Shown one piece after another: positions 1-25,907 of a DNA stretch of 25,907 nucleotides (the first letter of the stretch is position 1; each line of letters opens with the position of its first letter). Source of the stretch: a virus. The notes beneath the pieces were generated by a model. It saw only the letters and a list, made by a program, of their open reading frames with translations, had not been told where the DNA came from and searched no databases. Location: positions 1 to 25,907 of the IMG/VR virus record IMGVR_UViG_3300044641_000719; one strand, given 5' to 3'. A program made the translations under genes and the position numbers.

Positions 1-1306
1 TGCTCACGTCACTCAACTCGTCTAACTGCCATCCGTTTTCGATTTTTATTTCAATCGCACCTTGGGTAGGATGCGCACGAGTTACTGAACCAATTTTGCA
101 AATGTGGAAAGGTGCGAGTGGTTTTGTCGTTGTTATACCACCAGCAACCGTAGGACTTAGATAAACAATGTCCCCGTCTGTATAGGACGAAGTCGGTAAG
201 TTCAATCCGCTGATATTTCCAGCCTGAATGACCGTTCCCTGATTGCTTGTCGCGATGTCGTTTTCTACAAGGGCGAATGTCTTGTAACTATTTTCTTCGT
301 TATTGGCTTGCGCTGGTGCAATGGTCGGCAAGTTTGACGAATGCCGTCCGTTAATATAAACCACAGAACCCTTCGGGATAGTTGAACCAGTATTATTGTA
401 AACCGTAGTCACAAGCCTTGTTGCAGATGTTACTATTGACGAAGTTGTCAGCGTGATGTTTGAAGTAGTGTTCCCCTTAATCACCTGAATAGTGGAATCG
501 TTCAACTTGGTTACTGAATTTACAAATTGGTTTGCTGTGTCGATTGTGTTGTCGTTCGCCCATGCCAACTGCGTTGCGTTTTGCAGTTTAAGCACCTGAC
601 CAGCCGTTCCCTTTGTACGTGGCAAAATCGCGATTGTGTCCCATTCATTAATAAACCAAAATGAACCTGTCCCTTGCTTGACTTGAAATCCGTCTATTTC
701 TGTTATTCCTTCGCTTCTAAAATCAATGCTTGAACCCATGATTATTGAGTTGGCAATTCCTTGAAAGTTTTGCACTATTGAATTATTAGAAGATGACAAA
801 GAAAGAGACGACTGACCATCTTGCTCTAATAGATAATATGAAAGTGAACTTGTATCAATTTTCAATCTGCTCACGGTGTTAACCCTCCCAGCGTTTACAA
901 CTAAATTCTTTTGATTCGTTTTTATTGTGTCGTTTGCAGATAGTGAACGTCTAAAGTAAGGCGCAAGCATGGAAGCCGTGTCTGTGTATTTTACGCGAGC
1001 GTCAATGCGTGCAGAAAGTGAAGTCGTGTCAGTCGAACCGCCACCGCCCGAAACTTGTGACCATGTCAGCGTCTTCGGGTTGTAGGTGTAAAATCTGTTA
1101 TTGCACGAATCGAACGCGATTGCGCCTTTTCTGTTCACGAACTGGACGCTTTTCAAAGTAGGAACACCGCAGACCGTTGGAATCTGCAAAGTAGAATCGA
1201 ACGACATGCGCGGTGCTTGATAGCCGTACTGTGGCATCAGTTGGTAGACCTGACCAAAGCCAGCGTAAGAAATCAAGACAAAAAGTAAAGTGATTAGTTT
1301 TTTCAT
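1..1306 (-). CDS. Tail fibre protein with N-terminal signal peptide (partial, runs off left edge)
   Basis: The frame is open from an ATG at 1306 to the window edge (435 codons, no stop), so the C-terminus is missing. Residues 1-19 (MKKLITLLFVLISYAGFGQ) form a classic signal peptide: two lysines, a hydrophobic core, and a small-residue cleavage region. The middle is rich in Ser, Thr and Asn with a GGGGSTDTT linker. The last ~120 visible residues contain a pattern I recognise from phage fibre proteins (YNNTGSTIPKGSVVYING, then TDGDIVYLSPTVAGG, RAHPTQGAIEIKI and DELSDV). It starts through an ATGA overlap with the tail-terminator gene. The role is probably host recognition or a tail-tip fibre. 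A secretion signal on a virion protein is odd for a cytoplasmically assembled phage, so an exported phage protein is an alternative. Confidence 0.75.
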   Translation of the reverse strand, partial: MKKLITLLFVLISYAGFGQVYQLMPQYGYQAPRMSFDSTLQIPTVCGVPTLKSVQFVNRKGAIAFDSCNNRFYTYNPKTLTWSQVSGGGGSTDTTSLSARIDARVKYTDTASMLAPYFRRSLSANDTIKTNQKNLVVNAGRVNTVSRLKIDTSSLSYYLLEQDGQSSLSLSSSNNSIVQNFQGIANSIIMGSSIDFRSEGITEIDGFQVKQGTGSFWFINEWDTIAILPRTKGTAGQVLKLQNATQLAWANDNTIDTANQFVNSVTKLNDSTIQVIKGNTTSNITLTTSSIVTSATRLVTTVYNNTGSTIPKGSVVYINGRHSSNLPTIAPAQANNEENSYKTFALVENDIATSNQGTVIQAGNISGLNLPTSSYTDGDIVYLSPTVAGGITTTKPLAPFHICKIGSVTRAHPTQGAIEIKIENGWQLDELSDVS

Positions 1307-1731
1307 ATAGGGAAATCGCAGTTAGAAAATTCGCCGTTTGTTTGAAGGTTGAATGATAAGGTCACGCCTGAAAGGTAGTCTTCGAACTTTTCAGATATAG
1401 CCGTCCACGTGATGTTGTCGTCAATGCTTATAGTCATGTCTTTTCTTAAAGACAGAATAATGTCATTCGCGATTGAATGCTGGTCTGAAATTACCTCTTG
1501 TTCAAATTCCCCTTCCACTCCTGACTTGTCCAGAAACCACATTTCCAGCTGATAAAAAAAGTCGCTACCTCTATTCAACTGGCCAGTCGAAATGAAGAAG
1601 TTAGCTACTGGGAAAACTGGTTGCTCCTCATATCCGAGCCATTCGGTCGGCGTTGTGAACCGTACCGTCTTTACCATTGGATGGCTTTCCAGCAGCGTTT
1701 GAATCTTTTTTACTACCTGATTGTAGGTCAT
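1303..1731 (-). CDS. Tail terminator / tail completion protein
   Basis: This 142-residue protein begins MTYNQVVKKIQTLLESHPMV and continues with TPTEWLGYEEQPVFPVANFF and a SIDDNITWTAISEKFEDYLSGV segment. I recognise the pattern from small tail-completion proteins of Bacteroidota phages, which would cap the tail tube and join it to the head. It follows the adaptor gene and precedes the tail fibre through an ATGA overlap at 1303-1306. Its 5' end overlaps the 51-codon reading frame at 1628-1783 in another frame. The family name comes from remembered sequence resemblance and size, with no catalytic motif to test it. Confidence 0.6.
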   Translation of the reverse strand: MTYNQVVKKIQTLLESHPMVKTVRFTTPTEWLGYEEQPVFPVANFFISTGQLNRGSDFFYQLEMWFLDKSGVEGEFEQEVISDQHSIANDIILSLRKDMTISIDDNITWTAISEKFEDYLSGVTLSFNLQTNGEFSNCDFPI

Positions 1732-1783
1732 TGAACTTTGCTTTTACTTTATCGATGTACTCTTTTTTGTAGCCTTTCGACAT
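1628..1783 (-). CDS. Small Lys-rich protein overlapping the tail-terminator start (hypothetical)
   Basis: This 51-codon frame starts with ATG at 1783, only two bases after the TAA of the adaptor gene (GATAAATATG), and ends with TGA at 1628-1630. The product begins MSKGYKKEYIDKVKAKFNDL and is rich in lysine, with a polar C-terminal half. About 104 nt of it overlap the tail-terminator gene in a different frame. The near-perfect spacing behind the upstream stop argues for translation, either as a real small virion or assembly protein or as a coupling leader. I do not recognise the family. Confidence 0.4.
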   Translation of the reverse strand: MSKGYKKEYIDKVKAKFNDLQSGSKKDSNAAGKPSNGKDGTVHNADRMARI

Positions 1784-1785
1784 AT

Positions 1786-2580
1786 TTATCTGTATTGGAA
1801 AATAAATTTTTCGCCAGCAATGGTCACGTCCCCAGTCGGCAGCGTTACCACACCGCCATTAATCTGAAGAAACTCCGTGTCAGCCGTTGGACTGCTTGTG
1901 ATGCTCTTAACAAGTCCAGAACGTACAGCAAGCAGAACCGTTCTACCGACAAGGACGTCAATCGTGAAAGTAGTCTGTCCAGCCGTAGCGGTATAAGTCG
2001 TGTAATTCGGCGCACTATATCCGCTCGTAGAGTTCGAATACTGCGGATAGCGTGGTTCGGCTGAACGGTCTCCCAAATAAATCGGACAAGTGTAGCCTTT
2101 TTCTTCAGGGAAAATGACATCGAATCCGCTCCCAGTGTTGAAGTATTCAAAATAAAGTGTGTAATTCTCCTGAAGGTATTTAATCATGCGCGTCTTGTAG
2201 AATTCAGCCATGCCCTTGTATTTATCCTCAAGCATTTCTAAATCCCCACGCGAAGGCGTGTTCGATTCTTCAGCCGTCTTTTGCAGAAACCCTTTGCTGA
2301 AAAGTTGGTAACCCATAACCATCGGGAGCATGCTCATCGTGTACCAAATCAGCGCGTCCGTGATGTAGTCGTTTATCAGCGTTTCTTCATCGGGTGTAAG
2401 GTTTCCCCCATCGATGCCGTCTTGAAGACGCTTGTATAGTCGTGAACCAAGTGCTGGCTGAATATGAATATCCCCAGCGACCTTAATCATTGGGAATAGT
2501 TGTTTGCTGTCGATGTTATTCGATGCGCCAGTCCTTTCCTTAAAAGTCTGGTCCGTTATGAATAGAATGTTTTTACTCAT
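1786..2580 (-). CDS. Head-tail connector/adaptor-like protein
   Basis: This 264-residue protein lies directly after the portal (ATGA overlap at 2577-2580) and before the tail terminator, the place where head-completion or adaptor proteins are encoded. The first ~150 residues are mostly helical (SKQLFPMIKVAGDIHIQPALG, then LINDYITDALIWYTM and MLEDKYKGMAEFYKTRM), as in gp6-like adaptors. A Tyr/Ser/Thr-rich linker follows, then a short beta-rich tail of ~70 residues (TATAGQTTFTIDVLVGRTV to the end). That tail looks like a small surface-exposed domain added to the adaptor. The adaptor role is inferred from position and fold type. Confidence 0.55.
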   Translation of the reverse strand: MSKNILFITDQTFKERTGASNNIDSKQLFPMIKVAGDIHIQPALGSRLYKRLQDGIDGGNLTPDEETLINDYITDALIWYTMSMLPMVMGYQLFSKGFLQKTAEESNTPSRGDLEMLEDKYKGMAEFYKTRMIKYLQENYTLYFEYFNTGSGFDVIFPEEKGYTCPIYLGDRSAEPRYPQYSNSTSGYSAPNYTTYTATAGQTTFTIDVLVGRTVLLAVRSGLVKSITSSPTADTEFLQINGGVVTLPTGDVTIAGEKFIFQYR

Positions 2581-4544
2581 TTTTCTTTATATAGTTTAGA
2601 CACCCAGCGGTGACGGCAGTATTCGCGTGGTTTGTCAGTTGATGGGTTTGTGTACCAGCCGCCGCGTCTTTCCCAGACAGAATATCCAACGCGAGCGGAT
2701 ATGCTTTCGATGTCCGAGCGTGACCATGTTTTGGTCTGTGACATTTCCATCATTTTGCGACAAAATGGTCGGCTTGTAACTGCGTCCGAATCATTGAATC
2801 CAGCCATCCATTCGTAGGTGTAGCGGATAAAAGCCTTCGTCAACTTGCTATTTTTACCGGGCAATTCGCTGACTGGTTTGAGAACTTCATAAACTGGTGT
2901 AGAATTCACTTTGCTTGGAACAGCCTTAAGAATGTCGTTGTTAATGAAGTCGGCAATAATGTCGTCAACAAGGTCTTGCGTTACCTTAAGCGTCCGAGCA
3001 ATAACTGGGGGTGTTATGTTTTTATCTTTTGTGATAAGGTCAAGCACGTTCGCCTGAACTTGCGTTAATTCTTCAGAAAAGCACTCACGCTTGTCGACCG
3101 CTTGGAACTTGTCCGAACCGCACAAACTGAATTCATGAACCAGCCTTTCGTCTTCGTCCATGCTGAACTTTTGGATTTCGTCTTCAGTCATCGGGTCTTC
3201 GTCCATTCCCAGAAAAGTGTCAACGTCTGCATCTGTGAATCCGAAGCCGTTTTTCAACATCATTGACGCTTGCGCTTTTGTTAACTTTCCGTTCCCGAAA
3301 TTGCGCACGATACGCATGACGTTCTGATATTGACGGCCTGATAAGTTTCGGATGTTCTCGTTCGCTTGTACTGGTTGTTCTGGTAGTGCCTGACTTCCGT
3401 CAGCGGTCACGTCTGTCTTTGTCAAAGGCTCGCGTCCCATCAAGCCACGAATTTCGTCTTGTGTCAGGTTTTGAGCCATGATTCCTTCCGTGAACTCAAA
3501 CTTCAAAGGCTCAACTGGTTGAATTTTGTAAACACCTAATTCACCATGTAAGTTTCGAAGTTGGGTGAACATTGTATTGAATTCCTCTTGACGTTCCTGA
3601 ACGTATGTGTTATTAAAAATCTCATAAGCGTCACGGATTTCATTTCTGCTTCCGAGTTGACCTTCCGTCTTAATGCCCATCAATGCCGGAGAAACGATTT
3701 GATGACAAGCAAAAATCTCTTGTTGAATTAAGTTGTTGATGTTCGTAAAATCTTCCTTCGTCAACATGGTCGTTCCCAAGTTGACTATTTCCGCGCTATT
3801 TTCACGCGAAGGGTTGAACATAATCACAACACGCTTGCCGTCTGAACCAGTAAACTTTTTCAACAGCGACCTTTCAACTTCGCCTTGCTTTTCTTCGTGT
3901 GGTGTTCCGTTATTCAGGTTGATTAAAGTAGAACCGACAAACCCTTGTTTTGCATTGCCTAGAATGTGACGGCTGACTTCGATGTCTGATTCAATGTAGT
4001 TCAGTCCCTGAAAGTAAGATGGCAGCGGATAGGTTTCGCTTAAATTATTGTAAGCCTTAACGTAAAGAATCTGGCTGCCGTATTTGTCATTGGTGTTAAA
4101 CGCTGGATATTCGCGCGGCTTTTCTTTATAGTCCGCCCAGTCGTTTTTGTTGTAGTAGGTTGACAAGTCTTTTGAAACCCGAACCTTTGCGAAGTCGATG
4201 TGGTAAACTTCAGCAATTTGGCCTATTCGATTCCAGATGACTTGCAGATAGTAACCGCGAAAAAGTTCGTCATCGTTAACGCACTTCTTCAAAATGTTAT
4301 TCCATGATTCGCCACGACTATTAGCGACACCGCTATCTTCAAAACCTTTGCCGTAAATGTAAGTACACTTGCTCTTAACGATTGCGCCGTGCTTTGGCGA
4401 TTCGTTGTAAAGGTCGATTAAGTATTTCGGGTAGTTATTCAGTTCACCGAACTCAACCCAGCCTTTGCCCTTCTTTTCTTCGAACTTCGGTTGAACCGCG
4501 CGGTCGAATTTCAGGACTATGTGTTTATAATTATTGTCCGTCAT
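2577..4544 (-). CDS. Portal protein with internal winged-helix-like segment and C-terminal capsid-associated domain
   Basis: This 655-residue protein is longer than a typical 400-500 residue portal. Residues ~1-375 look like a portal core, including the late motif QLGSRNEIRDAYEIFNNTYV and a GREPLTKTDV turn near 370. An acidic linker follows (~440-470). Residues ~494-556 read like a winged helix (LTQVQANVLDLITKDKNITP, then VIARTLKVTQDLVDDII). Residues ~568-655 carry RPFCRKMMEMSQ, GYSVWERRGGWY and EYCRHRWVSKLY, a Cys/His-containing C-terminal domain often fused to portal or head-morphogenesis proteins in Bacteroidota phages. The portal forms the DNA channel at the capsid vertex and docks terminase. 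It overlaps the 128-residue gene by 14 nt and the adaptor by ATGA. Confidence 0.75.
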   Translation of the reverse strand: MTDNNYKHIVLKFDRAVQPKFEEKKGKGWVEFGELNNYPKYLIDLYNESPKHGAIVKSKCTYIYGKGFEDSGVANSRGESWNNILKKCVNDDELFRGYYLQVIWNRIGQIAEVYHIDFAKVRVSKDLSTYYNKNDWADYKEKPREYPAFNTNDKYGSQILYVKAYNNLSETYPLPSYFQGLNYIESDIEVSRHILGNAKQGFVGSTLINLNNGTPHEEKQGEVERSLLKKFTGSDGKRVVIMFNPSRENSAEIVNLGTTMLTKEDFTNINNLIQQEIFACHQIVSPALMGIKTEGQLGSRNEIRDAYEIFNNTYVQERQEEFNTMFTQLRNLHGELGVYKIQPVEPLKFEFTEGIMAQNLTQDEIRGLMGREPLTKTDVTADGSQALPEQPVQANENIRNLSGRQYQNVMRIVRNFGNGKLTKAQASMMLKNGFGFTDADVDTFLGMDEDPMTEDEIQKFSMDEDERLVHEFSLCGSDKFQAVDKRECFSEELTQVQANVLDLITKDKNITPPVIARTLKVTQDLVDDIIADFINNDILKAVPSKVNSTPVYEVLKPVSELPGKNSKLTKAFIRYTYEWMAGFNDSDAVTSRPFCRKMMEMSQTKTWSRSDIESISARVGYSVWERRGGWYTNPSTDKPREYCRHRWVSKLYKEK

Positions 4545-4917
4545 ATGCTATAAATGTATTGTCTTGACCTTCGTATTTTGTAGGCTCAAAGGTGTCAGCC
4601 GGATAAAGATACAAATATCCTGATTCTAAAATAGGATATTGACCAATGGTCGGAACTACTTCTTCTTCGGGTGCTTGCTGAAGCGTGTAAGTCCACATCC
4701 CTTCGGTCGAATCTGCGAAATAAAAAGACGTGTCAATCGGATATTTTGCGTATCGATTCGTCAAACTTTCACCAAGTGCATCAGTCCAAAACTCCACCAC
4801 TTCGCCAGTCATCCGATGCACAAACTTAAAATACACCCATGTTGGTATGGATGTTAAGTAGTCCATTGGGGTACAATACATGTACTCTATTTCCTGACCT
4901 TTTCTTAATGTTATCAT
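4531..4917 (-). CDS. Small virion-associated protein (hypothetical)
   Basis: This 128-residue, probably beta-rich protein begins MITLRKGQEIEYMYCTPMDY and contains ILESGYLYLYPADTFEP and a final FIAYDG segment. I recognise the pattern as recurrent among structural genes of Bacteroidota phages, but its function is not established. The start at 4917 lies 7 nt after the T-run of an intrinsic terminator, and its end overlaps the portal start by 14 nt. A role as head decoration, tail accessory protein or connector component is possible from context only. Confidence 0.6.
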   Translation of the reverse strand: MITLRKGQEIEYMYCTPMDYLTSIPTWVYFKFVHRMTGEVVEFWTDALGESLTNRYAKYPIDTSFYFADSTEGMWTYTLQQAPEEEVVPTIGQYPILESGYLYLYPADTFEPTKYEGQDNTFIAYDGQ

Positions 4918-4923
4918 GGTATC

Positions 4924-4955
4924 AAAAAACCCCCGACTTTCAATCGGTCGGGGGT
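4924..4955 (-). terminator. Intrinsic terminator after the tail tube gene
   Basis: Read on the minus strand, an 8-bp GC-rich stem (CCCCCGAC / GTCGGGGG, plus one A-T pair) with a 9-nt loop is followed by six T. It lies 26 nt after the tail-tube stop and 7 nt before the ATG of the next gene. On the plus strand the stem is not followed by a T-run, so it acts on minus-strand transcripts. Confidence 0.9.
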
Positions 4956-4981
4956 CTTCGCTTTATGTAGGGTTAGAACTA

Positions 4982-5518
4982 TTAACCAGCCACTTCCAAG
5001 TTCGCTGCTACTGAAGCAGACACCACAAGGAAATCTTCACGCTCAACAGAACTGAACGTCAATACTGAGCCGTTTCTGTCACCAGCGGCAGTACCTGAAC
5101 CGCTCTCGGTTGTGTCCAAAAACAGACCGAACTCTTTACCGAACATGCGATACGTTCCGTCCATTTCTTTGGTCACGATTGTAACGCGATTCTTTGCCAA
5201 GGTAGAAATAGTGTTTCTAACTGAAGCAGAACGCGCGTTAATTGGGAAGGTAACTTGATGCGTAAAGAAAATCGTTCCGTTCTCTTGTGAACCAGTCATC
5301 GCGTTTGAACTTGAAGCAGTAGCACGTGGAACTTCGAACTTCCAGAAACGCTTGCCAGACGCTTTGGTCATGGCTGTAACCGTTCCGCTAACTTCAGTCA
5401 CGCGGCTGTTTCCAGACGCATCGTAAAGGGCGGAGTTTTCAATCAAATAGATGGCTTCAATTCCACCTACCGATTCGCGGCAGTCAATAACATAACCACC
5501 AGTAATTGCACAAGGCAT
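4982..5518 (-). CDS. Major tail tube protein
   Basis: This 178-residue protein begins MPCAITGGYVIDCRESVGGI and has the alternating beta pattern of tail tube subunits: VSGTVTAMTKASGKRFWKF, then NGTIFFTHQVTFPI, VRNTISTLAKNRVTIV and a late AAGDRNGSVLTFSS segment. The order and spacing match tail tube proteins I know from Bacteroidota phages. It is flanked on both sides by strong intrinsic terminators, fitting a highly expressed structural gene with its own short transcript. Identification rests on pattern recognition; an alternative is another abundant beta-sandwich virion protein. Confidence 0.7.
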   Translation of the reverse strand: MPCAITGGYVIDCRESVGGIEAIYLIENSALYDASGNSRVTEVSGTVTAMTKASGKRFWKFEVPRATASSSNAMTGSQENGTIFFTHQVTFPINARSASVRNTISTLAKNRVTIVTKEMDGTYRMFGKEFGLFLDTTESGSGTAAGDRNGSVLTFSSVEREDFLVVSASVAANLEVAG

Positions 5519-5533
5519 AGTATTTAGATTTAG

Positions 5534-5567
5534 AAAAAAAGGGCGGTGTTTATTTCACCACCCTTTT
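5534..5567 (-). terminator. Intrinsic terminator between capsid and tail tube genes
   Basis: On the minus strand, a 12-bp stem (AAAAGGGTGGTG paired with CACCGCCCTTTT, one G-U pair) closes a 7-nt AAATAAA loop and is followed by seven T in all. It lies ~20 nt after the capsid stop and ~16 nt before the tail-tube ATG, leaving no room for a new promoter between hairpin and start. Confidence 0.9.
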
Positions 5568-5588
5568 CTTTTGTTAGTTAATCAGATA

Positions 5589-6548
5589 TTAGATAGCAGC
5601 CTTAAACTTCACCGCTTCTGAAGGGAATCCTACGTTCACACCAACTTTGAAGGAAACCTTGGTGCGGATTTCGTCGTTGTCTTCAGAGTACCAAACGCGG
5701 TAGTTAGCTTCTTCGTCTTCCAAGTCAACCGCGAGAACCATGTTGCTCATGCTGATAGCGTAAGCGTCACCTGTTCCGTTCAAACCATGAACCGCGATTA
5801 TTTCGATTGCAGTACCCGGTAGGATAAAACTATTTGCGTTCGCGTCTTGTGGGTTGTAGCTGAACAGATTCAAAGCGCGGTAAGCCATAATCAACAGACG
5901 ATACCAGTCGTAACCTACGAAAATCTTCACGTCACCCTTTCCTACTACTGCGGCTGGGATAGCTTTGTAGATACCTTCAGTAGCAGCAACTACGTTTGAT
6001 TGAGTGATTGTAGAAACAACCGCAGACAAACCAGTGAAGGCAGTCACGTTCGCGTCAATCGCAGTTGGGTCAATCAACTTAATCAAACCATCGAACTTGT
6101 TCAAGTTACCAGTTGCACCAGTTGCATCACCTTGCCAGATTGCAGTCTCCAATTGAGCAGCAATGCGAGCGTTTTTCTTCGCCAAGTAAGCGTCAAGGAA
6201 TTCAGCGTTACCGAAGTCGGTGTAGTTTGAACCAGCACGGAGTGCCTCTTGGGTGAACTTCGCTTCGAAATCTTTCGGGCAGATAGTTTCAGCCAGCATG
6301 ATTTTACCAACGGTAACGGTTCTTTGAGTGAAAGAAGTTGTTCCGCTTGGGTTGTAACCGCATCCGTCAGTTTGGAAAACCGCGTCTGTGTCCATCAAAG
6401 GAATTGCTGCGCTTGATTTGATACCAGTCAGGACGATACCGCTGTCCATAATCAACTGCTGGGTTTTTGCGCCGATAACCGCAGAAGTCAACAACGGGCG
6501 AACCAGTTGTTTGGTATAGTTAGTTAAACCTGTTAATTCGAGTGCCAT
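5589..6548 (-). CDS. Major capsid protein
   Basis: This 319-residue protein fits an HK97-fold capsid subunit. It has an N-terminal helix region (MALELTGLTNYTKQLVRPLL), a KIMLAETICPKDFEAKFTQE segment, a long mid-region helix with LAKKNARIAAQLETAIWQGD, and a C-terminal P-domain-like stretch ending in a VGVNVGFPSEAVKF strand. It has no internal Cys pattern or signal peptide. The gene follows the protease and scaffold genes in the usual maturation order and is closed by a strong terminator, consistent with high expression. The leader before the ATG is A-rich (AATCCAATAAAAAATG). Confidence 0.8.
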   Translation of the reverse strand: MALELTGLTNYTKQLVRPLLTSAVIGAKTQQLIMDSGIVLTGIKSSAAIPLMDTDAVFQTDGCGYNPSGTTSFTQRTVTVGKIMLAETICPKDFEAKFTQEALRAGSNYTDFGNAEFLDAYLAKKNARIAAQLETAIWQGDATGATGNLNKFDGLIKLIDPTAIDANVTAFTGLSAVVSTITQSNVVAATEGIYKAIPAAVVGKGDVKIFVGYDWYRLLIMAYRALNLFSYNPQDANANSFILPGTAIEIIAVHGLNGTGDAYAISMSNMVLAVDLEDEEANYRVWYSEDNDEIRTKVSFKVGVNVGFPSEAVKFKAAI

Positions 6549-6569
6549 TTTTTATTGGATTTTAATTGT

Positions 6570-7112
6570 TTACTTTTTTGAGAATAGGATGTCGTAAGAT
6601 TTTTTCACTTCAGAAAACTGCTGCGGCTTTACTGACGCATCAGGTTGACCAGTTGGAGCAGATGCCAAAGTTTGTGTCAAGTTCAAAAGACCTTCGATAA
6701 CTTGATTTGCTTTGTTCAGTTTAGTTTCATAGTCAGCAAAACGCGCTTCGTAAGATGCAAACTTTGATTCGTAGGCTGCAAACTTTTCGTTTGTGCTTGA
6801 TTGGAACGCGCTGAATTTAGAAGCCATTTCCATTTCAGGTGCTTCAACTTCGATTTCAATTTCAACCTTCGGCTTGATTTCCATGATTGCGCCGTTTTCG
6901 CCCAGAACGATTACCGTTCCGTCTTCAAGTGTGTGTTCGCCAGCTGGAGCCGGTACGCCGTCAATGGTAACGATTCCACCAACTGCGAGTTCAGTTACCT
7001 GAACGATTGTTCCGTCTTGGAGTTTAGCGTCAAGCATTGCGACTGGTTGAACTGGTTTGTTGATTTCGTTGAATACCTCGCGGATTCTTTCGAGTACTTC
7101 GATTGCTTTCAT
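6570..7112 (-). CDS. Capsid scaffold-like protein
   Basis: This 180-residue protein sits between the XkdF-like protease and the capsid gene, the expected place for a scaffold. Residues ~30-80 are a beta-rich repeat-like unit (LAVGGIVTIDGVPAPAGEHT and LEDGTVIVLGENG). Residues ~95-145 form an amphipathic helix with a heptad-like repeat (KFAAYESKFASYEARFADYE), a likely coiled coil. The C-terminus is short and basic (SEVKKSYDILFSKK), as in scaffold capsid-binding helices. It would guide capsid assembly and then be cleaved or released; that is inferred from layout and position. Confidence 0.6.
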   Translation of the reverse strand: MKAIEVLERIREVFNEINKPVQPVAMLDAKLQDGTIVQVTELAVGGIVTIDGVPAPAGEHTLEDGTVIVLGENGAIMEIKPKVEIEIEVEAPEMEMASKFSAFQSSTNEKFAAYESKFASYEARFADYETKLNKANQVIEGLLNLTQTLASAPTGQPDASVKPQQFSEVKKSYDILFSKK

Positions 7113-7126
7113 AAAGTAGTGTATGT

Positions 7127-8494
7127 TTATTTGGTGATTGTAACGTTTAAGAGTTCTGCTATTTTCTTTAAGGCGTTTTCTTCGGCTGATATTGGTTCTT
7201 CATAATCAAACAAACCTTCGACCGAAAACCCTTTATATTTCCCTTGCTTTACTTCGTTCCAGACGTTGTCGTTCTCAACATAGAATGAGCCGAACCAGCT
7301 TCCATCGGCTACACCTTCGAAGCCTTTCATCGGCATGATTCCACGCTCCTTGTCAACTATCCAAGATTCGAACATGGTCACGCCTTTGACTTTTTGTTCT
7401 GGGTCGTGCATCAGGTTCACATGATTCTGATATTTTCTTTTCGCGAACTTGATGGCAATGGTCTTAATGGTATCAGCGGAGAATTTGACGTAGTGTTCCC
7501 CCATCTTGTCGTTATTCCGGTAGATAAGTTCATCGGCAAGCATAAGCGGCCCTGAAATGATTCGCTTTTCTTCGTTCATGATTCGGAAGGACATTTTCTC
7601 CTTTTCGATTTGCTCCAGTTTCCGTGATGCCCATTCCACCCCAGCGTCACCACCCCAAGCGAGCCACATCAAGCGTCCGCATCCATCCCCAAGTTCTTTC
7701 CGTGAATTCTGTCTGTGACGCTCAAAGGCAGCCATTTTGGCTATCGTGTCTCTTGAAATGGGTTGAAAATTTGCTAATTGGTTAGCGCGAATTTTTCCCA
7801 CGTTCGTGCCGCATTCACCCCAGCCGTTTTCTTCCGCCCAACGAAGTGCTATTTTCGCATTCTCGCTCGCGGCCTTCGGGTAGTCGGTGTAAGATTCGAA
7901 CTTGTAGGATTCTTTCAGGTAACTTGCAACCTTCGCCAAGTGTCCGTCCATGTAACTGACATCGTGAACCATGCCGATAAGTTGGTCGATTTCATTCATC
8001 AAGTCCTTGAAGTCATCGGTAAGGATTTCAACTTCGCCCACTTGCTGCGGTGTGGCATAGTTTTTCGCGATGACTTCTTTCTCAATCGCGAAGATGGTGT
8101 CAGCAATTTGAGCCGCTGACCTGACCATTCCTTGTTCTTCGATGCCTACATTCATGCTCACCAGATGAGTGAAGGTTGCAACTGCACCCGGACAGATGTC
8201 AAAGTGTTTCGGAGTGTAGCCGTAGATGCTCAATTCCGAATTGAATCGGCTTTCCCATTTGGAATAACAAATAGCCGCCGCTTGTGTTTCGTCTTTCCCT
8301 TCGTTAATCATGTAGGGAATGCAACGACTGATAAATTCCGATTCGCTTTCCTTTTTGCCCGGTTCGACAAATTCCTCTTTGAACGCAAGGAAATCGCGTT
8401 TGATTGCTGGCTCATCGACAAGCGCGATGAAATCCACTTCGGATTCCTCATTCATTTTTTCGCTGATTTTCAGCTCGTAGATTGGTAGTGTCAT
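7127..8494 (-). CDS. XkdF-like prohead protease split by inserted modules
   Basis: The ends of this 455-residue protein look like one XkdF-type domain. Residues 1-42 contain YELKISEKMNEESEVDFIAL and VDEPAIKRDFLAF. Residues ~302-435 contain RIISGPLMLADELIYR, NLMHDPEQKVKGVTMFESWI, GSWFGSFYVENDNVW and KGFSVEGLFDYEE. Between them lie three other blocks: ~50-82 (EFISRCIPYMINEGKDETQA), ~95-195 (a helical segment with DICPGAVATFTHL) and ~203-297 (KAASENAKIALRWAEENGWG, GKIRANQLANFQPISRDTI, GCGRLMWLAWGGDAGVEW). XkdF relatives are thought to act in capsid maturation. Position directly upstream of scaffold and capsid supports this. The function of the inserts is unknown. Confidence 0.65.
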   Translation of the reverse strand: MTLPIYELKISEKMNEESEVDFIALVDEPAIKRDFLAFKEEFVEPGKKESESEFISRCIPYMINEGKDETQAAAICYSKWESRFNSELSIYGYTPKHFDICPGAVATFTHLVSMNVGIEEQGMVRSAAQIADTIFAIEKEVIAKNYATPQQVGEVEILTDDFKDLMNEIDQLIGMVHDVSYMDGHLAKVASYLKESYKFESYTDYPKAASENAKIALRWAEENGWGECGTNVGKIRANQLANFQPISRDTIAKMAAFERHRQNSRKELGDGCGRLMWLAWGGDAGVEWASRKLEQIEKEKMSFRIMNEEKRIISGPLMLADELIYRNNDKMGEHYVKFSADTIKTIAIKFAKRKYQNHVNLMHDPEQKVKGVTMFESWIVDKERGIMPMKGFEGVADGSWFGSFYVENDNVWNEVKQGKYKGFSVEGLFDYEEPISAEENALKKIAELLNVTITK

Positions 8495-8505
8495 TTTATT
8501 TGATT

Positions 8506-10470
8506 TTATGCTATTCGTGCTGCCCTTTCAAGGCGTTGAATTCTTTGTTGGTTTCCAGAAACGTCACTTTCCACGACATAAGCGCGAGCCGCTACGTTCC
8601 CGATTTGGTTAACTTGTGCTTGATTAAGCAAGGTCGTTTGCGCTTGTGGTTGTAATGGTGCTGATGGAGCTTCAGGCAAAGATGCACCGCCGCCAGCAGT
8701 ACCGCCACCACCACCAGCCGAACCGCCGCCTAATTGTGACAAACCTTTTGCCGTTGCCGCGATTGATGTAGCGATTCCGATACCAGCGTTAACCTTTGCG
8801 AAGGCTATCTGTTTAGCAGCGTATGCCTTTGCCGCAAACCATGCTGGGTTAGGTACACCCGGAGGAAGCAATGGTGGAACAAGCGCAGCAGATGCCGCAG
8901 CGGATGCAATAGACTTTTGAGCATCAAGAATAATCTTTGCAACCGTTACTGCGTTTTCAGCAATCAATGCGACCTTTTGAACTGCCTTGTTTTTTTCACC
9001 CAGCGACCTGATTAAACCAATAGCCGCACCGAATGTTTGAACGTATGAATTTTGGATTTCCTCTTTTCTTTGCGCTTCGATTTGAGCCACACGAACCCTT
9101 TCCTCTGCTGCTGCCTTTTCGGCATCAATTAACCTCTGCCTTTCTTCTGCTGCTGCCTTGTCTTTATTCGCTTTGTCTTCAGCATCTTTTTCCTCTTGCG
9201 TGCTTTTTCTTTCCGCTTCAAGTTCTGCTTGTTTCGCCACGAAGTCAGCGTCAATAATTGCCTTTCGATTTTGGTACTCTTGCTCGGTTATGAGCTTTTG
9301 ATTCAGAAATTCAATCTGCTTGTCAATCTCTTTTTGATTCTGAACAGATAGTTCAAACTGCCTTTTATCAAATTCATTTTTGAAAGATTGCAGTCGCTTT
9401 TGAATGACAAAGTCATCAGATATCTGCTGCTGCTCCGCTAACTTTTTTCTTAATTCTTCTTCTTGAGCTAATTTCTTTTTGCGTTCTTCTTCTGCCTTTT
9501 CTTCTCGTTTTTTACGCGCTTCTTGAGATTTTTCAAGTTCTTTTTTTGCTGCGTCATCGATTAATTTTTGTCTGTCGTCCCCAGCCTTTTTGATTTCTCG
9601 TGTCGCTTTCTCGCGGTATTGATTTAGGATTGACTGCTTTTCGGCTTCGCTTAATTCTTCATTCTTATTTACCTCAACGACTTTTTTCTGATATTCTAAA
9701 TTTGCCTTGATTTTGCGCTGGGTGAATTCGTCATATTTATCCGCATTTGCATCCAGAAAAGTTTCTGTCTTTTTTATTTTCTTTTCTGTTTCGTCGATTA
9801 GCTTATCCGTCTGTCTTTGCGCTTCGCTTGTCACTCCCAGAAAATCAGTAACCGCGTTAACGATTCCCATAATAGTGTCACCAACGGCAGCGAGACCGGG
9901 TACAAAATTCAAGACCACCTTTTTGACCTTGTCGAAGTTGGCAATTAACAAACCAACTGCCACCACGAGCGCACCGATACCTGTGGAAATAATAGCCTGA
10001 CGAAGTGAACCGAAGGCATTGCTTAACCCACCCTTCACAAAGGTTGCAAGGTTCTTAAATGAATCCCTTGCTTCAAGTACCGAGTTAAGTCCCTGACTTA
10101 ATGCCATCGCGCCCTGAACCTTCAAAAGCGTTTTCTCCAGTTCCTTAGATTCGTTCCCGAATAATGCTTGCGCTCCCTGAACCGCAGCGAACCCACCAGC
10201 AACACCCTGAATAGCCGCCCCGAATGCCTTGAATTTAGCATCTGGATTGAAAGCATCGGTAAAGGCTTTCGCGTCCCCGATTTCGTCCTTCAAGTTCGCC
10301 ACACGCTTCGCAGCCTGAACCGCTTCCTTCGAAGTGTCGCCGAACTTTTGCCGCATGGCTATAAGGTCAGCCGTTGCTTCACGCAGTTGCTTTTTTATTG
10401 AACCGACCGACTGGACCGCGTCCGAGCCGTCAACCGTTATCTTTACTCCTACTTCTGTATTTGTTGCCAT
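8506..10470 (-). CDS. Tape measure protein
   Basis: This 654-residue protein has the features of a tail-length ruler. The N-terminal 150 residues are helical and Ala-rich. Residues ~159-178 (IISTGIGALVVAVGLLIANF) form a membrane-type hydrophobic segment. Residues ~215-470 are a long, highly charged Lys/Glu/Gln/Ala coiled coil. A second hydrophobic Ala-rich region, a Gly-rich linker (~580-600) and a C-terminal ARAYVVESDVSGNQQRIQRL motif follow; I recognise that last motif from Bacteroidota phage tape measures. By the usual ~1.5 angstrom per residue rule the tail would be roughly 100 nm. The gene lies upstream of the head genes and well apart from the tail chaperone, which is unusual. Confidence 0.85.
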   Translation of the reverse strand: MATNTEVGVKITVDGSDAVQSVGSIKKQLREATADLIAMRQKFGDTSKEAVQAAKRVANLKDEIGDAKAFTDAFNPDAKFKAFGAAIQGVAGGFAAVQGAQALFGNESKELEKTLLKVQGAMALSQGLNSVLEARDSFKNLATFVKGGLSNAFGSLRQAIISTGIGALVVAVGLLIANFDKVKKVVLNFVPGLAAVGDTIMGIVNAVTDFLGVTSEAQRQTDKLIDETEKKIKKTETFLDANADKYDEFTQRKIKANLEYQKKVVEVNKNEELSEAEKQSILNQYREKATREIKKAGDDRQKLIDDAAKKELEKSQEARKKREEKAEEERKKKLAQEEELRKKLAEQQQISDDFVIQKRLQSFKNEFDKRQFELSVQNQKEIDKQIEFLNQKLITEQEYQNRKAIIDADFVAKQAELEAERKSTQEEKDAEDKANKDKAAAEERQRLIDAEKAAAEERVRVAQIEAQRKEEIQNSYVQTFGAAIGLIRSLGEKNKAVQKVALIAENAVTVAKIILDAQKSIASAAASAALVPPLLPPGVPNPAWFAAKAYAAKQIAFAKVNAGIGIATSIAATAKGLSQLGGGSAGGGGGTAGGGASLPEAPSAPLQPQAQTTLLNQAQVNQIGNVAARAYVVESDVSGNQQRIQRLERAARIA

Positions 10471-10902
10471 TTATGGTACAAGTTTGTAAATGAATTGAAA
10501 AGATGTGTAGTCCAAAAGTCCGTCCGTCAAAACGTCTTTTTCGTAAGTGTAAATCTCAATGTTATAGTCATCAACTCGTTTCATGACAAACATTCCCCAC
10601 TCCGTTGATGTTGATTGATTTCCCAAAAATTGCATCCCTTCAGTAGGTGCGAAAATTGCGCTATCTGCTTGAATGTTATAACGTCCTTGTTCAACCCTCG
10701 TGGGTGTTAAAGTCACATTCGCATTATTGACAAAAATCGTTAAGGTAGGGTCATCGTCAATCTCTTGCCTGATATTTCCCTCAACCCTCCACACTTCACC
10801 AGTCGCAGTCCATCCGCTTCCATCGTATTCCAATGTCGAACCAGTCGCACCGCTTATGTCAATCCACACCCCTTCAAATTCATCAAAGTATTTTATAATC
10901 AT
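10471..10902 (-). CDS. Hypothetical tail-region protein
   Basis: This 143-residue protein lies directly before the tape measure gene and after the large baseplate-type gene. It begins MIIKYFDEFEGVWIDISGAT and is predicted by eye to be mostly beta (alternating hydrophobic and polar residues, many Thr and Asn), with a late VDDYNIEIYTYEK strand. It has no Cys and no signal peptide. Context suggests a small tail-tip or baseplate component. I do not recognise a named family. Confidence 0.6.
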   Translation of the reverse strand: MIIKYFDEFEGVWIDISGATGSTLEYDGSGWTATGEVWRVEGNIRQEIDDDPTLTIFVNNANVTLTPTRVEQGRYNIQADSAIFAPTEGMQFLGNQSTSTEWGMFVMKRVDDYNIEIYTYEKDVLTDGLLDYTSFQFIYKLVP

Positions 10903-10917
10903 TTTTGCCCTTGTTTA

Positions 10918-13041
10918 TTAGTAAGTGGTATTAATTGCCCTTAATAGTTGAACCTCACAGACATCGTCTTCGGTAAAATCGACTATTTTAATCAACCGAT
11001 AAAGTACCCCATCAAGCCAGACGAACCGACCAAAGTCAAGATTAAAAATATCCTTTTCATTCAGCCGCATTTTGCAAGTTACCAGCCGCGAATCCTTGTC
11101 GGTAATTTCCGCGAAGTAGGGCGAATAGAATACGTTGAAAAGGTTTGACGATGTGCTTGTATATAAATTGTTTCCACTTATTGAATAAAACAATTCATTA
11201 ACTGCTCCGAAATTTAAGTCAGATGTTATAGAAGTTGGGTCGTTAAAATTTCCAGCATATCCATAAGATGTAGTGCTTATTAAATTCAAGTCTAAAATAT
11301 TAGATTTAATTCTCCAAGTGGTAACTCCAGTTATTTTTTTTGCTTGTAAAATTCTGATATTGAAATCAGTCATTTCTTCAACATTGTTATTTAACTTGTA
11401 AATAGCGGGAAATACTTTATCGTGTCCAGTTCCAGAATATCCCACAAGTGGAGTAGCCGAAAAGATTATTTCGGTAGAATCTGTATTTTTTGAAAATTCA
11501 AGTTCATTGTCAAAGATTCTGTCTCCATAACCTTCTGCATATTTTTTACGATATTTTTCATTCCAAAAATCGTTGTCTTGCTTGTACTTGAACTGATAAA
11601 ACCGAGCGTTAATTTCAGACATCGGCTTAATCTTAATCGGCTTGCTGCGGTCTAATTTATCACTCCAGTCAAGATAGCTCGTTCGGTCGGTATTGTAAAA
11701 ATCCACGTAAGGCTCAATGATTAGGTGCTTTTCTTTGTACTTGTCTTCAATGACCATAAGATTGAACATCTTCAAGATTGAACTGAAAAAGTCCTTTTGA
11801 AGAATTCCTTTTGGGATTGTGTCAGTTATTGCAATCATTTGACCATAAGACGCTGGTGCAAATGTAGGCGCACCACTTAATGTAATACTTCCGCTTTGTA
11901 TTTGTATTTCTATTGCATCCGTTCCGCTAACACTAACCACTTGTATTGAAAATGTGTCATTGTTTGCTAAAGAAAATTGACTTAATAAAGTAGCATAAGA
12001 ATAGGTAAAATTAAAGTTTACCCACGTCGTACTGTTTCCATTGCCACCAATAAAAGTAACGCCATTACCAAAAAAAACAGCTTCTTGTAATGCTAATGAA
12101 CCGTTTTTGTAAACAACAAATTTTACCGTTCTATCACCTAAATATTGCTGGTTGCTAATTCTCCACCTTCCAGCCACAGTTAAATTTACTTGACCAGTAA
12201 ATGTTTGTGAACCAGTATAAGTGTAAGTGATATTATCGGAAGTTGTAAAAAAAGATGCAATAGTGCTTTGTAAAGTAACTCCACCACCACCGAGCGTTCC
12301 AGTTGGTCTACCGCTAAAAATTTGAGTTTGCTTGAATTGAAATCTTTGTTGATTATTGGGAATTATTAATCGCTTAAAAAAATCAGTATTCATAAACGTA
12401 CTGCTAAAGGTATAGCCAGCCGTTTCAATGATTTTTTTCATGTACTCCCGAACGAATAACGCTGGACGGAATGCAGTAAAATAAAAACTTTTTTTTGCAA
12501 ATTGATTACTATTTGCTGGACTCACATTTCCGTAATCAATCAACGGATAATAGTAACCTTCACCAGCGTTCGCGTTGTCCCAACTTGTAGTGATTGCGCT
12601 GACGTCGTATGTGTGATTGTAGTCGCTGAAATCTAATTGCTCGATTTTCTTTGCTCCAAGTGAACTGAAAAAGCCACCCAATTCGCCAAACAATGCAACT
12701 TCATATTCCACATAATCACCATCCCGAATGATTTCCAAAAGACGCAGTACCCCCTTCATGACTTGCAAGCCGTTTATTTCCAGACGTGCCTTTGCTGACT
12801 TGGAAGCGTTGAAGTTGTAGAATACATTTATTCCTGAATTATATTCGAAATTGCTATTGCTAAATTCAAAGATGTTCCCGAATAATCGGTTATTGTTAGC
12901 GGTACCGGGCAGAACAATCGTTTTGCTGAATGAAGTCGATTTGCTATCTGTGTTCGTCAGGTCATCAACCGCATAAGTTATCTGCTGGCTGAAATCCTTC
13001 GTGATGTCAAGTTCTTGGTCTTCGATAAAGATTCGTGTCAT
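10918..13041 (-). CDS. Large tail/baseplate protein (hub candidate) with inserted beta-rich domain
   Basis: This 707-residue protein begins MTRIFIEDQELDITKDFSQQ. Residues ~40-130 (TIVLPGTANNNRLFGNIF, NASKSAKARLEINGLQVMKG) and ~410-480 (FFSSILKMFNLMVIEDKYKE) resemble the conserved ends of a large tail protein common in Bacteroidota phages and prophages. Residues ~265-395 are a Thr/Ser/Gly-rich beta region (TYTYTGSQTFTGQVNLTVAG) that looks like an inserted sandwich domain and is encoded by distinctly AT-rich DNA. It starts by ATGA-type overlap with the 391-residue gene. A baseplate hub or host-contact role is inferred from position between the tail chaperone and tape measure. Confidence 0.6.
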   Translation of the reverse strand: MTRIFIEDQELDITKDFSQQITYAVDDLTNTDSKSTSFSKTIVLPGTANNNRLFGNIFEFSNSNFEYNSGINVFYNFNASKSAKARLEINGLQVMKGVLRLLEIIRDGDYVEYEVALFGELGGFFSSLGAKKIEQLDFSDYNHTYDVSAITTSWDNANAGEGYYYPLIDYGNVSPANSNQFAKKSFYFTAFRPALFVREYMKKIIETAGYTFSSTFMNTDFFKRLIIPNNQQRFQFKQTQIFSGRPTGTLGGGGVTLQSTIASFFTTSDNITYTYTGSQTFTGQVNLTVAGRWRISNQQYLGDRTVKFVVYKNGSLALQEAVFFGNGVTFIGGNGNSTTWVNFNFTYSYATLLSQFSLANNDTFSIQVVSVSGTDAIEIQIQSGSITLSGAPTFAPASYGQMIAITDTIPKGILQKDFFSSILKMFNLMVIEDKYKEKHLIIEPYVDFYNTDRTSYLDWSDKLDRSKPIKIKPMSEINARFYQFKYKQDNDFWNEKYRKKYAEGYGDRIFDNELEFSKNTDSTEIIFSATPLVGYSGTGHDKVFPAIYKLNNNVEEMTDFNIRILQAKKITGVTTWRIKSNILDLNLISTTSYGYAGNFNDPTSITSDLNFGAVNELFYSISGNNLYTSTSSNLFNVFYSPYFAEITDKDSRLVTCKMRLNEKDIFNLDFGRFVWLDGVLYRLIKIVDFTEDDVCEVQLLRAINTTY

Positions 13042-14213
13042 CGTTGGAAGCCGTAGCGTTTTTGGTTCATGTTTATTGTGACTTCGAAAGTCTTCAGTTT
13101 ATTATTCTGATATTTAACATACTCATAGTTCGTGTCTACAATGCTCACTGGGTAAAAGTCCCCATCTATTTCGGCATAAACTTGTGGGGAATTAATCAGT
13201 TCAGCGAGCCATTGATATTCTGCGTCAGTAGGGAAGTCCATTGTTAACTTGTACTGCCACTCGGATTTGCTCCCGAAGTTTATTACACTTTCGCGGTAGA
13301 CATTGTTGTAGTTAAAATAGTCAACAGATGTAGTGCCAAAGGTATAGTCGCGTTGTTCAAATTGCTTACGCTCCACGTTCATATTCAACCGCGATGCAAG
13401 TCCGAATCTGGCGGTGTCATACATGCCGTATTGGTTTATGAAATACAGATTCACCGTCGTATATCTTGAATCGCAATCCAAAGCAACGAGAAAACTTTCC
13501 GTATCAATACCTGATTTTCTCAGATAAACCTTATAAAATTTTACACCTGAATCAATAATAGTTTTATTTACTGCGGTATTTATAGCAGCAGAACCAATGT
13601 CCATTTGAAGATAACCATTCGTTATGTTGACCGAGTTGACGGTCTGCGTAGTTGATTGAATTAATGAATAATCATAAGTTTCAATGAAAATGTCGTGAGT
13701 CCCAGTACCCTTAAACGGAATCAGTAATTTTTCTCCGAGTTTTACTTTTGAATATCTTGGGCGGTTAGTCAGGAATCTTTGCGCAAATCCAGCAGTTGTA
13801 ACTTGTCTGCGATTGAATAAACCAGGTACATAGTTAAAGGCAGTAACAGAACCAGATGCAAGGTTCAAAGTTGTCGTTCCAGTTAAGTCTTCGCCAATCC
13901 TCACATTGTAAATGATTGCTATTTGCCCTTCTACATTCGGCTGATATAGTGCCATTGCTACGTTCCCAGATGCGGTAGGGGTAAACCATGCAAAGTTCAT
14001 TTCATTGCCCACAACCTTTGCAGCGTTGAAGTAGCCGCGTCCGTTGGTAGGTTCTGGAAATACTTTTGCCCGAACTAAAAGCGTGCCACCTCTAAAAACA
14101 TCAAACACATATTTGAAGTCGGTTTGTCCAGATAGGGTTGAATGGGCAATGTGCCACAAGTCATCTTGAACGCTGACTTCACCGGTGGGATTTATTAAAC
14201 TACTTATACTCAT
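13038..14213 (-). CDS. Tail/baseplate structural protein (hypothetical)
   Basis: This 391-residue, mostly beta protein has no catalytic motif. It begins MSISSLINPTGEVSVQDDLW. Its second half holds SGIDTESFLVALDCDSRYTT, VNLYFINQYGMYDTARFGLA and a C-terminal YVKYQNNKLKTFEVTINM segment, reminiscent of distal-tail-like proteins that present loops around the tail tip. It joins the gp10-like gene by ATGA overlap at 14210-14213 and the 707-residue gene by another at 13038-13041, so the three are probably translated together. A distal tail or baseplate wedge role is inferred. Confidence 0.55.
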   Translation of the reverse strand: MSISSLINPTGEVSVQDDLWHIAHSTLSGQTDFKYVFDVFRGGTLLVRAKVFPEPTNGRGYFNAAKVVGNEMNFAWFTPTASGNVAMALYQPNVEGQIAIIYNVRIGEDLTGTTTLNLASGSVTAFNYVPGLFNRRQVTTAGFAQRFLTNRPRYSKVKLGEKLLIPFKGTGTHDIFIETYDYSLIQSTTQTVNSVNITNGYLQMDIGSAAINTAVNKTIIDSGVKFYKVYLRKSGIDTESFLVALDCDSRYTTVNLYFINQYGMYDTARFGLASRLNMNVERKQFEQRDYTFGTTSVDYFNYNNVYRESVINFGSKSEWQYKLTMDFPTDAEYQWLAELINSPQVYAEIDGDFYPVSIVDTNYEYVKYQNNKLKTFEVTINMNQKRYGFQR

Positions 14214-14842
14214 GCCAAAATTACGATTGATACCTTTTTGCCGATTGCGTCCGCGAGTTCCTGTTCAAACCCTTGGAACGATTTCTGAACAATAGGTGTT
14301 ATGAAATTACGTTTTTTAATACCGTACTTCTTTATATTGTATATTAAGGTGTTCAATTTGGAATCTGCTTCGCTAATTTTTTTGAACTTTTTTTCCGTCC
14401 TGACTGCTCCGTACTTCTTAACGTCCCGACTGCTGACCTTCGCTTTTGCGCTTGACATCCACTTTTTGAGTGATGCACGACCTTCGGCAGACATGCCGTA
14501 GTTCTTAAACTGGAAGGGCGAATCTGGAGCGTTCTTTGAACTCCGAACCCCCTTAACCCCTCGGTCCACAAACTTGGCATAATAAGGGAACTCAATGAAT
14601 AGCGTGGCTGATTCAGGTTCGTTCTGAAGGTAGAAAGTCAGGTCACGTTCGATGTTACCGGATGCAATGATATTTTTCTCATTGACAACCCGAATCCATT
14701 CGTCTTTGAAAAGTTCGCCACGTTCCAAAAGCAGTTGACCGATTTCATTCGCGTCAATAATAGAAAATGACTCCGAACCAGTCGAAGCCAAAAATCCATT
14801 CTCCAAGACCACCTTTTGCCGTTGTGCTATACTCTTAGCCAT
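14210..14842 (-). CDS. HK97 gp10-like tail-completion candidate
   Basis: This 210-residue basic protein begins MAKSIAQRQKVVLENGFLAS. A central segment (LFIEFPYYAKFVDRGVKGVR) resembles the conserved core of gp10-like head-tail joining proteins, where a YA.FVDxG motif is typical. The C-terminal third is rich in Lys (KKYGIKKRNFITPIVQKSF). Its ATG at 14842 overlaps the stop of the -1 extension of the tail chaperone by 8 nt, which supports that extension as real. A minor tail or head-tail protein is the best guess; the exact role is uncertain. Confidence 0.5.
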   Translation of the reverse strand: MAKSIAQRQKVVLENGFLASTGSESFSIIDANEIGQLLLERGELFKDEWIRVVNEKNIIASGNIERDLTFYLQNEPESATLFIEFPYYAKFVDRGVKGVRSSKNAPDSPFQFKNYGMSAEGRASLKKWMSSAKAKVSSRDVKKYGAVRTEKKFKKISEADSKLNTLIYNIKKYGIKKRNFITPIVQKSFQGFEQELADAIGKKVSIVILA

Positions 14843-15104
14843 GCTTATATTTTGCCATCAATTTACGTTCATGTTCTGCGTCCAATTCCCTTTTTAATTT
14901 CAGATACCTCAAGTCATTCAGGAAGTTAAATGTGCTTAACTCCCATGTCTCCGCTATACTGATGTTTTCAAATTCGCTGACCAGTTTGGCATTGTAAACC
15001 CATCCAAACTTTTGATAAAAGTCGCTACTGCTTCCTTCTCCACCGTCTGGTGTTCCTGAAAATAAGTCATCGAACTGACGAGTGATTCTCTGAAAACAAG
15101 ATAA
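14835..15104 (-). CDS. Frame -1 extension of the tail assembly chaperone
   Basis: After a T9 run at 15103-15111 the -1 frame stays open for 89 codons, to a TAA at 14835-14837. The translation runs LSCFQRITRQFDDLFSGTPD, an acidic/Ser linker, then DFYQKFGWVYNAKLV, ISIAETWELSTFNFLNDLRY and a charged KRELDAEHERKLMAKYKHG tail. This pattern (aromatic F.QK.GW, then a short helix and a Lys/Glu tail) looks like the second half of tail-assembly chaperones in relatives where one frame encodes the whole protein. The stop overlaps the next gene's ATG by 8 nt. It has no good start of its own, so it should be made only as a 244-residue fusion. Confidence 0.75.
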   Translation of the reverse strand, partial: LSCFQRITRQFDDLFSGTPDGGEGSSSDFYQKFGWVYNAKLVSEFENISIAETWELSTFNFLNDLRYLKLKRELDAEHERKLMAKYKHG

Positions 15105-15568
15105 AAAAAAACCGCTGCTTGATACGCGTGACCCATGTCCAACTTAAGCATGTCTTCAGCGATTTCATTGTGTTCGCGTGTGGCAGGCTTTAACCCCTTC
15201 CAAGTCAAGCGGACTGGCTGCGCGATAGTAGCCATAATCAGGTGCAGATTCCCGATTATGTCATTCGCGAAGGTTGCGGTCTCCACATATTTTCCAGCCG
15301 TCTTGATGTCATACACCAACTTGTAAAGCCGTCCGTTCGCCCAGACAAAGTTCTTCGGCTGACCATGCTTTAACTTGCTGCCCACTAATTCAAAGGATTT
15401 ATTGATACCCTTGCACAATTTATTGAAGGAACGCACCTTCATTCGGTTGACTTGTTCGTCTGTTTTGCCAGTCAGGATTTGGACGTATTGCGCCGACTTT
15501 TCGACTTCGTCCGTTTCCATAAGGCTGACCGCGTAGAGTTTCTGGAATGTTTCAACATTGATTCTCAT
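14954..15568 (-). CDS. Tail assembly chaperone, zero-frame product
   Basis: This 204-residue product starts at ATG 15568 (MRINVETFQKLYAVSLMETD), 32 nt after the terminase stop; a longer reading from 15646 overlaps terminase and is less likely. The N-terminal half (VQILTGKTDEQVNRMKVRSF) is the type of helical start seen in tail chaperones, which bind the tape measure during tube assembly. Up to residue 155 it is shared with the longer frameshift product; the last 49 residues (from YLVFRESLVSSM) are unique to the short form. The lambda G/GT pair is the model. A homopolymer sequencing error is the competing explanation for the split. Confidence 0.7.
   Translation of the reverse strand: MRINVETFQKLYAVSLMETDEVEKSAQYVQILTGKTDEQVNRMKVRSFNKLCKGINKSFELVGSKLKHGQPKNFVWANGRLYKLVYDIKTAGKYVETATFANDIIGNLHLIMATIAQPVRLTWKGLKPATREHNEIAEDMLKLDMGHAYQAAVFFYLVFRESLVSSMTYFQEHQTVEKEAVATFIKSLDGFTMPNWSANLKTSV
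15104..15110 (-). promoter_or_regulatory. Probable -1 ribosomal slippery site (T TTT TTT)
   Basis: In the chaperone zero frame the codons read GTT TTT TTT TAT, so the heptamer T TTT TTT has the X XXY YYZ form needed for simultaneous -1 slippage. It lies in a run of nine T (15103-15111). Slipping here joins 155 zero-frame codons to 89 codons of the -1 frame. I did not identify a convincing stimulatory structure downstream by eye. Confidence 0.7.
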
Positions 15569-15600
15569 AATGTATTGTATAAAAGTTTCGGTTTTTTTAC

Positions 15601-16761
15601 TCAAATGAATCGGTACACCCCAGCCAACTTTTGCTCGTTCCGACATTTAACCGCCAAAGCCAAAGCGTTGACGCAGTCATCGTGAAAGCCAGTCGGGGCA
15701 TTGTAACGCACCCCAGTCGATGTGAACTGATATTCGAACACCCCTAACTCGTCTTTAATCGCGCCCTCAGGATATCCCACTTCGCCCTTGTGGATTGTGG
15801 ACGCCAGCAGTTCCATAAGTTGCTGCTTTGTCGTTGACGTGTATTTGAACCCCTTCATGAACTGGAAACCCTTTTGCAGTTCCTCGGTTATGGCATCCCC
15901 CACACCAGTCGAGTCAATCAGGATAGGTCTGTTCCGGTCAAGCGTTAAGATATGCTCCTTCGTCTGCTTCCAATCCTTCTGGAATCTATCGAACCGACAC
16001 ACATCCCCATTCTGGTCAAGTCCAATAATAACCGTCCAATCGACTGACTTCGCAAGGTCAATTCCGTAAAACATCGCCGGAAGGTTTGAAAGCGGTTTGA
16101 CGCACTTGTCAATGTGCTGACTCCCGAACGGATTCGCTGCATTCTCCATAGCGTTCGCCATGTACTCTTGCTCGAAGACCGCGTCAGGTAGTTGCCTTTT
16201 GGCTTCGTTGATTTCGTCTCGGTCAATATACGGATTGTCAAAGGTCGAAAACTTGAACCCCTTCCAGTCAGTTTCGCCGTGCGTCCCTTTTTGGTATAGG
16301 CTAAAAAAGTAGTTTTTTCCCTTCGGAGTGGATAGGAATAATGCGCGACCTTTGTAATCTGTCAGCGTGGGACGTATAGAGTTCAACCAGCCGTCTTCTA
16401 GGTCAGGAATGAATGAAGCCTCATCCACGATAACTAAATGGAATTTTCGCCCTCGTAATGCGTCCAGACGTTCCCCTGTGAAAAACATCACAGAACCATC
16501 GTTCGGGAAGGTGATTGTTAGGTCCGATTTGTTATTTTCGAATGGTAGGACTTTTGCTAATTGCTTAAAGAATGTCTTTGCCAGTTGGTAGGTCGGAGTG
16601 ATGTAAGCCACCGCATGCCCTTTGATTGCTTCGAAAATGATTTCCATCTGGGCAAGTTCTGATTTACCAAAACGACGACCACACATAACCACGCGAAAAC
16701 GCGAAGTATCTTCGTAGATTGCTTGCTGGTTTTCATGCAGTTCTGGTAGATGTATTTGCAT
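15601..16761 (-). CDS. terL: Terminase large subunit
   Basis: This 386-residue DNA-packaging motor and nuclease has the expected motifs in order. Walker A is GRRFGKS at 28-34, Walker B with catalytic acid is LVIVDEA at 109-115, and the coupling motif LFLSTPKG lies near 141-148. The RNase H-like nuclease carries acidic residues at D235 (YGIDLAKS), D283 (ILIDSTGVGD) and D361/D362 (GFHDDCVNALALA). It uses ATP to translocate DNA through the portal and cuts concatemers. The start at 16761 fits because no earlier in-frame ATG exists after the small-subunit stop. It lies directly after the small subunit, as usual. Confidence 0.95.
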   Translation of the reverse strand: MQIHLPELHENQQAIYEDTSRFRVVMCGRRFGKSELAQMEIIFEAIKGHAVAYITPTYQLAKTFFKQLAKVLPFENNKSDLTITFPNDGSVMFFTGERLDALRGRKFHLVIVDEASFIPDLEDGWLNSIRPTLTDYKGRALFLSTPKGKNYFFSLYQKGTHGETDWKGFKFSTFDNPYIDRDEINEAKRQLPDAVFEQEYMANAMENAANPFGSQHIDKCVKPLSNLPAMFYGIDLAKSVDWTVIIGLDQNGDVCRFDRFQKDWKQTKEHILTLDRNRPILIDSTGVGDAITEELQKGFQFMKGFKYTSTTKQQLMELLASTIHKGEVGYPEGAIKDELGVFEYQFTSTGVRYNAPTGFHDDCVNALALAVKCRNEQKLAGVYRFI

Positions 16762-16810
16762 CGTCGTTGAGTTCGTCTTCGGATTCAGGGCCGTCTGATG
16801 GATTCCACAT
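16733..16810 (-). CDS. 25-residue acidic reading frame between terminase genes (doubtful)
   Basis: An ATG overlaps the TAA of the small-terminase gene as TAATG at 16808-16812, opening a 25-codon frame (MWNPSDGPESEDELNDDANT and a short tail) that stops at 16733 inside the terL start region in another frame. The product is very acidic. It could be a coupling leader that carries ribosomes to the terL start 49 nt further on, or a chance frame. Nothing about function can be said. Confidence 0.25.
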   Translation of the reverse strand: MWNPSDGPESEDELNDDANTSTRTA

Positions 16811-17190
16811 TATAGTATAGTTTTGCCTTTGGTTATAATGAATTCAATCTTGCCGCTATTCTCCACCGCAGTCGTTTCCTTCGGCTTTCCGTACACACGG
16901 GTCAACAAGGTATCAAGGGAATAAAGCGAACCCTTTTCAAGGCTTTTGCGCATAGCAGCAGCTACCGTCTTCTCCATGATTGTTGCCTTCGGGTTATCCC
17001 AGACCGCTTTGAGTTCTTCCAAGTCCATCGCCATCATGTTTTGAATGGTGTCGTTGATTTCAGATAGCTTGTATCCTTGCTCCTTCAGTAAGGATACGTA
17101 CTTGCGCGGACGCCCGTTCGGGTTCATGGTTTCCCCTTTGTCTGGTCGGGTTAATGTTCCCCCGTTCCTTGCTGGTACTTGTCTTGCCAT
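16810..17190 (-). CDS. Terminase small subunit candidate
   Basis: This 126-residue basic protein begins MARQVPARNGGTLTRPDKGE, has an NPNGRPRKYVSLLKEQGYKL block, and ends in a short beta segment (SGKIEFIITKGKTIL). NPNGRP-type N-termini followed by a helical region are common in small terminases of Bacteroidota phages, which recognise packaging sites and regulate the large subunit. It immediately precedes terL and starts 10 nt after the methyltransferase stop. An alternative internal start at 17127 (MNPNGRPRK) is possible, but the spacing favours 17190. Confidence 0.65.
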   Translation of the reverse strand: MARQVPARNGGTLTRPDKGETMNPNGRPRKYVSLLKEQGYKLSEINDTIQNMMAMDLEELKAVWDNPKATIMEKTVAAAMRKSLEKGSLYSLDTLLTRVYGKPKETTAVENSGKIEFIITKGKTIL

Positions 17191-17199
17191 ACGATGCAG

Positions 17200-18360
17200 T
17201 TACGATGTTTTGATATATGTTTGACCGTTCCTTTTGACTTCCAAAGTAGGGTCAAGTGCGAGCATTCTGTCCACAATCACTTGGCAGTATTTCGGGTCGA
17301 GTTCCATACCGTAGCATTTGCGTTTGAGTTGGTGCGCTGCTACCATTGTTGAGCCTGAGCCGAGAAAAGGGTCAAGTAATAAATTATAGCTTTGAAAATA
17401 CTCCAATAAATTACTTAGCAGTTCTATCGGTTTTTGATGTGGGTGTGGGCTGTCAATTCTCTTTTTTTGTTCTCTACTTATATTGAAAACATTACCACCG
17501 AATCTTGAATACTTTATATTTCCTGCAACTATAATCGCTTCCCATTGTTCACTCATTCCACCAGCTCCATTCAATCCAGCATTTTTTTTATCCCAGACGG
17601 CTATGGTCTTTAACTCTAATTCATTATTTTCTAAAGTTTGTAGTGCTTCCTTAAATGTTCTCCATTGCAAAAAGAAAACATAAGCATCGCAGATTCTTAA
17701 ATTAAAAAAATCATCAACACATTGAAAAGTCTCATCGTTTAGAATAGTTCTAATTCCTAATTGACCCCGACCATATTTACCGCTTGAACCATTACCATAA
17801 GGAGGGTCTGTAAATACAAGCTCAGCCTTTTTGCCATTCATTAACTTCTCCACCGCATCGCTATCTGTTGAATCCCCACAAAGTAAACGATGCTCGCCTA
17901 TTTCGAATAGGTCTCCGAGTACAATATCCGTCTTAATTTCGTCAGGTACTTCGAAGTCGTCTTCTTCTGCTTCCAGTTTTTCGGGTTCGAAGTTCGGAAT
18001 ATCCAATCCCCAGTCTTGCAGCTTTTCGGTGTCCCAGTTATTTGCCAAGTCGTCCCAGTCCCATTCTCCGAAGCCTACGTTGTCCTTAATGACAAACTCC
18101 CTTCGTTGTTCTTCAGTCCATTCGTCAGCCATCTGCACCCACTCGTCTGGTATTTCCTTGTGTCCGATTTCCTGAAGTGCTTTAAGGCGCATATTCCCCC
18201 CGAGTGGATATAGCTTGCCATCCACGTCAGTCACGCAAACCAGCGGACGCTTCGACATCATTTCGGGGAATTCAGTCAGGGACTTGACCAGTTTCTTAAA
18301 CTTCTCGTCTTTTATTATTCGCGGATTGTTCGGGTTCGATTTAATTTTACTTATTTTCAT
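17200..18360 (-). CDS. ParB-like domain fused to beta-class DNA methyltransferase
   Basis: This protein has 386 residues. Residues ~1-90 form a ParB/sulfiredoxin-type domain (KISKIKSNPNNPRIIKDEKF and YPLGGNMRLKALQEIGHKEI). Residues ~145-370 form an amino-methyltransferase: motif IV DPPY at 185-188, an HPHQKP segment at 306-311, and the SAM-binding DPFLGSGST at 330-338, followed by GMELDPKY. Motif IV before motif I, with the target region between, marks the beta class, which methylates adenine N6 or cytosine N4. It could protect phage DNA from restriction. DNA for residues ~200-300 is markedly AT-rich (hand count ~32% GC against ~47% in flanks). It overlaps the HNH gene by 14 nt. Confidence 0.9.
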   Translation of the reverse strand: MKISKIKSNPNNPRIIKDEKFKKLVKSLTEFPEMMSKRPLVCVTDVDGKLYPLGGNMRLKALQEIGHKEIPDEWVQMADEWTEEQRREFVIKDNVGFGEWDWDDLANNWDTEKLQDWGLDIPNFEPEKLEAEEDDFEVPDEIKTDIVLGDLFEIGEHRLLCGDSTDSDAVEKLMNGKKAELVFTDPPYGNGSSGKYGRGQLGIRTILNDETFQCVDDFFNLRICDAYVFFLQWRTFKEALQTLENNELELKTIAVWDKKNAGLNGAGGMSEQWEAIIVAGNIKYSRFGGNVFNISREQKKRIDSPHPHQKPIELLSNLLEYFQSYNLLLDPFLGSGSTMVAAHQLKRKCYGMELDPKYCQVIVDRMLALDPTLEVKRNGQTYIKTS

Positions 18361-18604
18361 TCATGTAGTTTTTGTGGGTTTCTTTAAGGAAGTCCATGTG
18401 TTGCTTTAGATCGCCGTACTTGATGTGGCATAATCGACAGACCGCCATAAGGTTGTCGATGTGGTCAGCGGATTTGCTGCCGCCCATCCCTCTACATTGT
18501 ATATGGTGGATGTCCACGGCTTTTGTTCCACAGACCTCACATGGTATAAAAGTTTCAGTATCGAAGCCGAAGTGTTCAAGGTAAATTTTGGTATGCTTTT
18601 GCAT
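18347..18604 (-). CDS. HNH endonuclease
   Basis: This 85-residue protein carries a compact HNH domain: CEVCG, then VDIHHIQCRGMGG, HIDNLMAVCRLCHIKYGD. The two CxxC pairs would bind a structural zinc, and the HH...N...H residues form the nicking site. The ATG at 18604 is preferred over an in-frame TTG at 18610. It overlaps the methyltransferase start by 14 nt and lies ~1.2 kb upstream of the terminase genes. Small HNH proteins next to terminase help cleave DNA for packaging in several phages. A restriction partner for the methyltransferase is the alternative. Confidence 0.85.
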   Translation of the reverse strand: MQKHTKIYLEHFGFDTETFIPCEVCGTKAVDIHHIQCRGMGGSKSADHIDNLMAVCRLCHIKYGDLKQHMDFLKETHKNYMNENK

Positions 18605-18899
18605 TCTCAAAGTTAGTGTATTTTATTCCCCCGATGTTAATCAATTTAACTGGTGGGTAACCTTCAAAGATTATGCCATGCTTTTGCCCGAGCATTTCCA
18701 CTTGTCTGTTAGACGCATGCCTAACCGCCACTGGATGCCCGAAGCGTGAATCTGAAATCCTGAACTTATCGGACAAACGTCTTTGCAGTCGCTCCCTTGC
18801 TTGACCATCGAACTGACCAAAGATGTAAGACGCAGCCATTGACGTGCTGGCGAAGATTGCCATAAGTTCTTTTTTATCTGGATTGTAAAGCGCAATCAT
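18576..18899 (-). CDS. Hypothetical phage protein
   Basis: This 107-residue protein begins MIALYNPDKKELMAIFASTS and contains an Arg-rich stretch (GQARERLQRRLSDKFRISDS) and a hydrophobic C-terminal half (VKLINIGGIKYTNFENAKAY). It lies between a MazG-like small gene (26-nt overlap) and the HNH gene (29-nt overlap), inside the tightly packed accessory block. I do not recognise the family; a small DNA- or RNA-binding protein is possible from the basic segment, without further evidence. Confidence 0.6.
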   Translation of the reverse strand: MIALYNPDKKELMAIFASTSMAASYIFGQFDGQARERLQRRLSDKFRISDSRFGHPVAVRHASNRQVEMLGQKHGIIFEGYPPVKLINIGGIKYTNFENAKAYQNLP

Positions 18900-19062
18900 G
18901 TTTAAGTTTTTCGATGTAAAGAACCGCGTCCATCAATTCCTCTTGTAAGTGATTCAGGAAGTCGTCTGTGTTGTTTTGCTCCAAGGTAGTGCCGTATTTC
19001 TTTTGCCCTACTTCTGAGCGTTTGACATATTTGTCAAGTACCGATTGAACTATGGAATCCAT
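18874..19062 (-). CDS. MazG-like small phage protein
   Basis: This 62-residue protein resembles the core helix pair of MazG-type nucleotide pyrophosphohydrolases or their phage fragments: RSEVGQKKYGTTLEQN followed by FLNHLQEELMDAVLYIEKLK. The EELMDAVLYI helix carries acidic residues like the metal-binding helix of MazG folds. MazG enzymes hydrolyse nucleoside triphosphates, but this protein is much shorter than an active MazG, so it may be a regulatory or truncated relative. It overlaps the FkbM gene by 13 nt and the next gene by 26 nt. Confidence 0.6.
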   Translation of the reverse strand: MDSIVQSVLDKYVKRSEVGQKKYGTTLEQNNTDDFLNHLQEELMDAVLYIEKLKHDCALQSR

Positions 19063-19562
19063 GTTTTGAGTTTATTGGTGTCTATTGTTTTTGGGTTAAT
19101 GTACCAATCTTCGAACGCTCCGAACGGACACATGATATCTTTGAATGCCAGAATGTAACCCTTTGACGTTATTAATTCGCGGCTTGGTTCAACGAAGCGT
19201 GGGTCTGAATAAGCGTCCGTCTCGTAGGTCAGGACTGAAAATGTCACCCCACATTCAAAAACCCTTTGAAGTGCCTTGTAGGTGTTTTCTGGCGGGTCAA
19301 TGTCCAGTTGAAGGTAGTCGTAGTGTTTGGCTTCATATTCGTATGTAATGGCGTCCGTAATGATTAACGGATTCCTTCGGTAAGATTCCCAGATTCCAAC
19401 GTTTGAAGGTTCGATATCTAAACTTATTCCAGTCCATCCCTTCTGTTCAAGTGCAAGCGTGTTATTTATGCTTATCGGATGCGATGCGCCGATTTCTAAA
19501 TAAGCCCCTTGTTTTTCAATAAGGTGTAAAACGAAGTCGTCTTGACGTGCTTGACTATACAT
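19050..19562 (-). CDS. FkbM-family SAM-dependent methyltransferase
   Basis: This 170-residue enzyme is read from ATG 19562 (MYSQARQDDFVLHLIEKQGA), which overlaps the preceding stop by 8 nt; longer readings run through the GT9 gene. Motif I is AYLEIGASHPISINN, the end of strand two is WTGISLDIEP, and a further acidic strand end is DYLQLDIDPP. This matches FkbM-type small methyltransferases that often modify sugars or polysaccharides. It follows two glycosyltransferases, so methylation of a glycan added to a phage or host surface is likely. The acceptor cannot be told from the sequence. Confidence 0.7.
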   Translation of the reverse strand: MYSQARQDDFVLHLIEKQGAYLEIGASHPISINNTLALEQKGWTGISLDIEPSNVGIWESYRRNPLIITDAITYEYEAKHYDYLQLDIDPPENTYKALQRVFECGVTFSVLTYETDAYSDPRFVEPSRELITSKGYILAFKDIMCPFGAFEDWYINPKTIDTNKLKTWIP

Positions 19563-20229
19563 TGATAAGGGTTTCGCGTTTGTGGAATAAGGTACTGCAA
19601 GTGTGACCGGGTGCTTGTTCAAGTCGGTAGGTCCGTCCCAGTCCCATTGCGATTGTGGACCATGCCGAATAGCATCCTGAAAACATGACCGCGTCACGTA
19701 TCAGGAAAGCCCCTTCCAGAAAATCGCACTCGTGGTAAATTACAGACCGATTGAAAGTCCGCTCGAAAAGTTCGTGTTCCTCTTTGTAGCCAATGAAGTA
19801 AACCTTTGGCGCAAGCATGTGAAGGTAGTCGACCTCTTTTGCCCAGTCAAAGTTCGGGTCTGCATAGTTAGTCGTCCGATTGATTACGCAATAAGGTTCT
19901 AAATGGAAGTTAGTATCTGGAAGCGTAAGCCAGCCGTCTTGATATGAATTGTCGACCGGTATGCCTTGCCCAATGAAGTGCGCTTTGATTATGCTGAAGT
20001 GATGGTGTACGTGACCACGAAATAGGTTAAGGTTGTGCGCTTCGACTGGTTCGTCTGTTACAATCACGTCCTGAATGTATGGCTGCTGTTTTATCAACTT
20101 CGCAATGGATTCCGACCTTTGCTTGTGGAAGTTAGTAATGTAAAGCGTTCCGCCGCCCATTGCCTTAATGGTGGGCAAACTGAAGACGATGTCCCCAGTG
20201 GCGCCGCTATGCTTGAACTTTTGATTCAT
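19555..20229 (-). CDS. GT9-like glycosyltransferase
   Basis: This 224-residue protein is read from ATG 20229 (MNQKFKHSGATGDIVFSLPT); an earlier TTG at 20244 is less likely. The GATGDIVFSLPTIKAMGGG loop and the C-terminal DAVMFSGCYSAWSTIAMGL block are typical of GT-B fold family-9 (heptosyltransferase-like) enzymes, where the C-terminal loop binds the nucleotide sugar. It should transfer a sugar to a glycan or protein acceptor. It lies between a small Cys protein and an FkbM methyltransferase in the glycan block. At 224 residues it is shorter than most heptosyltransferases (~320-350), so it may be a reduced version. Confidence 0.6.
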   Translation of the reverse strand: MNQKFKHSGATGDIVFSLPTIKAMGGGTLYITNFHKQRSESIAKLIKQQPYIQDVIVTDEPVEAHNLNLFRGHVHHHFSIIKAHFIGQGIPVDNSYQDGWLTLPDTNFHLEPYCVINRTTNYADPNFDWAKEVDYLHMLAPKVYFIGYKEEHELFERTFNRSVIYHECDFLEGAFLIRDAVMFSGCYSAWSTIAMGLGRTYRLEQAPGHTCSTLFHKRETLINV

Positions 20230-20404
20230 AGTATCTGTAAGCAATGGTTAAAAATTCAGCAACACAGACCGGACAGTTCCGATTGTAAGAATAGTGAGGA
20301 TGCTCCACCCGATACGCTTCCAGAACCGAGTCCTGAATGTGTGGGTGAAAGCCTACAATTTCTTGGCTGACCTTGTACAAGTCCCAGATTCCCTTATGCG
20401 CCAA
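20207..20404 (-). CDS. Small Cys-containing phage protein (start uncertain)
   Basis: The frame is open from ATG 20500, but that start would lie 107 nt inside the glycosyltransferase gene. A TTG at 20404 gives 65 residues and an 11-nt overlap; a TTG at 20416 is also possible. The C-terminal part (EAYRVEHPHYSYNRNCPVCV, then AEFLTIAYRYYESKVQA) has a CPVC pair and a helix and resembles small Bacteroidota phage proteins of unknown function. It lies between two glycosyltransferase genes. With a single CxxC pair, a zinc site would need dimerisation. Confidence 0.5.
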   Translation of the reverse strand: MAHKGIWDLYKVSQEIVGFHPHIQDSVLEAYRVEHPHYSYNRNCPVCVAEFLTIAYRYYESKVQA

Positions 20405-21416
20405 TAAGATTTGCAAATGCGGTTCTTCGAGTCTTGTTGATGGAACGGAGATTGTAACGTTCGTTCCCCCACTCGTGGATTTTTTGCCCATAGTCTTCAC
20501 GTGCGTTTTTATTGTGAATCAAAAAGTTCATGTGTTTGTACCAGTCTTCGGCTTTGTGAACCCATAAAACTGGCGCGTCTTTGTCAAAGATATAAGGTTC
20601 AACTGCCTGACAAATGACTGGAATCCCTTTGACCGCCGCTTCCAATAGTTTAAGGTTTGACTTGTAACTTGCCCACTCAGTAGGCTTCAACGGAACAAGC
20701 ATAATGTCCGCGTGCCTGAATAATTCCATGTATTCCAGAACTGGCTTTGCATTTAGGACCTCGTGGTTCAAAGTTCGGTTCGCGGTGAATGAATTTATCA
20801 TTTCATTCCAAAGGTGAATCGAATGCGCGTTCGCTGGGTCGAAGCCACCGATGACCATCTTTATTCCCTTTTGTCCCTTCAGCCTTCTTATTGGATAGGT
20901 CAACTGCTTCAGGTCTTCGCCGTGACTGATTCCCCCCGCCCAGAAAATGCGGATGTCTTCGTCAATGTATCTGTCATTGGTGAACTGGTCTTCGCCGTAT
21001 GGCAAAGCGTTCGGCATTACATGGACATTCGTGTTATAGCGTCTGCACTTTTCGGCTAACTTTTCATGGGTGCAAGTGACCATGTCCGCATCCTGAAGGT
21101 TCTTAATTATTTTCGGGTTCAGGTGGATGTAAGTGTCGTACATCAAATGGGTTCGCGGCAAGTCCCAGTCGTCGTCAATATCCATCACAATTTTGCAGCC
21201 AAACTTTTGACGGATTTGATTGTGGATTTCATGGTAAGGATTGACGCGGTTATAATAAAAAATGTCGTACTTATCCCCGACAAGGTCGGTTTCGATTGTG
21301 TTGGTTATCAGTCCACCGACGTTGTCCATGAATCCCATCGGCAAGGCCACGCGGTGATAAGTCACACCTGACTGCGCCGAACCCATTCCCAAGATGTTTA
21401 TTTTCTGGTCAGCCAT
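20394..21416 (-). CDS. GT4-type glycosyltransferase
   Basis: This 340-residue protein is read from ATG 21416 (MADQKINILGMGSAQSGVTY), overlapping the membrane-protein gene by 19 nt; a longer frame from 21521 is a shadow of that gene. The N-terminal half is a Rossmann-like domain with YDIFYYNRVNPYHE and KIVMDIDDDWD. The C-terminal half has the donor-binding pattern of GT-B retaining enzymes: RIFWAGGISHGEDLKQL, IMLVPLKPTEWASYKSN and LKLLEAAVKGIPVICQ. It would transfer a sugar from a nucleotide donor. Together with the GT9-like and FkbM genes it suggests glycan modification of the virion or host. Confidence 0.75.
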   Translation of the reverse strand: MADQKINILGMGSAQSGVTYHRVALPMGFMDNVGGLITNTIETDLVGDKYDIFYYNRVNPYHEIHNQIRQKFGCKIVMDIDDDWDLPRTHLMYDTYIHLNPKIIKNLQDADMVTCTHEKLAEKCRRYNTNVHVMPNALPYGEDQFTNDRYIDEDIRIFWAGGISHGEDLKQLTYPIRRLKGQKGIKMVIGGFDPANAHSIHLWNEMINSFTANRTLNHEVLNAKPVLEYMELFRHADIMLVPLKPTEWASYKSNLKLLEAAVKGIPVICQAVEPYIFDKDAPVLWVHKAEDWYKHMNFLIHNKNAREDYGQKIHEWGNERYNLRSINKTRRTAFANLIGA

Positions 21417-21646
21417 CCGATTAAGTTTGAAGTGATGCCAGCACCGAAGGCAATGGTTATGAATTGAGAAACCTCGTAAGGTAGGAAGTAAAGACCAGCC
21501 GCCACCCATACCGAAAGGCATACGTGGCAGTCAAATGGTTTCAATCTTTTGCCCGGTGGGAACTTCAATTTCGCCTTAACCCAGTTCGGGATAAAAGCAA
21601 TGTGAATGAAGTACCAACTGAAAAGAACAGACGCGATTAATTGCAT
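21398..21646 (-). CDS. Small membrane protein
   Basis: This 82-residue protein has an N-terminal hydrophobic segment (MQLIASVLFSWYFIHIAFI), a basic loop (KAKLKFPPGKRLKPFDCHVC) and one or two further hydrophobic stretches (LSVWVAAGLYFLP and FITIAFGAGITSNLIGWL). A CHVC pair sits at the membrane edge. It is the first gene after a candidate promoter and overlaps the GT4-type gene by 19 nt, so it may anchor or assist the sugar-transfer enzymes or form part of the phage-host membrane interface. I recognise the general type from phages but not a function. Confidence 0.65.
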   Translation of the reverse strand: MQLIASVLFSWYFIHIAFIPNWVKAKLKFPPGKRLKPFDCHVCLSVWVAAGLYFLPYEVSQFITIAFGAGITSNLIGWLTRK

Positions 21647-21660
21647 AGTTTTTGTATTAG

Positions 21661-21694
21661 CAAAAATATGAAATATATTTTAACATGAAGCCAA
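21661..21694 (-). promoter_or_regulatory. Candidate Bacteroidota-type promoter
   Basis: On the minus strand TATTTTTG (21668-21661) fits the TAnnTTTG -7 element of Bacteroidota promoters. A TTG that could serve as the -33 element lies at 21694-21692, 23 nt upstream, slightly longer than the usual 19-21. It stands ~15 nt before the ATG of the small membrane protein in the longest non-coding stretch of this part of the window (21647-21730). Confidence 0.4.
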
Positions 21695-21730
21695 GTCCAT
21701 GCCAATACCAATTTTATAACTGGGTTGACC

Positions 21731-21940
21731 TTAAAAAGGCAAGTCGGCGGACTCGATTCTGGTTTGCGGTTTCGTTTCATTGTTAAATGGTTTGTCTTCT
21801 ACGATGTTGAAGTCAGGATGCTTGTCTTCCTTTTTGTAGGTGTTAGGCCACATCGAATAGCGTTTACCTTCGATTGTAAAACTGATTACTTCGCCCTTGC
21901 TGGTTTGCTTTTTCCAAGCACCGATTTTTTTTGTTTCCAT
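21731..21940 (-). CDS. Small protein with SSB-like C-terminal tail
   Basis: This 69-residue protein begins METKKIGAWKKQTSKGEVIS and has a short beta-type core (FTIEGKRYSMWPN). It ends in an acidic/polar region and the final residues SADLPF. Single-stranded DNA-binding proteins end in a similar acidic DDIPF tail, which docks many replication and repair enzymes. The tail could let this small protein bind the same partners. It lies at the end of the replication-side gene set, after the sigma-like and zinc-ribbon genes. Its leader before the ATG is A-rich (AAACAAATAAACATG). Confidence 0.55.
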   Translation of the reverse strand: METKKIGAWKKQTSKGEVISFTIEGKRYSMWPNTYKKEDKHPDFNIVEDKPFNNETKPQTRIESADLPF

Positions 21941-21957
21941 GTTTATTTGTTTTGATT

Positions 21958-22143
21958 TTATACGATTACGGTCCGTCCAACATATTCAGACCAGCAGAAA
22001 AAACCCCTTGCGGTTAAGTCCGACTTTTCTTTGTTTCTATATTTTTCGTTGGATGTTTCAAGACTGCATTTTTTGGAGCAGTATTTTTTGGTGTGGAAGT
22101 TCGTTTGAAATTCCTCGTTGCACCTTGCGCATATTTTTGTCAT
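21958..22143 (-). CDS. Zinc-ribbon protein
   Basis: This 61-residue protein has CARCNEEF, then KKYCSKKC, four cysteines in two CxxC-type pairs that should hold one zinc ion in a ribbon. A final GFFCWSEYVGRTVIV segment may be a short beta strand. Small zinc-ribbon proteins are common in phages as DNA-, RNA- or protein-binding parts. It starts by ATGA overlap with the sigma-like gene at 22140-22143, which suggests the two act together or are co-translated. The partner is unknown. Confidence 0.65.
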   Translation of the reverse strand: MTKICARCNEEFQTNFHTKKYCSKKCSLETSNEKYRNKEKSDLTARGFFCWSEYVGRTVIV

Positions 22144-22655
22144 GTGTTTTTGTTTATGTGTTTTTTTAATTCATTACGGCATTGATTAACTACATCGTTC
22201 ACGTGCTTTCGTGGTATTCCGAAATACCTTGCTACTTCCGAGCAGTTCAGGCTTTCCGAATACTTCTGAAAAATAATACTTTCATGCGCATCTTTTGCGC
22301 TTTGCTGCAACTTTTTGTCAAGTACCTTTTGAGCAATTTCCCCAGTCGCTGAATAATCGCGTCCGATAAATTGGTACAAATACTCTTGCGCCCTTTTCAG
22401 GTCGTTCTTTTTGTAGGTATAGTAAAACGAACTGGTTGACGAATAAGCCAGATTCCAAATGATTCGAAGCATGAACCCGATGATATTTCCGTCCGTCTTA
22501 ATCTTCATTAACTCATCGCAGTCATATTCCAACAAAATCAAAAAGAACTCTTGTTTCAAATCGTCTTGTAATTCAATCGGGTGAATCTTGGAAATAACCT
22601 GATTGATTTTCGCATCCGAATACATCTGTTCAATATAGTCATGGCATTGGTTCAA
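22140..22655 (-). CDS. Sigma-factor-like protein
   Basis: This 171-residue protein has a region-2-like first half (HPIELQDDLKQEFFLILLEY, then GFMLRIIWNLAYSS) and a C-terminal helix-turn-helix like sigma region 4 (ESIIFQKYSESLNCSEVARY, then FGIPRKHVNDVVNQCRNEL). It could redirect host RNA polymerase to phage promoters, for example those of later genes. It is joined by ATGA overlaps to the VRR-NUC gene before it and the zinc-ribbon gene after it. The assignment is by layout and motif order; sequence identity to host sigma factors looks low, so confidence is moderate. Confidence 0.65.
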   Translation of the reverse strand: MNQCHDYIEQMYSDAKINQVISKIHPIELQDDLKQEFFLILLEYDCDELMKIKTDGNIIGFMLRIIWNLAYSSTSSFYYTYKKNDLKRAQEYLYQFIGRDYSATGEIAQKVLDKKLQQSAKDAHESIIFQKYSESLNCSEVARYFGIPRKHVNDVVNQCRNELKKHINKNT

Positions 22656-22936
22656 AGTCGCAGTTGAATTAAGATGTCATTCAAACAAGTCGCCACGTGA
22701 ACCTGACCTTTCCATTTTTCAAAAAACGTGACTTCCATCGGTGTTAACTTTTGCTGGCTGGGTGGCTTGGCTCCGTCCTTGATTTCAAAAAGGTAATTCA
22801 ATCCACCATAACCGACCACAATGTCTGGAACTCCCTTGCCGATTGTGTGAATTGAGAAAACCGTCACACCGGATATTTTCCGAAGCGCATCCACTATCTG
22901 CTTTTGGTTGTCGTCAACTTTGCGTATCACGTGCAA
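22652..22936 (-). CDS. VRR-NUC domain nuclease
   Basis: This 94-residue protein reads as a VRR-NUC nuclease: VDALRKISGVTVFSIHTIG, then KGVPDIVVGYGGLNYLFEIK, then DGAKPPSQQKLTPMEVTF. The VPD and FEIK residues form the PD...ExK metal-binding core. VRR-NUC phage proteins cut branched or structured DNA and may resolve recombination or packaging intermediates. The listed start is TTG (22936); a GTG two codons on (22930) is nearly as good. It overlaps the preceding gene by ~20 nt and the sigma-like gene by ATGA. Confidence 0.8.
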   Translation of the reverse strand: MHVIRKVDDNQKQIVDALRKISGVTVFSIHTIGKGVPDIVVGYGGLNYLFEIKDGAKPPSQQKLTPMEVTFFEKWKGQVHVATCLNDILIQLRL

Positions 22937-23129
22937 TCTTTTTTATTTGCTCCCAGTAGTGAACGCGGTCAGCGTCAAGGAATCCCTGAAGCTCGTGGTC
23001 GATTTCATAAAGGACCGCATCGGCTACTATCTCAACCGACTTCCACGCCAGTCGTTCGTTCCGAAAATGTGTATACTGATTGAACATAAATTTGTCAAAT
23101 AATTCTTTCGCGTGTTGTTTCGGTGTCAA
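22914..23129 (-). CDS. Small phage protein, TTG start
   Basis: This 71-residue helical protein begins MTPKQHAKELFDKFMFNQYT when read from a TTG at 23127-23129, and ends YEIDHELQGFLDADRVHYWE plus a basic tail. I recognise MTP.Q.AKEL.DKF as a recurrent small-protein start in Bacteroidota phages. The TTG overlaps the stop of the 24-residue gene as TTGA (23126-23129), so translation is probably coupled. No ATG in a sensible place exists, which supports the rare start. Function unknown. Confidence 0.65.
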   Translation of the reverse strand: MTPKQHAKELFDKFMFNQYTHFRNERLAWKSVEIVADAVLYEIDHELQGFLDADRVHYWEQIKKIARDTQS

Positions 23130-23200
23130 TCTTTCCAGAATTTATCGATGAATTTAATCAGTAGGGCAAAGATTATGAATAAGGCGAACATTACAATCAT
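23126..23200 (-). CDS. 24-residue single-membrane-segment protein
   Basis: This frame runs from ATG 23200 to TGA 23126-23128. Residues 1-17 (MIVMFALFIIFALLIKF) form a hydrophobic segment followed by a short basic end (IDKFWKD). Its ATG overlaps the previous stop as ATGA and its stop overlaps the next TTG start as TTGA, so both joints match the coupling seen elsewhere in the block. Such tiny membrane proteins are common in phages and may affect the host membrane; no function can be assigned. Confidence 0.55.
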   Translation of the reverse strand: MIVMFALFIIFALLIKFIDKFWKD

Positions 23201-23361
23201 TCGTCATCCCCCTCGGTAATTTGGTTAACTACTGATTCGGGAAATGTAAGTCCTACCATTGCGGCTTTGAACATGTTATACCATTCGAAAATGTCGATGT
23301 CGCTACGTTCAGCGGTGATGGTCACGGTTATTCCGTGATTAGTTGCAGTCAGTTGTGTCAT
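23197..23361 (-). CDS. Small acidic phage protein
   Basis: This 54-residue protein (MTQLTATNHGITVTITAERS, then DIDIFEWYNMFKAAMVGLTF and an acidic end ITEGDDE) starts at ATG 23361, overlapping the upstream gene by 23 nt, and ends by ATGA with the next gene. The helix with WYNMFKAAMVGLTFPES matches a small-protein type I recall from Bacteroidota phages. No catalytic residues are evident. A regulatory or adaptor role is possible but not shown. Confidence 0.6.
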   Translation of the reverse strand: MTQLTATNHGITVTITAERSDIDIFEWYNMFKAAMVGLTFPESVVNQITEGDDE

Positions 23362-24010
23362 AGTATTTTTTTATTGCCAGTCGTTTGAAAATGCCGTCTA
23401 TTGCGACCGATTCCTCGAAACTGATTGTCTTGAAGTGGTCTTCCTTCATTGCCTTAAATCGTTTCCATTCGTTCCGGTCTCCGTCCCCTTTGATTTGCGC
23501 TTCGCGTATCTTAATGGCCTCAGCATACATCGAGACCTTTTCTTCGTCCGTCAACTTCAGTAAATCCAGTTGAACCATGAAGTCGTAAAGGTAGGAAGGT
23601 ATCAAAGGCAGCCGAATGTTTTTACCTCGGTAGTTTTCAATTTCAGCAAGTTTTTCAGCGTCTGTCATCTTGTATTCGATTTGCTTCGGCAGTTCTTCCG
23701 GCGTTTCGCGCCATAAAGTTGACACAAATCTTCGATATGAAAAAATTATTTTTTGAAGATAGGGAATGCTGAACTGGTCGAATGGGTTCAAGTCGGTCAC
23801 GTCAAGCCGTCCCTGAATGCCTAACTTGAACGCTGCCAGTAGTTCGTCCTTTGCCATTTTGGGGTAAGTGTCCCGTAGGAATTCCATCAGGATTCGTGCT
23901 TCAAAGTCGGTCGGGTGATGCTGCTTGCGAAGTCCAATCCAAACGTAAATCCGCATCAACGCTTCCTGAATTTCGATGTCAGTTGATTTTTCGAGTGGCT
24001 TTCTCCTCAT
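23339..24010 (-). CDS. Replication-region protein, possible helicase-loader role
   Basis: This protein is read here as 223 residues from ATG 24010 (MRRKPLEKSTDIEIQEALMR); an ATG at 24079 gives 246 residues but overlaps the DUF1376 gene by 101 nt. The protein is mostly helical and contains FLRDTYPKMAKDELLAAFKL, then DVTDLNPFDQFSIPYLQKII. It follows the DUF1376 initiator-type gene, the place where lambda P-like loaders lie. No Walker motif is visible, so an ATPase loader of the DnaC type is excluded by eye, but a non-ATPase loader or accessory is possible. Confidence 0.55.
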   Translation of the reverse strand: MRRKPLEKSTDIEIQEALMRIYVWIGLRKQHHPTDFEARILMEFLRDTYPKMAKDELLAAFKLGIQGRLDVTDLNPFDQFSIPYLQKIIFSYRRFVSTLWRETPEELPKQIEYKMTDAEKLAEIENYRGKNIRLPLIPSYLYDFMVQLDLLKLTDEEKVSMYAEAIKIREAQIKGDGDRNEWKRFKAMKEDHFKTISFEESVAIDGIFKRLAIKKYYDTTDCN

Positions 24011-24728
24011 CAGTTCCGAAAGTGTCGACCATGTGATTCCAGTAGTCGATTCGTGCTTGGTCGCGATTTGCTGGTTCATTTTTATCGGTTTTAGGTAAAA
24101 CTAACATTCTCCATCCGTGAGCCATTGTGTAGTTCAAAATATCAATGGCAAGTGATTCACTTTGGTTTGCTTTTTTTACAAGCAAATTAAAAGCACTTTG
24201 TTCACTTGAAGGCGATTTGTATTTGAATCTGTGCTGTTGAAATCTGTATGCCTTCCATTCGTTCCAGTGTTGCATGAAATTTTCTGAAAATGGGTAAATA
24301 CTTAATTCATTAGCATTTATATTTTCATTTTCATTTTCATTTTCCATATGTTGCAACATATGTGAATCATATGAAGTAGATATGTTAATCTTATGTCCTG
24401 ATTTTTTTGATTGAATTTCGGTCTGTTCCTCTTCGTCTTTTTTGCTCAAACGATTGCCCCTTCTACTTTCCGTGTAATTTTGACGCTTGTTTTTTTCAAA
24501 TTCAAGACGTTCGTTGTAGAATAGTCCTTGCGAATCTTGTTTGAACTTCTGCTTAATATGTTGCCAGTTATGTCCAATGATACGTTCAATCATATGTTCC
24601 GACATATGTCCGCGATTAAATTGCAGAATCAGGACTTCGATATACGCGCCCTTTTCTTCCAATGTCATCCCGATTGTTCCCCCCAGCCAATCGCCGGGGT
24701 AGAACAAAAATGCTGGGTCTTTTGCCAT
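23979..24728 (-). CDS. DUF1376 replication initiator-like protein
   Basis: This 249-residue protein is read from ATG 24728 (MAKDPAFLFYPGDWLGGTIG); an earlier ATG at 24761 lies inside a terminator hairpin and is unlikely. Residues ~1-90 are a DUF1376 domain (MTLEEKGAYIEVLILQFNRG follows), a winged-helix fold used by phage initiators. A basic linker and the low-complexity ENENENEN stretch follow (a GAAAAT repeat). The C-terminal half (FMQHWNEWKAYRFQQHRF, DILNYTMAHGWRML) resembles the C-terminus of such proteins. It may bind the dyads inside its own gene. It lies just before a possible loader gene. Confidence 0.75.
   Translation of the reverse strand: MAKDPAFLFYPGDWLGGTIGMTLEEKGAYIEVLILQFNRGHMSEHMIERIIGHNWQHIKQKFKQDSQGLFYNERLEFEKNKRQNYTESRRGNRLSKKDEEEQTEIQSKKSGHKINISTSYDSHMLQHMENENENENINANELSIYPFSENFMQHWNEWKAYRFQQHRFKYKSPSSEQSAFNLLVKKANQSESLAIDILNYTMAHGWRMLVLPKTDKNEPANRDQARIDYWNHMVDTFGTDEEKATRKIN
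24321..24344. repeat. Four tandem hexamer repeats (ATTTTC / GAAAAT)
   Basis: Four exact copies of ATTTTC lie back to back (24321-24326, 24327-24332, 24333-24338, 24339-24344). In the coding sense they encode ENENENEN in the linker of the DUF1376 protein. AT-rich tandem repeats are typical of regions where the two DNA strands open at an origin, and of low-complexity linkers. Confidence 0.9.
24345..24362. repeat. Perfect 18-bp palindrome (origin-like dyad 1)
   Basis: CATATGTTGCAACATATG reads the same on both strands. It directly abuts the AT-rich hexamer repeats. A further CATATG follows at 24368-24373. A near-copy lies at 24591-24608 in the same gene. Confidence 0.9.
24591..24608. repeat. Imperfect second 18-bp copy (origin-like dyad 2)
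   Basis: CATATGTTCCGACATATG matches dyad 1 at 15 of 18 positions, keeping both CATATG arms and differing in the three central bases. The two copies start 246 nt apart in the DUF1376 gene. In the protein they encode HMLQHM and HMSEHM. Confidence 0.85.
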
Positions 24729-24733
24729 AAAAT

Positions 24734-24774
24734 AAAAAAGGGCGTTCAATGGTAGCCGCATCGAACACCCCTTT
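24734..24774 (-). terminator. Intrinsic terminator or attenuator before the DUF1376 gene
   Basis: On the minus strand the arms AAAGGGGTGTTC and GAACGCCCTTT pair (one bulge, one G-U) around a ~15-nt loop and are followed by six T. The hairpin ends 6 nt before the DUF1376 ATG at 24728 and starts ~64 nt after the DnaA-like gene stop. It may end the transcript of the DnaA-like gene or limit expression of the replication gene. The stretch 24775-24837 beside it holds nothing else I can identify. Confidence 0.75.
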
Positions 24775-24837
24775 ATTGGTGGTTAATTAAACCCAAACTC
24801 GTCGGCTACTACGTGTGTGGGTTTCAGCAAAAATACA

Positions 24838-25206
24838 TTAAACTTTACAGAACACCAAACTTTGGTATGTTTTTTCGTGGACGAATTCCAACCGCTCCTG
24901 ATATTCAGGATAAACAGAACAAAAGTTTTCAAGTTTACGAAGTAGGTGATAAATCGTTGAATGACATGAAAGTCCAAGCAATTCCGCTACGTCCCCAAGT
25001 CCCAGTCCGAGTGCTGGATTTGAATAAAGGACATGCGCCAGAATCATTCTACCTTCGACCAACTGCGGACGTCTGCTTTTCTTTTTTAAGTCCTTGTGCT
25101 TGATTCCAATGGCTTCACAAGCCACTTCGATTATTTGTTGGGCGTCTTTGAAAATAGGTTCTTTTGCTTCGTTGAGCATTAATTGTTTACATCGGGTGCA
25201 AATCAT
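24838..25206 (-). CDS. Stand-alone DnaA domain-IV-like protein
   Basis: This 122-residue protein is read from ATG 25206, joined by ATGA overlap to the preceding gene. Residues ~20-95 match the DNA-binding domain of DnaA: AQQIIEVACEAIGIKHKDLK, then RRPQLVEGRMILAHVLY, DVAELLGLS and CHSTIYHLLRKLE, which lines up with the DHTTVLHA helix signature of DnaA. No ATPase domain (I-III) is present. The first 10 residues contain CTRC. It could bind DnaA-type boxes in phage or host DNA and act as initiator, competitor or regulator. It precedes the DUF1376 gene, so both may act at the phage origin. Confidence 0.75.
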   Translation of the reverse strand: MICTRCKQLMLNEAKEPIFKDAQQIIEVACEAIGIKHKDLKKKSRRPQLVEGRMILAHVLYSNPALGLGLGDVAELLGLSCHSTIYHLLRKLENFCSVYPEYQERLEFVHEKTYQSLVFCKV

Positions 25207-25379
25207 GATTTCTTTTTAAGGTTTGTGTAGAGTGTGGAGAATCGCTCCCCGTTTTTCTTTTCGCAGATTGCGACCGGATTGTGGTCAGCAATGACTTTCA
25301 CCAGTTCCCCAGCCTTCGCGTAGAGTTTACGGCTTTTGCCATTGCTGACTTCGTCCGTTATTATTTCGAAATTGTACAT
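25203..25379 (-). CDS. Small basic phage protein
   Basis: This 58-residue protein, read from ATG 25379, begins MYNFEIITDEVSNGKSRKLY and ends FSTLYTNLKKKS. It is probably beta-rich with a basic C-terminus. It overlaps the upstream gene by 19 nt and joins the DnaA-like gene by ATGA at 25203-25206, matching the packing of the rest of the block. I do not recognise a family. Confidence 0.55.
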   Translation of the reverse strand: MYNFEIITDEVSNGKSRKLYAKAGELVKVIADHNPVAICEKKNGERFSTLYTNLKKKS

Positions 25380-25825
25380 TTTACGCTGCTAGTTGAATAC
25401 TTTGCTGGTGGGTAAATGCGTTTCACTTCGCCATGTTCGGAAATTACGTCAATCCCTTCAGATGGAATCCGCTTCAAAAAGTCCTGACGCTCTTTGATTC
25501 GTTCGTCAAGTGCTTCGCGTTGAATTACCATGTCGTTTAGGATGTCATCTTCGCAAAAAACATACTCGTATTTTACCCCGACTTCAGCCAGTTCGATTCG
25601 TGTTCCTGAAGGTGTGGTGTGTACGCTGCCGTATTTTGCGACCTCGGAGCGAAGATAGTCGACATATTCAGGATTGGATTTCAGTTCTTTAATAAAGAAC
25701 TCCATTTTGGCAATCATGTCAGCGGCTTCGATTATTCGACCGTTCTCCATCAATTCGCCAAGTGTATTGGATGCCATGCTATTGAGCATGGTCTTGTTGA
25801 CTTCGTGTGTTATTGTTGGTAACAT
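25361..25825 (-). CDS. Early-region protein, coiled-coil type
   Basis: This 154-residue protein begins MLPTITHEVNKTMLNSMASN and is helical in its first half (NGRIIEAADMIAKMEFFIKE). A short beta part (GSVHTTPSGTRIELAEVGVK) and a second helix with ILNDMVIQREALDERIKERQ follow. The layout resembles gp157-type or other small early-region phage proteins, but no certain match is recognised. It starts 3 nt after the stop of the gene that enters from the right edge and overlaps the next gene by 19 nt. Confidence 0.6.
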   Translation of the reverse strand: MLPTITHEVNKTMLNSMASNTLGELMENGRIIEAADMIAKMEFFIKELKSNPEYVDYLRSEVAKYGSVHTTPSGTRIELAEVGVKYEYVFCEDDILNDMVIQREALDERIKERQDFLKRIPSEGIDVISEHGEVKRIYPPAKYSTSSVKCTISK

Positions 25826-25828
25826 TGT

Positions 25829-25907
25829 TTAGATTTTTTTAAGTAGATAAATTCCGTTTTCAACTTTTTGAAAATAAAACTTGACTTTAATTTTCTGTTT
25901 TGTTCCG
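25829..25907 (-). CDS. C-terminal end of an unknown gene (partial, enters from right edge)
   Basis: The frame open from the right edge gives 25 residues (GTKQKIKVKFYFQKVENGIY and a LLKKI end) and stops at TAA 25829-25831, three bases before the next ATG. The tight spacing and plausible beta-type sequence support a real gene; function cannot be told from the fragment. Confidence 0.5.
   Translation of the reverse strand, partial: GTKQKIKVKFYFQKVENGIYLLKKI

Follow-up and report, generated by a model that had tools for sequence, protein, structure and literature searches.

The repeat cluster in a replication gene of the window (the whole 25,907-nt stretch of viral DNA analysed, IMG/VR record IMGVR_UViG_3300044641_000719) is very probably a phage replication origin, placed lambda-like within the gene that encodes its initiator, where the encoded protein would bind and replication would fire. 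An earlier note, made from the letters of the window, had proposed an origin inside this gene, and comparison with related genes bears the proposal out. Two repeat-bearing sites (sites I and II) and the A-rich hexamer tract next to site II are conserved at the DNA level, the two sites change in concert, by computed stability no other stretch of the window would melt as easily as the tract, and the gene stands in a replication context. For most environmental phages it is not known, to our knowledge, where replication starts; the arrangement would make it possible to find the origin, a probable unwinding element and a probable initiator by reading the sequence of any phage or prophage with this domain-of-unknown-function head.

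The probable initiator gene and its repeats

The features of the region are collected in Table 1. The product of the initiator gene is a DUF1376-like "primosomal" protein, in which a disordered linker joins the N-terminal head to a helical C-terminus. Its only PHROG matches are 9327 ("primosomal protein", 3e-8) and 18589, and its score against Pfam DUF1376 (PF07120; E = 0.0026, 18.5 bits) lies below the curated cut-off of 30.1. We call it DUF1376-like because YdaU, a DUF1376 protein (92 bits), also matches PHROG 9327, and because its structural model is matched by predicted viral proteins named DUF1376. In this AlphaFold2 model (mean pLDDT 84), the head is helical with a short two-strand element and is followed by a low-confidence linker (the lowest values, 46-61, around residues 111-140) and by the helical C-terminus. 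A fold search of the model against the PDB returned nothing significant and no solved structure; in a viral structure library, the model matched predicted proteins, DUF1376 and Lin1244/Lin1753-like. Family searches gave no homology to lambda O over the head and no O-like PHROG match for the window protein. An O-like PHROG is matched by 11 of 74 relatives, in YdaU over residues 112-259 and not over the head, and the C-terminal parts of the relatives have matches in several initiation families, O-like and DnaD-like ones included.

Table 1. Features of the initiator region (positions in the window).
Feature	Position	Strand	Details
Replication initiator gene	23982..24728	minus	249 aa (MAKDPAFLFY...); translation, Pfam, PHROG, AlphaFold2
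Site I dyad CATATGTCGGAACATATG	24591..24608	minus	head-coding part; encodes HMSEHM, aa 41-46
Linker-coding part (aa about 111-147)	24288..24398	minus	low pLDDT; holds site II and the tract
Site II, third CATATG	24368..24373	minus	11 nt from the next copy; other frame, read through SYD
Site II, perfect 18-bp palindrome CATATGTTGCAACATATG	24345..24362	minus	two CATATG 12 nt apart; encodes HMLQHM
Hexamer tract (GAAAAT)4 and continuation	24309..24344	minus	directly after the last iteron; four ATTTTC at about 24321-24344
Upstream gene, DnaA domain IV-like helix-turn-helix	24841..25206	minus	Bac_DnaA_C 4.3e-7

The palindrome, its near-copy, the additional CATATG elements and the four hexamers described in the earlier note were all found again where it had placed them. 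The near-copy (24591-24608, CATATGTTCCGACATATG) is 89% identical to the palindrome at 24345-24362 and starts 246 nt away; its codons lie just before and into a predicted helix (residues 44-61). Five of the six CATATG of the 25.9-kb window fall inside the initiator gene, and the window holds 6 matches to the pattern CATATGTNNNNACATATG at no more than 3 mismatches, where 0.91 would be expected. The least stable stretches of the window, 24294-24353 for 60 nt and 24315-24394 for 80 nt, both overlap the tract. The GC skew of the window is uninformative on the origin, since the contig is possibly partial and nearly all of its genes lie on one strand.

Taken alone, the window gene carries a weak signal. 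Compared with synonymous codon shuffles that keep the protein and the codon usage, it has 5 CATATG where 3.2 are expected (P = 0.06), a longest palindrome of 18 instead of 10.5 (P = 0.13) and a site I-site II match with P = 0.02, so that its dyads exceed only weakly what the encoded protein would impose (P 0.02-0.13). The dyads had been judged in the earlier note to be consistent with selection on the DNA: this reading holds with the relatives included, but the dyads of the window gene are by themselves statistically insufficient for it. As judged from sequence comparison, the excess of CATATG and dyads becomes decisive only once related genes are added.

Repeats conserved as DNA among related genes

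Related genes were collected from IMG/VR and GTDB contigs with search patterns free of the repeats, yielding 161 usable genes including that of the window, 99 of them non-redundant (<80% identical to each other). The head occurs in Bacteroidota, Clostridia and Proteobacteria and in one cyanobacterium, in their phages and prophages; no cultured Bacteroidota phage carrying the initiator gene was found in the phage collection, but the CATATG pattern is present in prophages of cultured Flavobacterium (L245, L257, L265, L281). CATATG reaches 4.28 per kb in the 99 non-redundant genes, compared with 0.149 per kb in the flanking ±1.5 kb. When only the 44 GTDB-derived genes are counted, the values are 2.69 and 0.20 per kb, with 43, 26 and 21 copies in the three frames. 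The copies cluster at two places, at about nt 80-215 in the head-coding part and about nt 290-415 in the linker-coding part, and (GAAAAT)n-like hexamers usually come after the last copy. Successive copies less than 60 nt apart are spaced by 11, 12, 22, 23 or 24 nt and, once, by 36 nt, no other spacing being found. The first copy at site I and the last at site II lie 258 nt apart in the window; the median for the relatives is 211 nt. Most relatives have CATATG in the site I region, in frames 0, 1 and 2. The second dyad noticed earlier thus exists, not as a stray near-copy but as a second conserved site, in the part of the gene coding for the putative DNA-binding head.

Could the repeats be a consequence of the protein? 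Under such an explanation, HMxxHM and MENENEN would be conserved as peptides and the palindrome would simply result from the use of CAT and ATG codons. The shuffles of the window gene do reach the palindrome in 13% and the CATATG count in 6% of cases, and GHM at site I is common within one branch of the relatives. The relatives at large argue against it. Frame-shifted CATATG copies number 79, where synonymous shuffles predict 23.5, the copies keep their 11- or 12-nt spacing in all three frames, and the tree requires at least 17 changes of frame at site II and at least 8 at site I. The His codon before Met is CAT at 225:10, compared with 223:123 elsewhere. Moreover, the nearest relatives (L002 and L003) lack HMxxHM, reading PYVHHM at site II and LFICR at site I, and keep the CATATG elements in other frames. 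The earlier note had suspected DNA-level selection and had named, as a way to refute it, relatives that preserve the protein and not the dyad bases; what the relatives do is the reverse, changing the protein and keeping the CATATG arrays.

The tract follows the same logic. Its codons obey NNA NNT almost without exception while the encoded residues vary, E, V, I or R and then N, D, T or I. Over 75 arrays (81% A+T), Glu is GAA in 193/193 and Asp GAT in 31/31 codons; Val is GTA in 39/39 (34% in the rest), Ile ATA in 23/23 (41%) and Asn AAT in 201/201 (64%). Because repeats and a meltable stretch cluster at these places in dozens of distant relatives, in changing frames, we conclude that the repeats are kept as DNA and not as protein; together with the different repeats that occupy the same places in relatives lacking CATATG (see below), this leaves the protein-level explanation very little probability. 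In 58 of 73 relatives the tract belongs to the 5% of the gene with the lowest stability; as predicted from its sequence and computed stability, it is a probable DNA unwinding element.

Concerted change of sites I and II

The bases flanking CATATG are alike at the two sites of a given genome and vary from one genome to the next. Within genomes, the best match of site I to site II scores 14.3, against 10.3 when the sites are swapped (0 of 10,000 permutations), and flank concordance is 0.42 against 0.27 (0 of 20,000 permutations); these permutation P-values ignore relatedness, which the tree counts of frame changes answer in part. Several relatives without CATATG (e.g. L247, L256, L272, L282) carry a different repeat at both places, followed by A-rich hexamers. 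Thus GCCGTGGCA is found at sites I and II of L256, AGATAACCCAAA, with a 12-nt period, at both sites of L272, and GCGACCCTTGAAG at both places in L282 and L284. Site II seemingly stands alone in L249, L260, L266 and L270. A count of repeated words per gene was swamped by A/T-rich words, and we used the site I-site II test in its place. Of 11 annotated phages of other hosts, chosen before their repeats were inspected, five, from Pseudomonas, Leptolyngbya, Vibrio, Acinetobacter and Bordetella, show the site I-site II repeat (Fisher P = 3.5e-5); the other six do not. The head columns that covary most with flank type lie mostly in residues 34-54, a covariation that is confounded for residues 40-61 since site I itself encodes part of the helix and the rows are related.

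Mosaic genes of E. coli point in the same direction. In L297, the YdaU head and its repeats are joined to a DnaT-type C-terminus, beside a lambda P-like gene, so that this head occurs with its repeats on two different C-termini in E. coli. Conversely, L292 (E. coli 50579417) has a non-DUF1376 head on the YdaU C-terminus, with dyads GTAACGC-N6-GCGTTAC at both places (945-969 and 1153-1176, 207 nt apart). Most simply read, these sequences suggest that the iterons are recognised by the head and are transferred along with it. The annotations of L294 (ETEC1706) and of L295 (Z1323CEC0018) break the hybrid initiator gene, which precedes ydaV, into two partial pseudogenes.

The Rac prophage of E. coli K-12 has an active origin, oriJ (PMC3945230). 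Like the genes studied here, its ydaU (L288) encodes a DUF1376 initiator, with an O-like C-terminus, and is followed by a DnaC-like loader gene, ydaV. Copies of GRTGTTCAAACA are clustered where ydaU codes for the linker, and weaker ones occur where it codes for the head; the repeats lie at 5261-5274 and 5472-5577, then comes an A-rich stretch. The iteron sequence differs from that of the window, and the site I-site II match is not significant (P = 0.23). The GRTGTTCAAACA cluster is a candidate for oriJ, and ydaU is a family member ready for laboratory work.

Known origins, neighbouring genes and other readings

Lambda O and gene 18 of P22 and phage L carry initiator-specific iterons and an A+T-rich tract in mid-gene, the iteron sequence varying by lineage (PMC5043065, PMC7466680, PMC8022706). 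The earlier note had compared the cluster to lambda gene O, rightly so: the iterons of gene O (nt 349-433) and the P22 ori (353-497) occupy the same relative place as site II. The head, however, showed no relation to lambda O in our family searches, and lambda has 19-bp inverted repeats every 20-24 nt, unlike the short CATATG-cored repeats found here every 11-12 nt; the tract is strictly hexameric, unlike those of lambda, P22 and phage L, and no equivalent of site I was found when sought in lambda O and P22 18. In Bacillus phage SPP1, which we set beside the window by description, the oriL repeats and unwinding element similarly lie within gene 38, encoding the replisome organizer G38P, but a second origin lies about 13 kb from oriL (PMC6316719). 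Short direct repeats in the middle of a replication gene were also suggested as the origin of the Acinetobacter obolenskviruses Brutus and Scipio; the available part of that report's text, however, neither names DUF1376 nor reports a second site (PMC10888812). One Acinetobacter phage among our loci (L305) has a DUF1376-like gene before DnaB, with the two-site pattern. The arrangement is thus of a known kind, since known or proposed origins lie inside lambda O, gene 18, gene 38 and the obolenskvirus gene. What appears to be new is its occurrence across DUF1376-like initiators, with CATATG iterons bearing lineage-specific flanks, together with the strictly hexameric tract and a further site where the head is encoded, the latter without counterpart in lambda O and P22 18.

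The replication context is evident from the neighbours. Among 79 ORFs downstream of the relatives' initiator genes, 27 match DnaB_C, 13 the DnaB N-domain, 9 Toprim and 3 loader-like ATPases, linking the gene to helicase or loader genes across relatives, a DnaB or primase gene being a frequent follower; the window's own next gene has no recognised domain. From this pattern we infer a mechanism in which the N-terminal head would bind the CATATG-cored iterons at both sites, about 210-250 bp apart and possibly looped together, the nucleoprotein complex would melt the A-rich tract next to site II, and the C-terminal domain would recruit a helicase or loader (DnaB-type or DnaC/P-type, often encoded by the next gene), allowing the origin to fire. 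Site I may be part of the origin or may serve autoregulation or copy control, perhaps in addition to an origin.

Two other readings keep the sites as protein targets and change either their function or their binder. The cluster might be a set of operators through which the initiator or another regulator controls transcription of the initiator operon, or silences replication instead of starting it. Dyads and phased repeats would suit many DNA-binding proteins, site I lies apart from the melting tract, and the window does encode a DnaA domain IV-like protein. However, the sites are within coding sequence and not at the gene start, and the conserved, unstable A-rich hexamers that regularly follow site II fit an unwinding element better; we hold this reading improbable. 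About equally small is the chance that the origin is bound by another protein, either host DnaA or the DnaA-C-like neighbour. The Bac_DnaA_C-like gene directly upstream speaks for such a binder, as does a DnaA-annotated small gene after the DUF1376 gene in two alphaproteobacterial phages. But homologues of the upstream gene (24841-25206) were found by homology search at 8 loci only, and the scanned ORFs held such a gene once among 51 upstream and once among 79 downstream of the initiator; this unconserved neighbour is probably not the iteron binder. Moreover, the mark sought for a DnaA-dependent, oriC-type origin, the DnaA box TTATNCACA, has no exact copy on either strand of the window, and the iterons are lineage-specific and, in the E. 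coli mosaics, accompany the head.

If the encoded head is indeed the binder, a more speculative extension, which we offer tentatively and consider rather doubtful, is that the head segment is a self-contained specificity cassette. The DNA encoding the start of the putative recognition helix would be the head's own binding site, the initiator would bridge sites I and II over ~20 helical turns for copy control or origin opening, and iteron and head would change together and move as a unit by recombination just after the iterons. Were this true, the origin would be readable from sequence in any phage with a DUF1376-like head. The lineage-specific iterons and their matched heads form a natural series for studying DNA recognition.

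Some observations concern other genes of the window. The gene at 23342-24079 overlaps the 3' end of the initiator gene and has no recognised Pfam domain; five relatives have a homologue immediately after the initiator gene, and its product is possibly a helicase loader. Further along, a small gene (22655-22936) matches PHROG 93, an endonuclease, and its neighbour (22143-22655) gives weak sigma-70 region 4-like matches.
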